Part shown: piece after piece, positions 1 through 64,000 of the stretch
How positions within the stretch are numbered: the first letter of the stretch is position 1
Layout of the letters: each line of letters starts with the position of its first letter
From: Flavobacterium gawalongense
GTDB taxonomy: Bacteria > Bacteroidota > Bacteroidia > Flavobacteriales > Flavobacteriaceae
DNA length: 64,000 nucleotides
NCBI RefSeq assembly: GCF_007097265.1
Contig: NZ_VJZP01000003.1
Coordinates: forward strand, 1 to 64,000
Reading direction: 5' to 3'
Notes under the pieces: generated by a model
Told to the model about the DNA's origin: nothing
Databases searched by the model: none
What the model saw: only the letters and a program-made list of their open reading frames with translations
Made by a program: the position numbers and the translations under genes

Positions 1-2
1 TC

Positions 3-50
3 CCATTAAAGACAAGATTTGCTGGGGACTACAAAACGGAATTTGATTAA
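3..50 (+). CDS. Possible 3' end of a gene that begins before the window
   Basis: The third forward frame is open from the window edge to TAA at 48-50 and reads PLKTRFAGDYKTEFD. The composition looks coding, but 15 residues are too few to name a family. It would be convergent with the next gene on the minus strand. Confidence 0.3.
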   Translation, partial: PLKTRFAGDYKTEFD

Positions 51-138
51 AAAACAGCTGTTTCGAATATATAAAACACAATTTTAAAGGTAAAAAACCT
101 ACAAAGATTATTGAAAAAATGACTTGTTTAACAAATAA

Positions 139-921
139 TTAACCTTTATTGCCGTTCAATCCTGCAAGTTGGGTTAATATTCTCTTAATTGCTTCATCAT
201 ATCTTTTTTCATAATCTTTATTTACTCCATTTCCATTTCCCCCATCATAAATAACAATATTATAATCATAAATATGATTTTTTATAATTTTGTAAAATGA
301 TGTCCAATTTTGTCCAGACATTACATAGTTTTCAACTAAATTATCAACGGAATTGAATCTTGGTGCTTTTATTTTTTCAAATCCTTTTACTTTGGTTAAA
401 GCACTTGTTTTTGGATTAATTAAATACAGATTGTATGTCCAATTACTCCTTACATCTGAAATATTTTGAACTAAAACATCTTTAACTTTATCATTATTAT
501 AATCAACAAATTCAATTTCTTGAAAACTACTAAATATTGTATCTCTAAAGATTTCTTTTTTTAAACCATTTACTTTTTTTTGAAAAATAAATACTGAATT
601 CTTTTCATTGTCATAGCCTTCGTTTTCATTTTCATATCTTATAAGAGTAATAAAAAGTCCTTTTTTTGAATAAATCGAATCACAATCAATATTTAATGTG
701 TCAATTTCATTATTTCCGTTTTTTTCTGAATTTGGATGGCTGAATTTTCCTTTACAGGTTTGTTCCTTTTCAGAAATAGTAAATCCATAAATGCATAATG
801 GAACTAATATTCCTATAAAAAGTGCTTTAATATTTAATAGTGTTTTCAAAATTATTAAATTTACAATTTGTAGTTTTAAGCGATTTACGATTAAATCATA
901 AACAATGTAATCAAATTTCAT
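139..921 (-). CDS. Secreted or membrane-anchored XAC2610-like protein with an EF-hand-like calcium loop
   Basis: About 260 aa. A hydrophobic stretch near residues 20-50 looks like an uncleaved signal or membrane anchor. The middle holds FVDYNNDKVKDVLVQN, a D-x-N-x-D-x-x-x-D loop of the kind that binds calcium in FG-GAP/VCBS and XAC2610-type proteins, followed by SNWTYNLYLINPKTSAL, which matches the usual layout of the XAC2610 group (Asp loop, then a strand describing a result). I take the ATG at 921; a TTG two codons upstream is also open. It stands alone, convergent with whatever lies to the left. Substrate and role are unknown. Confidence 0.6.
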   Translation of the reverse strand: MKFDYIVYDLIVNRLKLQIVNLIILKTLLNIKALFIGILVPLCIYGFTISEKEQTCKGKFSHPNSEKNGNNEIDTLNIDCDSIYSKKGLFITLIRYENENEGYDNEKNSVFIFQKKVNGLKKEIFRDTIFSSFQEIEFVDYNNDKVKDVLVQNISDVRSNWTYNLYLINPKTSALTKVKGFEKIKAPRFNSVDNLVENYVMSGQNWTSFYKIIKNHIYDYNIVIYDGGNGNGVNKDYEKRYDEAIKRILTQLAGLNGNKG

Positions 922-972
922 ATTCAAACAAATATAATAATTTGTAATGATTTTGCTTCAACATGCCAACTT

Positions 973-1028
973 AATAACAAAACCCACAAGAATTCAAAAT
1001 AATTTGAATTCTTGTGGGTTTTGTTATT
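973..1028. terminator. Perfect 26-bp inverted repeat
   Basis: Arms 973-998 and 1003-1028 are exactly complementary around a 4-nt loop. The hairpin lies between the promoter side of the 139-921 gene and the 3' end of rsmG, so it could end rsmG transcription. It is much longer than a usual intrinsic terminator. Confidence 0.6.
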
Positions 1029-1046
1029 GATTATAATCTTCATTTT

Positions 1047-1105
1047 TGTCATTCCGACGAAGGAGGAATCCCAGGCGATGAGATTTCTCCTTCGTCGAAA
1101 TGACA
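1047..1105. repeat. REP-like palindrome (imperfect 24-bp arms)
   Basis: Arms 1047-1070 and 1082-1105 pair at 22 of 24 positions around an 11-nt loop; the arm core is GACGAAGGAG. It directly follows the perfect hairpin and precedes the rsmG stop. Short palindromes of this kind are common between genes in Flavobacterium; from memory this core recurs in such genomes, but no second copy was found here. Confidence 0.6.
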
Positions 1106-1122
1106 ACTTTATGAGTAAACTC

Positions 1123-1752
1123 TTAACTTGTAAACTTCAACGGCACATGCACTACTTTCTTCGTTTCGAAGAATTCATCTTCAAAGAAATCGGCTAAATT
1201 GTATTCTGTGGCTTTTGGAAAATCTTTTAACTCTTCGGTTAAATCGCCACCTTTTAGATATAGAATTCCATTTTTCAATTCGTGTTTGTTATTTTTCTTG
1301 ATTTTGGTTTTCACCCAAGAAACAAAATCCGGCATATTAGTGACAGCACGACTCACAATAAAATCAAAATCGCCTTTTACATTCTCGGCGCGAAGTTGTT
1401 CTGCTTTTACGTTTTTCAGTTCTAATGCTTCGGCCACAGCCTGAACCACTTTGATTTTTTTGGCAATAATATCTATTAGAAAAAAACGGGTTTCCGGAAA
1501 AAGAATCGCCAATGGAATTCCAGGAAATCCACCACCAGTTCCAACATCCAAAACATAAGTTCCCGGTTCAAATTTTATGATTTTCGCAATTCCCAACGAA
1601 TGCAAAATATGTTTTATGTATAAAGCATCAATATCTTTTCTCGAAATGACATTGATTTTTTCGTTCCAATCGTGGTATAGAAAATCCAATTTTTCAAATT
1701 GCTCTTTTTGAATATCGGTTAAATAAGGAAAATACTTAAGAATCTCGTCCAT
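1123..1752 (-). CDS. rsmG: 16S rRNA (guanine-527-N7)-methyltransferase RsmG
   Basis: 209 aa, normal for GidB/RsmG. It methylates G527 of 16S rRNA in the 530 loop with S-adenosylmethionine. The SAM-binding glycine motif VLDVGTGGGFPGIPLA is clear at residues 68-83, preceded by a family-typical stretch (LYHDWNEKINVISR, then IKHILHS). Upstream on the minus strand, TACTTTTG fits the Bacteroidota -7 consensus. It is divergent from the desaturase gene. A REP palindrome and a long hairpin lie just past the stop codon. Confidence 0.95.
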   Translation of the reverse strand: MDEILKYFPYLTDIQKEQFEKLDFLYHDWNEKINVISRKDIDALYIKHILHSLGIAKIIKFEPGTYVLDVGTGGGFPGIPLAILFPETRFFLIDIIAKKIKVVQAVAEALELKNVKAEQLRAENVKGDFDFIVSRAVTNMPDFVSWVKTKIKKNNKHELKNGILYLKGGDLTEELKDFPKATEYNLADFFEDEFFETKKVVHVPLKFTS

Positions 1753-1806
1753 GCTCTAATTTTTTAACAAAAGTACTATTTTTAGATTGTAAATATTTAA
1801 CTCAAT

Positions 1807-1840
1807 TTTGCATATTGAAAATTTATAATAATTATCTTTG
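1807..1840 (+). promoter_or_regulatory. Probable promoter of the desaturase gene
   Basis: TTTG at 1807-1810 and TATCTTTG at 1833-1840 are separated by 22 nt, fitting the Bacteroidota -33/-7 pattern (TTTG, about 19 nt, TAnnTTTG). The start codon follows 20 nt downstream. Confidence 0.55.
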
Positions 1841-1859
1841 GGGATTATTATAAAATTAT

Positions 1860-2954
1860 ATGAACAAGACCGCTCCTACATTTGCAAAGCAAGACAATCT
1901 GAAGTTTTTCAGAACGCTTAACTCGCGGGTAAACAATTACTTCAAGGAAAATAACATCCAAAAAACAGGAAATTGGAAACTTTATTTGAAAACCATAATT
2001 CTGTTTACCGTTTTTCTTGCGCCCTATTTTTTGATACTAACCCTGGATATGCCATTTTGGGCCCATGTATTATTGACTATTGTCATGGGAATAGGTATGG
2101 CTGGAGTGGGAATGAATGTGATGCATGATGGAAACCACGGCTCTTATTCTAATAAAAATTGGGTAAATAAATTCATGGGTGGAACTATTTATGTTCTTGC
2201 AGGAAATGTATATAACTGGCAAGTACAACACAATGTTTTACACCACACCTATACTAACATTCCCGGTCATGATGAAGATTTAGATGCTGGACGTGTCATC
2301 CGTTTTACAAAAGAAGCAAAATGGTATAATTTTCACCGTTTTCAACAATATTATTCTGTTTTCTTATATGGATTACTAACTTTCAATTGGGCTATAACGA
2401 CTGATTTTAAACAAATGAGAAGTTACCTAAAAAGAAAATTATCCTATGGTGAAGCTAAAAGCCCAAAAATACTTTGGACTACTTTAATCATTACAAAAGT
2501 AATTTATGTTTCCATTTGGATTGTATTACCTATTTTTATAGGAATTACATGGTGGAAAGTACTTATTGGCTTTTTTGTAATGCATTATACCGCAGGATTA
2601 ATACTAAGTGTTGTTTTTCAATTGGCACACGTAGTTGAAGAAACCACTAATCCTTCTCCAAATGAATTAGGGGAAATGGACAATACTTGGGCGATTCACC
2701 AATTATTCACCACAACCAATTTTGCTCCAAAAAACAGCATCGTAAATTGGTACACTGGAGGATTAAATCACCAAATAGAACACCATATTTTTCCAAATAT
2801 AAGTCATGTACATTACGGTAAAATTGCAAAAATTGTAAAAGAAACTGCTCAAGAATGTAACTTGCCTTATTACGAATATAAAACGATGCGAAGTGCCGTT
2901 ATCGCTCATTTCAAACATTTAAAAGAGTTAGGAATGAAACCGGAACTTATATAA
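1860..2954 (+). CDS. Membrane fatty-acid desaturase (acyl-CoA/acyl-lipid type)
   Basis: 364 aa integral membrane di-iron desaturase. The three histidine boxes are visible: HDGNHGS near residue 92, HNVLHHTYTN near residue 122, and NHQIEHHIFPNISHVHY near residue 301, the last being the QxxHH form found in front-end and linoleoyl-CoA-like desaturases. Two pairs of hydrophobic segments (about 45-90 and 210-255) fit the family topology. It introduces a double bond into membrane acyl chains, probably for adaptation to cold. It lacks an N-terminal cytochrome b5 domain, so an external ferredoxin or b5 must supply electrons. Regiospecificity cannot be read from sequence. Confidence 0.88.
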   Translation: MNKTAPTFAKQDNLKFFRTLNSRVNNYFKENNIQKTGNWKLYLKTIILFTVFLAPYFLILTLDMPFWAHVLLTIVMGIGMAGVGMNVMHDGNHGSYSNKNWVNKFMGGTIYVLAGNVYNWQVQHNVLHHTYTNIPGHDEDLDAGRVIRFTKEAKWYNFHRFQQYYSVFLYGLLTFNWAITTDFKQMRSYLKRKLSYGEAKSPKILWTTLIITKVIYVSIWIVLPIFIGITWWKVLIGFFVMHYTAGLILSVVFQLAHVVEETTNPSPNELGEMDNTWAIHQLFTTTNFAPKNSIVNWYTGGLNHQIEHHIFPNISHVHYGKIAKIVKETAQECNLPYYEYKTMRSAVIAHFKHLKELGMKPELI

Positions 2955-3019
2955 TCGCATTAGAGCACTGCAGTGCGTCACAATAAAAAACTAAAAAAAC
3001 TAATTACAATTAACTAAAA

Positions 3020-4222
3020 ATGAATCCACTTTCAGACAGAATTAACAATCTAGCTACATCACAAACACTAGCAATGGCTGCTTTGGCCAGAGAATTAAAA
3101 GCGCAAGGAAAAGATATCATCAGCTTAAGTTTAGGCGAACCTGATTTCAATACCCCAGACTTCATTAAAGAAGCTGCCAAAAAAGCGATTGACGAAAACT
3201 ACAGTACGTATTCTCCAGTAGAAGGATATGCTGATTTAAAAGAAGCAATCTGTAGAAAATTCAAAAGAGACAATAATTTAGAGTACAAACCATCTCAAAT
3301 TGTAGTTTCAACAGGAGCAAAACAATCTTTATACAACATTGCTCAAGTAATGTTAAACGATGGTGACGAAGTAATTTTACCCGCACCGTATTGGGTTTCC
3401 TATTTCGAAATCGTAAAATTATCAGGTGGAGTTCCTGTAGAAGTACCAACTTCTGTAGATACTGATTTCAAAATCACACCAGAACAATTAGAAGCAGCCA
3501 TCACACCAAAAACAAAAATGATGTGGTTCAGCTCTCCTTGTAATCCAAGTGGATCTGTGTACAACAGAGAAGAATTAACGGCTTTAGCAAAAGTGTTGGA
3601 GAAATATCCAAACGTTTATGTTGTTGCTGATGAGATTTACGAACACATCAATTTCTCAGGAACTTTTTGTAGCATCGCTTCAATCCCGGGAATGTTAGAA
3701 AGAACGATTACCGTAAATGGAGTAGCAAAAGCTTTCGCCATGACTGGATGGAGAATTGGATATATTGGAGCTCCTGAATTCATTGCTAAAGCGTGTACAA
3801 AAATACAAGGTCAAGTAACAAGCGGTGCCAACAGTATTGCACAACGTGCTACCATTACTGCTGTAGATGCTGATCCAAGCGTTTTAAAACACATGGTTGA
3901 CGCTTTCCATAGCCGTAGAGATTTAGTGGTTGGATTATTGAAAAACATTCCAGGAATAAAAATCAACGTTCCAGAAGGTGCTTTTTACGTATTCCCAGAC
4001 GTTTCTTCTTTCTTCGGAAAAACATTGAAAGGAACTTTCATCAAAGATGCCAATGATTTCTCTATGTATCTTTTGGGCGAAGCTAATGTGGCAACCGTAA
4101 CAGGTGATGCATTTGGAAACCCGGACTGTATTCGTTTTTCTTATGCGACAAGCGAAGATTTATTGAAAGAAGCGTTACGCAGAATAAAAGAAGCGGTATC
4201 ATTAACCGAAGTTCCAGCATAA
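3020..4222 (+). CDS. Pyridoxal-phosphate aminotransferase, class I/II (aspartate aminotransferase type)
   Basis: 400 aa, fold type I. Seen: SLGEPDFNTP near residue 37, VVADEIYEHINFSG near residue 203, the lysine region NGVAKAFAMTGWRIGY near residue 232 (K at VAKAF forms the Schiff base) and IRFSYATS near residue 372. This matches the aspartate/prephenate aminotransferase (AspB/AAT Ib) subgroup, which moves amino groups between aspartate or related acids and 2-oxoglutarate. ATG at 3020. It sits alone behind the desaturase with a 65-bp gap. Substrate within the subgroup is uncertain. Confidence 0.88.
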   Translation: MNPLSDRINNLATSQTLAMAALARELKAQGKDIISLSLGEPDFNTPDFIKEAAKKAIDENYSTYSPVEGYADLKEAICRKFKRDNNLEYKPSQIVVSTGAKQSLYNIAQVMLNDGDEVILPAPYWVSYFEIVKLSGGVPVEVPTSVDTDFKITPEQLEAAITPKTKMMWFSSPCNPSGSVYNREELTALAKVLEKYPNVYVVADEIYEHINFSGTFCSIASIPGMLERTITVNGVAKAFAMTGWRIGYIGAPEFIAKACTKIQGQVTSGANSIAQRATITAVDADPSVLKHMVDAFHSRRDLVVGLLKNIPGIKINVPEGAFYVFPDVSSFFGKTLKGTFIKDANDFSMYLLGEANVATVTGDAFGNPDCIRFSYATSEDLLKEALRRIKEAVSLTEVPA

Positions 4223-4299
4223 TATAAAATTTGTTTAAAGTTTCAAAATAGTTTAAGGTTTAAAGTTTTACCGCTTTAAATTTTAAACTATTTTTTTAT

Positions 4300-4404
4300 G
4301 GGCGTGACCCGCTGAAAAAGCGGGTCGGGCTATTCGTTGCAAGTCCTCGCAAAACTCCATTTCATTCCGTCTTGCTGTGGGCTTTCCTCTTCTATCCCTC
4401 ACGC
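4300..4404 (+). repeat. Dispersed intergenic repeat, family A, copy 1
   Basis: About 105 bp, starting GGGCGTGACCC and ending CCCTCACGC, with an internal stem GACCCGCT/AGCGGGTC near its start. Near-identical sequence runs in the opposite direction at 50701-50804, and a diverged copy lies at 37032-37138. It fills the gap between the convergent aminotransferase and ATPase genes. No reading frame is evident. Confidence 0.8.
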
Positions 4405-4430
4405 AAAAAATGCCTGACAACCACTAATCA

Positions 4431-5561
4431 TTAAACCAAAAAATCATCTATATTCTCTGGCGTAACCACCAAAGTTTTATTTATTGCATAATTATCAATA
4501 AATGTTTTCGGAAAAGCTTTATTTGATTTTTTAGTATTCCATTTGAATTCAAATGCTGAAAAAGCACCATCTATTTCTTCTATCCAATCTATTTCTTGTT
4601 GTTGATACGTCCTCCAAAAATAAAAACGACCATACCAATTATTGTAATTCAAAAATTTTATTCTTTCTGAAATAATAAAATTTTCCCATAAAGCGCCTAT
4701 ATCTTGTCTAAATTCTAAAGATTTAAAATTTCCAATAATAGCGTTTCTAATTCCGTTATCATAAAAATAAATCTTTCTAGAAGTATTCATTTCATTGCGT
4801 ACATTTCTACTCAAAGGTTGTAATCTAAAAACAACAAAAGCCTTTTCTAATAATGAAATATACTGTTCTACAGTAGCTCTATCAACGCCAACCGTTCTGG
4901 AAAGCTCGTTATAATTCACTTCCGACCCCAATTGCAAAGCCAACGCAAGCAACAATTTATCCAAAACTTCGGGTTTACGAATTCCTTGATATTGTAACAA
5001 ATCCTTGTAGAGATAACTTCCTGCGATTTGTTTCACAACACTTTCGGCATCATTAAAATTAGTAATCACTTCAGGATACATACCATAAATCATATAACGA
5101 GGAAGATTTTTAGCATTTTGCATATATCCAAAATGATTTTGCAATTCATGCCATGAAAAAGGAAATAAATTAAACTCCCATTTTCTACCCGTTAGTGGTT
5201 CATTAATTTCATTGGTAATATCCAAAGCAGAAGATCCACTTACTACCAAACGAATTCCTTTAATTTGATCATTAATAATTTTGAGCACCATACCAATATT
5301 TCTTATTCGCTGTGCCTCATCAAAAAATATCGTTTTGTAGTTTCCAATAATACTTCGTAGTTTATTTTCGCCTGCATTTTCTAAAAGCAGCCTGTCTTCC
5401 GGATCATCCCCATTGATAAAAAGATAATTACCCTCCGCTTCGCAGAGTGATTTTATCAAGGTAGTTTTACCAACTTGTCTTGGACCGATAACAATCAAAA
5501 CTTTGCCTGAATTCCATTTTTCAAGTAAATTATCCTTTAATTTTCTGGCTATTTCTAACAT
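4431..5561 (-). CDS. AAA_14 / DUF4143 family ATPase
   Basis: 376 aa. The N-terminal AAA_14 P-loop domain has Walker A GPRQVGKTT (residues 26-34) and Walker B TIFFDEAQ near residue 79, followed by a sensor region VVSGSSALDI. The C-terminal DUF4143 part carries a winged-helix-like stretch (LSRTVGVDRATVEQYISLLEKAFVV) and a PD-(D/E)XK-like motif with EIDWIEE and FEFKWN. The family is widespread, mostly of unknown function, and often in strain-variable positions. It stands alone between two intergenic repeat zones, which suggests an accessory gene. Confidence 0.85.
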   Translation of the reverse strand: MLEIARKLKDNLLEKWNSGKVLIVIGPRQVGKTTLIKSLCEAEGNYLFINGDDPEDRLLLENAGENKLRSIIGNYKTIFFDEAQRIRNIGMVLKIINDQIKGIRLVVSGSSALDITNEINEPLTGRKWEFNLFPFSWHELQNHFGYMQNAKNLPRYMIYGMYPEVITNFNDAESVVKQIAGSYLYKDLLQYQGIRKPEVLDKLLLALALQLGSEVNYNELSRTVGVDRATVEQYISLLEKAFVVFRLQPLSRNVRNEMNTSRKIYFYDNGIRNAIIGNFKSLEFRQDIGALWENFIISERIKFLNYNNWYGRFYFWRTYQQQEIDWIEEIDGAFSAFEFKWNTKKSNKAFPKTFIDNYAINKTLVVTPENIDDFLV

Positions 5562-5611
5562 AATTCACTCCTATACATTAATACAAATATATAAAAAATA
5601 TATAAATATGA

Positions 5612-5674
5612 AATTATAATCTATTTTTTACATATAAATACGTGATTACATTCTATTATTTACATATAAAAATA
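5612..5674. repeat. Two imperfect direct repeats of about 30 bp upstream of the ATPase gene
   Basis: Units 5612-5640 and 5644-5674 share the core TTTACATATAAA and the preceding TCTAT. They lie in the divergent AT-rich region between the ATPase and purT and might be operator sites or plain AT-rich duplication. A -7-like TATTTTTG for purT is at 5741-5748. Confidence 0.4.
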
Positions 5675-5819
5675 GGATTATGAAGAATCCTAAAAGTAAA
5701 AATATAATAGAATTCAAAAAGAAATACTTTCAAAAAACAGTATTTTTGCTTTAGTTATAAATTGCATTCATAACCTTACGCAACTTTAAACATTAAACTT
5801 CAAACATTAAACTTTTTTC

Positions 5820-6980
5820 ATGAAAATACTACTTCTCGGCTCAGGCGAATTAGGAAAAGAATTTGTAATCGCAGCACAACGCATCGGACAAATCGTAATC
5901 GCAGTTGACAGTTACGAAAATGCTCCTGCTATGCAAGTGGCTCATGATTTTGAAGTTATCAATATGCTCGACGGCGAAGCCTTAGATCGAATTGTTGCCA
6001 AACATCAACCTGATTTTATTGTCCCTGAAATAGAAGCTATTCGTACGGAACGTTTTTATGATTACGAAAAGCAGGGTATTGCTGTTGTTCCTTCGGCAAA
6101 AGCGGCAAACTTCACCATGAACAGAAAAGCGATCCGCGACTTGGCATCCAAAGAATTAGGTTTAAAAACGGCTAATTATCGCTACGCCACAACTGCCGAT
6201 GAATTACAAAAAGGTGTAGAAGCTGTTGGAATGCCCTGCGTGGTAAAACCATTAATGTCTTCTTCTGGAAAAGGACAATCGACTATAAAAACGGAATCCG
6301 ATATCGAAAAAGCCTGGAATTATGCCGTTGAAGGTTCCCGTGGAGATGTTGTAGAAGTGATTGTTGAAGCCTTTGTAAAATTCAATTCGGAGATCACTTT
6401 ATTGACCGTAGTTCAAAATAATAATCCTACTTTATTTTGTGCTCCAATTGGTCATAGACAAGAACGTGGCGATTATCAGGAAAGCTGGCAACCCGCCAGA
6501 ATTTCCGATGCAGCTTTATACGAAGCGCAAGATATGGCCGAAAAAGTGACAGAAGCTTTGGGCGGAGCAGGTCTTTTCGGTGTCGAATTTTTCCTTGCTG
6601 ATGACGGTGTTTATTTCTCGGAATTATCGCCAAGGCCTCATGATACCGGAATGGTAACTTTGGCTGGAACACAAAATTTCAATGAATTCGAATTGCATTT
6701 ACGAGCTATTCTTAGTCTGCCTATCTTCGAAATCACATTAGAAAAAGCTGGAGCCAGTGCCGTGATTTTGGCTTCGGAAAATTCAACAAATCCAACTTAC
6801 ACGGGCATCGAAAAAATTGCTTCTTTACCTAAAACTGATTTCAGAATCTTTGGCAAACCAACTTCAAGATCGTATAGAAGAATGGGAGTAGCTTTAGTCA
6901 ATGACACTTTAGAAACATCGATTGAAGAAATTGTAGAAAGAGCAAAAAAAGCCGCCAGTTTAGTTACTGTGAATTCGTAG
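5820..6980 (+). CDS. purT: Formate-dependent phosphoribosylglycinamide formyltransferase PurT
   Basis: 386 aa ATP-grasp enzyme. It makes formyl-GAR from GAR, formate and ATP in purine synthesis, independent of formyl-tetrahydrofolate. The start [21 protein letters not shown] is the typical PurT N-terminal Rossmann loop. The ATP-grasp part shows [43 protein letters not shown] and the C-terminal [10 protein letters not shown]. Upstream are TTTAAAC-type heptamers and a -7-like TATTTTTG at 5741-5748. Monocistronic. Confidence 0.95.
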
Positions 6981-7023
6981 TTACCTTTGACTCTACCACG
7001 AATTGTGCGCATTGTGTTTTTTC

Positions 7024-7074
7024 GCCACGAATTAATTCATTATAATTTTAAAGAAATTAGCGAGAATTCGTGGC
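7024..7074. terminator. Inverted repeat after purT
   Basis: GCCACGAATT at 7024-7033 pairs with AATTCGTGGC at 7065-7074, followed by a T run (7079-7085). This resembles the recurring GCCACGAATT intergenic palindromes of Flavobacterium. It lies between the convergent purT and AraC genes. Confidence 0.55.
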
Positions 7075-7120
7075 TAACTTTTTTTACTCAATTTAGGTCA
7101 CACTCAACACGTAGTAAACC

Positions 7121-7984
7121 TCACCTTTTAAAAATACGGAAAGCAGTCGGTGTCATTGCAGTATGTTTTTTAAATAATCGTGTAAAATAGGAATAGTCAT
7201 CGAACCCTAATTCCGTTGCAATTTCGTTGACAGTCATTTTTTTATCCATCAACATTCGTTTTGCTTCGAGAATAATTCTATCCGTAATTACTTCGGTAGT
7301 GGTCTTTTTCAGGATTTCGTTGCATATCCTATTCAAATGTTTTAATGTAATGTGGAGTTGTGATGCATAGAAAGAAGGCGTTCTTTCTGTCTTAAAATTC
7401 TTTTCCAAAAGCACTTCAAAATTTTTAATTTTCACATTATATGAATGCGCTTCATGGAGAAGAGTTTCACTATATTTTCTGGCAATTTCAATATGTATAC
7501 TATCTAGCAGATTCATGATCTTATCTTGCTTCAGCATTTGGTTTCCCTGGGTTTCCGAAATTATATTATCAAAATAAGGCAAAATTGCTTTGGACTCGAC
7601 TGCATCAAACACCATTTCAGGGGTATTATTCACCGAAGAATAAAAAGGATAGTCGCCAATTATTTTTTGTCCAAAATAGAGATTATACATTTCCTGTGAA
7701 TAAAAAATCACAAACCCTTCCACATCATCCGATAAATCCCAATGGTGCATTTGTCCGGGCTGCAAAAAAAACATACTTCCCCGCTGAATCGAAAACACAT
7801 CAAAATCGATTTCATGTGTTCCCGAACCTTTGGTAAAAAAAACCAAAACATACGAATTATGCCGATGCGGTTCCTCAACAAAACTATGGTCGATTAAGTG
7901 ATTTTTGAATGTATTAATGTACAAATCACTATTCACAGAATTACAGTTAAACCGCTGAATGTTATAAATAGGATATTTTTTCAT
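7121..7984 (-). CDS. AraC-family transcriptional regulator
   Basis: 287 aa. The N-terminal half is a cupin-like sensor (VEEPHRHNSYVLVFFTKGSGTHEIDFD, with FFLQPGQMHHW). The C-terminal half, about residues 185-287, is a double helix-turn-helix ending with MTVNEIATELGFDDYSYFTRLFKKHTAMTPTAFR. The effector is unknown. It is divergent from the DUF983 gene with 91 bp between start codons, so that small protein and the regulator itself are natural first targets to test. Confidence 0.9.
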   Translation of the reverse strand: MKKYPIYNIQRFNCNSVNSDLYINTFKNHLIDHSFVEEPHRHNSYVLVFFTKGSGTHEIDFDVFSIQRGSMFFLQPGQMHHWDLSDDVEGFVIFYSQEMYNLYFGQKIIGDYPFYSSVNNTPEMVFDAVESKAILPYFDNIISETQGNQMLKQDKIMNLLDSIHIEIARKYSETLLHEAHSYNVKIKNFEVLLEKNFKTERTPSFYASQLHITLKHLNRICNEILKKTTTEVITDRIILEAKRMLMDKKMTVNEIATELGFDDYSYFTRLFKKHTAMTPTAFRIFKR

Positions 7985-8052
7985 GATTACCCAATGTCTT
8001 TATTGTGCTATAATTAGCGAATATAGAAAACATCCTTGACGTGGATAAGAAA

Positions 8053-8060
8053 TACCTTTG
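8053..8060 (+). promoter_or_regulatory. -7 element (TACCTTTG) upstream of the DUF983 gene
   Basis: An exact match to TAnnTTTG, 15 nt before the ATG at 8076. The only upstream TTG (8036-8038) is at a short 14-nt spacing, so the -33 element is uncertain; activation by the divergent AraC protein would fit a weak -33. Confidence 0.45.
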
Positions 8061-8075
8061 ATAAAAATAATAAAA

Positions 8076-8438
8076 ATGTCATACGCTATTGCTCACATCC
8101 TAAATAATGATTGCCCTCATTGTCTTGAAGGCAAGGTATTTAAAGAAAAAAACATTTTTTTCAATATTGGATTCCCTAAAATGAATCCCTATTGTTCGCA
8201 TTGTCAATTTAAATTCGAAAAGGAACCTGGCTATTTCTTTGGTGCTATGTATGTTAATTATGGCCTGACAGTAGCTCAAGGAATTGCCACCTATGTTATT
8301 GCCCATTTTTTTTTTAAGGAAACTTTCGATTTAAGAATCATTCCTATTATTGCTGTTGTTATTATTACAATGGCTTCTTTTAATATTCGTTTTTCCAGAT
8401 TATTATGGATTTATATGTTTAAAAATTATTCAAGCTAA
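8076..8438 (+). CDS. DUF983 membrane protein
   Basis: 120 aa from the ATG at 8076. The N-terminus has two Cys pairs (CPHCLEGK and CSHCQFKF) that look like a small zinc ribbon, then EKEPGYFFGAMYVNYGL, the DUF983 signature, then two membrane helices (about 68-88 and 90-112). Function unknown. A TTG six codons upstream extends the frame but overlaps the -7 element, so I prefer ATG. Confidence 0.85.
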   Translation: MSYAIAHILNNDCPHCLEGKVFKEKNIFFNIGFPKMNPYCSHCQFKFEKEPGYFFGAMYVNYGLTVAQGIATYVIAHFFFKETFDLRIIPIIAVVIITMASFNIRFSRLLWIYMFKNYSS

Positions 8439-8495
8439 ATAGTAACACTTAAAATATAAAAAACTGTTATCTTAGCTAGTGTAAATTCATAAACT

Positions 8496-8825
8496 ATGAA
8501 ACAGTTAGCAATTCTAATCTTTTTATTTTCTACAGCTTTAGTTAGCGCACAAGATAAAAAAGAACTACCAAAATCACAAATTGCAGAAGCTTCTTGCGGT
8601 CAATGCCAGTTTGGAATGGAAGGACACGGCTGTGAATTAGCCGTTCGAATAGATGGAAAAGCCTATTTTGTAGATGGCACTTCTATTGATTCTCATGGTG
8701 ATGCGCATGCTGATGATGGTTTTTGCTCAGCTGTAAGAAAAGCCGAAGTGGCAGGAAAAGTAGAGAACAATCGATTCAAAGTGACTTCATTTAAACTACT
8801 TCCCGAAAAATCAGAAAGTAAATAG
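8496..8825 (+). CDS. Secreted Cys-rich protein, DUF6370-like
   Basis: 109 aa with a signal peptide (about 1-18, cleavage after ALVSA). The mature part has CGQCQFGMEGHGCELAVRIDGK, FVDGTSIDSHGDAH and DGFCSAVRKAEV: four Cys plus two His, suggesting a metal- or disulfide-stabilised periplasmic fold. I recognise this as the DUF6370 pattern, but the family number is from memory. Function unknown. It follows DUF983 by 57 bp on the same strand. Confidence 0.75.
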   Translation: MKQLAILIFLFSTALVSAQDKKELPKSQIAEASCGQCQFGMEGHGCELAVRIDGKAYFVDGTSIDSHGDAHADDGFCSAVRKAEVAGKVENNRFKVTSFKLLPEKSESK

Positions 8826-8844
8826 GAAGCCAAAAGTTCTAAAA

Positions 8845-8943
8845 TAGCCCCGATAGAGCCGATATCCTCGTAGCGTAGCGAAGAGATAAAGGCGATAGCG
8901 GGACAACTCGTGATGAAAAAATATAAAAACACCTGCTCCTAAA
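8845..8943. repeat. Dispersed intergenic repeat, family B
   Basis: About 99 bp from TAGCCCCGATAG to GCTCCTAAA, with a central GTAGCGTAGC stretch and a trailing GATAGCGGGAC. The related copy at 63282-63385 runs in the opposite direction and shares the TTAGGAGC start and the GATTTCC/GATATCC segment. It fills the gap before fabD. A -7-like TATTTTTG at 8973-8980 follows. Confidence 0.6.
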
Positions 8944-9094
8944 AGTCATCCCGATAAATCCCAAAAAAGTAGTATTTTTGTAGCTTAATTTAAATTTTTC
9001 CGCAACATTGCAGAACTTTAAACTTTAAACAAAAATATATGAAATGCCTTTTGGCATTCCATCTGACAAATAAAAAACAATAAAAAAACTACAG

Positions 9095-9970
9095 ATGAAA
9101 GCATACGTATTTCCGGGTCAGGGCGCACAATTTACAGGAATGGGCAAAGACTTATATGAAAACTCTCCATTAGCAAAGGAATTATTCGAGAAAGCCAATG
9201 AAATTTTAGGTTTCCGCATCACTGACATCATGTTTGAAGGCACAGCCGAAGAATTGAAAGAAACCAAAGTAACCCAACCGGCAGTTTTCTTGCATTCGGT
9301 GATTTTGGCAAAAACTTTAGGTAAAGATTTCAAACCAGAAATGGTAGCAGGACATTCATTAGGTGAATTTTCAGCATTAGTGGCAAACGGCGCTTTGTCT
9401 TTTGAAGACGGATTGCGATTGGTTTCTCAAAGAGCCTTGGCGATGCAAAAAGCCTGCGAAATAAAACCTTCGACTATGGCAGCAGTTTTAGGATTAGCTG
9501 ACAATATTGTGGAAGAAGTTTGTGCTTCGATTGACGGAATTGTAGTGGCTGCCAATTACAACTGTCCGGGGCAATTAGTGATTTCTGGAGAAACATCAGC
9601 AGTGGAAAAAGCCTGCGAAGCGATGAAAACGGCGGGTGCAAAACGCGCTTTATTGCTGCCTGTTGGCGGTGCTTTTCACTCTCCAATGATGGAACCGGCA
9701 AGAGAAGAACTGGCTGCTGCTATTGAAGCAACGACTTTCTCGACTCCTATCTGTCCGGTGTATCAAAACGTAACGGCAACTGCGGTTTCAGATCCTGCCG
9801 AAATAAAGAAAAACTTAATCATCCAATTAACTGCTCCCGTAAAATGGACACAATCTGTACAACAAATGATTGCCGATGGCGCGACTTTGTTTACTGAAGT
9901 GGGCCCAGGAAAAGTATTAGCCGGATTGATTGGAAAAATTGATAAAGAAGCGGCTACTGCTAACGCGTAA
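9095..9970 (+). CDS. fabD: Malonyl-CoA:ACP transacylase FabD
   Basis: 291 aa. It loads malonyl groups onto acyl carrier protein for fatty-acid elongation. Motifs: FPGQGAQFTGMG at the N-terminus, the nucleophile elbow GHSLGEFSAL (Ser near residue 90), GAFHSPMM with the catalytic His near residue 198, and a C-terminal TEVGPGKVLAGLI. Length is normal. It is monocistronic between a family B repeat and a terminator. Confidence 0.96.
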   Translation: MKAYVFPGQGAQFTGMGKDLYENSPLAKELFEKANEILGFRITDIMFEGTAEELKETKVTQPAVFLHSVILAKTLGKDFKPEMVAGHSLGEFSALVANGALSFEDGLRLVSQRALAMQKACEIKPSTMAAVLGLADNIVEEVCASIDGIVVAANYNCPGQLVISGETSAVEKACEAMKTAGAKRALLLPVGGAFHSPMMEPAREELAAAIEATTFSTPICPVYQNVTATAVSDPAEIKKNLIIQLTAPVKWTQSVQQMIADGATLFTEVGPGKVLAGLIGKIDKEAATANA

Positions 9971-10021
9971 TTAGTGTTCAGTCGCATCGCAGTGTTCAGT
10001 CATAAAATCGTTTACAAATAG

Positions 10022-10058
10022 AATCCTCATAAATGAAAGTTTGTGAGGATTTTTTTTA
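10022..10058 (+). terminator. Intrinsic terminator of fabD
   Basis: AATCCTCA (10022-10029) pairs with TGAGGATT (10044-10051), followed by an uninterrupted T run. Confidence 0.75.
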
Positions 10059-10098
10059 TCTTTATAGGATAAGTTCACTCAATTATTAATTTTTTAAA

Positions 10099-10359
10099 AT
10101 GAAAAAAATGAAAAAAGCACTTTTAGGATTAGCATTTGTTGCAACTTTAATAACTTCTTGTAAAAAAGAAACAAAAGATGAAGTAAAAGAGGCTACTGAA
10201 GCTATTGGAAATGAAATGGAGGAAGCGATAGATACGGCAGCTGTAAAAGTTGATGCTGCAGCTGATTCTACTAAGGTTAAAGCAGGGGAAGTTCTTGAAA
10301 AAGGGGCTGATAAAATGAATCAAGCCGCGGAAAAACTAAAAGAAGCAGCAAAAAAATAA
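10099..10359 (+). CDS. Small alpha-helical lipoprotein
   Basis: 86 aa with a lipobox LITSC (Cys near residue 21). The mature part is Ala/Glu/Lys-rich and strongly helical (KDEVKEATEAIGNEMEEAID, then VDAAADSTKVKAGEVLEKGA), like LEA- or YtxH-type amphipathic helices. A second ATG lies three codons downstream. It resembles the lipoprotein at 14406-14630 in signal and style. Probably an envelope-stress or spacer protein; no enzymatic motif. Confidence 0.75.
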   Translation: MKKMKKALLGLAFVATLITSCKKETKDEVKEATEAIGNEMEEAIDTAAVKVDAAADSTKVKAGEVLEKGADKMNQAAEKLKEAAKK

Positions 10360-10362
10360 TCC

Positions 10363-10394
10363 AAAAAAAAGGCTGTCGTTGACAGCTTTTTTTT
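10363..10394. terminator. Bidirectional intrinsic terminator
   Basis: Eight A, then GGCTGTC-GTT-GACAGC, then eight T. It sits between the convergent lipoprotein gene and galE and overlaps the galE stop codon by 2 nt. Confidence 0.85.
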
Positions 10395-11406
10395 ATTTCC
10401 TGATTTTCTGTTCCCACTTCCAGGCACTTGCCATAGCTTCTTCTAAAGTGGATTGTGCTTTCCAGCCTAAAACATTATTCGCTTTATCAGTATTGGCATA
10501 AGCCTCTACAACATCACCTTCTCTACGGGCAACTATTTTGTAAGGTAATTTTTTACCGCTTACTTTTTCGAACGCATAAATGACTTCTAAAACGGAACTA
10601 CCAGTTCCGGTTCCCAGATTGAAAGTCTCTACTTTAGCTGTATTTTTTTTATTTAATAATCGTTGTAAGGCAATAACGTGGGCTTTTGCCAAATCAACTA
10701 CATGAATATAATCTCGAATACAAGTTCCGTCCAGAGTTGGGTAATCATCCCCATAAACTGATAGTTCATTTCTCAAACCCATCCCAGTTTGAGTAATAAA
10801 TGGCACTAAATTTTGCGGCACTCCAATAGGTAATTCACCAATTTCAGCCGAGGGATGAGATCCAATCGGGTTAAAATAACGCAATAAAATCGCATTAATA
10901 TTGGTTACTTTGGCAGTATCAGTGATAATTTCCTCCCCAATTTGTTTTGTATTTCCATAAGGAGACATGGCAGTTTGAATCGAAGCATCTTCAGTAATTG
11001 GCATTTTTTCAGCTTGACCATAAACGGTACAAGATGAGCTAAAAATAAAACTGGCTTCTGGTTTTTGTTGCAATTCTTGAAGTAAGTAAACTAACGTATT
11101 AATATTATTTTCATAATACAACAATGGATTCCCAACACTTTCACCAACTGCTTTTGAAGCCGCAAAGTGTATGACACCTGAAATATCGTGATGTCTTTTG
11201 AAAAAATCCTGTACTTTATCTTTGTCGCGTAAATCTAACTTTTCAAAAGCGGGAACTTTTCCAGTAATATTTTGGATTCCATCTAATACATTCAATGATG
11301 TATTTGACAAATCATCTACAACTATCACCTCAAAACCTTCATTTTGCAATTCAACAACGGTATGAGAACCAATAAAACCTAAACCTCCTGTTACTAGTAT
11401 TTTCAT
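10393..11406 (-). CDS. galE: UDP-glucose 4-epimerase GalE
   Basis: 337 aa short-chain dehydrogenase/reductase. It interconverts UDP-glucose and UDP-galactose for LPS or capsule sugars. NAD-binding GGLGFIGSH at residues 7-15, active-site Ser in SSSCTVYG, and the YxxxK pair in SPYGNTKQ near residue 150. RYFNPIGSHPSAEIGE and DGTCIRDYIHVVDLA are family hallmarks. It lies downstream of a sugar aminotransferase on the same strand, separated by a palindromic repeat. Confidence 0.94.
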   Translation of the reverse strand: MKILVTGGLGFIGSHTVVELQNEGFEVIVVDDLSNTSLNVLDGIQNITGKVPAFEKLDLRDKDKVQDFFKRHHDISGVIHFAASKAVGESVGNPLLYYENNINTLVYLLQELQQKPEASFIFSSSCTVYGQAEKMPITEDASIQTAMSPYGNTKQIGEEIITDTAKVTNINAILLRYFNPIGSHPSAEIGELPIGVPQNLVPFITQTGMGLRNELSVYGDDYPTLDGTCIRDYIHVVDLAKAHVIALQRLLNKKNTAKVETFNLGTGTGSSVLEVIYAFEKVSGKKLPYKIVARREGDVVEAYANTDKANNVLGWKAQSTLEEAMASAWKWEQKIRK

Positions 11407-11417
11407 TTTATTTTTTT

Positions 11418-11479
11418 GTACAGACGCGATTTATCACATCTCATTTTATAAAAAAGACGCGATAAATCGCGTCTCTACA
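11418..11479. repeat. Tandem REP-like palindromes between galE and the DegT gene
   Basis: AGACGCGA-TAAA-TCGCGTCT (11455-11474) is a perfect hairpin. A decayed version (CAGACGCGATTTATCACATC) lies at 11421-11440. The outer bases TGTAC and CTACA also roughly pair. This AGACGCGATTTATCGCGTCT palindrome is a familiar Flavobacterium intergenic repeat (from memory). Confidence 0.7.
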
Positions 11480-12610
11480 TTATTTTAAAAACTCTAAAAC
11501 GCTTTCCGTAATGAATTTTATTTGCTCATCATCAAGTTCCGTGTGCATTGGCAACGAAATTACTTCTTTTACCAACTGATTCGTTACCGGAAAATCTTCT
11601 TCTTTGTAACGAGCGTCTGCGTATGCTTTTTGCGAATGCAAAGGAATTGGATAATAAATTGCACATGGAATACCTTTATCAAGTAAATGTTGCATCAACC
11701 CATTTCTATCTGCATCAATGATTCGTAATGTATATTGATGAAAAACATAATCGTCTTCATTTTCATCAAAAAAAGGAACAATTATATTCGAATGACCCAA
11801 AAATGCGGCGTTATATTTTACAGCAGCACTCCGACGAGCATTGTTATATTGATCTAATAAAGGCAACTTAACATTCAAAACTGCTGCCTGAATACTGTCT
11901 AAACGAGAGTTCACTCCTACAACATCATGGTGGTAGCGTTCGTACATTCCGTGATTTACAATTCCGCGAAGTTTGTGCGCCAAAGCATCATCATTCGTAA
12001 AAATAGCACCGCCATCTCCATAGCATCCAAGATTTTTTGAAGGAAAAAACGAAGTTGCCCCTACGTGCCCAATAGTTCCGGCTTTCTTTTTGGTCCCATT
12101 CGAAAATTTACAATTACCACCAATGGCTTGTGCATTATCTTCGATAACGTATAGATTGTGTGCTGCGGCAATAGCCATAATTGCTTCCATATTGGCGGTA
12201 CGACCAAACAAATGCACCGGAACAATCGCTCTGGTTTTTGGCGTAATTGCTTTTTTAATTCCTTCGATAGAAATATTCATATTATGCATATCCACATCAA
12301 CCAAAACCGGCGTCAATTGCAGTAAAGCAATCACTTCAACGGTTGCTGCAAAAGTAAAATCGGCAGTAATTACCTCATCGCCAGGCTTTAAATCCAATCC
12401 CATCATCGCAATTTGTAAGGCATCGGTTCCATTGGCACATGGAATTACATGTTTTACATCCAGATATTCTTCTAAAGATTTTTGGAATTGATGAACTTGA
12501 GGTCCGTTGATATAAGTATTTGTGTCTAAAACTTCCTGAATAGATGCGTTTACAACGGCTGCAATTTTATCATATTGACTTTTTAAGTCAACCATTTGGA
12601 TTTTTTTCAT
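11480..12610 (-). CDS. DegT/DnrJ/EryC1/StrS-family sugar aminotransferase
   Basis: 376 aa from the ATG at 12610 (MKKIQMVDLKSQYDKI). The frame is open 18 codons further upstream, but that part does not look like the family. PLP-binding lysine in TSFFPSKNLGCYGDGGA near residue 188, with IEDNAQAIGG and NSRLDSIQAAVL. The family transaminates keto-sugar nucleotides for LPS O-antigen or related glycans. With galE downstream and waaA divergent upstream it fits a surface-polysaccharide neighbourhood. Confidence 0.9.
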   Translation of the reverse strand: MKKIQMVDLKSQYDKIAAVVNASIQEVLDTNTYINGPQVHQFQKSLEEYLDVKHVIPCANGTDALQIAMMGLDLKPGDEVITADFTFAATVEVIALLQLTPVLVDVDMHNMNISIEGIKKAITPKTRAIVPVHLFGRTANMEAIMAIAAAHNLYVIEDNAQAIGGNCKFSNGTKKKAGTIGHVGATSFFPSKNLGCYGDGGAIFTNDDALAHKLRGIVNHGMYERYHHDVVGVNSRLDSIQAAVLNVKLPLLDQYNNARRSAAVKYNAAFLGHSNIIVPFFDENEDDYVFHQYTLRIIDADRNGLMQHLLDKGIPCAIYYPIPLHSQKAYADARYKEEDFPVTNQLVKEVISLPMHTELDDEQIKFITESVLEFLK

Positions 12611-12839
12611 TGAAATTTTTTGTTTAAAGTTCGAAAGATTACCGTTTCTGGAAACAACAAACACTTTCTTAAAACGAAGAACAAAAATAGTTATTTAATG
12701 AGTTTAAACCAATGAAACCCACATTAAAAAAGATATTATTCCGATGAAATAAAAAAGTGGGTTCCTGACAACCAAAATTTAAATATTTCTTTCGGAAGAA
12801 ATTAATATAAAGAAAACGTATTTTAGCCACAAAATTTCA

Positions 12840-14087
12840 ATGATGCTTTTTCTTTATAATCTAATTGTTCGAATTGCAGGTTTTTTATTAAAAATCATAG
12901 CCTTTTACAGTCCAAAAATCAAACTTTTTATTGAAGGCCGGAAAGTTGTTTTTCCTACTTTGGAACAAAAAATAAAACCTTTTGATAAAACGATTTGGTT
13001 TCATGCTGCCTCATTAGGCGAATACGAGCAAGGCTTGCCTGTAATTGAAAAAATCAAAGAAAAATTTCCTTTACACAAAATCGTGGTTACATTTTTCTCC
13101 CCTTCGGGTTACGAAGTTCGTAAAAATAATACCGCTGCTGATGTCACGGTTTATTTGCCTTTAGACACAAAAAAAAATGCACAGGAGTTTTTGAAACTCG
13201 TTCATCCCGATTTAGTGTTTTTTATCAAATATGAATATTGGCTGAATTATTTAAGCGAGCTTAAGAATCAAAATACGCCTACTTATTTAATATCCGGAAT
13301 TTTAAGAGAAAATCAGATGTTCTTCAAATGGTACGGAGGATTTTACAGAAAAGCTTTAGATGCTTTCACTTATTTTTTTGTACAAAATGAAAACTCTAAA
13401 AAATTATTACTCCAATTAGGCAAAACCAATGTAGCCGTTTCTGGAGATACGCGTTTTGACAGGGTTGCTGCTATTTTAGAAAAAAACAATGCTTTGGATT
13501 TTATCGCCAATTTTAAAAACGATACTTTAACAATCGTTATTGGCAGTTCTTGGCCAAAAGACGAACATTTAATAGTTGATTTTATTAACTCCAACAATTA
13601 TAATGTCAAATTTATAATTGCGCCTCATAATATAAAAGAAGAACAGATTCAACAGCTGAAAAACAGCATTACTAGAAAAACGATACTTTTTTCTGAAAAG
13701 GAAAATGCAGCTCTTGCCGAATATGATGTTCTGATCATTAACACCATTGGTATCCTGACCAAAATCTACAGTTATGCAGATATTGCTTATGTTGGCGGTG
13801 GCTTTGGAAATCCTGGAGTACATAACATCCTTGAACCTGCGACTTTTGGTGTTCCAATAGTGATTGGACCAAACTATTCTCATTTTGCCGAAGCAACTGC
13901 TTTAGTGAATCTGGAAGGCTGTACTTCCGTTTCCAATAAAAAGGAGTTGGATGCTGCTTTTACAAACTTAATTCTAAATGAGGTGGAAAGACAGGAAAAA
14001 GGGCATATTTGCAGCACTTTTGTACAAATGAATAAAGGCGCAACAAATATGATTATGAATACCATTTCAAAATTTGGAACTCATTAA
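12840..14087 (+). CDS. waaA: 3-deoxy-D-manno-octulosonic acid (Kdo) transferase WaaA/KdtA
   Basis: 415 aa GT30 enzyme that adds Kdo to lipid IVA at the inner membrane. One N-terminal hydrophobic anchor, then IWFHAASLGEYEQGLPV with the family Glu near residue 62, PLDTKKNAQEFLKLVHPDLVFF, GDTRFDRV, and the C-terminal donor-site AYVGGGFGNPGVHNILEP. Two adjacent ATGs at the start; the first is taken. A weak hairpin (AACCCAC/GTGGGTT, 12716-12763) lies upstream. Confidence 0.94.
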   Translation: MMLFLYNLIVRIAGFLLKIIAFYSPKIKLFIEGRKVVFPTLEQKIKPFDKTIWFHAASLGEYEQGLPVIEKIKEKFPLHKIVVTFFSPSGYEVRKNNTAADVTVYLPLDTKKNAQEFLKLVHPDLVFFIKYEYWLNYLSELKNQNTPTYLISGILRENQMFFKWYGGFYRKALDAFTYFFVQNENSKKLLLQLGKTNVAVSGDTRFDRVAAILEKNNALDFIANFKNDTLTIVIGSSWPKDEHLIVDFINSNNYNVKFIIAPHNIKEEQIQQLKNSITRKTILFSEKENAALAEYDVLIINTIGILTKIYSYADIAYVGGGFGNPGVHNILEPATFGVPIVIGPNYSHFAEATALVNLEGCTSVSNKKELDAAFTNLILNEVERQEKGHICSTFVQMNKGATNMIMNTISKFGTH

Positions 14088-14405
14088 CCTTTCAGTATTT
14101 ACGCTATGTAAGCTAACAATAAAAAATAATTTACACCAATATTCCATCATTAATTTTTTTTTAACAGGAACAAAACTGGACTGCTATTAGTTAAAATCGA
14201 ATTACTTAAAAAGTCTGTAAGAGTATTACCCATTAAATTTGCACTATATTTTTCACACAATTGTTCTTGTGGCATAATAGTTGTTGCAAATGGGAATGTT
14301 GGACTTAAATATTATTTTAAAAAAAAAAATAAAAAAATATTTTACATATTAAAAAATTTATATCTTTGCCACGAATTAATAATTAACCTTTTATATTAAA
14401 TTAAG
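14088..14405. other. 318-bp intergenic region with a possible gene remnant on the minus strand
   Basis: The minus strand from 14275 (ATG) to 14150 is open for 41 codons (MPQEQLCEKYSANLMGNTLT and onward) and ends in a run of Lys/Asn codons. It looks slightly protein-like but matches nothing I recognise. The rest is AT-rich leader for the downstream lipoprotein. Confidence 0.3.
14361..14368 (+). promoter_or_regulatory. -7 element (TATCTTTG) of the repeat lipoprotein
   Basis: An exact TAnnTTTG match 37 nt before the ATG, in a very AT-rich stretch. No convincing -33 element is seen. Confidence 0.45.
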
Positions 14406-14630
14406 ATGAAAAAAGTATTTTTAAGTTTAGCTGTTGTTGCTGTTTTGACTGTTGTATCATGTAAAAAAGCTGATGCTCCTGCTGAGGACGCTGCTGCTGT
14501 AGTTGATTCTGCTGCTGCTGTTGTTGATTCTGCTGCTGCTGTAGTTGATTCTGCTGCTGTTGTTGTTGATTCTGCTGCTGCTGTTGCTACTGATGCTGCT
14601 GCTACTGCTACTGAAGCTGCAAAAAAATAA
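14406..14630 (+). CDS. Repeat lipoprotein with AAAVVDS heptads
   Basis: 74 aa. Signal peptide with lipobox VVSC (Cys near residue 19), then four copies of a 7-residue unit (AAAVVDS, the fourth AAVVVDS) and a degenerate Ala/Thr tail ending AAKK. Only a few residue types are used. It looks like an abundant Lpp-style or LEA-like helical spacer in the outer membrane. It has its own promoter and a strong terminator. Comparable to the lipoprotein at 10099-10359, without the heptad DNA repeat. Confidence 0.75.
   Translation: MKKVFLSLAVVAVLTVVSCKKADAPAEDAAAVVDSAAAVVDSAAAVVDSAAVVVDSAAAVATDAAATATEAAKK
14490..14573 (+). repeat. Four tandem 21-bp coding repeats
   Basis: Units at 14490-14510, 14511-14531, 14532-14552 and 14553-14573 differ at only a few positions (GTA/GTT, one GCT/GTT). 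The near identity at DNA level points to recent slippage expansion. Confidence 0.85.
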
Positions 14631-14655
14631 TTAGAATTTAAATTCTAAAAATTTT

Positions 14656-14686
14656 AAAGCCATCCGCTATGCGAGATGGCTTTTTT
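14656..14686 (+). terminator. Intrinsic terminator of the repeat lipoprotein
   Basis: AAAGCCATC pairs with GATGGCTTT around a 10-nt loop, followed by T residues. Confidence 0.8.
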
Positions 14687-14712
14687 AATTTATAACATCC
14701 CCATCTTTCAAG

Positions 14713-14790
14713 AAACTGAATTACAAATAAAAAAAGAGAGCAATTGTAGGTAGGTACAATTGCTCTCTTTTTTTATTTGTAATTCAGTTT
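14713..14790. terminator. Perfect 36-bp inverted repeat with 6-nt loop
   Basis: Arms 14713-14748 and 14755-14790 are exact complements around GGTAGG. The stem holds A7/T7 tracts and AGAGAGCAATTG. It lies just beyond the DUF1508 stop on the minus strand and follows a separate terminator for the plus-strand lipoprotein. It would work as a terminator in either direction, but is far longer than needed. Confidence 0.75.
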
Positions 14791-14799
14791 TTTTCAATC

Positions 14800-15147
14800 T
14801 TAATCACTGAAAACAAAATCATTTGCAGAGAAATCTAATGTTTCCGACATTGATCCATATCGTACAATTTCATCAATTCCTTTTTGAAGTCTTAATGAAG
14901 TGGTGTATTTTCTACTTGTTGCAAAATGATTACCTCCTAACATCAATTTAAAAAAGTACTTCCCATTGGAAGACTTAAACTTTAAAAAGTCAGCCGATCC
15001 AATACCTGCTTTTAACTTTTCAATATCTTCTTCACATTCAAACTTAAGTTCATAACTTAAACTTGTAAAAATAATTTTCCCCTTTCTTGAAGTAAAAACA
15101 AATTTATACTCTTCATTATATCTTTTACTTATTACAAAAGCTCCCAT
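14800..15147 (-). CDS. DUF1508 (YegP-like) protein
   Basis: 115 aa from the ATG at 15147 (MGAFVISKRYNEEYKF), the usual start of this family; an ATG nine codons upstream is open. Two YegP-type units are seen: EYKFVFTSRKGKIIFTS near residues 13-29 and KFKSSNGKYFFKL near residues 54-66, each the F-x-L/F...(S/N)-x-(N/K)GK-x-I/F pattern. Cytoplasmic, function unknown, often stress-related. Convergent with the repeat lipoprotein. Confidence 0.75.
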   Translation of the reverse strand: MGAFVISKRYNEEYKFVFTSRKGKIIFTSLSYELKFECEEDIEKLKAGIGSADFLKFKSSNGKYFFKLMLGGNHFATSRKYTTSLRLQKGIDEIVRYGSMSETLDFSANDFVFSD

Positions 15148-15323
15148 ACTATACCTTGAAATGAATTGCATCATTAAAGTTAAAACTGAAATGATTATAT
15201 TTTTAAATTACATAAACACTAAAAGCACTGCACTTTTAAGTACTTGTAATTAACACTATAAAAATCTAAATGGATTTATTTTAAAATAAAAAAAGCTCCA
15301 AACATAGTTTGAAGCTTTTTTAG

Positions 15324-15409
15324 TACTCAGAGCGGGACTTGAACCCGCACGAACATTGCTGTTCACTGGATTTTAAGTCCAGCGTGTCTACCAATTTCAC
15401 CATCCGAGC
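15324..15409 (-). tRNA. tRNA-Leu (anticodon TAA)
   Basis: 86 nt cloverleaf with the long variable arm of class II tRNAs. Acceptor GCTCGGA pairs with TCTGAGT including two G-T wobbles, the anticodon loop is in GGACTTAAAATCC, and the T arm is GCGGGTTCAAGTCCCGC. CCA is not encoded (CTA follows the discriminator A). Confidence 0.95.
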
Positions 15410-15421
15410 ATTATGTGGTGT

Positions 15422-15497
15422 TGGAGCGAAAAACGGGGCTCGAACCCGCGACCTCGACCTTGGCAAGGTCGCGCTCTACCAACTGAGCTATTTTCGC
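15422..15497 (-). tRNA. tRNA-Gly (anticodon GCC)
   Basis: 76 nt including an encoded CCA at 15422-15424. Acceptor GCGAAAA, anticodon stem-loop ACCTTGCCAAGGT, T arm GCGGGTTCGAGCCCCGT. It lies 12 nt upstream of tRNA-Leu in the transcription direction and is probably co-transcribed. Unlike its neighbour it carries the CCA. Confidence 0.96.
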
Positions 15498-15645
15498 ATT
15501 TTCAATTCTTAGAAAGAACCGCGATACTTGTCCTGTATTGCGGATGCAAATTTAGGACATTTATTGAATTAAACAAGCCTTTTTTATAAAAAATTTACAT
15601 ATAAAAGTTAACGTTCTGATAACCTAAACATTAAAATAAATAAAA

Positions 15646-18252
15646 TTATTTTCTAGTCAACATTCTTTTAATTTCATTGAGTTTCATCAATGCTTCCATA
15701 GGTGTAATGGTATTTATATCTAAATTGAGAATCTCTTCTTTGATTTCCTCCAATAAAGGATCGTCCAGATTGAAAAAACTCATTTGCATTTCGTCTTTCG
15801 CAGCTTTTATTCCGTTCAGCGCATCGCTAGAATGATTCTTTTCTAATTTTTTCAAAAGCTTTTGTGCTTTCAGAATTACGATTTGTGGCATTCCAGCCAT
15901 TTTCGCCACGTGTATTCCAAAACTATGCGCACTTCCGCCTTTTACCAGTTTTCGAATGAAAAGCACCGTATCTTTCAATTCTTTGACAGCCACATTATAA
16001 TTCTGAATTCTAGGCAGTGATTCACTCATTTCATTCAACTCATGATAATGCGTTGCAAATAATGTTTTAGGCTTAGAAGGATGTTCGTGTAAGAACTCTG
16101 CAATAGCCCATGCGATTGAAATCCCATCATACGTGCTGGTTCCTCTCCCAATTTCATCTAAGAGCACTAAACTCCTATCAGAAATATTATTCAAAATGGA
16201 AGCTGTTTCATTCATTTCGACCATAAAAGTGGATTCACCCATCGAAATATTATCGCTAGCTCCTACTCTTGTGAATATTTTATCAATAATACCCATTCTC
16301 ACGCTATCTGCGGGAACAAAACTTCCCATTTGAGCCAAGAGCACAATTAAAGCAGTTTGACGCAAAATAGCCGATTTACCAGACATATTGGGTCCAGTAA
16401 TCATTATCAACTGTTGCGTTTCTCTATCCAAGAAAACATCATTGGCAATATAAGGCATACCAACCGGCAGTTGTTTTTCGATAACAGGATGTCTTCCGTT
16501 TTTAATTTCCAGTTCGAATGTCTCGTCTAATTCTGGACAAACATATTTATTTTCGATAGCCAATTGAGTGAAAGAGCACAAACAATCCAGTTGTGCAACC
16601 AAATTAGCATTCATTTGAACCGGTTTGATATAAGTGGCAATCCAACTGACTAATTGTTCGAATAACTCTACTTCTATTTTATGAATTTTTTCTTCGGCAC
16701 CAAGGATTTTGGTTTCATATTCTTTTAATTCCTCAGTAATATAACGTTCCGCATTGACCAAGGTTTGCTTTCGAATCCATTCCGAAGGAACTTTATCTTT
16801 ATGCAAGTTTCTAACTTCGATGTAATATCCAAAAACATTATTAAAAGATATTTTCAAAGAAGAAATACCTGTCAATTGTGATTCCCGTTTTTCAATTCCT
16901 TCCAAAAATTCTTTACCAGAAGTTGATATTGCTCGCAGATCATCTAATTCTGCATTGATTCCTTTAGCAATAGCATTTCCTTTGGCAATAGCCACGGGAG
17001 CATCCTGATTTAAAACCGTTTTTATTTTTTCCCGCAATAATTCGCAGCTATGCAAACTGTCACCAATCACTTTTACTGCTTCTTGCGGACTTTCCAAGGC
17101 CAGCGTTTTTATTGGAATAATAGCATCCAATGATTCTTTCAAATAAACTACTTCCCGAGGCGATACTTTTCCGGCAGCAATTTTCGAAATCAAACGTTCT
17201 AAATCCGAAATCTGTTTGATTTGCTTTTGAATATTTTTTAAAACGTCTTGATTGTCTTTCAAGTAAGAAACTACCTGATGACGGCTTTTTATTTTAGTAC
17301 TGTCTTTCAAAGGAAGCGCCAACCATCGTTTTAACAATCGTCCGCCCATTGGCGAAAGCGTTTTGTCAATAACATCGAGAAGCGTAACCGCATTTGGATT
17401 ATAACTATGGTACAATTCCAAGTTACGAATCGTAAATCGATCCATCCAAACGTAAGCATCTTCGGCGATACGCTGAATTGCGGTGATATGTTGAACTCTA
17501 TTGTGTTGCGTTTCGGATAAATAATACAAAATGGCTCCCGAAGCAATAATTCCTTCTTTCAATTCTTCGATTCCAAATCCTTTCAAGGAAATAGTTTGAA
17601 AATGCTTGGTTAAGGTTTCGAATGCATAATCTTCTTTGTAAATCCAGTCTTCCAGATAAAAGCTATGATAGTCATCCCCGAAAATTTCTCGAAAATCATT
17701 TTTATTATTTTTTGGAATCAGAACCTCACTTGGATTAAAATTCTGTAACAACTTATCAATATATTCTGCATTCCCTTGCGCTGTTAAAAATTCTCCTGTT
17801 GAAACATCCAAGAACGAAATCCCTATTGATTTATTTGCAAAGAAAACAGAAGCTAAAAAATTATTGGTTTTAGATTGTAAAACCTCATCGTTCATAGAAA
17901 CACCCGGAGTTACAAGTTCAGTAACACCCCGTTTCACAATCGTTTTTGTCATTTTTGGATCTTCGAGTTGATCGCAAATCGCCACTCGAAGCCCTGCTTT
18001 GACCAGTTTTGGCAAATAGGTATTCAAAGAATGATGCGGAAAACCTGCAAGAGCTGTTTCGGTCTCGGAACCTGCTCCACGTTTGGTTAATACAATTCCT
18101 AAAATTTTTGAAGCCCTTACAGCATCCTCTCCAAAAGTTTCATAAAAATCTCCTACTCGAAACAACAAACACGCATCAGGATATTTCCTTTTGATCTCGT
18201 TGTACTGCTTCATTAATGGCGTTTCCTTAACCGTTTTATCTTTAGATGCCAA
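15646..18252 (-). CDS. mutS: DNA mismatch repair ATPase MutS
   Basis: 868 aa, full-length MutS1. The mismatch-reading Phe-x-Glu motif is present (RVGDFYETFGEDA, near residues 37-49). The clamp/lever region follows, then Walker A GPNMSGKSAILRQ near residue 620, Walker B SLVLLDEIGRGTSTYDG, and FATHYHELNEMS. It recognises base mismatches and recruits MutL; no mutL is in this window. The start is the ATG at 18252. tRNA genes lie downstream on the same strand. Confidence 0.97.
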   Translation of the reverse strand: MASKDKTVKETPLMKQYNEIKRKYPDACLLFRVGDFYETFGEDAVRASKILGIVLTKRGAGSETETALAGFPHHSLNTYLPKLVKAGLRVAICDQLEDPKMTKTIVKRGVTELVTPGVSMNDEVLQSKTNNFLASVFFANKSIGISFLDVSTGEFLTAQGNAEYIDKLLQNFNPSEVLIPKNNKNDFREIFGDDYHSFYLEDWIYKEDYAFETLTKHFQTISLKGFGIEELKEGIIASGAILYYLSETQHNRVQHITAIQRIAEDAYVWMDRFTIRNLELYHSYNPNAVTLLDVIDKTLSPMGGRLLKRWLALPLKDSTKIKSRHQVVSYLKDNQDVLKNIQKQIKQISDLERLISKIAAGKVSPREVVYLKESLDAIIPIKTLALESPQEAVKVIGDSLHSCELLREKIKTVLNQDAPVAIAKGNAIAKGINAELDDLRAISTSGKEFLEGIEKRESQLTGISSLKISFNNVFGYYIEVRNLHKDKVPSEWIRKQTLVNAERYITEELKEYETKILGAEEKIHKIEVELFEQLVSWIATYIKPVQMNANLVAQLDCLCSFTQLAIENKYVCPELDETFELEIKNGRHPVIEKQLPVGMPYIANDVFLDRETQQLIMITGPNMSGKSAILRQTALIVLLAQMGSFVPADSVRMGIIDKIFTRVGASDNISMGESTFMVEMNETASILNNISDRSLVLLDEIGRGTSTYDGISIAWAIAEFLHEHPSKPKTLFATHYHELNEMSESLPRIQNYNVAVKELKDTVLFIRKLVKGGSAHSFGIHVAKMAGMPQIVILKAQKLLKKLEKNHSSDALNGIKAAKDEMQMSFFNLDDPLLEEIKEEILNLDINTITPMEALMKLNEIKRMLTRK

Positions 18253-18381
18253 GTTATTTTATATTTAATAAATGAAAAAAAAATGTGTCAGCGAATTTAT
18301 ATATTTTATAGCGAATAACTATCACTTCAAAAATTAAAATATTTTTAAGGAAAATTTAAGATGTAATTTCTATTTTTTCTA

Positions 18382-18389
18382 TAGATTTG
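18382..18389 (+). promoter_or_regulatory. -7 element (TAGATTTG) of the DUF1573 gene
   Basis: TAnnTTTG match 26 nt before the ATG, in the divergent region with mutS. No clear -33. Confidence 0.4.
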
Positions 18390-18415
18390 TGTTTAATTCT
18401 TAAATTAAAACTGAC

Positions 18416-18853
18416 ATGAAAAAAATAGTTACTCTAGCGATGCTAGTAGTTTTAGGAGTCACAGCTTCTAATGCACAAGAAACATCAAAGGTTACAAAAA
18501 AAAAAGCTACAACTACTAAAGTAAGTGGCGCTGGAATGGTTTTTGTAAACGAAGTTATTGATTACGGGACTATTGCACATAATGCAGATGGAAAACGTGA
18601 GTTTGTTTTTACTAATAATGGTACCAAACCATTAATTATTACAAATGCCCAAGGTTCTTGTGGTTGCACAGTACCAACGAGCCCAAAAGAACCAATTGCA
18701 CCGGGTGCAAAAGGAGTTATTGGTGTAAAATATGCTACTGATAGAGTTGGTGCATTTACAAAAACGGTAACAATTACTTCAAATGCTGAAGGACAACCTA
18801 CTAAAGTACTTACAATAAAAGGAACTGTTTTAGCAGATAACGCAAAGAGCTAA
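18416..18853 (+). CDS. Secreted DUF1573 protein
   Basis: 145 aa. Signal peptide (about 1-20, ending SNAQ), a Lys/Thr-rich linker, then one ASH/MSP-like DUF1573 domain: VIDYGTIAHNADGKREFVFTN, then NAQGSCGCTVPTSPKEPIAPG, then KTVTITSNAEGQP. The Cys-Gly-Cys motif is the family mark. Such proteins are abundant and periplasmic in Flavobacteria; function unknown. Own promoter and terminator. Confidence 0.88.
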   Translation: MKKIVTLAMLVVLGVTASNAQETSKVTKKKATTTKVSGAGMVFVNEVIDYGTIAHNADGKREFVFTNNGTKPLIITNAQGSCGCTVPTSPKEPIAPGAKGVIGVKYATDRVGAFTKTVTITSNAEGQPTKVLTIKGTVLADNAKS

Positions 18854-18872
18854 ATTCTAAATTAATTATAAC

Positions 18873-18905
18873 AAAAAAGCTTCCCTAATTTCGGAAGCTT
18901 TTTTT
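18873..18905 (+). terminator. Intrinsic terminator of the DUF1573 gene
   Basis: AAAAAAGCTTCC pairs with GGAAGCTTTTTT, loop of 8 nt, with a T run. Confidence 0.85.
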
Positions 18906-18927
18906 ATTAAAACAAACCTAAAAATAT

Positions 18928-19464
18928 ATGAGAAAACTGGAAAACAGCGAACTCGAAAGAAAATCCATTGAAGCTTTTAAAGAATCCGAAAAAACACCCC
19001 TCATTTTGGTGTTAGATGATATTCGTAGTTTGCATAATATTGGTTCCGTATTTAGAACTGCCGATGCTTTTTTAATAGAAAAAATATATCTGTGCGGTAT
19101 CACTGCAACACCTCCAAACAAAGAAATTCATAAAACAGCACTTGGCGCAACTGAAACCGTAGCTTGGGAACATAATAACAGCGTTCTTGAAGTTATTGAA
19201 AAATTAAAAAAAGAAAATATTACCACACTTGCAATCGAACAAGTAGAAAGCGCTGTTTTTCTTCAAAATTTTGAAGTTGAAAAGGAGAAAAAATATGCTT
19301 TAGTTTTTGGAAATGAAGTATACGGCGTTTCTCAAGAAGCAGTTGCACTATGCGATGGCTGTATTGAAATCCCACAATTAGGAACCAAACATTCTTTAAA
19401 TATCTCAGTAAGTGCAGGCATTGTAGTCTGGGATTTGTTTCAAAAATTAAACTGGCCAAAATAA
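18928..19464 (+). CDS. SpoU/TrmH-family RNA 2'-O-methyltransferase
   Basis: 178 aa, a minimal SPOUT catalytic domain without an N-terminal substrate-binding domain. Motif 1 DDIRSLHNIGSVFRTADAF near residue 27, motif 2 ALVFGNEVYGVS near residue 120, motif 3 IEIPQLGTKHSLNISVSAGI near residue 143. The C-terminal trefoil knot binds SAM. The target could be tRNA or rRNA; the short length resembles TrmL/TrmH-like tRNA enzymes, but target choice cannot be read here. Confidence 0.9.
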   Translation: MRKLENSELERKSIEAFKESEKTPLILVLDDIRSLHNIGSVFRTADAFLIEKIYLCGITATPPNKEIHKTALGATETVAWEHNNSVLEVIEKLKKENITTLAIEQVESAVFLQNFEVEKEKKYALVFGNEVYGVSQEAVALCDGCIEIPQLGTKHSLNISVSAGIVVWDLFQKLNWPK

Positions 19465-19501
19465 TTTTTTTTTAAAATAAGAATAGCAATACTTTTATCG
19501 C

Positions 19502-21655
19502 ATGAGAATTTATCATTTTTTGAAAATAACTTTAGCTTTTTTATTTATTTCGAATGTGACTTACGCAACAATTCTATTTTATCCTATAAAAAAAGACACC
19601 ATAACAGCACCTAATCAAGTTATTTATTTATTGTTTCATTCGGAAACTAAAAACAAGTTTGCCATAGCTATTACACCGCCCGTAATTAAAGCTACTGGAA
19701 ATCAAATATATTGCCCCGGTTCTTCAATAAAAATTGTAGAAAATATAACAATAGCAAACGATCCAATTGAACCTAGTACTGATGCCATTTATATTCAAAT
19801 TTCTTCAGGTTATGTAAACGGACAAGACCAATTATCTTTTTCAGACGCATATAATATTACATCGAGTTGGGATTTTACAACTGGAAAGCTAAAACTATAC
19901 AGCCCAACTGGAATAAAAGTAGCTTATACTGATTTTGTAAATGCCATAAAAGAAGTTGAATTTAGTAATTCATCAGCTTCTCCTTCAGGCATTCGAAATT
20001 TCTCAATCACAATAGGACAAGCAAATTATTTACCTAGAAACAAACATTTTTACGAATATATTTATAACCCAGGAATCAGTTGGACAGAAGCAAAATTAGC
20101 TACGGAAACAAAGATTTATTATGGGTTAAAAGGTTATTTAGCCACTCTGACAGCGGCTGATGAAGCCCAATTGGCAGGAGCTCAGGCGGCTGGAAACGGC
20201 TGGATTGGAGGCAGTGATACCGAAACAGAAGGCGTCTGGAAATGGGCTACAGGGCCGGAGACAGGAATGGTAATGTCTTATACAAATTGGAATGCTGGTG
20301 AACCAAACAACAGTAATGGTAATGAACATTATGCACACGTTAAAGCACCTGGAGTATCTGGAATTCCAGGATCATGGAACGATCTGCAATTAAATGGAGA
20401 TTCAACTGGAGATTATCAATCAAAGGGATATATTGTAGAATATGGCGGAATGGTGCCAAATGATGTTGAAAATCTTCAAATTTCAGCTAGTACAACTATA
20501 ATAATTCCTCAAATTACTTCTACTACACCAGCTTCAAGATGTGATTCAGGCACAGTTACGCTTCAAGCAACCGCTTCTAACGGTAGCGTAAACTGGTATG
20601 GTGCGGCAAGTGGTGGAACTTCATTAACAACTGGAAACACTTATACAACACCATTATTAACAGCCACAACAACTTATTATGTTGATGCCGGATGCACAAC
20701 ATCAAGAACTGCAGTTACAGCAACCATATACACAATTCCAACTATAATAGCTACCAATTCCCCCGTTTCCAGATGTGGAGCAGGAACCGTAACACTAGAA
20801 GCAATCGCTTCGACTGGAAATATAAACTGGTATTCTAGTCTAACCGGCAGCACTATCATAGGAACTGGGACAAGTCTGACTCTACCCAATGTTACTCAAA
20901 ACACAACATTTTACGGAGAAGCCATAAATAACGGATGCACTAATGGTAATCGGATTTCGGTTGAAGTTAATGTTTATACTCCACCAGTTGTTATGGATCA
21001 GGAATTAACACTATGCAAATCCAGTACACTAACACTTGATGCACAAATTCCTAATATGACTTATTTATGGTCCACTGGTGAAACAACTCAAAAAATTGTC
21101 GTTTCTACGCCAGGAACCTATACTATAAATGTAACAAGCCCAGCTCCCGAAAACTGCACTAGTACAAAAAAAATCACTGTTATTGAACTCAACACCCCCG
21201 AAATAGACCGAATTGACGTCAATAAAAGTACCGTTGTCATTTATTTAAAACAAGAAGAAGTTTATTTTGAATATTCCGTTGACGGAATCAATTACCAAAG
21301 TTCAAATGTGTTTTTTAATGTGCCAAGTGGATTGCAAACTGCCTATGTAAGGGAAATAAACTATTGCGGTTACGACGCAGAAAATTTTATTGTTCTTATT
21401 ATCCCTAAATTTTTCACCCCAAACAACGATACTTATAATGATTTTTGGGAAGTAAAAGGATTAATTAATTACCCTGAAGCCGAAGTGACCATATTTGACC
21501 GATATGGAAAAATGATTACCCAATTAAATGCATCAAAACTAACTTGGGACGGAACATTGAATAAAAATCTATTGCCCGCATCCGATTATTGGTATATCTT
21601 AAAAATAGACAATACCAAACCCGAAGTAAGAGGTCATTTTTCACTTAAAAGATAG
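19502..21655 (+). CDS. Secreted C-type-lectin / Ig-like protein with T9SS type B sorting domain
   Basis: 717 aa. Signal peptide (about 1-24). Residues about 175-320 are a C-type-lectin-like domain (WIGGSDTETEGVWKWATGP, then YTNWNAGEPNNSNGNEHYAH, GSWNDL, GYIVEYGG). Two Ig-like repeats with SRCDSGTVTLQATAS and SRCGAGTVTLEAIAS (about 340-495) and a PKD-like segment (YLWSTGETTQKIVVSTPGTY) follow. The last 95 residues (FFTPNNDTYNDFWEVKG, then IFDRYGKMI, WDGTLNKNLLPASDYW) are the gliding-motility-type C-terminal domain, or T9SS type B signal, that sends proteins to the cell surface. Probably an adhesin or glycan binder. Confidence 0.9.
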   Translation: MRIYHFLKITLAFLFISNVTYATILFYPIKKDTITAPNQVIYLLFHSETKNKFAIAITPPVIKATGNQIYCPGSSIKIVENITIANDPIEPSTDAIYIQISSGYVNGQDQLSFSDAYNITSSWDFTTGKLKLYSPTGIKVAYTDFVNAIKEVEFSNSSASPSGIRNFSITIGQANYLPRNKHFYEYIYNPGISWTEAKLATETKIYYGLKGYLATLTAADEAQLAGAQAAGNGWIGGSDTETEGVWKWATGPETGMVMSYTNWNAGEPNNSNGNEHYAHVKAPGVSGIPGSWNDLQLNGDSTGDYQSKGYIVEYGGMVPNDVENLQISASTTIIIPQITSTTPASRCDSGTVTLQATASNGSVNWYGAASGGTSLTTGNTYTTPLLTATTTYYVDAGCTTSRTAVTATIYTIPTIIATNSPVSRCGAGTVTLEAIASTGNINWYSSLTGSTIIGTGTSLTLPNVTQNTTFYGEAINNGCTNGNRISVEVNVYTPPVVMDQELTLCKSSTLTLDAQIPNMTYLWSTGETTQKIVVSTPGTYTINVTSPAPENCTSTKKITVIELNTPEIDRIDVNKSTVVIYLKQEEVYFEYSVDGINYQSSNVFFNVPSGLQTAYVREINYCGYDAENFIVLIIPKFFTPNNDTYNDFWEVKGLINYPEAEVTIFDRYGKMITQLNASKLTWDGTLNKNLLPASDYWYILKIDNTKPEVRGHFSLKR

Positions 21656-21664
21656 TTTTGTAAA

Positions 21665-22798
21665 TTACCTAATTTTCTGCTGAATTTCATTTAAAACATA
21701 CAGATAATCTTCCTGGTTTTTTACAAAATCCCGATTAGAGACATCAATAATCAGAACATTCAGTTCCGTTTGTGATTTAATGTAATCAAGATATCCGTTA
21801 TTAATTTTATCTAAATATTCTGCCGGGATTTTTTGCTCATAGCTTCTGCCCCTTTTCTTAATGTTTTGTAATAAGCGTTCTGAATTTTGGTACAAATAAA
21901 TATACAAATCTGGTTTCGGCATTTCTCTGTAAATGATATCAAACAAATTTCGATACAAACGGTATTCGTCTTCAGCGAGTGTTATTTTGGCAAAAATTAA
22001 AGATTTAAAAATATGATAATCAGCCACTAAAAAATCTTTAAATAAATCAAATTGCGATAAATCATCTGATAATTGCTGGTATCTGTCGGCGAGAAATGAC
22101 ATTTCCAATGGAAACGCATAACGGTTTTGATCTTTATAAAATTTAGGTAAAAAAGGATTGTCTGCAAAACGTTCCAATACGGTTTTAGCATTAAAATCCT
22201 CAGCAATTTTCATAGCCAAAGTTGTCTTTCCTGCTCCAATATTCCCCTCAAAAGCAACATAATTAAATTGCTCCAAAGCAATACTTTGAAGAGGATTTTC
22301 TAAATCTTGTACAACTTCACAAACGCTTAGATCCGGAGAGGCTTCAAGCAACTCCGAAATTGTTTTTTTTAAAACAGGATGCTTCCAGTCTAAATTCAAA
22401 TCTTGTATTGGCAACAAAACAAATTTTCTGTTTTGCATTAATGGATGAGGAATTTGGAGTTTTTCAGAATTAATAATTGCTGAATCGAAAGTGATTAAGT
22501 CAATGTCTATAATTCGAGATTGGTATCCTAATTCTTCTCTGCGAATACGCCCCAATCTTTTTTCAATTTTCAAAACCTGAGACAGAATTTTATTTGCCGA
22601 GCTAAAAGTGTGAATTACCAATGCGCAATTATAAAATGCACTACTGTCAAAACCCCAAGACGGCGTTTCATATAGTTTTGAAACTTTGATTACCGTTCCC
22701 ACTTCTTGGTGTATCAATTGCAAGCAACGCTCGATGTTTTCCAATCGGTTTCCTTGGTTACTTCCTATCGCTAAAATAACTTGATGTTGTGATTTCAT
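21665..22798 (-). CDS. folK: Fusion: HPPK (FolK) + deoxynucleoside kinase
   Basis: 377 aa from the ATG at 22798 (a GTG three codons upstream is open). Residues 1-155 are 6-hydroxymethyl-7,8-dihydropterin pyrophosphokinase: AIGSNQGNRLENI, LYETPSWGFDS, SRIIDIDLITFD, IPHPLMQNRKFVLLP. Residues about 175-377 are a dCK/dGK-type deoxynucleoside kinase: P-loop FEGNIGAGKTTLA, ERFADNPFLPKFY, MSFLADRYQQL, LIDVSNRDF. One polypeptide thus joins folate synthesis and nucleoside salvage. I believe this arrangement is found in other Flavobacteria. It is convergent with the T9SS protein with only 9 nt between stops and divergent from sppA. Confidence 0.9.
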   Translation of the reverse strand: MKSQHQVILAIGSNQGNRLENIERCLQLIHQEVGTVIKVSKLYETPSWGFDSSAFYNCALVIHTFSSANKILSQVLKIEKRLGRIRREELGYQSRIIDIDLITFDSAIINSEKLQIPHPLMQNRKFVLLPIQDLNLDWKHPVLKKTISELLEASPDLSVCEVVQDLENPLQSIALEQFNYVAFEGNIGAGKTTLAMKIAEDFNAKTVLERFADNPFLPKFYKDQNRYAFPLEMSFLADRYQQLSDDLSQFDLFKDFLVADYHIFKSLIFAKITLAEDEYRLYRNLFDIIYREMPKPDLYIYLYQNSERLLQNIKKRGRSYEQKIPAEYLDKINNGYLDYIKSQTELNVLIIDVSNRDFVKNQEDYLYVLNEIQQKIR

Positions 22799-22934
22799 AT
22801 TAAGCACAAATTAACTAAAAGAATTTTAGAATAGAAGTATCTTTGCAAAGAGTGTTGATAACTAAATTTAGATTTTACAAAATTAAATCTGTAACAATTC
22901 AACCTCTTTTTAGACTTATTAAAAAAATACAATT

Positions 22935-24695
22935 ATGAAGTTTTTAGGAAATGTGTTGGCAACCATTATAGGTATTTTCATCTTTTTTATGTTATTCTTT
23001 TTTGGGATACTAATTATTGGAGCCATTTTTGGAGGCGAATCCGAAGGTGTAACCGTAAAGAACAATTCAGTTATCGAACTGGACTTAGAAAACATAAAAA
23101 ACGACTACGCCGGTAAATACAAAGACCCTTGGATGGAGTTATTTTCCGATGGCAAAAACATAGGTCTTTCGGACATTATCAATGCAATTGAAGAAGCAAA
23201 AACTGACGATGACATCAAAGGAATCTCGATTTTGAATACCGATTCTTCACTGGGAATGGCACAAAGCAAAGCATTACGAGATGCATTAGAAAGCTTTAAA
23301 AAATCAGGAAAATTTGTAATGGCTTATGCCAATTCATATTCGCAAAAAGAATATTATTTAAACTCCGTTGCTAATCCCATTTATTTGAACCCGGTTGGAG
23401 AAATGGATTTTAAAGGATTGTCTTCAGAAATTATGTTTTTTAAAGATTTTCAGGAAAAATCTGGAGTAAAAATGGAGGTGATACGCCACGGAAAATACAA
23501 AAGTGCCGTAGAACCTTTTTTAGAAAACAAAATGAGTGATGCTAATAGAGAACAAATCTCAGCATTATTGAATGCCGTGTGGAACTCCGTTACAACCGAT
23601 ATTTCTAAAAGCAGAAACGTATCAATAGCAAAACTAAACGAAATTGCAAACGGGCTTCTAGCCAGAACTCCTGAGATGGCAAAAAAACAAGGATTAGTTG
23701 ATATTGTGGCATACGAAGATGTGTATCATAATGCAATTAAAAACCTATTAAAAGTAGCCAAAGACGAAGATTACAATAAAGTAACTATTTTGGATTATGC
23801 CAAAAAAGTGGCTACTACTTCAAAAATTACTGATGCTAATGACAAAATTGCCATCATATATGCTCAAGGTGAAATTCATAGTGGTGAAGGTGATGTAAAC
23901 GTTATTGGCGAAGGCTCTATGCGTCGTTCACTTCAGGAAGCCAGAAAAGATAAGAATGTAAAAGCAATTGTGCTTAGAATTAACAGTCCGGGCGGAAATG
24001 CTTTGACTTCAGATTTGATTTGGAGAGAAATTGAATTAACTAAAAAAGTAAAACCTGTGGTCGTTTCTATGGGTAATTATGCAGCTTCAGGCGGGTATTA
24101 TATTGCATGTAACGCGAATAAAATTTTTGCGGAAAACAATACCATTACAGGTTCTATTGGTGTTTTTGGAATATTGCCTAATTTTAGTCAATTGATAAAA
24201 AAAATCGGGATAAATGTAGAGCAAGTAAAAACTCATGAAAACGCTGCAAAATATAGCCCTTTTGTTCCATTGGATCAAAAATTAAAAGCAGTTACTCTGG
24301 AAGAGGTTGAAAAAATCTACAAAACTTTTGTTACTCACGTTGCCGAAGGACGAAAAATGACATTTGCACAAGTCGATGCTATCGCACAAGGAAGAGTTTG
24401 GGCTGGTTCCGAAGCTTTAAAAATTGGGCTTGTAGATAAAATTGGCGGCTTGGATGATGCTATACATGAAGCTGCTGCTTTGGCAAAAACTAAAACATAC
24501 AGTACTCAAAACTATCCTGAATACGAAAAAGATTTTAATGATGTTTTAGCCCGTCTACCATTTGCAAAATCCAAAGAAACGTTTATTAAAGAAGAAATAG
24601 GTGCAGAAAACTATAAAATCATGGAAGGAATAAAAAGATTGCAAGCGCAGACAGGAACTCAAACAATGATGCCTTTTGAAATTAATATCCATTAG
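22935..24695 (+). CDS. sppA: Signal peptide peptidase SppA, 67K type
   Basis: 586 aa membrane-bound serine protease that degrades cleaved signal peptides. One N-terminal membrane helix (about 7-32). The N-terminal half supplies the Lys (RHGKYKSAVEPF near residue 192); the C-terminal half supplies the Ser (NYAASGGYYIACNANKIFAE near residue 383). INSPGGNAL and TGSIGVFG are conserved. The tandem ClpP-like arrangement fits the long form. A -7-like TATCTTTG at 22839-22846 gives a leader of about 85 nt. Confidence 0.94.
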   Translation: MKFLGNVLATIIGIFIFFMLFFFGILIIGAIFGGESEGVTVKNNSVIELDLENIKNDYAGKYKDPWMELFSDGKNIGLSDIINAIEEAKTDDDIKGISILNTDSSLGMAQSKALRDALESFKKSGKFVMAYANSYSQKEYYLNSVANPIYLNPVGEMDFKGLSSEIMFFKDFQEKSGVKMEVIRHGKYKSAVEPFLENKMSDANREQISALLNAVWNSVTTDISKSRNVSIAKLNEIANGLLARTPEMAKKQGLVDIVAYEDVYHNAIKNLLKVAKDEDYNKVTILDYAKKVATTSKITDANDKIAIIYAQGEIHSGEGDVNVIGEGSMRRSLQEARKDKNVKAIVLRINSPGGNALTSDLIWREIELTKKVKPVVVSMGNYAASGGYYIACNANKIFAENNTITGSIGVFGILPNFSQLIKKIGINVEQVKTHENAAKYSPFVPLDQKLKAVTLEEVEKIYKTFVTHVAEGRKMTFAQVDAIAQGRVWAGSEALKIGLVDKIGGLDDAIHEAAALAKTKTYSTQNYPEYEKDFNDVLARLPFAKSKETFIKEEIGAENYKIMEGIKRLQAQTGTQTMMPFEINIH

Positions 24696-24714
24696 AATAC
24701 AATCATAATTCACT

Positions 24715-24752
24715 AAAAAATCCGTTTAATCAATTGATTAAACGGATTTTTT
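24715..24752 (+). terminator. Perfect 38-nt palindrome ending sppA
   Basis: Six A, TCCGTTTAATCAA, then the exact complement with six T and no unpaired centre. As RNA it forms a strong hairpin followed by U residues. Confidence 0.8.
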
Positions 24753-24881
24753 TATCCTATAAAGTTAAATTATTGTTTATAAAAAAACTCAGAAAACCAC
24801 TACATTATAAAAACACTATTTTTGTAAAAAAATACAAGGCACCATTTTTGCTCCGTTTATAGAATCTAAAGAAATTAAATT

Positions 24882-27497
24882 ATGATGAAGAAAATTTTAA
24901 AAATCATTGGAATTCTGATTATCCTACTCGCAGCATCTTTATTTGCTGTTCCCTATTTTTTTAAAGATCAAATAAAAGCCAAAATTTCAAAAGCTATCAA
25001 TGAAAAAGTAGATGCCAAAGTTTCTTTTGCAGATGCTGATTTAAATTTATTCAAAAATTTCCCAAATGCGAATGTAACTTTAGACCAATTGGTCATTATA
25101 AACAAGGCTCCTTTTGAAGGAGACACGCTGGTATTGTTAGGCGAATTGAATTTAAAAATGTCTATCAAAGAACTTTTTAAAGGAAAAGAAGAAGTGATAA
25201 ATATTGACGGAATAACTTCAAAAAATGGATTAATCAATATCATCTTCAATAAAGACGGAATAGGAAATTATGACATTGCTTTGAAAGATGACAAAACCAA
25301 AGACGATGGAAAAAGCAGTCCGTTGTCATTAAAAATCCAAGATTATAAAATCGAGAATTTCAAGTTCCGCTACTTTGACGAAAAATCAAAAATCAAAATG
25401 GTAATCGACAGCTTAAATCATGAAGGAACTGGAGATTTTGCAGCACAGAAATTAGATTTGGTTACTAAATCTACTGCGAAAATATCTCTCGACATGGATA
25501 AAGTCAATTATATGAAAGATATCGCTTTGACTTTAGATGCAGTTTTAGGCATTGATTTAGAAAAAAGTAAATACACTTTCAAACAAAACAAAGCGTTAAT
25601 CAATCAATTGCCACTAGAATTTGATGGATTTATTCAAATGGTTGAAGCGGGTCAGGAATACGATTTAAAATTTAAAACTCCCACTTCCTCCTTCAAAAAT
25701 TTCTTGGGTGTTATTCCGGCAGCTTATGCCGCCAGCTTAAATGACGTAAAAACAACCGGCGATTTTACCGTTGTAGGTTTTGCAAAAGGATTATATTCCG
25801 ACACCACTGTACCAAAATTCAAAATTGAAATTGTCTCCAATAATGCTTCATTTCAATATCTTAATTTACCGAAATCGGTTCAAAATATTGTTATTGATAC
25901 TAAAATAATAAATGAAACAGGAATTCTGAACGATACTTATGTCAACCTTGATAAACTTTCTTTCAAAATAGACCAGGATGTTTTCAATGCAAAAGCCAAT
26001 ATCAAAAATATAACACAAAATGCAATCGTCGATGCAGCTTTAAAAGGAACCATCAACTTGGCCAATCTTTCCAAAGCTTATCCTATAAAGTTAGACAAAC
26101 CTTTATCAGGTATTTTAAAAGCAGATGTAACAACGAAATTCGACATGCAATCCGTTGAAAAAAATCAATATGAAAACATTAAAAACGCGGGGACAATGAG
26201 TTTATCCGGTTTCAACTATGTGGATGAAAACGGCAAAACAATGAACATTAGCAATGCCTTAGTTCAGTTTAATCCAAGTCAGGTGAATTTGAAAGAACTT
26301 AATGCGACAACTGGGAAAAGCGATATAAGTGTAACGGGAGTTTTAGAGAATTTTTACGGTTTTATATTTAGAAACCAAGAATTGAAAGGAAACTTCAACA
26401 TGAATTCAAATCAATTGGCCGTAGATGATTTTATGACAACCGGGGAAGCCACTAAAACGCAAACTAAAAAAGCGGAAGCCATGAAGATTCCTGCTTTCTT
26501 AAATTGTACGCTAACCGCAAAAGCGAATACGGTATTATATGATAATTTAACACTGAAAGACGTTTCGGGAAAACTGATTGTGAAAGACGAAAAAGTGACT
26601 TTGCAAAATGTAAAAACCTATATTTTTGGTGGAACAATTGGAGTAAACGGAGCTGTTTCCACAAAAGGAAAAACGCCCATTTTCAATATGGATTTAAATT
26701 TAAATCAAGTGGATATTGCACAGTCTTTTACACAACTCGACATGTTGAAAAAAATTGCGCCAATAGCCGGAATCATTAATGGAAAATTGAATTCAACCAT
26801 CAAATTAAACGGAAATCTTGATGCAACAGAACTAACTCCTGACTTGAAAACACTTACGGGAGATTTATTGGGACAACTGCTTTCAACCACTATAAACTCC
26901 AGTAATTCGACTTTGCTGACTGCATTGGGTTCCAACTTGAAGTTCATCGATGTAAGCAAAATCAATCTGAATGATTTAAAAGCAGCGGTGACTTTCAAGG
27001 ACGGAAAAGTGAATGTAAAACCATTTAACATAAAATACCAAGACATTAAAGCAACAATTGGCGGTTCTCATGGTTTTGACCAAAGTATGAATTACAATAT
27101 CAAATTTGATGTTCCCGCTAAATACCTTGGTTCAGAAGCGAATGCACTAATTGCAAAATTATCACCAGCTGATGCTGCAAAATTGGAAAATCTCCCTATA
27201 AATGCCCTTTTAACCGGAAACTTTACTAATCCAAAAATCACAACTGATATAAAAAGTGCTGTTAACAATCTGACTACTCAATTAGTAAAACAACAAAAAG
27301 AACGATTGGTAAAACAAGGAACTTCGGCTTTAACTGATTATATCAATAAAAATAAGAAACCAAGCGATACCACAAAAACTGCTACTCCTACAACCAAGGA
27401 AGAAACTACAACTGCAGTGAAAACAAAAGCCGCTGATTTATTAAATGGCTTGTTTAACAAAAAGAAAAAAGTGGAAGAACCTAAGACAACACCTTAA
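24882..27497 (+). CDS. AsmA-family protein
   Basis: 871 aa. One N-terminal membrane anchor (about 5-28, IIGILIILLAASLFAVPYFF), then a long repetitive beta-rich region with the AsmA start (IKAKISKAINEKVDAKVSFADADLNLFKNFPNANVTLDQLVI). The C-terminal AsmA-like region includes DLLGQLLSTTINSSNSTL and NYNIKFDVPAKYLG. It ends in a Lys/Thr-rich tail. AsmA relatives are thought to bridge the periplasm and move phospholipids to the outer membrane. A -7 element TATTTTTG lies at 24817-24824. Monocistronic, with a terminator shared with DUF2797. Confidence 0.9.
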   Translation: MMKKILKIIGILIILLAASLFAVPYFFKDQIKAKISKAINEKVDAKVSFADADLNLFKNFPNANVTLDQLVIINKAPFEGDTLVLLGELNLKMSIKELFKGKEEVINIDGITSKNGLINIIFNKDGIGNYDIALKDDKTKDDGKSSPLSLKIQDYKIENFKFRYFDEKSKIKMVIDSLNHEGTGDFAAQKLDLVTKSTAKISLDMDKVNYMKDIALTLDAVLGIDLEKSKYTFKQNKALINQLPLEFDGFIQMVEAGQEYDLKFKTPTSSFKNFLGVIPAAYAASLNDVKTTGDFTVVGFAKGLYSDTTVPKFKIEIVSNNASFQYLNLPKSVQNIVIDTKIINETGILNDTYVNLDKLSFKIDQDVFNAKANIKNITQNAIVDAALKGTINLANLSKAYPIKLDKPLSGILKADVTTKFDMQSVEKNQYENIKNAGTMSLSGFNYVDENGKTMNISNALVQFNPSQVNLKELNATTGKSDISVTGVLENFYGFIFRNQELKGNFNMNSNQLAVDDFMTTGEATKTQTKKAEAMKIPAFLNCTLTAKANTVLYDNLTLKDVSGKLIVKDEKVTLQNVKTYIFGGTIGVNGAVSTKGKTPIFNMDLNLNQVDIAQSFTQLDMLKKIAPIAGIINGKLNSTIKLNGNLDATELTPDLKTLTGDLLGQLLSTTINSSNSTLLTALGSNLKFIDVSKINLNDLKAAVTFKDGKVNVKPFNIKYQDIKATIGGSHGFDQSMNYNIKFDVPAKYLGSEANALIAKLSPADAAKLENLPINALLTGNFTNPKITTDIKSAVNNLTTQLVKQQKERLVKQGTSALTDYINKNKKPSDTTKTATPTTKEETTTAVKTKAADLLNGLFNKKKKVEEPKTTP

Positions 27498-27512
27498 ACT
27501 GTTTTCCAGACT

Positions 27513-27554
27513 AAGAAAGCCTAAAAGTTTCAAATCCTTTTAGGCTTTCTTTTT
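27513..27554. terminator. Bidirectional terminator between the AsmA and DUF2797 genes
   Basis: AGAAAGCCTAAAAG (27514-27527) pairs exactly with CTTTTAGGCTTTCT (27537-27550), followed by T residues on the plus strand. It overlaps the DUF2797 stop. Confidence 0.8.
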
Positions 27555-28347
27555 ATACATTAATCTTAACCACATATCCTTCGGAACCTCTTATATTGAA
27601 AACCGTTCCATCATCAAAAAGCAGATATTGTCCTTTTATTCCGGTAAGTTTTCCTTGAAACTGTGGTGTTTTATCTAAACTCAAACTATTTACTTTATTT
27701 GGATATTGTAAAACGGGATAATGCATCTCGTATAAGTCATTCTTTTGCGAATAGAAATACTCCTGAACTTCTGTCGGAATTAAATTTTCTACTTTCAATC
27801 TTTCAGCAACTAAATCAATTTGTTCTATGTTGTTGGTCAACATTTTTCGCCAATTGGTTTTATCGGCATAATGATTTTTCAAAGCAACTTCGGTAATTCC
27901 GGCTAAATACCGATTCGGAACTTCCACAATAGAAATGGCTTGTGTTGCGCCTTGATCTATCCAACGAGTTGGCACTTGTGTTTTTCTGGTCACTCCCACT
28001 TTTACTTCACTAGACAAAGCTAAGTACACAATATGCGGCTGCAACTGAACCTTTTCTTCATAAACCAAATCTCTATCCTGAATTCCAAGATGAGCGGTAC
28101 TTAATTCGGGTTTCATAATCCAATCTCCAACTGCCGGACTGGAATAAAAACAATCATAGCAAAATCCTTGTCGGAATATTTTTTTCTTCTTTCCGCAATT
28201 CAAACATTGATATCCGACAAAATTAATTTCGATATTTTTATTCAACAACTGATTCACATTCAAAAAACTATTCTCAAAAACCAGATAATATTGAATTGGG
28301 TTTCCAAATTCAGTTTGCATTTTTGCTAGTACACCTTCGTAAGTCAT
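27553..28347 (-). CDS. DUF2797 zinc-ribbon protein
   Basis: 264 aa. A four-Cys zinc site is visible (CLNCGKKKKIFRQGFCYDCF, residues about 48-67). The centre has HIVYLALSSEVKVGVTRKTQVPTRWIDQGATQA, which resembles a GIY-YIG-like beta strand and turn region. The family is widespread but uncharacterised; the zinc ribbon plus this fold suggests nucleic-acid binding. It is divergent from the GH3 gene. Confidence 0.85.
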   Translation of the reverse strand: MTYEGVLAKMQTEFGNPIQYYLVFENSFLNVNQLLNKNIEINFVGYQCLNCGKKKKIFRQGFCYDCFYSSPAVGDWIMKPELSTAHLGIQDRDLVYEEKVQLQPHIVYLALSSEVKVGVTRKTQVPTRWIDQGATQAISIVEVPNRYLAGITEVALKNHYADKTNWRKMLTNNIEQIDLVAERLKVENLIPTEVQEYFYSQKNDLYEMHYPVLQYPNKVNSLSLDKTPQFQGKLTGIKGQYLLFDDGTVFNIRGSEGYVVKINV

Positions 28348-28371
28348 TCTATTTAAAGTTTCGGATTAACG

Positions 28372-28401
28372 TTTCAAGTTAAACAAATTTTGTTATTTTT
28401 G
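28372..28401 (+). promoter_or_regulatory. Probable promoter of the GH3-like gene
   Basis: TTTC at 28372-28375 (near TTTG) and TATTTTTG at 28394-28401 at 18-nt spacing; ATG 41 nt downstream. Confidence 0.4.
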
Positions 28402-28441
28402 GTAAAGTTATAACTCGTAATTCATAATTCATAATTTAAAA

Positions 28442-29965
28442 ATGCCACTAACCATAATCAATTCGTTTGCCTCATGGGTTCTGAAACAACGAATCCATCA
28501 GATTGAACTTTTCCTAAAATATCCTAATGAAGTTCAGGAAGAATTGCTTATGAATCTAATTCAGCTATCCAAAAATACTGCTTTGGGCAAGCAATATGAT
28601 TATGCTTCGATAAATTCTTATGTCACCTTCGCAGAGAGAATTCCTATCTCGACTTACGAAGAATTACAACCATTGATTGAAAGAACTCGTAAAGGTGAAC
28701 AGAATGTTTTTTGGGAAGCACCCATAAAATGGTTTGCTAAATCAAGCGGTACCACGAATGCCAAAAGTAAATTTATTCCGGTAAGCAACGAAGCGCTGGA
28801 AGATTGCCATTATAAAGGAAGTAAGGATTTGTTGTGTTTGTATTTAAATAACAACGAAGACTCCGAACTATTTCTTGGAAAAAGTCTACGTCTTGGCGGA
28901 AGCTCTCAAATATATGAGGATAACAATACTTTTTTTGGAGATTTATCTGCGATATTAATCGAAAACATGCCCATTTGGGCTGAATTCAGCAGTACGCCAA
29001 GCAATAAAATTTCACTAATGAGTGAATGGGAAACAAAAATTACTGCTATTATAAATGAAACAAAAAACGAAAATGTAACCAGTTTTGCAGGAGTTCCTTC
29101 GTGGATGTTAGTTTTAATGAATAAAATGCTGGAGGAAACCGGAAAAGGAAATTTATTGGAAATTTGGCCTAATTTGGAAGTGTACTTTCACGGCGGTGTA
29201 AATTTTGAACCCTATCGAGACCAATATAAAAAAATACTACCCAAAAAAGATTTTAAATTTTACGAAATATACAATGCCTCCGAAGGTTTTTTTGCTATTC
29301 AAGACCTCAATAATTCGAGCGATTTATTATTGATGCTGGATTATGGAATTTTCTATGAATTTATCCCAATGGATACTTTTGGAACACCAGATCAAAAAAT
29401 AATTCGTTTAGCAGATGTGGAGCTTTTCAAAAATTATGCATTAGTGATTACTACAAATTCCGGTTTATGGCGTTATTTGATAGGAGACACGGTTCGTTTC
29501 ACCTCATTGAATCCATATCGAATTCGGGTTACGGGTAGAACCAAACATCACATTAATGTTTTTGGAGAAGAATTAATGGTCGAAAATACGGATCAGGCTA
29601 TTGCCAAAGCCTGTAAAATGACTCAAATGGAAGTCGTTGAATATACCGTTGCTCCTGTATTTATGAATGGAAAAGAAAAAGGCGCTCACGAATGGATGAT
29701 TGAATTTAAAGACAATCCTGCTGATGTATCCCAATTTCAAAAAGCATTGGATGAATCCATACAATCCCTAAATTCTGATTACGAAGCGAAACGGTACAAT
29801 AACATGACGTTAAATCCGTTAGTAATTAATGTAGCCCGAAAAAATTTGTTTTATGACTGGCTAAAAGGAAAAAATAAACTGGGTGGACAACATAAAATTC
29901 CAAGATTATCAAACCAAAGAGATTATCTGGAACAATTGAAAAGCATGCAGTTTCAAACAGTATAA
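28442..29965 (+). CDS. GH3-family acyl-adenylate/amide synthetase-like protein
   Basis: 507 aa member of the GH3 (auxin-responsive promoter) branch of the ANL adenylating superfamily. Nucleotide-binding motif AKSSGTTNAKSKFIPVS near residue 97; YNASEGFFAIQ near residue 278; WRYLIGDTVRF and VTGRTKHHINVFGEELMVEN near residues 345-380. Plant relatives conjugate amino acids to jasmonate or auxin; the bacterial substrate is unknown. A short lipoprotein gene follows by 12 bp and may be co-transcribed. Confidence 0.88.
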   Translation: MPLTIINSFASWVLKQRIHQIELFLKYPNEVQEELLMNLIQLSKNTALGKQYDYASINSYVTFAERIPISTYEELQPLIERTRKGEQNVFWEAPIKWFAKSSGTTNAKSKFIPVSNEALEDCHYKGSKDLLCLYLNNNEDSELFLGKSLRLGGSSQIYEDNNTFFGDLSAILIENMPIWAEFSSTPSNKISLMSEWETKITAIINETKNENVTSFAGVPSWMLVLMNKMLEETGKGNLLEIWPNLEVYFHGGVNFEPYRDQYKKILPKKDFKFYEIYNASEGFFAIQDLNNSSDLLLMLDYGIFYEFIPMDTFGTPDQKIIRLADVELFKNYALVITTNSGLWRYLIGDTVRFTSLNPYRIRVTGRTKHHINVFGEELMVENTDQAIAKACKMTQMEVVEYTVAPVFMNGKEKGAHEWMIEFKDNPADVSQFQKALDESIQSLNSDYEAKRYNNMTLNPLVINVARKNLFYDWLKGKNKLGGQHKIPRLSNQRDYLEQLKSMQFQTV

Positions 29966-29977
29966 AAAAACAGGAAG

Positions 29978-30127
29978 ATGAAAAACACCTTCTACATCTT
30001 GATAACGCTAGTTTTTCTGAGTTCCTGCGGACCACACAGAATGCGTTGTGGAGCCAGAGGAATTTGTAAATCTCCCGAAAAACAAACATTGGAAAATCCT
30101 GAAAAAGTATCTACCATTAAGGTATAA
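29978..30127 (+). CDS. 49-residue lipoprotein
   Basis: ATG at 29978 and TAA at 30125-30127. MKNTFYILITLVFLSSCGPH is a textbook lipoprotein signal with lipobox LSSC (Cys 17), then a short basic part with two more Cys (MRCGARGICK) and a Ser/Pro/Glu tail. GGAAG lies five bases before the ATG, unusual for this phylum and supporting the start. It is probably co-transcribed with the GH3-like gene. Function unknown. Confidence 0.7.
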   Translation: MKNTFYILITLVFLSSCGPHRMRCGARGICKSPEKQTLENPEKVSTIKV

Positions 30128-30168
30128 AAAAAGACTGTCCGAAAAGTAATTTTAGACAGCCTCTTTTT
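30128..30168. terminator. Imperfect terminator hairpin between the lipoprotein and serB
   Basis: CTGTC near 30135-30139 pairs with GACAG at 30155-30159, flanked by A and T runs on both sides, which suits the two convergent genes. Confidence 0.6.
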
Positions 30169-30187
30169 GTATTATCATTTGCACTAT

Positions 30188-31426
30188 TTACTCCTCATCC
30201 ATCATATCAATATGCCTGTCGTGGTAGCCTAACAGGTATAAAACACCGTCGAGACCCAGGCTAGAGATTGAAGTAGCTGCATTTTCTTTGACTGTTGGTT
30301 TGGCATGAAAAGCAATTCCTAAACCGGCCAGGTTCAACATAGGTAAATCATTTGCACCATCACCCACAGCAATGGTTTGATTGATATTTATGCCTTCTTT
30401 TTCCGCAATAGCTTTTAGATATTCGGCTTTCTTTTGTCCATCAACAATTTCACCCAAATATTTACCTGTCAATTTACCGTCTTTAATCTCCAATTCATTA
30501 GCGTGAACGTAATCAATCCCTAATTCCTTTTGTAAATAATTACCAAAGTAGGTAAATCCTCCTGATAAAATAGCGGTTTTATATCCGTAATATTTTAAGG
30601 CCTTCATCAAGCGATGTGCCCCTTGTGTTATGGGCAGATTTTCAGCGACTGTTTGTAGCACATCTTCACTTAAGCCTTCTAACAAAGCCATACGTTGTTT
30701 GAAGCTTTCACTAAAATCAATTTCGCCATTCATAGCCGATTCAGTAATGGCTCTGACTTGTTCGCCTACACCCGCTAATTCAGCTAATTCATCAATTACT
30801 TCCGTTTGAATTAAGGTAGAATCCATATCAAAACACACCAAACGTCTGTTTCTTCTATACATATTGTCTTCTTGAAAAGAGATATCCACATCTAAAGTTC
30901 TGGAAATTTCCATAAAACTAGCAGTCATCGACGTTTTATCCACAATATTACCCGTTACGGATAATTGTACGCAAGAACGAGGATATTCTTCTTTTTCAAC
31001 CACAGAAATTCTACCAGTTAATCTTATGATAGAATCTATATTCAAATTTTGGTCCGACATTATTTTGGTCACAGCCGCCAATTGTACAGCTGTCAATGTT
31101 TCTCCCAAAACATTGATGATGTAGCGTTGTTTGCGTTGTGCTTTTACCCAAATTTCGTAATCCGGAATAGAAATTGGACTAAAGTTAACTTTAATCCCCA
31201 ATTCATAAGCTTTGAACAATAAATCTTTCAAAACAGGTGCCGAACTTGACCCTGCTTGTATTTCAAATAAAATCCCCAAAGACAGCGTATCATGGATATC
31301 GGCTTGACCAATATCTAAAATAATGGCATCATAAGTCGCTAATATGGATGTTAAACCAGCTGTTACTCCAGGTTTATCCTGACCAGAAACTTTTAACAAA
31401 ATAATCTCTTTATCTTCTACTGCCAT
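30188..31426 (-). CDS. serB: Phosphoserine phosphatase SerB with N-terminal ACT domains
   Basis: 412 aa from the ATG at 31426; the frame is open a further 26 codons but MAVEDKEIILLKVSGQDKPG is the expected start. Two ACT-like domains (about 1-80 and 95-180) precede the HAD phosphatase: motif I CFDMDSTLIQTE (nucleophile Asp), motif II AILSGGFTYFG, motif III GDGANDLPML. It makes serine from phosphoserine. The ACT domains suggest feedback control by serine. Downstream of the clpX-fossil region. Confidence 0.94.
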   Translation of the reverse strand: MAVEDKEIILLKVSGQDKPGVTAGLTSILATYDAIILDIGQADIHDTLSLGILFEIQAGSSSAPVLKDLLFKAYELGIKVNFSPISIPDYEIWVKAQRKQRYIINVLGETLTAVQLAAVTKIMSDQNLNIDSIIRLTGRISVVEKEEYPRSCVQLSVTGNIVDKTSMTASFMEISRTLDVDISFQEDNMYRRNRRLVCFDMDSTLIQTEVIDELAELAGVGEQVRAITESAMNGEIDFSESFKQRMALLEGLSEDVLQTVAENLPITQGAHRLMKALKYYGYKTAILSGGFTYFGNYLQKELGIDYVHANELEIKDGKLTGKYLGEIVDGQKKAEYLKAIAEKEGININQTIAVGDGANDLPMLNLAGLGIAFHAKPTVKENAATSISSLGLDGVLYLLGYHDRHIDMMDEE

Positions 31427-31569
31427 TTTTATTACTATTGATTTACAAGGGGCAAAAATCGGCAATCTATTGCTTATAAAAAAGAATATCCCGTATTTTT
31501 TCACAAAGAGAAAATGGAAGTTTGAATTTCTTATGTCATTTTTAATTCTCTAAATTAATCATTAGCTAC

Positions 31570-31822
31570 AAAAAAAAACCTGCTCCAATAAATGAACAGG
31601 TTTAGTATTACCCTTTGTCAAAGTTTTAAACTTTGACAAAGGTATTTTTATTAAAACTTTAAGATGCAATCTCCAATCGCTTCAATAAATTTTATTCAAG
31701 GTTTTTTTTACATAATCCACGTTGATTTCTACTATTGTAGCATCAGAACTTCGCAATTCAAACATCGCATCCGTTAAGATCGCTTCGCATAAAGAATGCA
31801 ATCCCAGAGCAAACTAAAATTT
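31570..31822 (-). pseudogene. Decayed duplicate of the clpX 3' end with its terminator
   Basis: About 250 bp that line up with 33290-33540 base for base over most of their length: the AACCTGCTC/GAACAGGTT hairpin, the CCTTTGTCAAAG terminator palindrome, the LEIAS stop region (stop codon kept, one silent change) and about 50 upstream codons. A one-base deletion in the Asn-Leu-Leu codons and several missense changes break the frame. The copy ends at about 31822, 14 bp before the VOC gene stop. No other ClpX sequence lies here. Confidence 0.9.
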
Positions 31823-31835
31823 GTTTTAACGATAA

Positions 31836-32270
31836 TTATTTTTCATTTTCATCAAAATTCATCATCCAATTGATTCCAAATTTATCTGCAAACATTCCAA
31901 AATAAGCGCCCCAAAAGGTTTGATTCATTGGCATAGTTACCGTTCCTCCTGCCGAAAGTCCGTTAAACAATTTGTCGGCTTCTTCTTTGCTCTTAGCATT
32001 GATTGAAAGTGAAACGTTTTGTCCAAAAGCAACTTCTCCACTTGCCGAATTACTGTCGCTTCCCATCAGGATTGATCCATCACCGATTGGCAAAGTAACA
32101 TGCATAATTTTATTTCCCTCTGCTTCAGAAAGCACGGGATTCCCTTCTGCCGGTGGCATGTCTTTAAATTTTCCAATATAAGGGAACTCCCCACCAAATA
32201 CAGATTGATAAAATAGAAATGCTTCTTCGCAATTTCCATTAAAAATTAAATACGGATTAATTGATGCCAT
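31836..32270 (-). CDS. VOC-family protein (PhnB / glyoxalase-like)
   Basis: 144 aa. ASINPYLIFNGNCEEAFLFYQSVFGGEF, IMHVTLPIGDGSILMGSD, SINAKSKEEADKLFNGLSAGGTVTMPMNQTFWGAYFGMFADKFGINWMMN (in part) are the marks of the PhnB-type VOC (vicinal oxygen chelate) fold. Such proteins may bind a metal or a small molecule, or give resistance to antibiotics; no activity can be assigned. Last gene of a three-gene minus-strand cassette (gap to the SRPBCC gene 23 bp). Confidence 0.88.
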   Translation of the reverse strand: MASINPYLIFNGNCEEAFLFYQSVFGGEFPYIGKFKDMPPAEGNPVLSEAEGNKIMHVTLPIGDGSILMGSDSNSASGEVAFGQNVSLSINAKSKEEADKLFNGLSAGGTVTMPMNQTFWGAYFGMFADKFGINWMMNFDENEK

Positions 32271-32293
32271 AATTCTATTTTAAGATTAATATC

Positions 32294-32734
32294 TTATTTT
32301 TCCTCTGAAAGTTTCTTTACCAAATCTAAGCCTTTTGGCAATGTAGTTTTGAAATAATCGACATGCTTTTCTACTGAATCCATTTTAACCTCTAAAACAG
32401 TCGAACCATTATTTTCAGTCAATTGATACGTTTCCATAGCACCAGCCCATTCTTGAGTTACATCATCAACAGGCATTTCCTTAAAGTTTTTGATTTCACC
32501 CAAATGTTTAAAAGCAATATATTCATTATCCATTTTCTTGTAAATAATACTATTCATCCCGTCCCCATTTGGAGATAAAAAATGAATTTTACTGCCTTCT
32601 TTCCAATCACTTACTGCATAACTCCCTTCACAAAAAACGGATGTCCATTGTTTGTATGTTTCTTCATTCCATAAAACGTCCCAAACTTTTTCTTTTGGAG
32701 CATTTATCTCGATTTTAAATTCCAGTGTTGTCAT
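32294..32734 (-). CDS. SRPBCC / AHSA1-like domain protein
   Basis: 146 aa from the ATG at 32734 (MTTLEFKIEINAPKEKVWDV). The helix-grip START-like fold signature is present: NAPKEKVWDVLWNEETYKQW, then EGSKIHFLSPNGDGM, then a C-terminal helix ending YFKTTLPKGLDLVKKL. The cavity would bind a hydrophobic ligand. Middle gene of the cassette; VOC and SRPBCC genes often travel together in Bacteroidota. Confidence 0.85.
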   Translation of the reverse strand: MTTLEFKIEINAPKEKVWDVLWNEETYKQWTSVFCEGSYAVSDWKEGSKIHFLSPNGDGMNSIIYKKMDNEYIAFKHLGEIKNFKEMPVDDVTQEWAGAMETYQLTENNGSTVLEVKMDSVEKHVDYFKTTLPKGLDLVKKLSEEK

Positions 32735-32762
32735 TTTGTGTTTTTTTAGATTAACTTGCAAC

Positions 32763-33176
32763 CTACTGTTTTGGTACTTTACTAAAATCCATATATAACA
32801 TATTCCAGCGATGTCCGTCTAAGTCCGCAAAGCCACAACCGTACATCCAACCTTGAATTTCGGCTGGTTTGTCGAAAACTGTACCTCCGGCTTCTTCTAC
32901 TTTCTTTGCGAATTCATCCACTTCTTCTCTACTTTCTGCATCAATAGAAATTAGAATTTCTGAGCTTGATTTAGTATCTGTAATTTTATTTTGCACAAAA
33001 CCTTCAAACATCGATTCCTCAAAAAGCATGACCGCAAAATTAGTAGCTCCAACTGACAGACATGTTGATTGCGGAGTAGCGTATTGTTCATTAAAAGAAA
33101 AACCTATTTTAGCGAAAAACTCTTTTGATTTCGCCACCTCTTTTACCGGCAAATTAAGCCATATTTGCTTTGTCAT
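32763..33176 (-). CDS. VOC-family protein (glyoxalase/extradiol-dioxygenase type)
   Basis: 137 aa. IWLNLPVKEVAKSKEFFAKIGF at the N-terminus, EAGGTVFDKPAEIQGWMYGCGFADLDGHRWNMLYMD at the C-terminus (in part). Single VOC module as in lactoylglutathione-lyase relatives; substrate unknown. First gene of the cassette, with a -7-like TATTTTTG on the minus strand at 33216-33223, so the cassette brings its own promoter. It lies between the two clpX 3' ends. Confidence 0.88.
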   Translation of the reverse strand: MTKQIWLNLPVKEVAKSKEFFAKIGFSFNEQYATPQSTCLSVGATNFAVMLFEESMFEGFVQNKITDTKSSSEILISIDAESREEVDEFAKKVEEAGGTVFDKPAEIQGWMYGCGFADLDGHRWNMLYMDFSKVPKQ

Positions 33177-33329
33177 AATATTATTTTTAGGGTCAAATTT
33201 TCAATTATAAATTTACAAAAATATTTAAACTTCGTTTTGATTTTATAATCAAAAAAGGACTTTGAAGAATTAACAGAAAATAATTCATAAAAAAAACCTG
33301 CTCAAATAAAATGAACAGGTTTAGTATTA

Positions 33330-33362
33330 CCCTTTGTCAAAGTTTTAAACTTTGACAAAGGT
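33330..33362 (-). terminator. Terminator palindrome of clpX
   Basis: CCTTTGTCAAAGTTT (33331-33345) and AAACTTTGACAAAGG (33347-33361) are exact complements. A second hairpin (AACCTGCTC/GAACAGGTT) lies just beyond at 33295-33322. Both are kept in the fossil copy at 31570-31822. Confidence 0.8.
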
Positions 33363-33376
33363 ATTATCTTAAAACT

Positions 33377-34609
33377 TTAAGAAGCAATCTCCAGTCGCTT
33401 CAATAAGTTTTTATTCAAGGTTTCTTTTGCATAATCCATGTCGATTTCTAAAATTTTAGTATCAGAACTTGGCAATTCATACATGGCATCAGTTAAGACT
33501 GCTTCGCATAAAGAACGCAATCCACGAGCACCTAATTTGTATTCTAAAGCTTTATCAACAATAAAATCCAATGCTTCATTTGTAATGATAAATTCAACAT
33601 CGTCCATTAAAAATAATTTCTCGTATTGTTTGATTAACGCATTTTTAGGTTGAGTCAAAATCGCACGCAAAGTTTCTCTGTCTAAAGGATCCATGTGTGT
33701 CAATACTGGCAAACGACCAATAATCTCCGGAATCAATCCAAAATCTTTGATATCCTTTGGGATAATGTATTGCAACAAATTGTCTTTGTCAATATTATCT
33801 ACATTTTTAGAAGTACTATAACCAACGGCTTGACGATTCAATCGTTTTGAAATAATACGTTCGATTCCATCAAAAGCACCACCGGCAATAAACAAAATGT
33901 TCTGTGTATTCACCTCAACAAATTTTTGGTCTGGGTGTTTACGCCCTCCTTTTGGTGGCACATTCACAACGGTTCCTTCCAATAATTTCAATAATGCTTG
34001 TTGCACACCTTCCCCAGAAACATCACGCGTAATAGACGGATTGTCACTTTTACGTGCAATTTTATCTATTTCGTCAATGAATACAATTCCGCGTTCGGCT
34101 TTCGCAACATCATAATCAGCAGCTTGTAAAAGACGAGTCAAAATACTTTCGACATCTTCCCCAACATAACCTGCTTCTGTTAAAACTGTCGCATCAACAA
34201 TAGCTAAAGGCACATCCAACATTTTTGCAATGGTTTTAGCAACCAATGTTTTTCCTGTTCCTGTTTGTCCCACCATGATGATGTTACTTTTTTCAATCTC
34301 AACCTCATCGTCCAGTTGCTGTTGCATCAAACGTTTGTAGTGATTGTAAACTGCAACCGACATTACTTTTTTAGTTTGGTCCTGTCCAATTACATATTGA
34401 TCCAAGAACGCTCTGATTTCTTTTGGTTTCTTCAAAATCAAATCTCCAACCAGTTTTGAACTTCCGCTAGATTTCAATTCTTCTAAAACAATTCCATGCG
34501 CCTGTTCGATACATTTATCACAAATATGTGCATTGATACCAGCAATCAACAAATTGGTTTCTGGCTTCTTTCTTCCACAAAACGAACACTCTAATACTAC
34601 TTTTGCCAT
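33377..34609 (-). CDS. clpX: ATP-dependent Clp protease ATP-binding subunit ClpX
   Basis: 410 aa AAA+ unfoldase. Zinc-binding domain [20 protein letters not shown] with CDKC (residues 9-36), Walker [13 protein letters not shown] near residue 114, pore loop GYVGEDV, Walker [11 protein letters not shown] near residue 176, RKH loop GGRKHP, and ClpP-contact region IGRLPV nearby. It feeds unfolded substrates to ClpP, encoded just upstream. The 3' end is duplicated at 31570-31822. Confidence 0.97.
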
Positions 34610-34618
34610 CTTCTTCAG

Positions 34619-34755
34619 TTAGCAGTGGTCAGTGGTCAGTAGTCAGTGGCAGCGGTCAGTCATCGTAGTTCGGCAATCAGCATTATAATAAAAAACTGAA
34701 AACTGAAAACTATCTAACTGAAACTGATTACTGAATACTGAACACTGAACACTAA
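34619..34755. repeat. Low-complexity heptamer repeat between clpP and clpX
   Basis: Near 34620-34660 the unit is about AGTGGTC (repeated with variation); near 34700-34753 it is CTGAAAA/CTGAACA. The two halves are roughly complementary and could pair loosely. Similar CAGTGTTCAGT units follow fabD at 9972-10002. No coding content. Confidence 0.6.
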
Positions 34756-34757
34756 AT

Positions 34758-35432
34758 TTATCCTCTTACTAAAACTTCATCAATCATTCCGTATACCTTT
34801 GCTTCTTCGGCAATCATCCAGTAATCACGCTCACTATCAGCATGAACTTTCTCGAATGTTTGTCCTGAATGATGAGAAATGATTTTATACAACTCATCTT
34901 TTAGTTTCAACATTTCGCGAAGGTTGATTTCCATATCGGTAGCAACTCCTTGTGCACCACCCGATGGTTGGTGAATCATTACTCTTGAATGCGGCAAAGC
35001 CGAACGTTTTCCTGCAGTTCCTGCACATAATAAAACGGCACCCATTGATGCTGCCATACCCGTACAAATAGTTGCTACATCTGGTTTGATGTATTGCATC
35101 GTGTCATAAATCCCCAATCCTGCGTAAACGCTTCCTCCGGGAGAATTCAAATAAATTTGAATGTCTTTTGAAGCATCAGCGCTTTCAAGAAACAACAACT
35201 GTGCTTGAACGATGTTTGCAATTTGGTCATCAATTCCTGTCCCCAAGAATATAATTCTGTCCATCATCAGCCTGGAGAAAACGTCTAATTGTGAAATATT
35301 CAACTGACGCTCCTCGATGATATATGGAGTCATGTTTTTAGGAGTCATTGCGCCTACGATTTTATCGTAATACATTGAGTTTACGCCGTGGTCCTTTGTA
35401 GCAAATTTTTTAAATTCTTTACCGTAGTTCAT
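34758..35432 (-). CDS. clpP: ATP-dependent Clp protease proteolytic subunit ClpP
   Basis: 224 aa serine protease. Catalytic Ser in TGMAASMGAVLL and His in RVMIHQPSGGAQG, with the expected Asp further on (NLREMLKLKDELY region). It includes a longer N-terminal pre-sequence than Escherichia coli ClpP, common in Bacteroidota. Order of transcription tig, clpP, clpX, each separated by repeat-rich gaps. Confidence 0.96.
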   Translation of the reverse strand: MNYGKEFKKFATKDHGVNSMYYDKIVGAMTPKNMTPYIIEERQLNISQLDVFSRLMMDRIIFLGTGIDDQIANIVQAQLLFLESADASKDIQIYLNSPGGSVYAGLGIYDTMQYIKPDVATICTGMAASMGAVLLCAGTAGKRSALPHSRVMIHQPSGGAQGVATDMEINLREMLKLKDELYKIISHHSGQTFEKVHADSERDYWMIAEEAKVYGMIDEVLVRG

Positions 35433-35497
35433 GTTTAAAAGTTTAAAGTTTAAAGTTTAAGGTTGCTCAACTTTGAACTTTAAACCTTAAACCAATA
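35433..35497. repeat. GTTTAAA/TTTAAAC heptamer tract
   Basis: Tandem GTTTAAA units (35433-35461) face TTTAAAC-like units (35475-35493), able to form an AT hairpin. The same heptamers recur at 4229-4290, 5785-5815 and 9012-9030. Confidence 0.5.
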
Positions 35498-35505
35498 AAA
35501 ATAAA

Positions 35506-35537
35506 GAGCGTCAAAAAAAAATATCCTTTTGACGCTC
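35506..35537 (-). terminator. Terminator of tig
   Basis: GAGCGTCAAAA (35506-35516) and TTTTGACGCTC (35527-35537) are exact complements; on the minus strand the loop and the 3' flank are T-rich. Confidence 0.7.
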
Positions 35538-35560
35538 AAATATACTTATTTTTTTAGAAA

Positions 35561-36886
35561 TTATTCTCCGTATGAAGCGGCAATAAATTCTTCGTAAGTT
35601 ACTTCTTTAGTAGTAGGATTTGCTTTCTCTTTGAACAATTCCAATAATTTCTCCGCAACAACTTGGTCCGAAAGTCTTTTTACTTCGTCTTGGTTTGACA
35701 AAACTCTTGCAACAATTCCCTGAACTTCTTCGTCAGTAGGATTTGTTTGCCCGAATTGAGCCATTTGTTGTCTGATTGATTTTGTAGTAAATGATTTCAA
35801 ATCTTCAAAAGTAATTTTGATATCACTTGAAGCCATTGCTCTACCTTCGATTAACTGAAAACGCAATCCTCTTTCAGATCTTGCATATTCTACTTCAGCT
35901 TCTTCAGGAGACAATTTTTTATCTCCAACCGTTTGCAACCATTTTTTCAAGAATTCAGATGGCAAGTCGAATTTTGTGTTTTCGATCAAGAAATCCTGAA
36001 CATCAGCCAATAATTTTTGGTCTGCTTGTTGAGCAAATTGATTTTCAGCATCTTCTTTGATTTTTGCTTTCAATTCTTCCAGTGAAGCAACAGTTCCTGC
36101 TCCAAAAAGTTTATCAAACAATTCTTGGTTCAATTCAGCCAATTCAGCTGTATTGATTGCTTCGATTGTGAAATCTACATCAACTTCTAATCCGTGAACG
36201 TCATCATGATTTACTTTCATAACATCCATCAATTGATGATCGTCTTCGAATAAACCTTTAGTGTTTACAGTCACGACATCCCCTACTTTTTTACCGATAA
36301 ATTTATCAGCAGTAGCTTTGTCTTTGAAAAGATCCAAAGAAATAGTGGGAGCGTTATTAATTCCTTTTTCTTCGTTTGTGAAAGTCCCGGTAATATCCGA
36401 ACCTGCTTCAACCACATCTTGAGGAATTGCTTTTCCAAATTGTTTTTGGATACGTTCTACTTGACCTTCGATTAATTTATCATCAGCAGAAATTACATAT
36501 TTTACAATGTCGTTTTTAGCTTCTAAATCCAATTCGAAGTTTGGCACTAAACCAATTTCATATTCAAAAACCAATTCTTCAGTATCCCAAGAAAAATCTT
36601 CGTTTACTTTAACAAGTGGCGTTCCAAGAAGGTTTAATCTTTCCGATTGTACGAAACGCTCTAAAGCTAAATCCACAACTTTCTGAACTTCTTCTTGTTT
36701 GATGGCGCGACCGTATTGTTTTTCAACAAGATCTTTAGGCACAGCCCCTTTTCTAAATCCTTTAACAGTTGCCAAAGGCATTTTTTCGTTTATTCTTTTT
36801 GCTACTTGCCCTTTGTAATCCATATGAACAACTGTCATTACAATTGTCTCAGTTACAGCGTCTGTTGCTACTCTTTTAATATCCAT
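35561..36886 (-). CDS. tig: Trigger factor (ribosome-associated chaperone)
   Basis: 441 aa. The N-terminal ribosome-binding domain has KGFRKGAVPKDLVEKQYG (residues about 41-58), related to the GFRxGKxP signature with Ala and Val substitutions typical of Bacteroidota. The central FKBP-like domain covers about 155-245 (GSDITGTFTNEEKGI). The C-terminal helical arms follow. It binds nascent chains at the ribosome exit. Encoded upstream of clpP, the usual order. Confidence 0.93.
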   Translation of the reverse strand: MDIKRVATDAVTETIVMTVVHMDYKGQVAKRINEKMPLATVKGFRKGAVPKDLVEKQYGRAIKQEEVQKVVDLALERFVQSERLNLLGTPLVKVNEDFSWDTEELVFEYEIGLVPNFELDLEAKNDIVKYVISADDKLIEGQVERIQKQFGKAIPQDVVEAGSDITGTFTNEEKGINNAPTISLDLFKDKATADKFIGKKVGDVVTVNTKGLFEDDHQLMDVMKVNHDDVHGLEVDVDFTIEAINTAELAELNQELFDKLFGAGTVASLEELKAKIKEDAENQFAQQADQKLLADVQDFLIENTKFDLPSEFLKKWLQTVGDKKLSPEEAEVEYARSERGLRFQLIEGRAMASSDIKITFEDLKSFTTKSIRQQMAQFGQTNPTDEEVQGIVARVLSNQDEVKRLSDQVVAEKLLELFKEKANPTTKEVTYEEFIAASYGE

Positions 36887-37031
36887 CTTCTTCTTTAATT
36901 TACATAATAAAATTGGACTGCAAAATTATAAAATTTTTCCAACCCAAACAAGCTTTTTAGTCCTGAACCTTCGGGATTGAATTTTAGGCGGTTATTTGAA
37001 AAAATCCCAAGCCTGAAACGGAAAATAATTT

Positions 37032-37138
37032 GGGCGTGTCCCTCCGTAAAAACTACGGGTCAGGCTGTACGTTCCCGCTTTTTATCGCCTGCCAAAAAAA
37101 GGCAGCCCATAAAAGAGCTCCACTGCCATCCTTCACGC
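37032..37138 (+). repeat. Dispersed intergenic repeat, family A, copy 2 (diverged)
   Basis: Starts GGGCGTGTCCCTCCG, includes ACGGGTCAGGCTGTACGTT and ends CACGC, aligning with 4300-4404 and the reverse of 50701-50804. The middle differs (GCCAAAAAAAGGC stem). About 107 bp, the same length as the other copies. Confidence 0.7.
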
Positions 37139-37168
37139 GGCTCGTGGTATTCGACAATAAAAAATTAC

Positions 37169-37202
37169 TTTGAAAATTTGTAATAATTTATTTATATATT
37201 TG
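37169..37202 (+). promoter_or_regulatory. Probable promoter for the 37314 and 37655 genes
   Basis: TTTG at 37169-37172, 22 nt, then TATATTTG at 37195-37202. The leader to the first ATG is about 105 nt. Confidence 0.45.
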
Positions 37203-37313
37203 AAATTAAATAATATATGGCTATTATCGCACACATACACCTAATATGGGTGACTTTGTGTAATTTCGTCACACCTATATACAAGTTGTACGTAATCTTA
37301 AAAAAAATCGTAA

Positions 37314-37698
37314 ATGAAAAAACATCTGCTTTTAATCATAATTTTTATTTCTAATTTTATTTTTTCGCAAACACCACATTTAGAAAGAACTATAAATTTA
37401 GATATAGAGAAAGGTTTGGTTACTTGCGTTTTTAAAATTTCAAATATTGACAGAAATAATTCTTATTCTATATTACTAAATAGAGGTTTTAATGTGAAAT
37501 ATTTCAAACTTAACAATCAAGTTTTAGATGCAGGCAGAAAACCAAATTATAATTCAATAGAATATGATATTTACAAATCAAATTCAACTGAAACACATAC
37601 CCTACAAAGAAAACGAAACAGATTTTTATTATAAAACCCAAATAAATTGTAACTATGATCCCTATAAAAATAAATGGATTAATAATAAGAATCATTAG
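37314..37698 (+). pseudogene. Small secreted protein interrupted by a frameshift
   Basis: The first frame gives a signal peptide (MKKHLLLIIIFISNFIFSQ) and about 75 residues of beta-type sequence (HLERTINLDIEKGLVTCVFK), then ends at 37634 in an Arg/Lys tail. One base along, the next frame reads IPYKENETDFYYKTQINCNY and ends at TAG 37696-37698, which looks like the true C-terminus. The break is at about 37580-37600. The beginning recalls the N-terminal domain of M1-type peptidases, but this is weak. The end overlaps the start of the next gene. Confidence 0.6.
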
Positions 37699-39313
37699 CT
37701 TTTTTGTTTTATTCTTTTTGATTTCTTGTGTAGCTAGCAAAAGCAAACTTGCTGAAAGAAACTACTTTAACAAGAATTATTTTTACAATGACTCCCTCAA
37801 GGTTGCCATAGATTTTGAAGATGATTTAGAGTTTTCGGACGTTTCTTTTTTGAAAACTAAAGAATACAAACAGTTTTTGAATCTTCATAAACAATTAGTA
37901 TTTAAAGATTTGTTTTTAGCCGTAAAATCGATTAAAAATGAATATGAATTATCTTTGTTCACTAATAAATTAAAGGATTTTAAAGATACTTTAATAAGTC
38001 AAAAAATAGTATTTAAAGATAGCATAAACAATACAATAATTTTTGAAAAACAAAAAGGTTTAAATAAAATTATTGGTTTTTTGAAAAATAAATCAAAAAA
38101 TAATATTTCAGACTTTTCATTGCAATTAGCCTCAAAAATCAATATGGATTCTGTGGAGAAATGGCAGTTTTCTTCTAAATCAATTTTTGAAAATTATTTT
38201 GAAAATACACATCCAAATGACCTACTGGCTCGTAAAAAATTTGACAAACAACCTTTTAAAAATTATAGAAAGGATGAATGGAGATTTGATATTGTAGCGG
38301 CTGTTAACTCATTTATTTCAAACAATATAAAATACGATTCAATAATAAAAATATACGAAAAAGTAATTAAAGAGAAATACAATCCATTTATTTCGAATAT
38401 AGCCGGTAAAGTAACTACTTATAAAAATAATTCGGTTTTTGATAAAATAGCCGAAATTGCTAAAAATAATCAAGTAATAATGCTCAATGAAAATCATTTT
38501 TACCCAAACAATCGCATTTTTTCCATGCAGATGCTTAGTGTTTTAAAACAAAATGGTTTTACACATATTTCATTAGAAGCCTTTGACCCACCAGTAGATA
38601 GCAAAATGCAATATTCGCCAAAATATGAAGACGGACAATACACCAGCGAGCCTTATTATGCCCATTTTTTAAGAAAAGCCAAAGAACTTGGCCTTGTAAT
38701 ACAAGGTCATGAAAGTTATGGCGGATGTGAAGGTAGAGATAGTAGAGAAATTGGTCAAGCAAAAAACATATATAAAATTTTGAAAGAAAAACCAGCTGCA
38801 AAAATTTTTGTTTATGTTGGTTTTGGGCATATAGAAAAAGACACTGTAATTGGTGATAAAAGAAAGAAAATGGCTTTTTATTTTAAAAAGTTATCAGGCA
38901 TTAACCCTATAACAATCAACCAAACGCTATTACATACTGATAACAAAGAAGATTTATTATTGATAGCTCGCACTATCATAAATGATAGTATTAAGAATGA
39001 ATCGTCGGCGGATTATTTTTTGGTCAATAATATAAAACCAAATTTAAAACTTATATATCCTAATGCAGTTTTTGTAAAAAGCAAAATTCAGAGTAAAAAA
39101 TTTAAAAACTACAGAAAGAAAGAGGTATTGGTAGAAATCATAAATTTTGTAGAGTATCATTTATTAAATAAATCGGCAGTACCTATTTCGAGTTTTTTAG
39201 CAACTCCAAAAAACAAAGAAATCGATTTTGAATTGCCTATTGGTAAATACCATGTTTATGTAAAAACAACTGATAATACTATTATTTATGATGATAATTT
39301 AATTGTAAATTAA
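37655..39313 (+). CDS. Large lipoprotein with a C-terminal ChaN/EreA-like (TraB/Tiki-type) domain
   Basis: 552 aa. Lipoprotein signal with lipobox LISC (Cys near residue 25). Residues about 30-260 are helical with no recognised family. About 275-420 hold IMLNENHFYPNNRIFSMQML, then ISLEAFDPP, GQYTSEPYYAHFLRKAKELG, IQGHESYGG and FVYVGFGHIEKD. The N-E-N-H-F and G-F-G-H pair is the spacing of acidic/His active-site motifs in the EreA/ChaN/Tiki superfamily, to which erythromycin esterase and heme-binding ChaN belong. A C-terminal beta tail of about 60 residues follows. Function unknown; assignment is by motif only. Confidence 0.6.
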   Translation: MIPIKINGLIIRIISFFVLFFLISCVASKSKLAERNYFNKNYFYNDSLKVAIDFEDDLEFSDVSFLKTKEYKQFLNLHKQLVFKDLFLAVKSIKNEYELSLFTNKLKDFKDTLISQKIVFKDSINNTIIFEKQKGLNKIIGFLKNKSKNNISDFSLQLASKINMDSVEKWQFSSKSIFENYFENTHPNDLLARKKFDKQPFKNYRKDEWRFDIVAAVNSFISNNIKYDSIIKIYEKVIKEKYNPFISNIAGKVTTYKNNSVFDKIAEIAKNNQVIMLNENHFYPNNRIFSMQMLSVLKQNGFTHISLEAFDPPVDSKMQYSPKYEDGQYTSEPYYAHFLRKAKELGLVIQGHESYGGCEGRDSREIGQAKNIYKILKEKPAAKIFVYVGFGHIEKDTVIGDKRKKMAFYFKKLSGINPITINQTLLHTDNKEDLLLIARTIINDSIKNESSADYFLVNNIKPNLKLIYPNAVFVKSKIQSKKFKNYRKKEVLVEIINFVEYHLLNKSAVPISSFLATPKNKEIDFELPIGKYHVYVKTTDNTIIYDDNLIVN

Positions 39314-39340
39314 CTTCTATTATTTACCATCTATATTCCC

Positions 39341-39371
39341 CCGCTAGCGCGAGCGTCCCGCTCGTGCCCAC
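39341..39371 (+). repeat. Left REP end of the RAYT element
   Basis: 31 bp, CCGCTAGCGCGAGCG to CGTGCCCAC, the exact reverse complement of 40067-40097. It contains the hairpin CGAGCG-TCC-CGCTCG and the palindrome CGCTAGCG. Confidence 0.92.
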
Positions 39372-39509
39372 AAACAAGAGCAGGAAAACAAAAGCTAAAT
39401 CTTAAAAAAGTCAAATTTTTTCTGCTTATAAAGAAAGATTTAGAAGGAATTTAATTAGTTTTTCAGCTTATAATTGGAGTGGTTTGAGTACTTAAACATA
39501 AGCAAATCT

Positions 39510-40058
39510 ATGAGCACAAAATATAAATTTGGAGAAAGTACAGGAGCTTATTTTGTAAGTTTTGCCACAGTAAATTGGATAGATGTATTTACAAGGGATG
39601 CGTATTTTGGGAATATCATTGAATCATTGGACTTTTGCAGAAAAAATAAAGCGATGGAAATTTATGGGTATTGCATTATGCCAAGCCATGTTCATTTAAT
39701 ATTTCGCTCAGGAAATGGCGATCCATCAGGATTGATGCGAGATTTCAAAGGATTCACATCAAAAAAAATGCTTCAAACAATCGAAGAAAATGCTCAAGAA
39801 AGCCGACGAGAATGGATGCTTTGGATGATGGAACGAGCAGGAAAAAAGAACAGTAATGTAACGTATAGACAGTTTTGGCAACAGGATAATCATCCAATAG
39901 AAATTTGGTCGTTGAAGGTTTTTGAACAAAAACTTAATTATATACATCACAATCCCGTCGAATCTGGTTTTGTAACTGACCCAATAGATTGGAAATATAG
40001 TAGTGCCAGAAATTATGGAAATAATGATCAAACGATTTTAGAGATAGATTTGAATTGA
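39510..40058 (+). CDS. REP-associated tyrosine transposase (RAYT, IS200/Y1 superfamily)
   Basis: 182 aa from the ATG at 39510 (MSTKYKFGESTGAYFVSF). The HUH motif is PSHVHLIFR near residue 63. The C-terminal family signature KLNYIHHNPVESGFV and WKYSSARNY are present. The single-Tyr nuclease is expected to cut and join REP hairpin DNA. The sequence looks full length and intact. Confidence 0.93.
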   Translation: MSTKYKFGESTGAYFVSFATVNWIDVFTRDAYFGNIIESLDFCRKNKAMEIYGYCIMPSHVHLIFRSGNGDPSGLMRDFKGFTSKKMLQTIEENAQESRREWMLWMMERAGKKNSNVTYRQFWQQDNHPIEIWSLKVFEQKLNYIHHNPVESGFVTDPIDWKYSSARNYGNNDQTILEIDLN

Positions 40059-40066
40059 TTTTGATA

Positions 40067-40097
40067 GTGGGCACGAGCGGGACGCTCGCGCTAGCGG
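40067..40097 (-). repeat. Right REP end of the RAYT element
   Basis: Exact reverse complement of 39341-39371. The next bases (AGGATCGTGCTCC) already belong to the truncated MOSC gene. Confidence 0.92.
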
Positions 40098-40100
40098 AGG

Positions 40101-40199
40101 ATCGTGCTCCAAACCTCGATCTGTCACTTGAGCTTCTTGCAATTTAATTCCACCTAATGATTTTACAGGATAAATCCAGATTTCTGAAAGTTGTAACAT
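40101..40199 (-). pseudogene. Severed N-terminus of a MOSC-domain (YcbX-type) gene
   Basis: ATG at 40199, then 33 codons reading MLQLSEIWIYPVKSLGGIKL and QEAQVTDRGLEHD, the MOSC_N beta-barrel start (xLxxIxIYPVKSxxG...GLxxDR). Family members continue with RRW and over 200 more residues; here the frame runs straight into the right REP and decodes as unrelated sequence. The missing part is not on the far side of the element, so it was lost, not merely separated. Confidence 0.85.
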
Positions 40200-40244
40200 A
40201 GCACTATATTTTTCCCAAAATTATAAAAACAAAGTATTCTGTTT

Positions 40245-42857
40245 TTAATAATTCAAACTCAACCCAAAACCCATTCCCATATCGCTATCATAGTGCGTTC
40301 TGATACCAAAGTTTCTTTTGATAATATATTTTAAACTAGCCATATATTCTTTATCCGTATTCCACATTAAATCCATACGTAGTCGTTTAGAAACAGGAAT
40401 GTCTTTTCGTTCGAATTGCAATCTGAAATTTCCGTCTGTAAATACTTCTGCTTGAGCTTTGATAAGCATTGGCAAGGTATATTCGACTCCGGCACTAAAA
40501 ACTGCTCGATTGTCTTTGGTGTTTGTTTGACCAAATAGATTTCTTTCCTGTTCGTCTATCCCCATTTTTCTGTAACGCCAATCAAAACCTACAAAAGGCA
40601 TTATCCATTGCATTTTGTCGATGTATCGCCCTACATGGGTTTCGGTTTCATAACCGTGGTGTTCTTTGTAACCTAAACGCCATTCGGTACCAATACTCCA
40701 ACGTGTGCTTCCTAACATCACCTCACCATCGTTTCCGTTTGTGGCAAAATCATTTTCAGCCATAAAATGAAACTCTCTATCGTCAGCAAATAATTTTCGT
40801 TGTGCCAATTTTGGATTTGGAATTTCGGGATTTGGTGCTTGATTTTCGTAACTAAAAACCCTACCCATTCCACTCATCATATGATACAAAATATGGCAAT
40901 GAAAAAACCAATCACCACTTGCATTTGCATTAAATTCTAATGTATCTGTTTCCATTGGCATAATGTCAACAATATTTTTTAATGGTGCATGATCGCCTTG
41001 TCCATTGAGCAACCTAAAATCGTGACCATGTAAGTGCATTGGGTGTCGCATCATAGAATTATTGTGTAAAACGATACGCACATTTTCCCCTTTTTTAATT
41101 AAGATTTTATCGGCTTCCGAAACTACTTTGTTGTCCAAACTCCAAACGTAGCGGCTCATATTTCCTGTTAGTTCAAACTTCAACTCTTTCACCGGCACGT
41201 CTTTTGGAAGATTGGTTTTTGTAGGCGATTTAAGCATCGCATAATTCAACGTAACGATATCAGAAAGTGCATTAGAGTCATACATGTTATGGTTTGCATG
41301 CGCATCATCCATTTTCATATCGGTTTTTTTAGCCTCCCCTCCTTCGGAGGGGTTGGGGGAGGATATTTCAGGATACATTACCACGTTCATATCCATTTGG
41401 TTAAGCGACATCTGCATTCCCATATCGTCCAAATCACCGTTCATTTTCATCATGCCGTTCATCATCTTCATTCCTTCAAAATATTTTAATTTTGGTAGAG
41501 GGGAGGCCAATTGCCTGATCCCATTACCCAGATACAGGGATGCCGATTTGGTACGATCCTCCGGTGTAACCAAAAATTCATAGGCCGTATTTTCGGCTGG
41601 AATGGTGACGATAACATCATAGGTTTCGGAAACGGCAATAAGTAATCGATCCACTTCAACGGGCTCTACGTCGTTTCCATCGTTTGCCACAACGGCGATT
41701 TTGCCACCGGCATAAGTAAGCCAAAAATTAGTTGACGCCCCGCCGTTTGAAATTCTTAAACGGGCTTTATCGCCTGCTTTAAATTGGGAAAGTTGGCTTT
41801 CGTTTTTTCCGTTAATTAAAAATTTATCGTAAGCCACATCGCTCACGTCCATGGCATTCATACGTTTCCATTCGTTTGTCAATTTGGTTTTAAAATGCCC
41901 GCTTCTTATGGCCTCTGCATAACTTTGGGTTGTTCCTTTTTTAATGGCAAACCAATCAGAAGCATTATGTAGCATTCGGTGTACGTTCTCAGGATTCATA
42001 TCCGTCCATTCACTTAAAACTAATGGAACGGTTGGCAAATCATCAATACCTTTTCTAAAATCCTCTCCCTCCGCCCTCTCCGAAGGGGAGGGAACTTTTT
42101 TGTTCATGATAAAGGAACCATACATACCAATTTGTTCCTGCAGACCGGTATGACTATGGTACCAATGCGTTCCGTGCTGAATGATTGGGAACTTGTACAA
42201 ATGCGTGGTATGGGGCTTTATGGGCATTTGCGTCAAATTGGGCACGCCATCGTATCGATTAGGTAACATTAGTCCGTGCCAATGCAAGGATGTTTCTTCG
42301 TTCAATTCATTGTGCACATAAATTTCAGCGGTATCACCTTCTGTAAATGTAAGTGTTGGCATTGGAATTTGTCCGTTTACGGCAATGGCTCTTTTAGGTT
42401 TGCCTGTAAAATTTACAATGGTGTCTCGCACATATAAATCGTATCGAACTGTTCTTGGCGGTGTGTTTTTCCCTATTCTTTTAACAGGTTCCTCTTTCAC
42501 TTTGATTTTATCTACAGGAACATTTGAATGATTTTGATGCAAATCATCACTTGCAGTTTCCGTTTGAATAACGCTTGTTTTTAAAGGCACTTCTTTTTTC
42601 ACAACTGCTTTTGGCGCTTGCTTTTTTGGAACGGATTTTTTTACAGGTTTTGCTTTTTCTTTAATTAAATCCATACCGCATTTGGGGCATTTTCCCGGTT
42701 TACTTGCATGAATTTCAGGATGCATTACACAGTTATAGGTTGCAGGCTGCACCTGGAAAATTTCCGATTTTTTAGAAATGCTTGTCTCATTCCTATTTTC
42801 TGCTTGTGCAAAGGAGTTTATTGCGAGTATAAATACTAATAGTACTGTTTTTTTCAT
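40245..42857 (-). CDS. Multicopper oxidase (CopA-like) with N-terminal metal-binding domain and C-terminal CopB-like barrel
   Basis: 870 aa. Signal peptide (1-19), then a heavy-metal-binding domain YNCVMHPEIHASKPGKCPKC with GMDL (about 40-65), a Lys/Pro-rich linker, and a three-cupredoxin oxidase (about 130-650) with all copper motifs: HWHGLMLPN, HWYHSHTG, HPMHLHGHDF and HCHILYHMMSGM. A Met/His-rich insert (MKMMNGMMKMNGDLDDMGM) lies before the last domain. Residues about 665-870 are beta-barrel-like (STRWSIGTEWRLGYKEHHGY, ending MGMGFGLSLNY), like copper-resistance protein B. Probably oxidises periplasmic Cu(I). Two in-frame palindromic inserts are listed separately. Last gene after copA and the MerC-like gene. 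Confidence 0.92.
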   Translation of the reverse strand: MKKTVLLVFILAINSFAQAENRNETSISKKSEIFQVQPATYNCVMHPEIHASKPGKCPKCGMDLIKEKAKPVKKSVPKKQAPKAVVKKEVPLKTSVIQTETASDDLHQNHSNVPVDKIKVKEEPVKRIGKNTPPRTVRYDLYVRDTIVNFTGKPKRAIAVNGQIPMPTLTFTEGDTAEIYVHNELNEETSLHWHGLMLPNRYDGVPNLTQMPIKPHTTHLYKFPIIQHGTHWYHSHTGLQEQIGMYGSFIMNKKVPSPSERAEGEDFRKGIDDLPTVPLVLSEWTDMNPENVHRMLHNASDWFAIKKGTTQSYAEAIRSGHFKTKLTNEWKRMNAMDVSDVAYDKFLINGKNESQLSQFKAGDKARLRISNGGASTNFWLTYAGGKIAVVANDGNDVEPVEVDRLLIAVSETYDVIVTIPAENTAYEFLVTPEDRTKSASLYLGNGIRQLASPLPKLKYFEGMKMMNGMMKMNGDLDDMGMQMSLNQMDMNVVMYPEISSPNPSEGGEAKKTDMKMDDAHANHNMYDSNALSDIVTLNYAMLKSPTKTNLPKDVPVKELKFELTGNMSRYVWSLDNKVVSEADKILIKKGENVRIVLHNNSMMRHPMHLHGHDFRLLNGQGDHAPLKNIVDIMPMETDTLEFNANASGDWFFHCHILYHMMSGMGRVFSYENQAPNPEIPNPKLAQRKLFADDREFHFMAENDFATNGNDGEVMLGSTRWSIGTEWRLGYKEHHGYETETHVGRYIDKMQWIMPFVGFDWRYRKMGIDEQERNLFGQTNTKDNRAVFSAGVEYTLPMLIKAQAEVFTDGNFRLQFERKDIPVSKRLRMDLMWNTDKEYMASLKYIIKRNFGIRTHYDSDMGMGFGLSLNY
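41333..41362. repeat. Palindromic repeat inserted in-frame in the oxidase gene (1)
   Basis: CCCCTCC-TTC-GGAGGGG with TTGGGGGAGG beyond. On the coding strand it reads SSPNPSEGGEA between a Met-rich segment and KKTDMKMDD. Such CCTCCGAAGGAGG palindromes are usually intergenic in Flavobacterium (from memory). Confidence 0.65.
42062..42095. repeat. Palindromic repeat inserted in-frame in the oxidase gene (2)
   Basis: CCCTCTCC-GA-A-GGGGAGGG type palindrome. The coding strand reads KVPSPSERAEGED directly before the conserved FRKGIDDLPTVPLVLSEWT. Composition (Pro/Ser/Glu/Arg, GC-rich) differs from the surrounding gene. Confidence 0.65.
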
Positions 42858-42873
42858 TTTTATATTTGATTTT

Positions 42874-43455
42874 TTAACAACATTTATCTCCTGCCTGAAT
42901 TGGAGGACACTTTACAGTTCCATAGCTACAATAAACGCAACAGTCACCCTGTTTTGGTTTTAATACAGTCTTACAATTCTCGCATTCGTAAAAGAATTGA
43001 CAAGCATCGGCAGGCATTCTTTCGTCTTTTTTACAGCCACAATTTGGACACGTCAACGTTGATTTTAGTTCTACTGAATTACCATTATAGATTACGCAAG
43101 TGTCGCATGTACCGTATAATTTATTTCTGTAATAATTAATTCCAGTTGCTAATAACAAACCAAACATCCCTATGTAAATAAAATAAGTATTGCTGTTAAA
43201 ATAATATTCGTAATAAATTAATACAACCGATGGTATGGCAATTAATAGCGGAAAAACATTCCGATGCTTTTGATAAGAAATAATTAAACCTATAATAGAA
43301 ATTAAAACCATGAAGAGAAATATCCACATTGTCCATCCGCCAAACAATTCAAAACTACCCAATCCAAATGTCGATGCTCCGAATGCAAAAAGAGGAAAAC
43401 AGCAAGGTGAAAACAGTGCTGTCGTAAAGAGACCCACTGTCCCTAATTTATCCAT
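42874..43455 (-). CDS. MerC-domain membrane protein with Cys-rich tail
   Basis: 193 aa from the ATG at 43455 (MDKLGTVGLF). Four membrane helices with FSPCCFPLFAFGAS (CCxP pair in helix 1) match MerC-type metal importers. The C-terminal cytoplasmic tail has CDTCVIYNG, CPNCGCKKDERMPADACQFFYECENC and GDCCVYCSYGTVKCPPIQ, a dozen or more Cys likely to bind zinc, copper or mercury. Between copA (gap 19 bp) and the oxidase (gap 16 bp), so translated as one operon. Confidence 0.85.
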   Translation of the reverse strand: MDKLGTVGLFTTALFSPCCFPLFAFGASTFGLGSFELFGGWTMWIFLFMVLISIIGLIISYQKHRNVFPLLIAIPSVVLIYYEYYFNSNTYFIYIGMFGLLLATGINYYRNKLYGTCDTCVIYNGNSVELKSTLTCPNCGCKKDERMPADACQFFYECENCKTVLKPKQGDCCVYCSYGTVKCPPIQAGDKCC

Positions 43456-43474
43456 ATTATTAATTATTTTCATT

Positions 43475-46012
43475 TTAAAGTTTTAAATTCCTTAATCGTA
43501 AGGCATTTGCAATTACTGAAACAGAACTAAAACTCATTGCCAAAGCGGCTATCATTGGCGAAAGCAAGACTCCAAAAAACGGATACAAAACACCCGCTGC
43601 AATTGGAATTCCTAATACATTGTAGAAAAAGGCAAAAAATAAATTTTGCTTGATATTTCGCATTACTGCATGACTTAAATTTTTGGCTTTGACTATCCCT
43701 TGCAAGTCTCCTTTTACCAAGGTAATTTTAGCACTTTCAATAGCAACATCAGTTCCGGTTCCCATAGCAATTCCGATATCGGCTTGCGCCAAAGCCGGAG
43801 CATCGTTAATTCCGTCACCTGCCATTGCAACAATTTTTCCTTCGGATTGTAATCGTTTAATTTCCTTGAGCTTGTCTTCGGGTAAACAGCCTGCTTTATA
43901 AGAGCTTAAATTCAATGTTGACGCAACTGCTTTTGCCGTATTCTCATTATCTCCGGTAAGCATTATCACTTCAACGCCTTGACGCATTAATTCTTTTATG
44001 GCTTCGACACTTGTAGCTTTTATGGCATCAGTAATTGATACGAATCCCACAGCTATTCCATCAACTGAAATATAAGAAACTGTTTTCCCTAGTTTCTGTT
44101 CTGCAATAATTTTATTTTCCAATTCATCCAAAACTGTAGCATTCACTTGCTCCATTAATTTTTTATTTCCGAGTGCCACTTTTTTATTGGTTACCGTCCC
44201 AATAACTCCTTTCCCTGAAATCGCTTCAAAATCCTTTACTTCGATTAATGAAGCATTTTTCGCTTTCGCAAAATTAACTACGGCTTGCGCCAAAGGATGT
44301 TCGCTGTACTGGTTTAAGGAAGCAATACTTTGCAATAAAGTATTTTCATCACTCTCTAATGAAAACACTTTTTCAACAGAAGGTTTTCCTTCGGTAATTG
44401 TTCCTGTTTTATCGGTTATCAAAACATTTACTTTATTCATTCTTTCCAAAGCTTCGGCGTTTTTTATCAACACCCCAGATTGTGCTCCTTTTCCAACACC
44501 CACCATGACCGACATAGGCGTCGCTAATCCCAAAGCACAAGGACAGGCAATAATCAATACCGCAATGGCATTGATAAATCCATAAACCATTGCGGGTTCA
44601 GGTCCGAATTTTGCCCAAACAAAAAAAGTGATTACCGAAACAAAGACAACAATGGGTACAAAATATTTAGCTATTTTATCTGCTAGTTTCTGAATCGGTG
44701 CTTTAGAACGGCTGGCATTATTTACCATTTGTACAATTTGTGAAAGTAAGGTTTCCGAACCCACTTTCTCGGCAATCATCACAAAGGATTTATTTCCGTT
44801 GATAGTTCCTGAACTAACGCTATCTCCTATTATTTTATCAACAGGAATGGGTTCGCCCGTAATCATCGATTCGTCGATTGCACTTTCTCCATCGGTTATT
44901 TTTCCGTCCACCGGAATTTTATCTCCTGGTTTCACGCGCAATAAGTCTCCTTTTTTGATGTCGTGAATCGAGATTACTTGGTCCTTTCCATCGATTACCA
45001 AAGTAGCTTCGGTTGGTGCTAATTTCAAGAGTTCTTTTATCGCACCACTAGTTCGACTATGTGCTCTGGCTTCGAGTAATTGTCCTAATAAGACTAATGT
45101 TAATATGACTGTCGTCGCCTCAAAATAAAGCAATACGGTCCCATCTTCCGTTCTAAATTCATTTGGAAAAATATCTGGAAAAAACATCCCAGCTAAACTA
45201 AACAAAAAGGCTACTCCAGTACCAATTCCAATAAGGGTAAACATATTGAGATTCCAAGTAACAATCGACTTCCAAGCACGTACAAAAAACATCCAACACG
45301 CATAAAAAACTACAGGAAGAGACAATCCAAACTGTACCCAATTCCACTTGGAAGCATCCATAATTCTCATTAATGGATTGTCAGAAATCATATCTGACAT
45401 GGCAATTAAGAACACCGGAACGGTACATAGTACAGCAATTTTCATTTTGCGCACTAAGTCATTATACACTTTGTTTTCTTCACTTTCGGTTGGTTCCATT
45501 GGCACTAAATCCATTCCACAAATGGGACAGGAACCGGGACCGTCTTTGATTACTTCAGGATGCATTGGACAGGTATACATTATTTTTGCCGAACTCAATT
45601 CTGGAATTTTTTCTAAATTCATTCCACAAACCGGACAACTTCCTGGTTTATCGTACACTTTCTCTCCTTCACAATGCATCGGACAATAATATTTGCCATA
45701 TGCATTACTTGGTAAAGCCACAATCTTTTTATCTTGTATTTTATTGGATTCGCAACACGATTTTGTTACTGGTTCTGTTGCTATTTTTGAGGTGATATTG
45801 GTTGGGGATTCCATAGAAATGGAATATTTACCAGCTTTGGAAAGCGTTTCTTGTAATTGGGCTGTTGGAATATGGTTTTCCATTGTTATTGTTGCTATTG
45901 GCGGATCCAAAGTAACTGTTGCTTGAATCCCATCTATAGCATTCAATGTTTTTTCGACTTTGGAACGACAACCGTCACAACTCATTCCAGTGATAATATA
46001 AGTATGTTTCAT
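43475..46012 (-). CDS. copA: Copper-exporting P1B-type ATPase CopA
   Basis: 845 aa. N-terminal HMA domain (GMSCDGCRSKVEKTL, CxxC at 11-14), then two heavy-metal-binding domains (CPMHCEGEKVYDKPGSCPVC and CPMHPEVIKDGPGSCPICGM, about 105-170). P-type ATPase core: TGEP actuator loop (MITGEPIPVDK), membrane CPC motif IIACPCALG, phosphorylation site DKTGTITEG, SEHPLA, and GDGINDAPALAQADIGIAMG. CPC plus NALRLR marks Cu(I) export (P1B-1). It moves copper from cytoplasm to periplasm, where the oxidase works. Confidence 0.95.
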   Translation of the reverse strand: MKHTYIITGMSCDGCRSKVEKTLNAIDGIQATVTLDPPIATITMENHIPTAQLQETLSKAGKYSISMESPTNITSKIATEPVTKSCCESNKIQDKKIVALPSNAYGKYYCPMHCEGEKVYDKPGSCPVCGMNLEKIPELSSAKIMYTCPMHPEVIKDGPGSCPICGMDLVPMEPTESEENKVYNDLVRKMKIAVLCTVPVFLIAMSDMISDNPLMRIMDASKWNWVQFGLSLPVVFYACWMFFVRAWKSIVTWNLNMFTLIGIGTGVAFLFSLAGMFFPDIFPNEFRTEDGTVLLYFEATTVILTLVLLGQLLEARAHSRTSGAIKELLKLAPTEATLVIDGKDQVISIHDIKKGDLLRVKPGDKIPVDGKITDGESAIDESMITGEPIPVDKIIGDSVSSGTINGNKSFVMIAEKVGSETLLSQIVQMVNNASRSKAPIQKLADKIAKYFVPIVVFVSVITFFVWAKFGPEPAMVYGFINAIAVLIIACPCALGLATPMSVMVGVGKGAQSGVLIKNAEALERMNKVNVLITDKTGTITEGKPSVEKVFSLESDENTLLQSIASLNQYSEHPLAQAVVNFAKAKNASLIEVKDFEAISGKGVIGTVTNKKVALGNKKLMEQVNATVLDELENKIIAEQKLGKTVSYISVDGIAVGFVSITDAIKATSVEAIKELMRQGVEVIMLTGDNENTAKAVASTLNLSSYKAGCLPEDKLKEIKRLQSEGKIVAMAGDGINDAPALAQADIGIAMGTGTDVAIESAKITLVKGDLQGIVKAKNLSHAVMRNIKQNLFFAFFYNVLGIPIAAGVLYPFFGVLLSPMIAALAMSFSSVSVIANALRLRNLKL

Positions 46013-46021
46013 AATTTTGAA

Positions 46022-46062
46022 TTAAAAAAAATCGGTCCCATAAAAAATTATAGAACCGATTT
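46022..46062 (-). terminator. Hairpin with T run between the triple HMBD gene and copA
   Basis: AAATCGGT (46029-46036) pairs with ACCGATTT (46055-46062). On the minus strand the stem is followed by eight T, the form of an intrinsic terminator, ending only 10 nt before the copA ATG. Confidence 0.65.
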
Positions 46063-46071
46063 GAAAGAATT

Positions 46072-46533
46072 TTAATGTTGATGATTTTCTTCTTTTTTAT
46101 CACTCTTTTTTGGAATCATTTGCATTCCGCATTTAGGACATTTCCCAGATTTATCACTCATTTCTTTCGGATGCATGGGACAAGTGTACATTGTTTTTTG
46201 AACTTCTTCAGGAGTCATTTTCATTCCACATTTTGAACATTTTCCTGGTTTGCCAGAAGTTGTACCATCCATTTTGCAAACGTATTTTGTCACAATTTCA
46301 GTACTTGTTTTTTTTCCTTTACCCGAGGTGTCGTGTTTTAGGACCTTTGTTTTTACCAGTTCCATTCCACATTTACTGCATTCTCCTTCTTTGTCACTCA
46401 TTTCTTCCGGATGCATTGGACAGGTGTAGGATGTTTTTTGAGCTTCCTTTTGCGAAGGCTTTGCAACTTCTTGAGCTGATGCCATTGAATTTACTGCTAA
46501 GAATAGGCTTAGTACGATAATTAATGTTTTCAT
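46072..46533 (-). CDS. Periplasmic protein with three heavy-metal-binding domains
   Basis: 153 aa. Signal peptide (about 1-20), then three copies of the short metal domain: CPMHPEEMSDKEGECSKCGM, CKMDGTTSGKPGKCSKCGM and CPMHPKEMSDKSGKCPKCGM. Each carries three Cys plus Met/His. No other domain, so it appears to be a soluble metal buffer or chaperone. The tail is His-rich (ENHQH). First gene of the copA operon with its own promoter (46580-46587). Confidence 0.88.
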   Translation of the reverse strand: MKTLIIVLSLFLAVNSMASAQEVAKPSQKEAQKTSYTCPMHPEEMSDKEGECSKCGMELVKTKVLKHDTSGKGKKTSTEIVTKYVCKMDGTTSGKPGKCSKCGMKMTPEEVQKTMYTCPMHPKEMSDKSGKCPKCGMQMIPKKSDKKEENHQH

Positions 46534-46579
46534 TTTTTACTATTTTAAAATATTAAACTAAAGATTCATTTCTACTACC

Positions 46580-46587
46580 CAAAGGTA
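46580..46587 (-). promoter_or_regulatory. -7 element (TACCTTTG) upstream of the triple HMBD gene
   Basis: Exact TAnnTTTG on the minus strand 47 nt before the ATG. No matching -33 TTTG is seen, which would fit a promoter that needs an activator such as the adjacent AraC-type protein. Confidence 0.5.
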
Positions 46588-46638
46588 CATGACCTGTATT
46601 TTGACTTGTTGTAGAATTTTGGAAATGATTTGTAAATT

Positions 46639-47199
46639 TTACAAATTATCAATTTGTAATCTGTTGTTTTCTTTTAATTGTTTAAAATGAGTTGGTGTAA
46701 AACCTGTTATTTTTTTAAACTGATTACTCAAATGTGCTACATCGCTATAATTCAATTTAATAGCAATTTCGCTTACTGTTAATTCTTTATACATTAATAA
46801 CTCCTTTACTTTTTCAATCTTTTGAGCAATAAAATAATGCTCAATCGTTGTCCCTTGAACTTCAGAAAACAAATTACTCAATATGTTGTAATCTTGTCCT
46901 AATTGTTCCGACAAATAGCTTGACAAATTAGTTTTTAATTCATTATTTTGATGGTGAACCAAATCAACAATTAGGCATTTAATCCTCTCAATAGTTATAG
47001 TTGTTTTATCCTCTAATAATTCAAATCCGAGTGATTGCAATTTTATTTCTAAATCTTGCTTCTGATTCTCTTTGAAATCTTCTAATAATTCAATTTCGCC
47101 TAATTCAACTGAAATTGGAGTAAGTCCCAATTTTTCCAGCTCGAACTTTACAACCATAATACATCGATTGCATACCATATTTTTAATAAAGAGTCTCAT
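46639..47199 (-). CDS. AraC-type regulator with an HMA-like metal-sensing N-terminus
   Basis: 186 aa. Residues 1-65 look like a ferredoxin-like HMA domain with one CxxC (NMVCNRCIMVV, Cys 10 and 13) and the beta-alpha-beta-beta-alpha-beta spacing. Residues about 85-182 are the AraC double helix-turn-helix (ELTVSEIAIKLNYSDVAHLSNQFKKITGFTPTHFKQ, in part). It is the only regulator in the copper island and probably turns on the flanking genes when copper binds the CxxC. The metal and the targets are inferred. Confidence 0.8.
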   Translation of the reverse strand: MRLFIKNMVCNRCIMVVKFELEKLGLTPISVELGEIELLEDFKENQKQDLEIKLQSLGFELLEDKTTITIERIKCLIVDLVHHQNNELKTNLSSYLSEQLGQDYNILSNLFSEVQGTTIEHYFIAQKIEKVKELLMYKELTVSEIAIKLNYSDVAHLSNQFKKITGFTPTHFKQLKENNRLQIDNL

Positions 47200-47278
47200 T
47201 TTACGTGATTATTTTGGCATATATTCTTGCTAAACATTTTTAATAGTATTTTATGTTTCATAAATTTATTGATCATAT

Positions 47279-47314
47279 AAACCAACCTTGTCAATTTTAC
47301 AGCAAGGTTGGTTT
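47279..47314 (-). terminator. Terminator of the Met-rich lipoprotein
   Basis: AAACCAACCTTG (47279-47290) pairs exactly with CAAGGTTGGTTT (47303-47314), 12-nt loop. Confidence 0.65.
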
Positions 47315-47340
47315 GGTTTGAATACGAAAAAATTAAGCTT

Positions 47341-47634
47341 TTATTTATCGTTTTTTATGGATAATTCAGTAACTGGCTCGGTTAACTTCATTCCGCATTT
47401 TGAGCATTTATCATTCAAATTACCTTGAACTTCCGGATGCATCGGACAGGCATACATTTTTTTAGTATTGTTCATCATTTTTGAGTTTTTTCCCATCATT
47501 GTTGTGTCATTATCCATCATTGTAGAATCATCATTCATCATATGAGTCTCATCAGTTGCTTTTCCTTTATTTTTATCATTGCAAGAAAGCATTACAAAAG
47601 CCATTAGCAGGCCTAAAAAAATAGATTTTTTCAT
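47341..47634 (-). CDS. Met-rich lipoprotein with one heavy-metal-binding domain
   Basis: 97 aa. Lipobox LSC near residue 18. A low-complexity Met/Asp/Asn segment (MMNDDSTMMDNDTTMMGKNS) resembles Met-rich Cu(I)/Ag(I) sites of CusF- and PcoE-like proteins. Then YACPMHPEVQGNLNDKCSKC with GMKL, the same domain as in CopA and the oxidase. Probably an outer-membrane-anchored periplasmic copper sponge. Own terminator. Confidence 0.82.
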   Translation of the reverse strand: MKKSIFLGLLMAFVMLSCNDKNKGKATDETHMMNDDSTMMDNDTTMMGKNSKMMNNTKKMYACPMHPEVQGNLNDKCSKCGMKLTEPVTELSIKNDK

Positions 47635-47782
47635 TTTAATTTATTTTAATAATACATTTTGAAGTCTCCAGCTCTTTTCTATAAAAGATGCCATTAAATT
47701 TCTGCCTTATAATAGTACAATACAATGGTATTTACACAGTTATAAAACTAATTATTTTACTTATATAATTAACACAAAATAA

Positions 47783-48685
47783 TCACTTAATCTCTTCAAT
47801 TGTTTTTCCACAACTCAACATTTGAGAACCATAATAAGGGTTCTTAATCGTGTCATCTTTGCTCAACCAATTAGCACCTTTTCCATCATTTGCCATTGGG
47901 CAAAACTGGTAAAAAACAGGCGTTTCATACTTAGCGACTTTTATCAAATCGTGCATGTTTTTTGATAAAGACATAAACAGCGTTCTTTGTTTTTTAATAT
48001 CTTGTGTTTCGGAAATGCTTTTAGCTCCAGTTGTCAAATCTTTCATAACTTTCATCCAAACCAAGTGAGCATCCATAGCAAGTTCATCCATTTTCACGGC
48101 GTTTAATGACGCTAATAAATCTTTTGCTACAGAAGAAGCCATTTTACCATCCGTTTTGACCAAGGCATCTTTCAACGAAAAGTAATTATCAAAAACTGGT
48201 TTTAATTGATTATTGGTTGCCTGTTCTTGATTTAGAGTATCCAAATTTTTATCGTGATCTTCATGATTTTTCATAGTTCCCATTTGCTTCGCCTGTTCGC
48301 TATCGCTCGGGTCAGTTTTAGTTTCGGATACCACAGCCACTTTAGCTTCTCTGTCGTATTGACAACATCCGGGAAGATTATTATAAGCTGCTGTTGGAGC
48401 AAGAAAGCTGTTGCTGTCATAACCCGCCAAAGCAATGCGTTTTAATATTTCCTCTTGATTCGTTTTTTGTGAATCATAAGTCAGGATAGCCATTTTGGTA
48501 TCTTCATTCCAATCTACCTGAGTCACTTTTTTCAAGTTCCCAGCTTTCTCTATAGTTGTTTTACACATTCCGCAATTCCCGTAGATTTTTACCGTTTCGG
48601 TTTTGGTATTTTTAATTTGCGCATTAGCCCCCGTGATTGAAAGCAATACTGTAATTGCCATCACTATTTTTTTTATTGAGTTCAT
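47783..48685 (-). CDS. Periplasmic HMA + DUF3347 protein
   Basis: 300 aa. Signal peptide (about 1-22, ending GANA). The HMA domain has IYGNCGMCKTTIEKAGNLK (CxxC near 37-40) and LAGYDSNSFLAP. After a charged linker, DUF3347 covers about 165-300 with VFDNYFSLKDALVKTDGK, and ends FCPMANDGKGANWLSKDD and MLSCGKTIEEIK. DUF3347 is usual in periplasmic or CusB-linked metal proteins. An in-frame repeat-like insert (48286-48315) lies in the linker. Confidence 0.87.
   Translation of the reverse strand: MNSIKKIVMAITVLLSITGANAQIKNTKTETVKIYGNCGMCKTTIEKAGNLKKVTQVDWNEDTKMAILTYDSQKTNQEEILKRIALAGYDSNSFLAPTAAYNNLPGCCQYDREAKVAVVSETKTDPSDSEQAKQMGTMKNHEDHDKNLDTLNQEQATNNQLKPVFDNYFSLKDALVKTDGKMASSVAKDLLASLNAVKMDELAMDAHLVWMKVMKDLTTGAKSISETQDIKKQRTLFMSLSKNMHDLIKVAKYETPVFYQFCPMANDGKGANWLSKDDTIKNPYYGSQMLSCGKTIEEIK
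48286..48315. repeat. Repeat-like segment in the DUF3347 gene linker
   Basis: GCTTCGCCTGTTCGCTATCG followed by CTCGGGTCAG. The coding strand reads DPSDSEQAK. It is more GC-rich than the gene and resembles a recurring Flavobacterium intergenic sequence (memory, not verified). Confidence 0.35.
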
Positions 48686-49064
48686 TTTCTAATAATATTG
48701 AGGTGAATTAGTCAAAAGCAATATTGAAACAATAGCATGTATTGCTAAAAATTGAATTTGACTATAAATTTAATATGACTATCCATAATGCGGACTAAAA
48801 TCATTTCGAATACAATTTTCGTCGTTTGTACATTTATAAAGCATAAATAGTAGCCCACAGATTGTACAGATTATACCGATTTACACGGATTTTTTTACTC
48901 GGCGAATCAAACTGTTATTTAAATCTGTACAAAATCCGTTCAATCCGTGTTATCTGTGTGCCATATTTTATCCTTTGGAACATATTACGGACTGTCATAA
49001 AATTTAATGATTTTAAAGTATTACACTTTGAATTAAGCCCATTTATGGCTGTCTAAAAAGGAAT
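48686..49064. other. 379-bp intergenic region
   Basis: It holds one inverted repeat (48853-48962), and otherwise AT-rich sequence with no open frame that looks real. Promoters for the HMA-DUF3347 gene must lie at its left edge; no good TAnnTTTG match was found there. Confidence 0.6.
48853..48962. repeat. CACAGATT-type inverted repeat
   Basis: The left half (CCCACAGATTGTACAGATTA, with CGATTTACACGGATTT after) and the right half (AAATCTGTACAAAATCCGTT, CAATCCGTGTTATCTGTG) are loosely complementary and each internally repetitive. This is a familiar Bacteroidota intergenic repeat (from memory). Confidence 0.6.
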
Positions 49065-49436
49065 TTAGCTTATTTTAGGTGGAAGCCAAATGGAACGAAA
49101 ATCAGAAGAAATGAAGATTTCCGAATAATAATAATTTTGTTTTTCTGAAGAAAAATGGAAGATTTTATTGTTTAAATCAGTGTAAAACAATGAAGTCAAA
49201 CCCAAATAAACGGTTGAGTTACTACAAGAAATATCCTTACAAGCTCCATTACAACCCTCATGATTTTTATTTTTAGAGGCTTTTTCTTTGTTGCAACAGT
49301 CGGCCTTCTCTGTTTTTGAAGAAACCTCTTTTTTGCAACACGCTTTCTCGGATTTAGTTTTACATGCAAAAGCTATGCTTGGTGTCATAAAGAAACCAAA
49401 CACAACTAATAACATTATATAAAACTTTTTTGACAT
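49065..49436 (-). CDS. Small Cys-rich secreted protein
   Basis: 123 aa from the ATG at 49436. Signal peptide (MSKKFYIMLLVVFGFFMTPS, cleaved after about SIAFA). The middle has repeated Cys clusters with Lys: FACKTKSEKACCKKEVSSKT, ADCCNKEKA, EGCNGACKDISC, about ten Cys. It resembles the Cys/Lys-rich metal-binding linkers of copper genes. A -7-like TACCTTTG lies at 49458-49465. It is the upstream end of the copper island. No family recognised. Confidence 0.65.
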   Translation of the reverse strand: MSKKFYIMLLVVFGFFMTPSIAFACKTKSEKACCKKEVSSKTEKADCCNKEKASKNKNHEGCNGACKDISCSNSTVYLGLTSLFYTDLNNKIFHFSSEKQNYYYSEIFISSDFRSIWLPPKIS

Positions 49437-49523
49437 TGTGTATCCTATAGTGAAGTACAAAGGTATTAAATCAGCAGTCAAAGTGAATTTATTCACTCCC
49501 AAATACTTGTTAAAAATAATTGA

Positions 49524-49868
49524 TTATTTTCCTTCTCCTAATATCCCATTCATTATAGATTGCAATAATGACAATATGATACTAAAAAACAAGGCTGTCC
49601 AAAACGTGTCGACACTAAATCCACCCACAATTTTAGTACACAATAAAATAATCAATGCATTAATGACCAATAAAAACAATCCCAATGTAATAATGGTAAC
49701 CGGCAAAGTTAGTATTACCAAAATTGGTTTAATAAATATATTAAGTAAGCCAAGAACAACAGCTACAACTAATGCTGTAGTAAATCCAGCCACGTGAACA
49801 CCCGGCATAAAATTAGCGATTAGCAATACTAAGCCTGATGTAATAAGAATTCTGATTAGTAAATTCAT
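49524..49868 (-). CDS. Four-helix membrane protein of the phage-holin (mycobacterial 4TMS) family
   Basis: 114 aa, nearly all hydrophobic with four predicted helices and VLGLLNIFIKPILVILTLPVTIITLGLFLLVINA (in part), the signature of this family. It is a common chromosomal membrane protein; despite the name no phage genes are nearby. Function unknown. Confidence 0.85.
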   Translation of the reverse strand: MNLLIRILITSGLVLLIANFMPGVHVAGFTTALVVAVVLGLLNIFIKPILVILTLPVTIITLGLFLLVINALIILLCTKIVGGFSVDTFWTALFFSIILSLLQSIMNGILGEGK

Positions 49869-49922
49869 AAATTTTTGTTTTAAAATTTTAATAAATGTAG
49901 TGAAAATTTAAAATCATTTAAT

Positions 49923-50681
49923 TTATTTCAAAAAAGAACTCACTTTTTGATAAAATTCGGTTGGGTTTTCGGCATGAAGCCAATGTCCAACATTAGAGAT
50001 AGTTTCGATGCTTGAATTAGGAAAATGATGCTTTATATTTTCGAAATCACTGTCCAGAATATAATTGGAATTTCCGCCGCGTATAAACAACGTTGGTTTC
50101 TCAAAAACTAAATTTTCTTGCAATGAAACTCCTATTTCATCCATTTTTGTATTGAAAACCGCCAAATTAAATCGGAATGCTAATTGTCCCGGCTCTTGCC
50201 AATACAAATTTTTCATCAGGAATTGTCTTGTTCCAAAATCAGGGATATATTTTGCCATAATTTCCTCGACTTCGTTTCGGCTTGGTTTTTTCGAAAAATC
50301 AACGGCATTTAATCCCGCCAGAATATCCTGATGGTGTTGCGGATAAAATTTTGGTCCGATATCAGCAACAATCAATTTATCAACCAATTCCGGATGAGTC
50401 GTTGCCAAAAGCATGGCTACTTTTCCGCCCATAGAATGTCCGATGACATTTATGTTTTCTAAATTATGTGCTTGACAATATTCGAAAACATCCCGAACCA
50501 TTATTTCATAACTGAATTCTTCGGAATGTAAGCTTCGGCCGTGATTGCGTAAATCAAGAATGTGAACTTGAAAGTCGGAAGCGAATTGTGTTCCTAGTGT
50601 TTTCCAATTGTCAGACATTCCAAGAAATCCGTGCAAGATTAAAAGTGGTTTTCCTGAGCCTTCTGTTTTTGAGTAGAGCAT
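49923..50681 (-). CDS. Alpha/beta hydrolase (YbfF-like esterase)
   Basis: 252 aa. Oxyanion region LHGFLGMSDNWKTLG, nucleophile elbow VIGHSMGGKVAML (Ser near residue 94), and the C-terminal His in NVGHWLHAENPTEF. The short length and the DLRNHGRSLHS motif fit YbfF-type esterases acting on short acyl or thioesters. Downstream of pdxJ, separated by a family A repeat. Confidence 0.88.
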   Translation of the reverse strand: MLYSKTEGSGKPLLILHGFLGMSDNWKTLGTQFASDFQVHILDLRNHGRSLHSEEFSYEIMVRDVFEYCQAHNLENINVIGHSMGGKVAMLLATTHPELVDKLIVADIGPKFYPQHHQDILAGLNAVDFSKKPSRNEVEEIMAKYIPDFGTRQFLMKNLYWQEPGQLAFRFNLAVFNTKMDEIGVSLQENLVFEKPTLFIRGGNSNYILDSDFENIKHHFPNSSIETISNVGHWLHAENPTEFYQKVSSFLK

Positions 50682-50700
50682 AGTATGGGGTTTGGGGAGC

Positions 50701-50804
50701 GCGTGAGGGATAGCAGTGAAAAGCCCGGAACAAAACGAAATGAAATGGAGTTTTGTGAGGACTTGTAACGTATAGCCCGACCCGTTTTTCAGCGGGTCAC
50801 GCCC
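50701..50804 (-). repeat. Dispersed intergenic repeat, family A, copy 3
   Basis: 104 bp; its reverse complement matches 4300-4404 at most positions (GGGCGTGACCCGCTGAAAAA, then CTCCATTTCATT, then CTATCCCTCACGC). Lies between pdxJ and the hydrolase gene. Confidence 0.85.
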
Positions 50805-50812
50805 AAATTATT

Positions 50813-51526
50813 TTATTTTAATTTTTGCAAGTACATATTGATCACATTATCCAATCCCAGATAAATGGCTTCGGAAATTAAAGCATGACCTATAGAAACT
50901 TCGAGTAATCCCGGAATATTTTCTTTGAAAAACTGAATGTTATCCAAGCTTAAATCATGACCTGCGTTGATTCCTAAACCTATTTGATTGGCCAAAATCG
51001 CTGATTCCATATACGGCTGTATGCCTCTTTCGTTACCCAAACTGTATTCGTGTGCGAATGCTTCGGTGTATAATTCGATTCTTTCGGTTCCAATTTTTTT
51101 CGCACCTTCGATCATTTCGAGAACTGGATCGACAAAAATGGAAGTTCTTATCCCATTTCGCTGAAATTCCTGGACAATCTCTTTGAGATAATCAGCATGT
51201 TTTATGGTATCCCAACCTGCATTGGAAGTTATGGCATCTATCGCATCAGGAACCAAAGTGACTTGGGTAGGTTTTATCTCCAGAACGAGATCAATAAAGG
51301 TTTTCTCAGGATTTCCTTCAATATTATATTCGGTATAAACAATAGATTTCAAATCGCGAGCATCTTGATAACGAATGTGACGCTCATCAGGACGCGGATG
51401 AATCGTGATCCCTTCCGCTCCAAACTTTTGAATGTCGGTTGCCACTTTTAATAAATCGGGAACATTTCCACCGCGAGCATTTCGTAAAGTAGCTATTTTA
51501 TTGATGTTTACACTTAACTTTGTCAT
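50813..51526 (-). CDS. pdxJ: Pyridoxine 5'-phosphate synthase PdxJ
   Basis: 237 aa TIM barrel that joins aminoacetone 3-phosphate and deoxyxylulose 5-phosphate to form pyridoxine 5'-phosphate. LSVNINKIATLRNARGG, GITIHPRPDERHIRYQD, LVPDAIDAITSNAGWD and NAGHDLSLDNI are characteristic. Normal length. Divergent from the CBS-domain gene. Confidence 0.96.
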   Translation of the reverse strand: MTKLSVNINKIATLRNARGGNVPDLLKVATDIQKFGAEGITIHPRPDERHIRYQDARDLKSIVYTEYNIEGNPEKTFIDLVLEIKPTQVTLVPDAIDAITSNAGWDTIKHADYLKEIVQEFQRNGIRTSIFVDPVLEMIEGAKKIGTERIELYTEAFAHEYSLGNERGIQPYMESAILANQIGLGINAGHDLSLDNIQFFKENIPGLLEVSIGHALISEAIYLGLDNVINMYLQKLK

Positions 51527-51639
51527 TGGAACACTTTTTGATTATGTTAATAGTATTTATTGACGCAAAAATACAAAGTAAAAGGTAGGAGTTTTTGCTT
51601 ATTTTTGATTATTTTGCATGAAATATTTCCGATTGATTT

Positions 51640-52299
51640 ATGACAGAAATTACAAACTATATTACCAATGATTTTAAAGCGATTGACAGCCAAGAAACTA
51701 TTGCGGTTGTTCAAGACTTTTTCAATGAATTACACTTTTCACACTTTCCGGTAGTCGAAGAGGGAATTTATATTGGCAGTATTGTATCCGATGATATAGA
51801 AACATTTGACAGGGATAAAAAAGTAATTGATTATAGATTCACACTTGAAGGATTTTTTACCAGAACAAATACAATTTGGCTGGATGTTTTAGAAATTTTC
51901 GCAAAAAATCATACCAATTTAGTTCCTGTATTAGATGAAAATAACAAATATGTTGGTTATTATGAAATAGAGGACATCATGAAGTTTTTTCATGAGACGC
52001 CATTTTTAAAGGAACCTGGCGGAATCATTGTTGTCAAAAAACCGATTTTGGATTATTCGATGAGTCAAATTACTCAAATTGTTGAAAGCAATAACGGAAA
52101 GCTTTTGGGTTTATTCATCTCTGACGCTGATGTTGATAGTGTTCAGGTAACTATGAAAATAAGTTTAGGAGCCATGAATGAAATAATACAAACTTTCAGA
52201 AGGTATAATTATGAAATTATATCGGAGCATCAAGAAGACAATTACATTAATAATTTAAAGGAACGTTCTGATTATTTAGACAAATACCTTAATATATAG
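51640..52299 (+). CDS. CBS-domain protein
   Basis: 219 aa. A pair of CBS motifs in the first 130 residues (QETIAVVQDFFNELHFSHFPVVEEGIYIG and NTIWLDVLEIFAKNHTNLVP, each in part), then an ACT-like C-terminal half (GGIIVVKKPILDYSMSQITQ and IVESNNGKLLG). Soluble, likely a nucleotide-sensing regulator. Two TATTTTTG-like elements at 51600-51617 precede it. Upstream of nadK by 69 bp and possibly co-transcribed. Partner unknown. Confidence 0.85.
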   Translation: MTEITNYITNDFKAIDSQETIAVVQDFFNELHFSHFPVVEEGIYIGSIVSDDIETFDRDKKVIDYRFTLEGFFTRTNTIWLDVLEIFAKNHTNLVPVLDENNKYVGYYEIEDIMKFFHETPFLKEPGGIIVVKKPILDYSMSQITQIVESNNGKLLGLFISDADVDSVQVTMKISLGAMNEIIQTFRRYNYEIISEHQEDNYINNLKERSDYLDKYLNI

Positions 52300-52368
52300 T
52301 TTACTCTTTAATTTGTTTATTTACTTCAACAAATTAACAGATTTAACTAAATAACGATTAAACAACAG

Positions 52369-53253
52369 ATGAAAGTAGCTATATACGGACAATACTATCT
52401 TGTAAGCACAGAACCAATCATAAAAGATATTTTTGTTTTTTTTAACAAAAACAATGTTGAAATGGTTATTGAAGCAGAATTCCTTAAAATGCTTTATGAA
52501 AAGAAAATCATACAAAAAGAATACAAAACTTTTTCATCACATACAGAATTAGACCAAAGTTTTAATATGCTAATCAGCATTGGTGGTGATGGAACTATTT
52601 TAAGAGCTGTTACATTAGTCCGGAATTCTGGAGTTCCAATATTAGGGATAAATGCAGGCCGGTTAGGTTTTTTGGCAACGGTTCAAAAAGAGAATATTGC
52701 CGCATTTATGCAGTTTGTCATTGATAAAAAATACACTATTTCAAAAAGAACATTATTAAGTTTGTCCTGCACTCCCGAAAACGAATCCCTATTAGACATC
52801 AATTTTGCTATGAATGAAATTTCAGTTAGCCGAAAAGATTCCACCTCGATGATTACCGTAGAAACGTACTTGAATGATGAGTTTTTAAATTCCTATTGGG
52901 CAGACGGTTTAATTATTGCCACTCCAACAGGATCAACAGGATATAATTTAAGTTGCGGAGGTCCTATTTTAACCCCAGATGTAAAAAGCTTAGTTATTAC
53001 CCCAATTGCTCCTCATAATCTAAACGCCAGACCACTCGTTGTCCCAGACGAAACAGAAATTAGATTGAAAGTTTCCGGCAGAGAGGATCAATATTTAGTA
53101 TCCTTAGATTCCCGAATTGCATCTGTAAAAAACGAATCGATTCTAACCATTAAGAAAACTCCTTTTCAAATAAACATGGTAGAAATCCCAGAAGAAACCT
53201 TTCTAAAAACATTACGCACCAAACTGCTTTGGGGAGAAGACAGAAGGAATTAA
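52369..53253 (+). CDS. nadK: NAD kinase
   Basis: 294 aa. It phosphorylates NAD to NADP. SIGGDGTILRAVTL (the GGDGT motif, near residue 69), GINAGRLGFLATV, and DGLIIATPTGSTGYNLSCGG near residue 182. Normal length. Between the CBS-domain gene and the envelope operon, which has its own promoter. Confidence 0.95.
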   Translation: MKVAIYGQYYLVSTEPIIKDIFVFFNKNNVEMVIEAEFLKMLYEKKIIQKEYKTFSSHTELDQSFNMLISIGGDGTILRAVTLVRNSGVPILGINAGRLGFLATVQKENIAAFMQFVIDKKYTISKRTLLSLSCTPENESLLDINFAMNEISVSRKDSTSMITVETYLNDEFLNSYWADGLIIATPTGSTGYNLSCGGPILTPDVKSLVITPIAPHNLNARPLVVPDETEIRLKVSGREDQYLVSLDSRIASVKNESILTIKKTPFQINMVEIPEETFLKTLRTKLLWGEDRRN

Positions 53254-53363
53254 TCCATTTTAATTAAACACTATACGATTCTATCTGTTTTTCACGTTTG
53301 GATTTATCTAACGCCTATTTATTGTTAATTACTCAAAAGAGAGGACAATTAACTTAATAGGTA

Positions 53364-53392
53364 TTGAATCGTATTGATAATTATTATATTTG
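53364..53392 (+). promoter_or_regulatory. Promoter of the DUF6089-uppS-bamA-ompH operon
   Basis: TTG at 53364-53366, 18-nt spacer, TATATTTG at 53385-53392, start codon 18 nt further on. It fits the Bacteroidota consensus well. Confidence 0.65.
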
Positions 53393-53409
53393 CACGCAAT
53401 TTTAACTAA

Positions 53410-54093
53410 ATGAACAAAATTTTTAATTTTTTGTTATGCCTATTTCCATTTTTAGCAATTCATGCACAAATTCATGAAGTTGGTATTTTTGTAGGAGGCA
53501 GTAACTACGTTGGAGATGTTGGCCCCACGACCTATATATCTCCAAATGAACCTGCATTGGGATTGCTTTATAAATGGAATAAAAGCCCAAGACATGCCTA
53601 CCGATTTTCGTATACACAATCAAAAATTGTTTCTAACGATTTGGATTCTGAAGAAGGTGGTAGAAACCAAAGAGGATATCGTTTTGAAAATAGTATAAAA
53701 GAAGTATCTTTAGGCCTTGAATTCAATTTTTTCGATTTTAATCTTCATGAATTGAGGAATAAAATCTCTCCTTATGTATATTCCGGAATAAGCTATTTTA
53801 GATATGACGAGTTATATATTTTAGCAGGTGAAACCAGGAAAGATAAAGGTTCCGGCTCTTTTGCAATTCCAATTATCTTAGGAATAAAATCAAACATTAC
53901 ACCTAATTTCATATTGGCTGTAGAAGTTGGAGCTCGATATACGCTTACGGATAACCTGGATGGGAGTAATCCGAAGAATGAGAATTTGAAAACGTTACGA
54001 TTTGGGAATTTAAATAATAATGATTGGTATGTTTTTTCGGGATTAACCCTTACTTATACCTTTGGAAACAAACCTTGTTACTGTGCAGAATAA
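53410..54093 (+). CDS. DUF6089-family outer-membrane protein
   Basis: 227 aa. Signal peptide (MNKIFNFLLCLFPFLAIHAQ). The rest looks like an 8-strand beta barrel: EVGIFVGGSNYVGDVGPTTY, ISPYVYSGISYFRY, TPNFILAVEVGARYTLTDNL, VFSGLTLTYTFG. It stands immediately before uppS (4-nt gap) as in other Flavobacteria, where it is uncharacterised. The context suggests a role in envelope assembly. Confidence 0.85.
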   Translation: MNKIFNFLLCLFPFLAIHAQIHEVGIFVGGSNYVGDVGPTTYISPNEPALGLLYKWNKSPRHAYRFSYTQSKIVSNDLDSEEGGRNQRGYRFENSIKEVSLGLEFNFFDFNLHELRNKISPYVYSGISYFRYDELYILAGETRKDKGSGSFAIPIILGIKSNITPNFILAVEVGARYTLTDNLDGSNPKNENLKTLRFGNLNNNDWYVFSGLTLTYTFGNKPCYCAE

Positions 54094-54097
54094 AGAA

Positions 54098-54838
54098 ATG
54101 GATTTACTACCTACAATAGACGCAACAAATTTACCCAAACATTTAGCCATTATAATGGATGGCAACGGTCGTTGGGCAAAACAAAAAGGGCTTTTAAGAG
54201 CTTTAGGGCATGAAAGCGGAACAAAATCAGTTAAAAAAATAATTCAAGCTAGTGCCAAATTAGGAATAGAATATCTTACGCTATATGCCTTCTCTACCGA
54301 AAATTGGAACAGACCAAAACTGGAGGTAGAAACTTTAATGAGGGTGTTAATCAATTCATTAAAAAAAGAACTGATAACACTCCAAAAAAACAACATCAAA
54401 CTGAATGCTATTGGTAATCTGGAAAAATTACCAAAATCTGCGCAAAAGGAACTTCTCGATGTAATAAATAAAACAAAAGACAATACGCAAATGACATTAA
54501 CACTGGCATTAAGCTATGGCTCCAGAGAAGAATTAGTCAATGCAGTTAAAAACATTTGTAGTAAAGTTAAAAATAATATAATTTCAATAGACACTATTGA
54601 CGATTCAATTATAAATGAGCATCTTTACACGCAAAATTTACCTGATGTAGATTTATTAATACGAACCAGCGGAGAACATAGAATAAGTAATTTTTTGTTG
54701 TGGCAAATTGCCTATGCAGAATTATATTTTACTGACATCTTGTGGCCAGACTTTAAAGAACAAGATTTATATGAGGCTATTATTAGTTATCAAAAAAGAG
54801 AACGTAGATTTGGAAAAACAAGTGAACAAATTAAATAA
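54098..54838 (+). CDS. uppS: Isoprenyl (undecaprenyl) diphosphate synthase
   Basis: 246 aa from the ATG at 54098. Cis-prenyltransferase that makes the C55 lipid carrier for peptidoglycan and LPS. IIMDGNGRWAKQKGLLRALGHESG (in part; catalytic Asp near residue 19), AFSTENWNRP, and LLIRTSGEHRISNFLLWQ with ELYFTDILWPDF at the C-terminus. The frame extends 12 codons further up into the previous gene, but that is not needed. Confidence 0.95.
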   Translation: MDLLPTIDATNLPKHLAIIMDGNGRWAKQKGLLRALGHESGTKSVKKIIQASAKLGIEYLTLYAFSTENWNRPKLEVETLMRVLINSLKKELITLQKNNIKLNAIGNLEKLPKSAQKELLDVINKTKDNTQMTLTLALSYGSREELVNAVKNICSKVKNNIISIDTIDDSIINEHLYTQNLPDVDLLIRTSGEHRISNFLLWQIAYAELYFTDILWPDFKEQDLYEAIISYQKRERRFGKTSEQIK

Positions 54839-57515
54839 TTTTTTAGTGTTACATAAAAGCATAAAAACAGTCCTTACAATTTTGATTTTTGGTAGTTTTA
54901 CTCAAATTAAAGCTCAAGATAGAGTTCCTTTTGACCAAGGAAAAAAATATATTCTAGCCGATGTAGCAGTTATTGGAAAAATAAGTTTCAATTCTCAAAC
55001 CGTGGTAACTTTTGCAGGACTTCAAAAAGGACAGGAAATAACAATTCCAGGTGAAGAAATAAGCAGTGCCATTAAAAAACTTGGAAAACTAGGCCTTTTT
55101 GATGAAATTTCATTTTATGTTAACAGAATCCAAAACGACAGTATTTATCTTGACTTAAACATTGCAGAATTACCCAAGTTAAACGAGGTAAAATTTGTTG
55201 GTATTAAGAAAAACAAAACCGAAGCTTTAATTAAAGATAACAGTCTTACTAAAAATAAAATTGTAAACGAAAATTTAATTACCACCACTAAAAATTATAT
55301 TGAAAATAAATACAAAAAAGACGGTTACTACAATACTAAAGTAACTATAAATACCACCAAAGACACTGCAACAGTAAATCAAGTAAACATGCTTGTAAAT
55401 ATTGATAAAGGGGAAAAAATAAAAATTCAAGAGATTGGTTTTGTAGGTAATACAAAATTATCTGACAAGGTTTTGCGTAAAGCAATGAAAGATACGAAAC
55501 AGAAAAATCCAATTCGAATCTTAAAAGCGTCTAAGTTTATACAAGCAAAATATAAAACCGACTTAGAAAAAGTAATCGCTGCCTATAAAGAAAAAGGATA
55601 CCGAGATGCTCGAATACTTTCGGATTCAGTTATTTACAACAAAGACAAAAATGCATTGTCGATTAAAATAAATGTAGAAGAGGGAAACAAATACTATTTT
55701 GGAAACATTAAATTTTTAGGAAATACGGTTTATTCAGACCAATTATTGAGCAGAATATTAAGTGTTAAAAAAGGAGAAACTTACAACGGTGTACTTCTAG
55801 AGAAAAGAATCGCAGATAAATCTAAACCGGACGGTGAGGATATTACCAATTTATATCAAAATAACGGGTATTTATTTTCAAATATAAATGCCGTAGAGGT
55901 AAAAACTGCAAATGACACTATCGATTTTGAGATAAGAGTTACCGAAGGACCTTTGGCTTATTTCAATAAGATTACGGTTGTAGGAAATGACAAAACAAAT
56001 GACCGTGTTATTTATAGAGAATTAAGAACTAAACCAGGAGAAAAATACAGCAAAGAAGAACTGGTAAGAACCATTCGTGAGATAGGACAATTAGGATTTT
56101 TTGATCCGGAAGCAATTGATCCAAAATTCAAAAATGTAGATTCTGGAGCCGGGACTGTTGATATAGAATATAACCTTGTTGAAAAAGGATCAAGCCAGAT
56201 AGAACTACAAGGTGGTTATGGCGGTGGTGGTTTTATAGGTACTTTGGGACTGTCATTTAACAATTTTTCGGCGAGAAACATTTTTAAAAAAGAGGCCTAC
56301 AAACCTTTGCCAATGGGTGACGGTCAAAAAGTTTCCTTACGATTACAAGGAAGTACTTACTTTCAAACCTATAGTATGTCATTTTCTGAACCATGGTTTG
56401 GAGGAAAAAAACCAGTTCAATTTAGTACGTCACTATCGTACAGCAAACAGTTTTTAAATAATTACATAACACAAAGAGTAGATAAAACTAAAAGTTTTAA
56501 TATCATGACTTTGTCTGTAGGTCTAGCTAAAAGATTAACTGTACCGGATGATTTCTTCGTTTTATCACAATCAATAAGTTACCAACATTACGATTTACAA
56601 AACTACAACACAGGATTATTTACATTTGGAAACGGAACGTCAAGAAACTTAGCCTATACCGTAGGATTAACACGGAGTAATAAAGGGGTGAATCCAATTT
56701 TTCCAACGTATGGTTCAGAATTTAGTATTTCAGCAAAATTGACTCCTCCTTATTCGTTGATAAATGGCGTTGATTATGCAACATTAGGGGATCAACAGGA
56801 ATACAAATACAAATATACCGGTACAACCTATACAGGTTCAAACGGAATACAAGTAAACGAGGGGGATTATGTTGAGGCTATTCCTAGTTCAACAAATCTT
56901 ACTCCAAATAAAGTTTCCAATTATCAAGATGCTGCTGCTGACCCTGCAAAAGTGGATCAGAAGAAATTTAATTGGTTAGAATATTATAAAATTAAGTTCA
57001 AAGCAGACTGGTACACAAAAATTTATGGTAAATTAGTACTCCGAACGTTAACTGAATTTGGATTCCTTGGAGCATACAACCAAGAAAGAGGTGCTGTACC
57101 ATTTGAAAGATTCTATGTAGGTGGTGATGGATTAGCCAATTATTCCATGGATGGTAGAGAAACCATACAGTTGAGAGGATATCCAAACAACTCATTGACT
57201 CCGGTAAACAGTGCTGGTGAACAAATTGGAGCAACGGTTTATAATAAATTTTCATTAGAAATGCGTTATCCAATAACATTAAAATCATCGGCATCTATTT
57301 ATGCATTAACGTTTTTAGAAGCAGGTTCATCTTATGCTAATTTCAAGAGCTATAACCCTTTTGCATTAAGTCGTTCTGCAGGAGCTGGTCTACGTGTATT
57401 TATGCCGGCATTTGGATTACTGGGAATTGATTTTGGATATGGATTTGATGCCTTACCTGGAACAGCAAAAGCAAATGGATGGGAAACCCATTTTATCATT
57501 GGACAACAATTTTAA
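54822..57515 (+). CDS. bamA: Outer-membrane protein assembly factor BamA
   Basis: 897 aa from a GTG at 54822, which overlaps the end of uppS by 17 nt and gives a signal peptide (SIKTVLTILIFGSFTQIKAQ). ATG 54771 and GTG 54846 are other choices. Five POTRA domains (about 35-460: KGQEITIPGEEISSAIKKLG, GEKIKIQEIGFVGNTKLSDK, ...), then the surface-antigen beta barrel (about 480-897) ending GWETHFIIGQQF with a terminal Phe, as BAM barrels do. It inserts outer-membrane proteins. Followed by two periplasmic chaperones. Confidence 0.93.
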   Translation: MNKLNNFLVLHKSIKTVLTILIFGSFTQIKAQDRVPFDQGKKYILADVAVIGKISFNSQTVVTFAGLQKGQEITIPGEEISSAIKKLGKLGLFDEISFYVNRIQNDSIYLDLNIAELPKLNEVKFVGIKKNKTEALIKDNSLTKNKIVNENLITTTKNYIENKYKKDGYYNTKVTINTTKDTATVNQVNMLVNIDKGEKIKIQEIGFVGNTKLSDKVLRKAMKDTKQKNPIRILKASKFIQAKYKTDLEKVIAAYKEKGYRDARILSDSVIYNKDKNALSIKINVEEGNKYYFGNIKFLGNTVYSDQLLSRILSVKKGETYNGVLLEKRIADKSKPDGEDITNLYQNNGYLFSNINAVEVKTANDTIDFEIRVTEGPLAYFNKITVVGNDKTNDRVIYRELRTKPGEKYSKEELVRTIREIGQLGFFDPEAIDPKFKNVDSGAGTVDIEYNLVEKGSSQIELQGGYGGGGFIGTLGLSFNNFSARNIFKKEAYKPLPMGDGQKVSLRLQGSTYFQTYSMSFSEPWFGGKKPVQFSTSLSYSKQFLNNYITQRVDKTKSFNIMTLSVGLAKRLTVPDDFFVLSQSISYQHYDLQNYNTGLFTFGNGTSRNLAYTVGLTRSNKGVNPIFPTYGSEFSISAKLTPPYSLINGVDYATLGDQQEYKYKYTGTTYTGSNGIQVNEGDYVEAIPSSTNLTPNKVSNYQDAAADPAKVDQKKFNWLEYYKIKFKADWYTKIYGKLVLRTLTEFGFLGAYNQERGAVPFERFYVGGDGLANYSMDGRETIQLRGYPNNSLTPVNSAGEQIGATVYNKFSLEMRYPITLKSSASIYALTFLEAGSSYANFKSYNPFALSRSAGAGLRVFMPAFGLLGIDFGYGFDALPGTAKANGWETHFIIGQQF

Positions 57516-57553
57516 AAAAAATTAGTTAAAAATTTTTCTAATACTTTGAAGTT

Positions 57554-58576
57554 ATGAGAAAACAATTTTTATTTCTATTTTTAGCCCTGATAGCTGCAAA
57601 TACAGTTGTAGCCCAAACCAGAGGAACCAAAGTTGGTTATATTGACATGGAGTATATTCTTCAGAATGTACAAGATTATACGGAAGCCAAAAATCAATTA
57701 GAGCAAAAAGCTCAAAAATGGAAGCAAGAGGTCGAAGTTAAAAAAAATGAAATTGATAAGCTCAAAAATGCGCTAAAAGCAGAACAAGCTTTGCTGACAA
57801 AAGAACTTATTGACGAAAGAGAAACCGAAATTAAGTTCCTTGAAAATGAGAATTTGGATTACCAACAGAAACGATTTGGAGCTAATGGTGATTTGATTCA
57901 ACAAAAATCAGTACTGGCAAAACCAATACAAGATCAGGTTTTTACAGCTATACAAGACATTGCAGAAGCAAAAAAATATGATTTCATTTTTGATAAATCA
58001 TCTGATTTGACAATGCTTTTTGCAGCAAAAAGATTTGATATCAGCGATCAGGTTTTACGTGTATTGAATCGAACTGAAAAGAGAGAACAGTTAACCAAGA
58101 AACAGCTTAAAGAAGAAGAGGCTAAGGAAAACAAAGAGGATGCAATGGATGAGAATCCAGTTTTGGCTGACAGACAAAAAGCACTGGATGAGAAAAAAGC
58201 AGCGAGAGACAAAATTATAGCTGACAGAAAATTAATCCAGGAAGAAAAGAAAAAACAATTTGACGAAAGAAGAAAACAACTTCTATCTGAGAGAGAAGCA
58301 AAAAAAAATGGCACGGTTTCTGTCTCTGCTAAAACAGAAGATTTAAAAACAAAAACGATAGTTAATGATTCGACTGAAGTGGCTTCAAAAAAAGCAGTAG
58401 AAGATGCTAAACTGAAACAAGCGGAACAAAAAGCAAAAATTTTAGAAGATCGTAAAAAAGTCTTGGAGGACCGTAAAAAAGCTTTAGAAGAAAAAAGAAA
58501 AAAAATACTGGAAGAAAGAGAAGCTATTAAAAAAGCTGCAGCCGAAAAATTAAAAGAAAATACAAACAAAAATTAA
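57554..58576 (+). CDS. OmpH/Skp-family periplasmic chaperone with long charged tail
   Basis: 340 aa, twice the length of normal Skp. Signal peptide (about 1-20). The Skp domain (GYIDMEYILQNVQDYTEAKNQLEQKAQKW and on) covers about 27-170. The remaining half is a charged coiled-coil-like tail with repeats (KAKILEDRKKVLEDRKKALE, then EKRKKILEEREAIKK). Skp binds unfolded outer-membrane proteins for BamA, encoded just upstream. Confidence 0.9.
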   Translation: MRKQFLFLFLALIAANTVVAQTRGTKVGYIDMEYILQNVQDYTEAKNQLEQKAQKWKQEVEVKKNEIDKLKNALKAEQALLTKELIDERETEIKFLENENLDYQQKRFGANGDLIQQKSVLAKPIQDQVFTAIQDIAEAKKYDFIFDKSSDLTMLFAAKRFDISDQVLRVLNRTEKREQLTKKQLKEEEAKENKEDAMDENPVLADRQKALDEKKAARDKIIADRKLIQEEKKKQFDERRKQLLSEREAKKNGTVSVSAKTEDLKTKTIVNDSTEVASKKAVEDAKLKQAEQKAKILEDRKKVLEDRKKALEEKRKKILEEREAIKKAAAEKLKENTNKN

Positions 58577-58596
58577 TACTAAATATTTTAAAAACG

Positions 58597-59097
58597 ATGA
58601 AACAAATCAAAACTTTACTAATTGCCGGAATACTTTTCTTTGGTGCAAACCAAACTATTAACGCACAAGCAAAAACTGCTCATGTTGACGTGAGTGAAAT
58701 CATGTCAAAAATGCCAGCAATGTTAGACGCTCAAAAACAATTGGAGAAATTGAGTGGTACTTATGATGCTGATTACAAAAAAATGGTTGAAGAATACCAA
58801 GCAAAATTAAAAAAATATGAAGCAGAATCTGCAACAGTAACTGAAGCTGTAAATGGAGAACGTTCTAAAGAAGTTCAAGATATGCAAAAAAGAATTGTTG
58901 ATTTTAGAGACAATGCTCAAAAAGAATTGCAACAAAAAGAATCTGATATTGTAAAACCTTTAATGGAAAAAGTAAGAACTTCTATCCAAAAAGTTGGTAA
59001 AGCAAAAGGGTTTCAATATGTGTTAGATGGTTCTACACTTTTACTTGCAGATGGTCCAAACTTGACTGCTGATGTAAAAAAAGATTTAGGTTTCTAA
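58597..59097 (+). CDS. OmpH/Skp-family periplasmic chaperone
   Basis: 166 aa, normal Skp length. Signal peptide (about 1-23, ending NAQ), then TAHVDVSEIMSKMPAMLDAQKQLEKLSGTY and a long helical tentacle region, then GKAKGFQYVLDGSTLLLADG. Paralogue of the previous gene, 20 bp downstream. Operon end, with a terminator at 59117-59160. Confidence 0.93.
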   Translation: MKQIKTLLIAGILFFGANQTINAQAKTAHVDVSEIMSKMPAMLDAQKQLEKLSGTYDADYKKMVEEYQAKLKKYEAESATVTEAVNGERSKEVQDMQKRIVDFRDNAQKELQQKESDIVKPLMEKVRTSIQKVGKAKGFQYVLDGSTLLLADGPNLTADVKKDLGF

Positions 59098-59116
59098 AAA
59101 ACCGCTCTAATAGTTC

Positions 59117-59160
59117 AAAAAACTGCTCACCCAAAATTTGGTCTTGAGCAGTTTTTTTTT
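59117..59160 (+). terminator. Terminator of the bamA operon
   Basis: AAAAAACTGCTCA (59117-59129) pairs with TGAGCAGTTTTTT (from 59145), with a long T run. Confidence 0.85.
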
Positions 59161-59210
59161 GTTAAAATAAATTTTAGGAAATTTAAATGCTAGCACTTAA
59201 CTTTGTTTTT

Positions 59211-59987
59211 ATGAATAACAATCAACCAATAGGAATTTTTGACTCAGGCATTGGAGGCACTTCAATTTGGAGAGCCATTCATGATTTACTCCCTAATGAA
59301 AAAACAATCTATTTAGCCGATAGTAAAAATGCCCCCTATGGCCAAAAATCAAAAGAAGAGATTGTTGCTTTAAGCATGAAAAACACCGATTTTCTGCTTA
59401 AAATGAACTGTAAACTAATTGTTGTAGCTTGTAATACTGCAACTACAAATGCCATTCGAGAATTACGCGAAAAGTATGATGTTCCTTTCATCGGCATTGA
59501 GCCTGCCATAAAACCCGCAGCGACTCATTCTAAAACACAAATCATAGGAATTCTTGCTACACAAGGCACATTGAACAGTGAGCTTTTTAATAAGACTACT
59601 GAAATGTATCAAGACACAAAAATAATTGAACAAGTAGGGCATGGATTAGTGCAACTAATTGAAAATGGTGATATCAATTCCCCAGAAATGACAAAACTGC
59701 TTCACTCCTATCTCACACCCATGATTGAAGCCAACATCGATTATTTAGTATTAGGCTGTAGCCACTATCCGTATCTGATTCCTCAAATAAAAAAAATACT
59801 TCCAGAACATGTAAAAATTATCGATTCTGGTGAAGCTGTAGCTAAACAAACTCAAAAACTATTAGGCGAAAAAATAGGTTTTTCCTCGACCGAAAAAAGC
59901 AATCCTGTTTTCTTTACCAATACCAATCCGAAAGTATTATCTGAGATTTTAGAGCATAAATATTCTGTTGAAAAAATCGATTTTTAG
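59211..59987 (+). CDS. murI: Glutamate racemase MurI
   Basis: 258 aa from the ATG at 59211 (MNNNQPIGIFDSGIGGTSIW). An ATG eight codons upstream is open; TAACTTTG at 59197-59204 resembles a -7 box and would not suit it. Catalytic Cys in ACNTATTNAIREL near residue 72 and in VLGCSHYPYL near residue 184. It provides D-glutamate for peptidoglycan, and here follows the envelope operon. Confidence 0.95.
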   Translation: MNNNQPIGIFDSGIGGTSIWRAIHDLLPNEKTIYLADSKNAPYGQKSKEEIVALSMKNTDFLLKMNCKLIVVACNTATTNAIRELREKYDVPFIGIEPAIKPAATHSKTQIIGILATQGTLNSELFNKTTEMYQDTKIIEQVGHGLVQLIENGDINSPEMTKLLHSYLTPMIEANIDYLVLGCSHYPYLIPQIKKILPEHVKIIDSGEAVAKQTQKLLGEKIGFSSTEKSNPVFFTNTNPKVLSEILEHKYSVEKIDF

Positions 59988-59988
59988 T

Positions 59989-60270
59989 CTATTCAAACTT
60001 TCTTTTGACAAACCAAATTCCATCTAAACATAAATTAAGTGACAATTTGTGATAATTTTCTTTGATAAGTCCATCGCTGATTCTACCCTTTTGCCCGTAG
60101 GAATAGGTGATATTCAGCGCTGAAAATGTGTTTTCGACAGGAAGTGAAACCCCAAGAGAAAATGACATCGAATTAATTCTTTTATTATCAACCTCCAGAT
60201 AACCCGTATCATAATTTAGTTCTGTTGAATATTTAATCCTATCAGAATAACTTCTTATCTTTTTTGCCCA
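59989..60270 (-). pseudogene. Fossil C-terminus of an outer-membrane beta-barrel protein
   Basis: The minus strand reads about 90 codons ending at TAG 59989-59991: RSYSDRIKYSTELNYDTGYL, then SMSFSLGVSLPVENTFSALN, ITYSYGQKGRI, SDGLIKENYHKLSLNLCLDG, IWFVKRKFE. Alternating aromatic and polar residues and the final strands mark a porin-like barrel end. No start or signal peptide; the upstream frame meets a stop near 60280. The tail resembles a conserved Flavobacterium transport-type OMP (family name not certain). Confidence 0.7.
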
Positions 60271-60322
60271 TTTTTATTTAGAAATTCATAAAGAAACAAT
60301 TACCCAAAAAAAAATCTAAATC

Positions 60323-60838
60323 CTATTCCTCTTTAAACCAACTGGAATACATTACATAATTATTCGAAATGCGTTCGATTTCACCTGCAAAATCAGATTG
60401 ATTAATGTCTTTTACTTTTTTGGCAGGAACACCGGCCCAAATCGAACCTGAAGCAACAACAGTATTTTGAGTAATAACAGCTCCGGCAGCAACAATAGAA
60501 TTGCTTTCGATAACACAATTATCCATTACTATAGCTCCCATTCCAATCAATACATTGTCATGAACCGTACAACCATGAACAATGGCATTATGGCCAATAG
60601 AAACATTATTTCCTATAATTGTTGGATGTTTTTTATAGGTACAATGAATTACTGCACCATCCTGAATGTTTACTTTATTGCCTATTTTTATGAAATTCAC
60701 ATCACCTCTTATTACGGTATTAAACCAAACACTGCATGAAGTACCAAAGCTAACATCACCAACAATAGTGGCATTCTCGGCTACATAACAATCTTCAGGT
60801 ATTGAAGGCGATTTTCCGTTAACAGATTTAATCAACAT
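60323..60838 (-). CDS. Gamma carbonic anhydrase-like hexapeptide protein
   Basis: 171 aa left-handed beta-helix. GDVSFGTSCSVWFNTVIRGD, IHCTYKKHPTIIGNNVSIGH and NAIVHGCTVHDNVLIGMG carry the three metal-binding His of gamma-type enzymes (HCTY, GHNAIVHG). It could hydrate CO2 or be a PaaY-like relative; the catalytic status is not certain. Next gene upstream is porP-like. Confidence 0.9.
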   Translation of the reverse strand: MLIKSVNGKSPSIPEDCYVAENATIVGDVSFGTSCSVWFNTVIRGDVNFIKIGNKVNIQDGAVIHCTYKKHPTIIGNNVSIGHNAIVHGCTVHDNVLIGMGAIVMDNCVIESNSIVAAGAVITQNTVVASGSIWAGVPAKKVKDINQSDFAGEIERISNNYVMYSSWFKEE

Positions 60839-60850
60839 GGATAGAGTAAA

Positions 60851-61849
60851 TTAATTGATTGCTGGACAGTAACATTCGTATTTTTCAGCCTTGCAAAATA
60901 AATTGATTCCCAAAGTAATTTGATGGAATCCTCCATTATCAAATTTTACAGGACCCGATACATTTGAATACGTATAAGCGAACATAAAATTATTAAAATT
61001 GACTCCAACTATAGGAGTAATATATTGAAGTTTTTGTTTAGAAACTCCAGCTCCATCAGTATATTCAGCTCCGTCTAAACTTCGACGGTAAGACAAACCT
61101 CCCCAAAGTTTTCCGAAATCCATACTTTTATATGCTTTAACATTAAAGTCAATCGATTTTTCTTTCGTCTTATCTACAAGTTGAAATAAAATCGATGGTT
61201 CCCATAATATTTTTTCTCTGTTTCCAAAAACATAACCAGCGCTCAATAAATATTTTCTTAAATTATCACTTTCATATTCAGTGTAAATATCTCTTCTGGT
61301 TTCAATCGCATTTTTAACCGTCCCATGAACATAAAAATCTAAATAATTATAGGATGCTCCAATATCAAAATTAAAATAAGAATCTTTTTGCACAATAGTT
61401 CCATTAATAATTGGATCGAAATCCCCAGACTGCCTAAACTCCGTTTCATCCAGTTGGCTTTGAATCAATCCAGCACTAATACCAAAAGACAATTGATTCA
61501 AATCAATTTCATCTCTGGAAAACATAAGATGATACGCATACGTAAGTTTTATCCCTTTTTGAGAGTGATACCCATTTTTATCATTAAAAAGAATAATCCC
61601 CGCTCCTGCTTTTTCCCCCACTCTTCCATTAAAACTTAACGTCTGAAGTTCTGGTGCATCCTCTTGACTAAACCATTGTTTCCGTGCAGTAAGTCTAATT
61701 TTTGCACAATTTGCAGCTCCAGCCATTGAAGGATGGATTAAATAATAATTATCTGATAAGTAATCAGAATAAACTGCAACTCCTTCTTGTGAAAAAGAAT
61801 ATTGACACACAAAAAATAGGACCGCAAAAAATTTAATTTTGTTATACAT
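60851..61849 (-). CDS. PorP/SprF-family type IX secretion membrane protein
   Basis: 332 aa from the ATG at 61849. Signal peptide (MYNKIKFFAVLFFVCQYSFS). The start after cleavage, VYSDYLSDNYYLIHPSMAGAANCAKIRLTARKQW (in part; NP/NP-like HPSMAG), is the PorP/SprF signature, followed by a barrel of about 14 strands. PorP/SprF proteins work with the T9SS, often with a large adhesin next door; here the gamma carbonic anhydrase gene is the neighbour. It may serve a different adhesin elsewhere. Confidence 0.9.
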   Translation of the reverse strand: MYNKIKFFAVLFFVCQYSFSQEGVAVYSDYLSDNYYLIHPSMAGAANCAKIRLTARKQWFSQEDAPELQTLSFNGRVGEKAGAGIILFNDKNGYHSQKGIKLTYAYHLMFSRDEIDLNQLSFGISAGLIQSQLDETEFRQSGDFDPIINGTIVQKDSYFNFDIGASYNYLDFYVHGTVKNAIETRRDIYTEYESDNLRKYLLSAGYVFGNREKILWEPSILFQLVDKTKEKSIDFNVKAYKSMDFGKLWGGLSYRRSLDGAEYTDGAGVSKQKLQYITPIVGVNFNNFMFAYTYSNVSGPVKFDNGGFHQITLGINLFCKAEKYECYCPAIN

Positions 61850-61976
61850 AGAAATACTATTATATAAAGGTGATTGCTGACTCAATGAAAGGTATAAATA
61901 CCTAGTTAATAACTAAATTTCTGTTAATTTATTTTATTAAAATTCAAATATAGCTATTCGTAGAAAATAACTTTAC

Positions 61977-61984
61977 TAAATTTG
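61977..61984 (+). promoter_or_regulatory. -7 element (TAAATTTG) of the Nfu gene
   Basis: TAnnTTTG match 18 nt before the ATG; a TTCG at 61957-61960 gives a 16-nt spacing. Confidence 0.4.
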
Positions 61985-62002
61985 TAAAAATTTACAAAGA
62001 TC

Positions 62003-62902
62003 ATGACAAAAGTTACCATAAAAGAAACACAAAACCCTACTATATTAAAATTTGAATTTCAGGATTTCATTACTCAAAATGAGAGTTTCGAATTCAAAAA
62101 TATAGATGAGGCTAAATCTTCCCCTCTTGCACAACAATTGTTTTACTTGCCATTCGTAAAAACAATTTATATCTCGGGAAACTTCATTGCTATCGAGAAA
62201 TATAGCATTGTAGAATGGGAAGATGTAAAAGATGCAGTGGCAGAACAAATAGAGAAATTTGTAAATGATGGCGGAACAATCATAACAATAGATGAAAACA
62301 AAACTAAAAAACAGCCCATTACGGTTTATGGAGAAACAACTCCAAATCCAGCTGCTTTGAAATTTGTGGTGAGCAAAATGTTGACCAAAAATGCTATTGA
62401 ATTCAAAAATATTGATCAAACTGGTGCTTCGCCATTGGCAAAAGAACTCTTCAAATTTCCTTACGTAAAAGAAATTTTCATTGACGAAAACTACATCTCC
62501 GTAACCAAATATGAAATCAATGACTGGCAGGAAATCACCTTAGAAATAAGAAGTTTCATTAAACAATATATCGAAAACGGAGGAACCGTTTTAGATGAAA
62601 ATTTTATTGAAGCCGTAACAGCTGAAGAAAATACTAAAGCAAAAGAATTTGACAATCTGGATGTCACTTCACAACAAATCATCAACATATTAGAGGAATA
62701 TGTAAAACCAGCCGTACAAGCTGACGGAGGTAATATTGCATTTGACTCTTATAACGAAACTGATAAAACCGTAAAAGTAATTTTGCAAGGCGCTTGTAGT
62801 GGTTGCCCGTCATCAACATTCACTTTGAAAAGTGGTATAGAAAATATGTTGAAAAGTATGCTGAACGACGAAGGAATTAAAGTGGAAGCGATAAATGCAT
62901 AA
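62003..62902 (+). CDS. Nfu-type Fe-S cluster scaffold with two N-terminal Nfu_N domains
   Basis: 299 aa. Residues about 5-90 and 105-195 are two similar Nfu_N domains (ETQNPTILKFEFQDFI and ETTPNPAALKFVVSKMLT, then SPLAQQLFYLPFVKTIYISG versus SPLAKELFKFPYVKEIFIDE). The C-terminal NifU domain (about 220-299) has the cluster-binding QGACSGCPSSTFTLKSGIEN. Nfu passes [4Fe-4S] clusters to target enzymes. The tandem N-domain is described in Bacteroidota; each copy is separately conserved. Confidence 0.92.
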   Translation: MTKVTIKETQNPTILKFEFQDFITQNESFEFKNIDEAKSSPLAQQLFYLPFVKTIYISGNFIAIEKYSIVEWEDVKDAVAEQIEKFVNDGGTIITIDENKTKKQPITVYGETTPNPAALKFVVSKMLTKNAIEFKNIDQTGASPLAKELFKFPYVKEIFIDENYISVTKYEINDWQEITLEIRSFIKQYIENGGTVLDENFIEAVTAEENTKAKEFDNLDVTSQQIINILEEYVKPAVQADGGNIAFDSYNETDKTVKVILQGACSGCPSSTFTLKSGIENMLKSMLNDEGIKVEAINA

Positions 62903-63016
62903 AAAAAATACACACTTAACTGATAATGTTATAGTTAGATGAAAATAATTGCCATTTTAAATTGAAATTTTAAATAAAATAGGTACATTTAATCTTTAAC
63001 TTAACAAATAGAAATT

Positions 63017-63217
63017 ATGTCAGTATTAAAAGTAATTGAAATACTTTCCAGCTCAGATATAAGTTGGGAAGATGCAGCTCGAAAAGGAGTTGCGAAGGCG
63101 GCAAAATCCGTAAAACACATCCGTTCGGTATACATTAAAGACCATAGTGCAGCCGTAAGTGGAGGAGAAATCACAGAATATAGAGTAAATTTAAAATTAA
63201 CTTTCGAACTCGAATAG
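63017..63217 (+). CDS. Dodecin (flavin-binding)
   Basis: 66 aa, normal for the dodecin family, which forms a dodecameric flavin store. VLKVIEILSSSDISWEDAAR and VKHIRSVYIKDHSAAVSGGE match the family, including the Trp (residue 22) that stacks on flavin. Its terminator is at 63240-63267. Confidence 0.93.
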   Translation: MSVLKVIEILSSSDISWEDAARKGVAKAAKSVKHIRSVYIKDHSAAVSGGEITEYRVNLKLTFELE

Positions 63218-63239
63218 CTTAATTTGACCCAATTAATTT

Positions 63240-63267
63240 AAGCGTTTCATTTGAGACGCTTTTTTTA
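63240..63267 (+). terminator. Terminator of the dodecin gene
   Basis: AGCGT (63241-63245) and ACGCT (63256-63260) with TTTC/GAGA partial pairing, then T residues. Confidence 0.65.
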
Positions 63268-63281
63268 TTTATAATTTATTT

Positions 63282-63385
63282 TAGGAGCTATTTCCAGCTA
63301 TACGTTACAATCTTTCTAGTCCAGAACTTGTTTCAGTATCCTGAAACAAGTTCTGGACTAGAAAGGATTTCCACTTCAAACGAAG
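63282..63385 (-). repeat. Dispersed intergenic repeat, family B, copy 2
   Basis: Starts TAGGAGCTATTTCCAGCTAT, includes ACGTTACAATCTTT, and ends GGATTTCCACTTC; the ends match the family B copy at 8845-8943 in reverse. The centre is replaced by the 25-bp hairpin. Confidence 0.6.
63312..63365. repeat. Perfect 25-bp hairpin inside the family B repeat
   Basis: Arms 63312-63336 and 63341-63365 are exact complements around TATC. Contains TAGTCCAGAACTTG. Confidence 0.9.
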
Positions 63386-63445
63386 TTCACTGAACTCCGA
63401 TGAAAATGTGGATTAAGTGAAGTAATCTGGGCTAAAACAATCCCA

Positions 63446-63777
63446 ATGAACGAACTAAATTTAAAAACCTGCCTCTATTTATTACAACGCCAACAATCCT
63501 GTTAATTGGAAAGCTTAGATTTAGCTTCAAATTATTTGGCAAAAAAAAGAATTGACCCTTTGCGGAGCATAAGCTCTAGATTATTCCGCCAAAACAAACA
63601 GCCTTTATATCCCAAAATATTGTTTTGGCAGTAACCCAAAAAACATCAAATCTTCTATTTTTAGCTTCACCGTTTAAAAACGACGAAACACTTTTTTATG
63701 CTTATCAAAAACAAACGTATTCAGCATCAAATACTGATTTTCAGCAAATTATTAACGATTTAATAAAGCAATCCTAG
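63446..63777 (+). pseudogene. Decayed protein-coding remnant
   Basis: An ATG at 63446 opens MNELNLKTCLYLLQRQQSC and stops. The neighbouring frame, after TGA and TAG, is open from 63580 to TAG 63775-63777 and reads well as protein: FLASPFKNDETLFYAYQKQT and SASNTDFQQIINDLIKQS. At least one frameshift and two stops interrupt it. I do not recognise the family; it was probably about 110 residues. Confidence 0.55.
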
Positions 63778-63821
63778 AAAAAATTGTTTAATATTGTAAC
63801 ACTAATCAATTTCAAAACACC

Positions 63822-64000
63822 ATGGGACTATCTTCATTTTTTAAAAATTTGTTTGGCTCAGCCAAAGAAACAGCCAGCGAATTAGCAGACAAAGCGGAAA
63901 CAACTTTTGAACAAGCAAAAGAAACTGCTGCACCTTATATTGAAAAAGCGGAAACATTTGCCGAAGAAACATTTGAGAAAGTAAAAGAAACCACATCCCC
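63822..64000 (+). CDS. YtxH-like amphipathic helix protein, 3' end outside the window
   Basis: ATG at 63822. MGLSSFFKNLFGSAKETASE, then repeated E-K-A-E-T-F type units (ADKAETTFEQAKETAA, EKAETFAEETFEKVKETTS). A charged, 11-residue-style helical repeat like YtxH/LEA/stress proteins. Partial: runs off the window. Confidence 0.7.
   Translation, partial: MGLSSFFKNLFGSAKETASELADKAETTFEQAKETAAPYIEKAETFAEETFEKVKETTS

Follow-up and report, generated by a model that had tools for sequence, protein, structure and literature searches.

In Flavobacterium gawalongense an intact RAYT element is joined exactly, at the outer edge of its right REP, to the first 33 codons of a YcbX-type MOSC gene whose remainder appears to have been lost. 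The junction is real, and it is best explained by a later deletion that ended at the REP, an order of events that we favour over insertion coupled to deletion. By the window we mean the whole stretch of DNA analysed (64,000 nt, positions 1 to 64,000 of contig NZ_VJZP01000003.1, assembly GCF_007097265.1).

Layout of the locus

The element lies between tig (trigger factor; 35561..36886, minus strand), the conserved left anchor of the interval, and a copper-handling set. Inside the interval a small ORF comes first, followed by a lipoprotein-like ORF of 552 aa, then the RAYT element and finally the MOSC remnant. The small ORF (37314..37634, plus strand, 106 aa) has no Pfam or NCBIfam match. The lipoprotein-like ORF (37655..39313, plus strand), the stop of which lies 27 bp short of the left REP, has a distant resemblance to ChaN/Tiki that is sub-threshold at best in Pfam (E 0.0079) and has no match in NCBIfam; neither collection gave a family match as erythromycin esterase, and the 'EreA-like' label of an earlier note on this DNA is therefore not retained. 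Homologues of this ORF were matched at E 1e-10 or better in 44 of 299 genus genomes, this genome counted. To the right of the MOSC remnant lie a multicopper oxidase (40245..42857, minus strand) and, as part of the copper-handling set, a copA-type ATPase (43475-46012). The names of the oxidase, RAYT and MOSC come from family searches (Pfam, NCBIfam), while tig, clpX, clpP, copA and comM are putative names given from the sequences. As a separate observation, the clpP–tig spacer (window 35432-35554) resembles the clpP–clpX spacer of relatives, in both orientations.

The RAYT element and its REPs

The RAYT gene (39510..40058, plus strand) is an unbroken frame of 182 aa running from an ATG at 39510 to a stop at 40058 (an alternative TTG start would give 194 aa) and encodes an intact HUH-type Y1 transposase (Y1_Tnp, E 2.3e-8), scoring 96.9 bits against a cut-off of 80 with the NCBIfam model REP_Tyr_transpos (NF047646). 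Its translation contains an HUH motif (PSHVHLI) and a downstream tyrosine (NYIHHNP), which presumably have the catalytic roles usual for such motifs. The gene is flanked by a left REP of 31 nt (39341..39371, plus strand), predicted to fold as a single-strand DNA hairpin, and by a right REP (40067..40097, minus strand) that is an inverted copy identical at 31/31 nt. The arms extend further at lower identity (46 nt, 89%; 39337-39382 and 40056-40101). The predicted fold of the left REP (−9.9 kcal/mol) was equalled by 0 of 200 shuffles and that of the right REP, taken one base off as plus strand (40066-40096, −7.7 kcal/mol), by 30 of 200.

The element is present in low copy. REPs were counted in the full genome, as the earlier note had suggested: a 26-base core, with as many as 3 mismatches allowed, matched the 4.02-Mb assembly at the flanking pair alone, and a 23-base core with up to 2 mismatches agreed with this count of two; two more 30-bp REP matches at 93% lie on contig C3. 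Cognate REPs scattered through the genome, one of the marks of RAYT elements, were thus not found here. The next best RAYT in the same assembly (C32:16170-16544, locus L009) is 72% identical and broken and is not plausible as a donor, and a search of a plasmid collection returned two weak matches. Across the genus stretches 54 of 70 RAYTs have a REP-like match on both sides, defined as at least 20 of 27 bases of the REP core within 330 bp of the RAYT, the 70 being distinct coding stretches with the window included, identical ones counted once and RAYTs whose start is off the contig left out.

The element belongs to an ordinary, known class, and the RAYT is probably a member of the Bacteroidetes subclass 2.6 (RAYT group 5). 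In PMC6006769 this subclass is described as occurring mostly in Bacteroidetes, as equivalent to group 5 of an earlier study and as having atypical secondary structures at its flanks. The likeness lies in a HUH-type Y1 transposase of about 180 aa, inverted hairpin repeats around the gene, a Bacteroidetes host, and WQ and YIHHNP motifs close to the subclass 2.6 entries in that paper; the differences are SHVH here against NH[LIV]H there, and YIHHNP against YIH[QN]NP. The only PDB sequence match, E. coli TnpA-REP (4er8, E 2.5e-4), is distant, and its REPs are given in the same paper as carrying a GTAG foot, whereas the REPs here end in GCTAGCG. The IS200/IS605 elements share the Y1 transposase superfamily, but against NF033573 the RAYT scores 25.8 bits, far under the cut-off of 55. 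Among the RAYT papers listed from an open-licence library no title deals with this locus.

The junction with the MOSC gene

On the minus strand beyond the right REP lie the first 33 codons of a YcbX-type MOSC gene (40101..40199), which Pfam MOSC_N matches at E 4.8e-8 with residues 1-33 aligned to positions 1-34 of a 119-position profile. The MOSC domain proper was not found at this locus by Pfam, although it is present both in the orthologue of relative G355 and in a paralogue elsewhere in this genome. The perfect right REP ends at 40097 and codon 33 occupies 40101-40103, leaving 3 bp between; the longer REP arm, which extends to 40101, closes this gap, as MOSC-like sequence extends to 40100. 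In most of the relatives compared MOSC homology begins at 40100 to 40102, so that the junction (40098..40101), where the longer REP arm ends and MOSC homology starts, is defined with an overlap of at most 2 nt. The MOSC frame continues into the REP as a 53-aa chimeric ORF with its stop at 40038-40040. Because the REP core matches only these two sites in the assembly, and because the fragment agrees with G265 and G355 at 32 of 33 residues and the 45-bp spacer between MOSC and the oxidase is also conserved with them, the junction is not a product of chance.

An assembly artefact, in which the junction would be absent from the chromosome, is very improbable. The genome is a draft (4.02 Mb in 86 contigs) and inverted repeats can mislead assemblers; against this, the repeats are of only 31 bp and occur at this site only, the RAYT has no close second copy, the junction is inside a 210-kb contig and the completeness of the assembly is 99.97%.

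The MOSC gene in related genomes

A search of 299 sampled genus genomes with the 33 codons gave matches at E 1e-8 or better in 27, this genome counted. In 24 of the 26 others the gene is in one piece from residue 1 to at least residue 266; of the remaining two, G003 leaves its contig at residue 233 and G165 carries a full-length decayed pseudogene. The oxidase end was found upstream of MOSC at 8 of the 26 loci, within the 1.5 kb fetched. Intact MOSC genes beside the copper oxidase, which the earlier note had proposed looking for, are present in G265 and G355, where a 272-aa MOSC gene stands in the order ATPase–oxidase–MOSC–spacer–tig–clpP–clpX, the same order as in the window, and no RAYT match was found in the stretch from ATPase to clpX in either. 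Homology between the window and G355 ends at 37287 and resumes at 40102. The block without DNA counterpart in G355 (37288..40101) comprises the small ORF, the lipoprotein ORF and the RAYT element and occupies the place of the MOSC 3' portion and of most of the spacer between MOSC and tig.

The same truncation was found in none of the 26 other matching genomes. G165 was considered as a candidate on account of a 43-aa frame and rejected, its gene being full-length with stops and frameshifts; this pseudogene (L222 8671-9359), about 2 kb from the oxidase, shows the gene decaying independently in another lineage. A move of the MOSC 3' end to another place in this genome was likewise rejected by DNA and domain searches of the assembly. 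MOSC sequence from about residue 32 onward with 1.2 kb downstream gave only a short dispersed repeat on contig C1 and hits with E above 0.04, and the sole MOSC domain in the assembly belongs to a paralogue at C33:177931, which is complete (264 aa), lies 138 kb away among other neighbours and is 57% identical to the fragment over 30 residues. No second copy of the MOSC 5' flank was found in the assembly, a 201-bp query having matched only itself and REP pieces. The elements of the earlier description (an intact transposase, perfect inverted 31-bp REPs, a 33-codon MOSC start on the minus strand 3 bp past the right REP, and the disappearance of the rest of that gene) are thus all borne out, and neither an intact MOSC gene with the same 5' flank in this genome nor the truncated fragment in a relative lacking the RAYT came to light.

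These comparisons indicate that the MOSC gene was once complete here and was then cut, with loss of the remainder. The loss itself is ordinary gene decay. The fragment differs from that of G355 at 5 of 99 nt, and of the changed codons four are silent against one that is not; selection therefore probably acted on the gene up to a fairly recent time, and the truncation looks fairly recent.

Members of the RAYT clade in related species

In a 12-genome clpX–clpP–tig tree, relative G315 forms a pair with this genome (support 93/89). It has a RAYT with a protein 96.7% identical that lies 2.8 kb from tig in the same orientation, the oxidase being about 12 kb further on. The RAYTs of F. xanthum (G317) and F. 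sandaracinum share right-hand neighbours with that of G315, including an ORF of 522-525 aa, and in F. xanthum the oxidase and ATPase follow to the right. Both of these RAYTs are at contig ends, and tig is on another contig in F. xanthum; where they lie relative to tig we infer. The four RAYTs form one clade (97/98 in a 15-row tree) that is separate from RAYTs at other loci (G093, RSP15, strain 28A and F. hiemivividum). At none of the other three RAYTs was a MOSC junction found.

Identity to G315 is 91.4% for the RAYT and 90.6% for clpX/clpP/tig, and this similarity of RAYT to core-gene identity is as expected for inheritance. Since 40 of the 46 codons changed between the two RAYTs are silent, the gene seems to have been kept by selection. 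The earlier note had held that the RAYT moved recently, a claim that these comparisons do not support; nor can the perfect identity of the REPs serve as a clock, because more diverged RAYTs carry nearly the same REPs. The position of the G315 copy near tig, the shared neighbours, the single clade and the core-like identity together make older residence of the RAYT in this interval the simplest reading.

To the left and to the right, the sequence directly next to the RAYT is different in this genome, G315 and F. xanthum, so that the case for a single insertion is one of neighbourhood and clade with no shared junction. Furthermore, F. xanthum is placed apart from this genome and G315 in the core-gene tree (with weak support) but together with them by RAYT, and its RAYT is 99.6% identical to that of F. 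sandaracinum over 547 bp; for these two reasons movement or transfer within the clade must have taken place, perhaps locally. In F. sandaracinum (L087) a RAYT copy running off the contig (1-565) and a relic (1405-1520) lie about 0.85 kb apart, and with the two so close together local hopping is possible.

Three further features of these flanks were noted. The segment to the right of the F. xanthum RAYT was considered as a MOSC-adjacent spacer (73%, with a deletion estimate of 1.5 kb) and dropped, as it may be a paralogue given that an ORF more closely related to it lies near the oxidase in G315. The fragment to the left of the G315 RAYT, provisionally taken for a RhuM-like gene, had no Pfam match and was not used. 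In F. xanthum (L243 1-120) the left REP abuts, at the contig end, a piece similar to the reverse transcriptase of group II introns (RVT_1, E 0.00097, under the Pfam cut-off), and no other part of this piece was seen to the right of the RAYT.

Flanks of RAYT insertions elsewhere in the genus

The joined flanks of two of the 54 REP-flanked RAYTs, those of F. hiemivividum and L103, served as queries against 249 genus genomes. For the F. hiemivividum RAYT the alignment crosses the junction at 76% identity in G019 and at 73% in G204, where gaps of 1 to 7 nt lie nearby, and the junction is likewise bridged by matches in G030, G117 and G191; among the matches listed for L103 in the 249 genomes none bridges it. 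This suggests that deletion is not obligatory on insertion, although one contiguous case gives no rate. In many genomes other DNA parts the F. hiemivividum flanks, its length ranging between about 0.5 kb in G254 and about 12 kb in G036, and thus that spacer is variable too. The gene that adjoins the RAYT in F. hiemivividum has its end at 2330640-2330885 in G036 (C1), and within about 130 bp of it there follows a RAYT 3' piece (2331019-2331153), perhaps a relic of insertion at the same spot.

Among the open frames examined at the edges of the 54 elements, L072 (in G100) was the only one besides the window to be recognised as a cut gene, and the edge peptides at L062 and L236 had no Pfam match. 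At L072 a 95-codon fragment of a second RAYT ends at the REP of the neighbouring copy, a junction of the same kind as that in the window. Several of the Flavobacterium stretches also share a dispersed repeat, about 70-75 nt long and either direct or inverted, seen at L241 (7534-7750) and at L242, L219, L249, L220 and L010.

Breakpoints at the right REP

The break in the window falls on the outer boundary of the right REP. The right REP of F. xanthum breaks off mid-hairpin, and in the F. sandaracinum relic the left REP and about 15 RAYT codons are fused to what is left of the right REP, its last 8 nt (GCTAGCGG); the right flank of this relic shares 94% identity with the one beside the complete element of G315. 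The right REP is also whole in the F. sandaracinum contig-end copy, the first residues of which are off the contig. A breakpoint in or at the 31-nt right REP is therefore found in three of five clade copies or relics from four genomes, a proportion that is suggestive and comes from a post hoc, uncontrolled count. It could be that the REPs of RAYT elements in Bacteroidetes are sites where DNA breaks repeatedly or even in a programmed way, with the transposase nicking the REP foot and giving one-sided deletions outward or inward, so that the neighbourhood is sculpted without transposition; we consider a general role of this sort quite unlikely.

Discussion

The probable course of events, by a modest measure, is that the RAYT was resident first and that a later, one-sided deletion reached as far as the outer limit of its right REP. 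A low-copy element (the gene and two inverted REPs) would already have been in the variable tig–copper interval of an ancestor common to this genome, G315, F. xanthum and F. sandaracinum. Later, in the present lineage, a deletion would have taken the last 239 MOSC codons and everything up to the element, one of its ends being the outer edge of the right REP and the minimum loss being about 0.7 kb of MOSC together with its downstream spacer. The deletion may have stopped at the REP because the RAYT nicked the REP foot and the ends were then wrongly rejoined, or because replication or repair met trouble at the hairpin. We infer from comparison of the genomes that the copy at the junction today is the ancestral one, that residency preceded the deletion and that the REP had a part in it.

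The earlier note had instead coupled insertion to deletion: the element, arriving from elsewhere or by a local hop, would have entered MOSC and the insertion itself would have deleted the DNA adjacent on the left. We regard this as rather unlikely. The exactness of the junction, to within about 2 nt, would fit such an event, as would the REP-edge ending of the RAYT fragment at L072, and local movement is suggested by the F. sandaracinum copy with its nearby relic and by adjacent matches in G100 C19 and G366 C27. Movement of insertion sequences has also been linked to large adjacent deletions and rearrangements, for other transposase types and in laboratory evolution, in PMC11708052; as there, the deletion here ends at an element edge, whereas here it is deduced from comparison only. 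A clade member is, however, already in this interval in G315, the assembly offers no close donor and the F. hiemivividum copy has flanks that are contiguous in RAYT-free relatives, so that the coupling is unsupported.

A simple insertion at MOSC codon 33, with the left half of the gene then lost or replaced as the lipoprotein block came in and the deletion end at the left REP, is also unlikely. The left flank of the element is indeed foreign too, from 37288 on relative to G355 and from 37213 on relative to G265, and in G165, G283 and G247, the three genomes compared by coordinates, a homologue of the lipoprotein ORF lies away from the tig or MOSC locus. Of the other stretches with such a homologue, L224 and L228 were compared by blastn and L225 through the flank search. 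This account nevertheless requires a new insertion away from the spot occupied by the clade, and there is no MOSC 3' remnant beside the left REP.

How REPs spread is said in PMC8266576 to remain to be elucidated. The locus described here provides one RAYT clade that can be traced through related species beside conserved anchors, and the right-REP breakpoints, together with the case of contiguous flanks elsewhere, make it testable whether the REP marks the place where DNA breaks.
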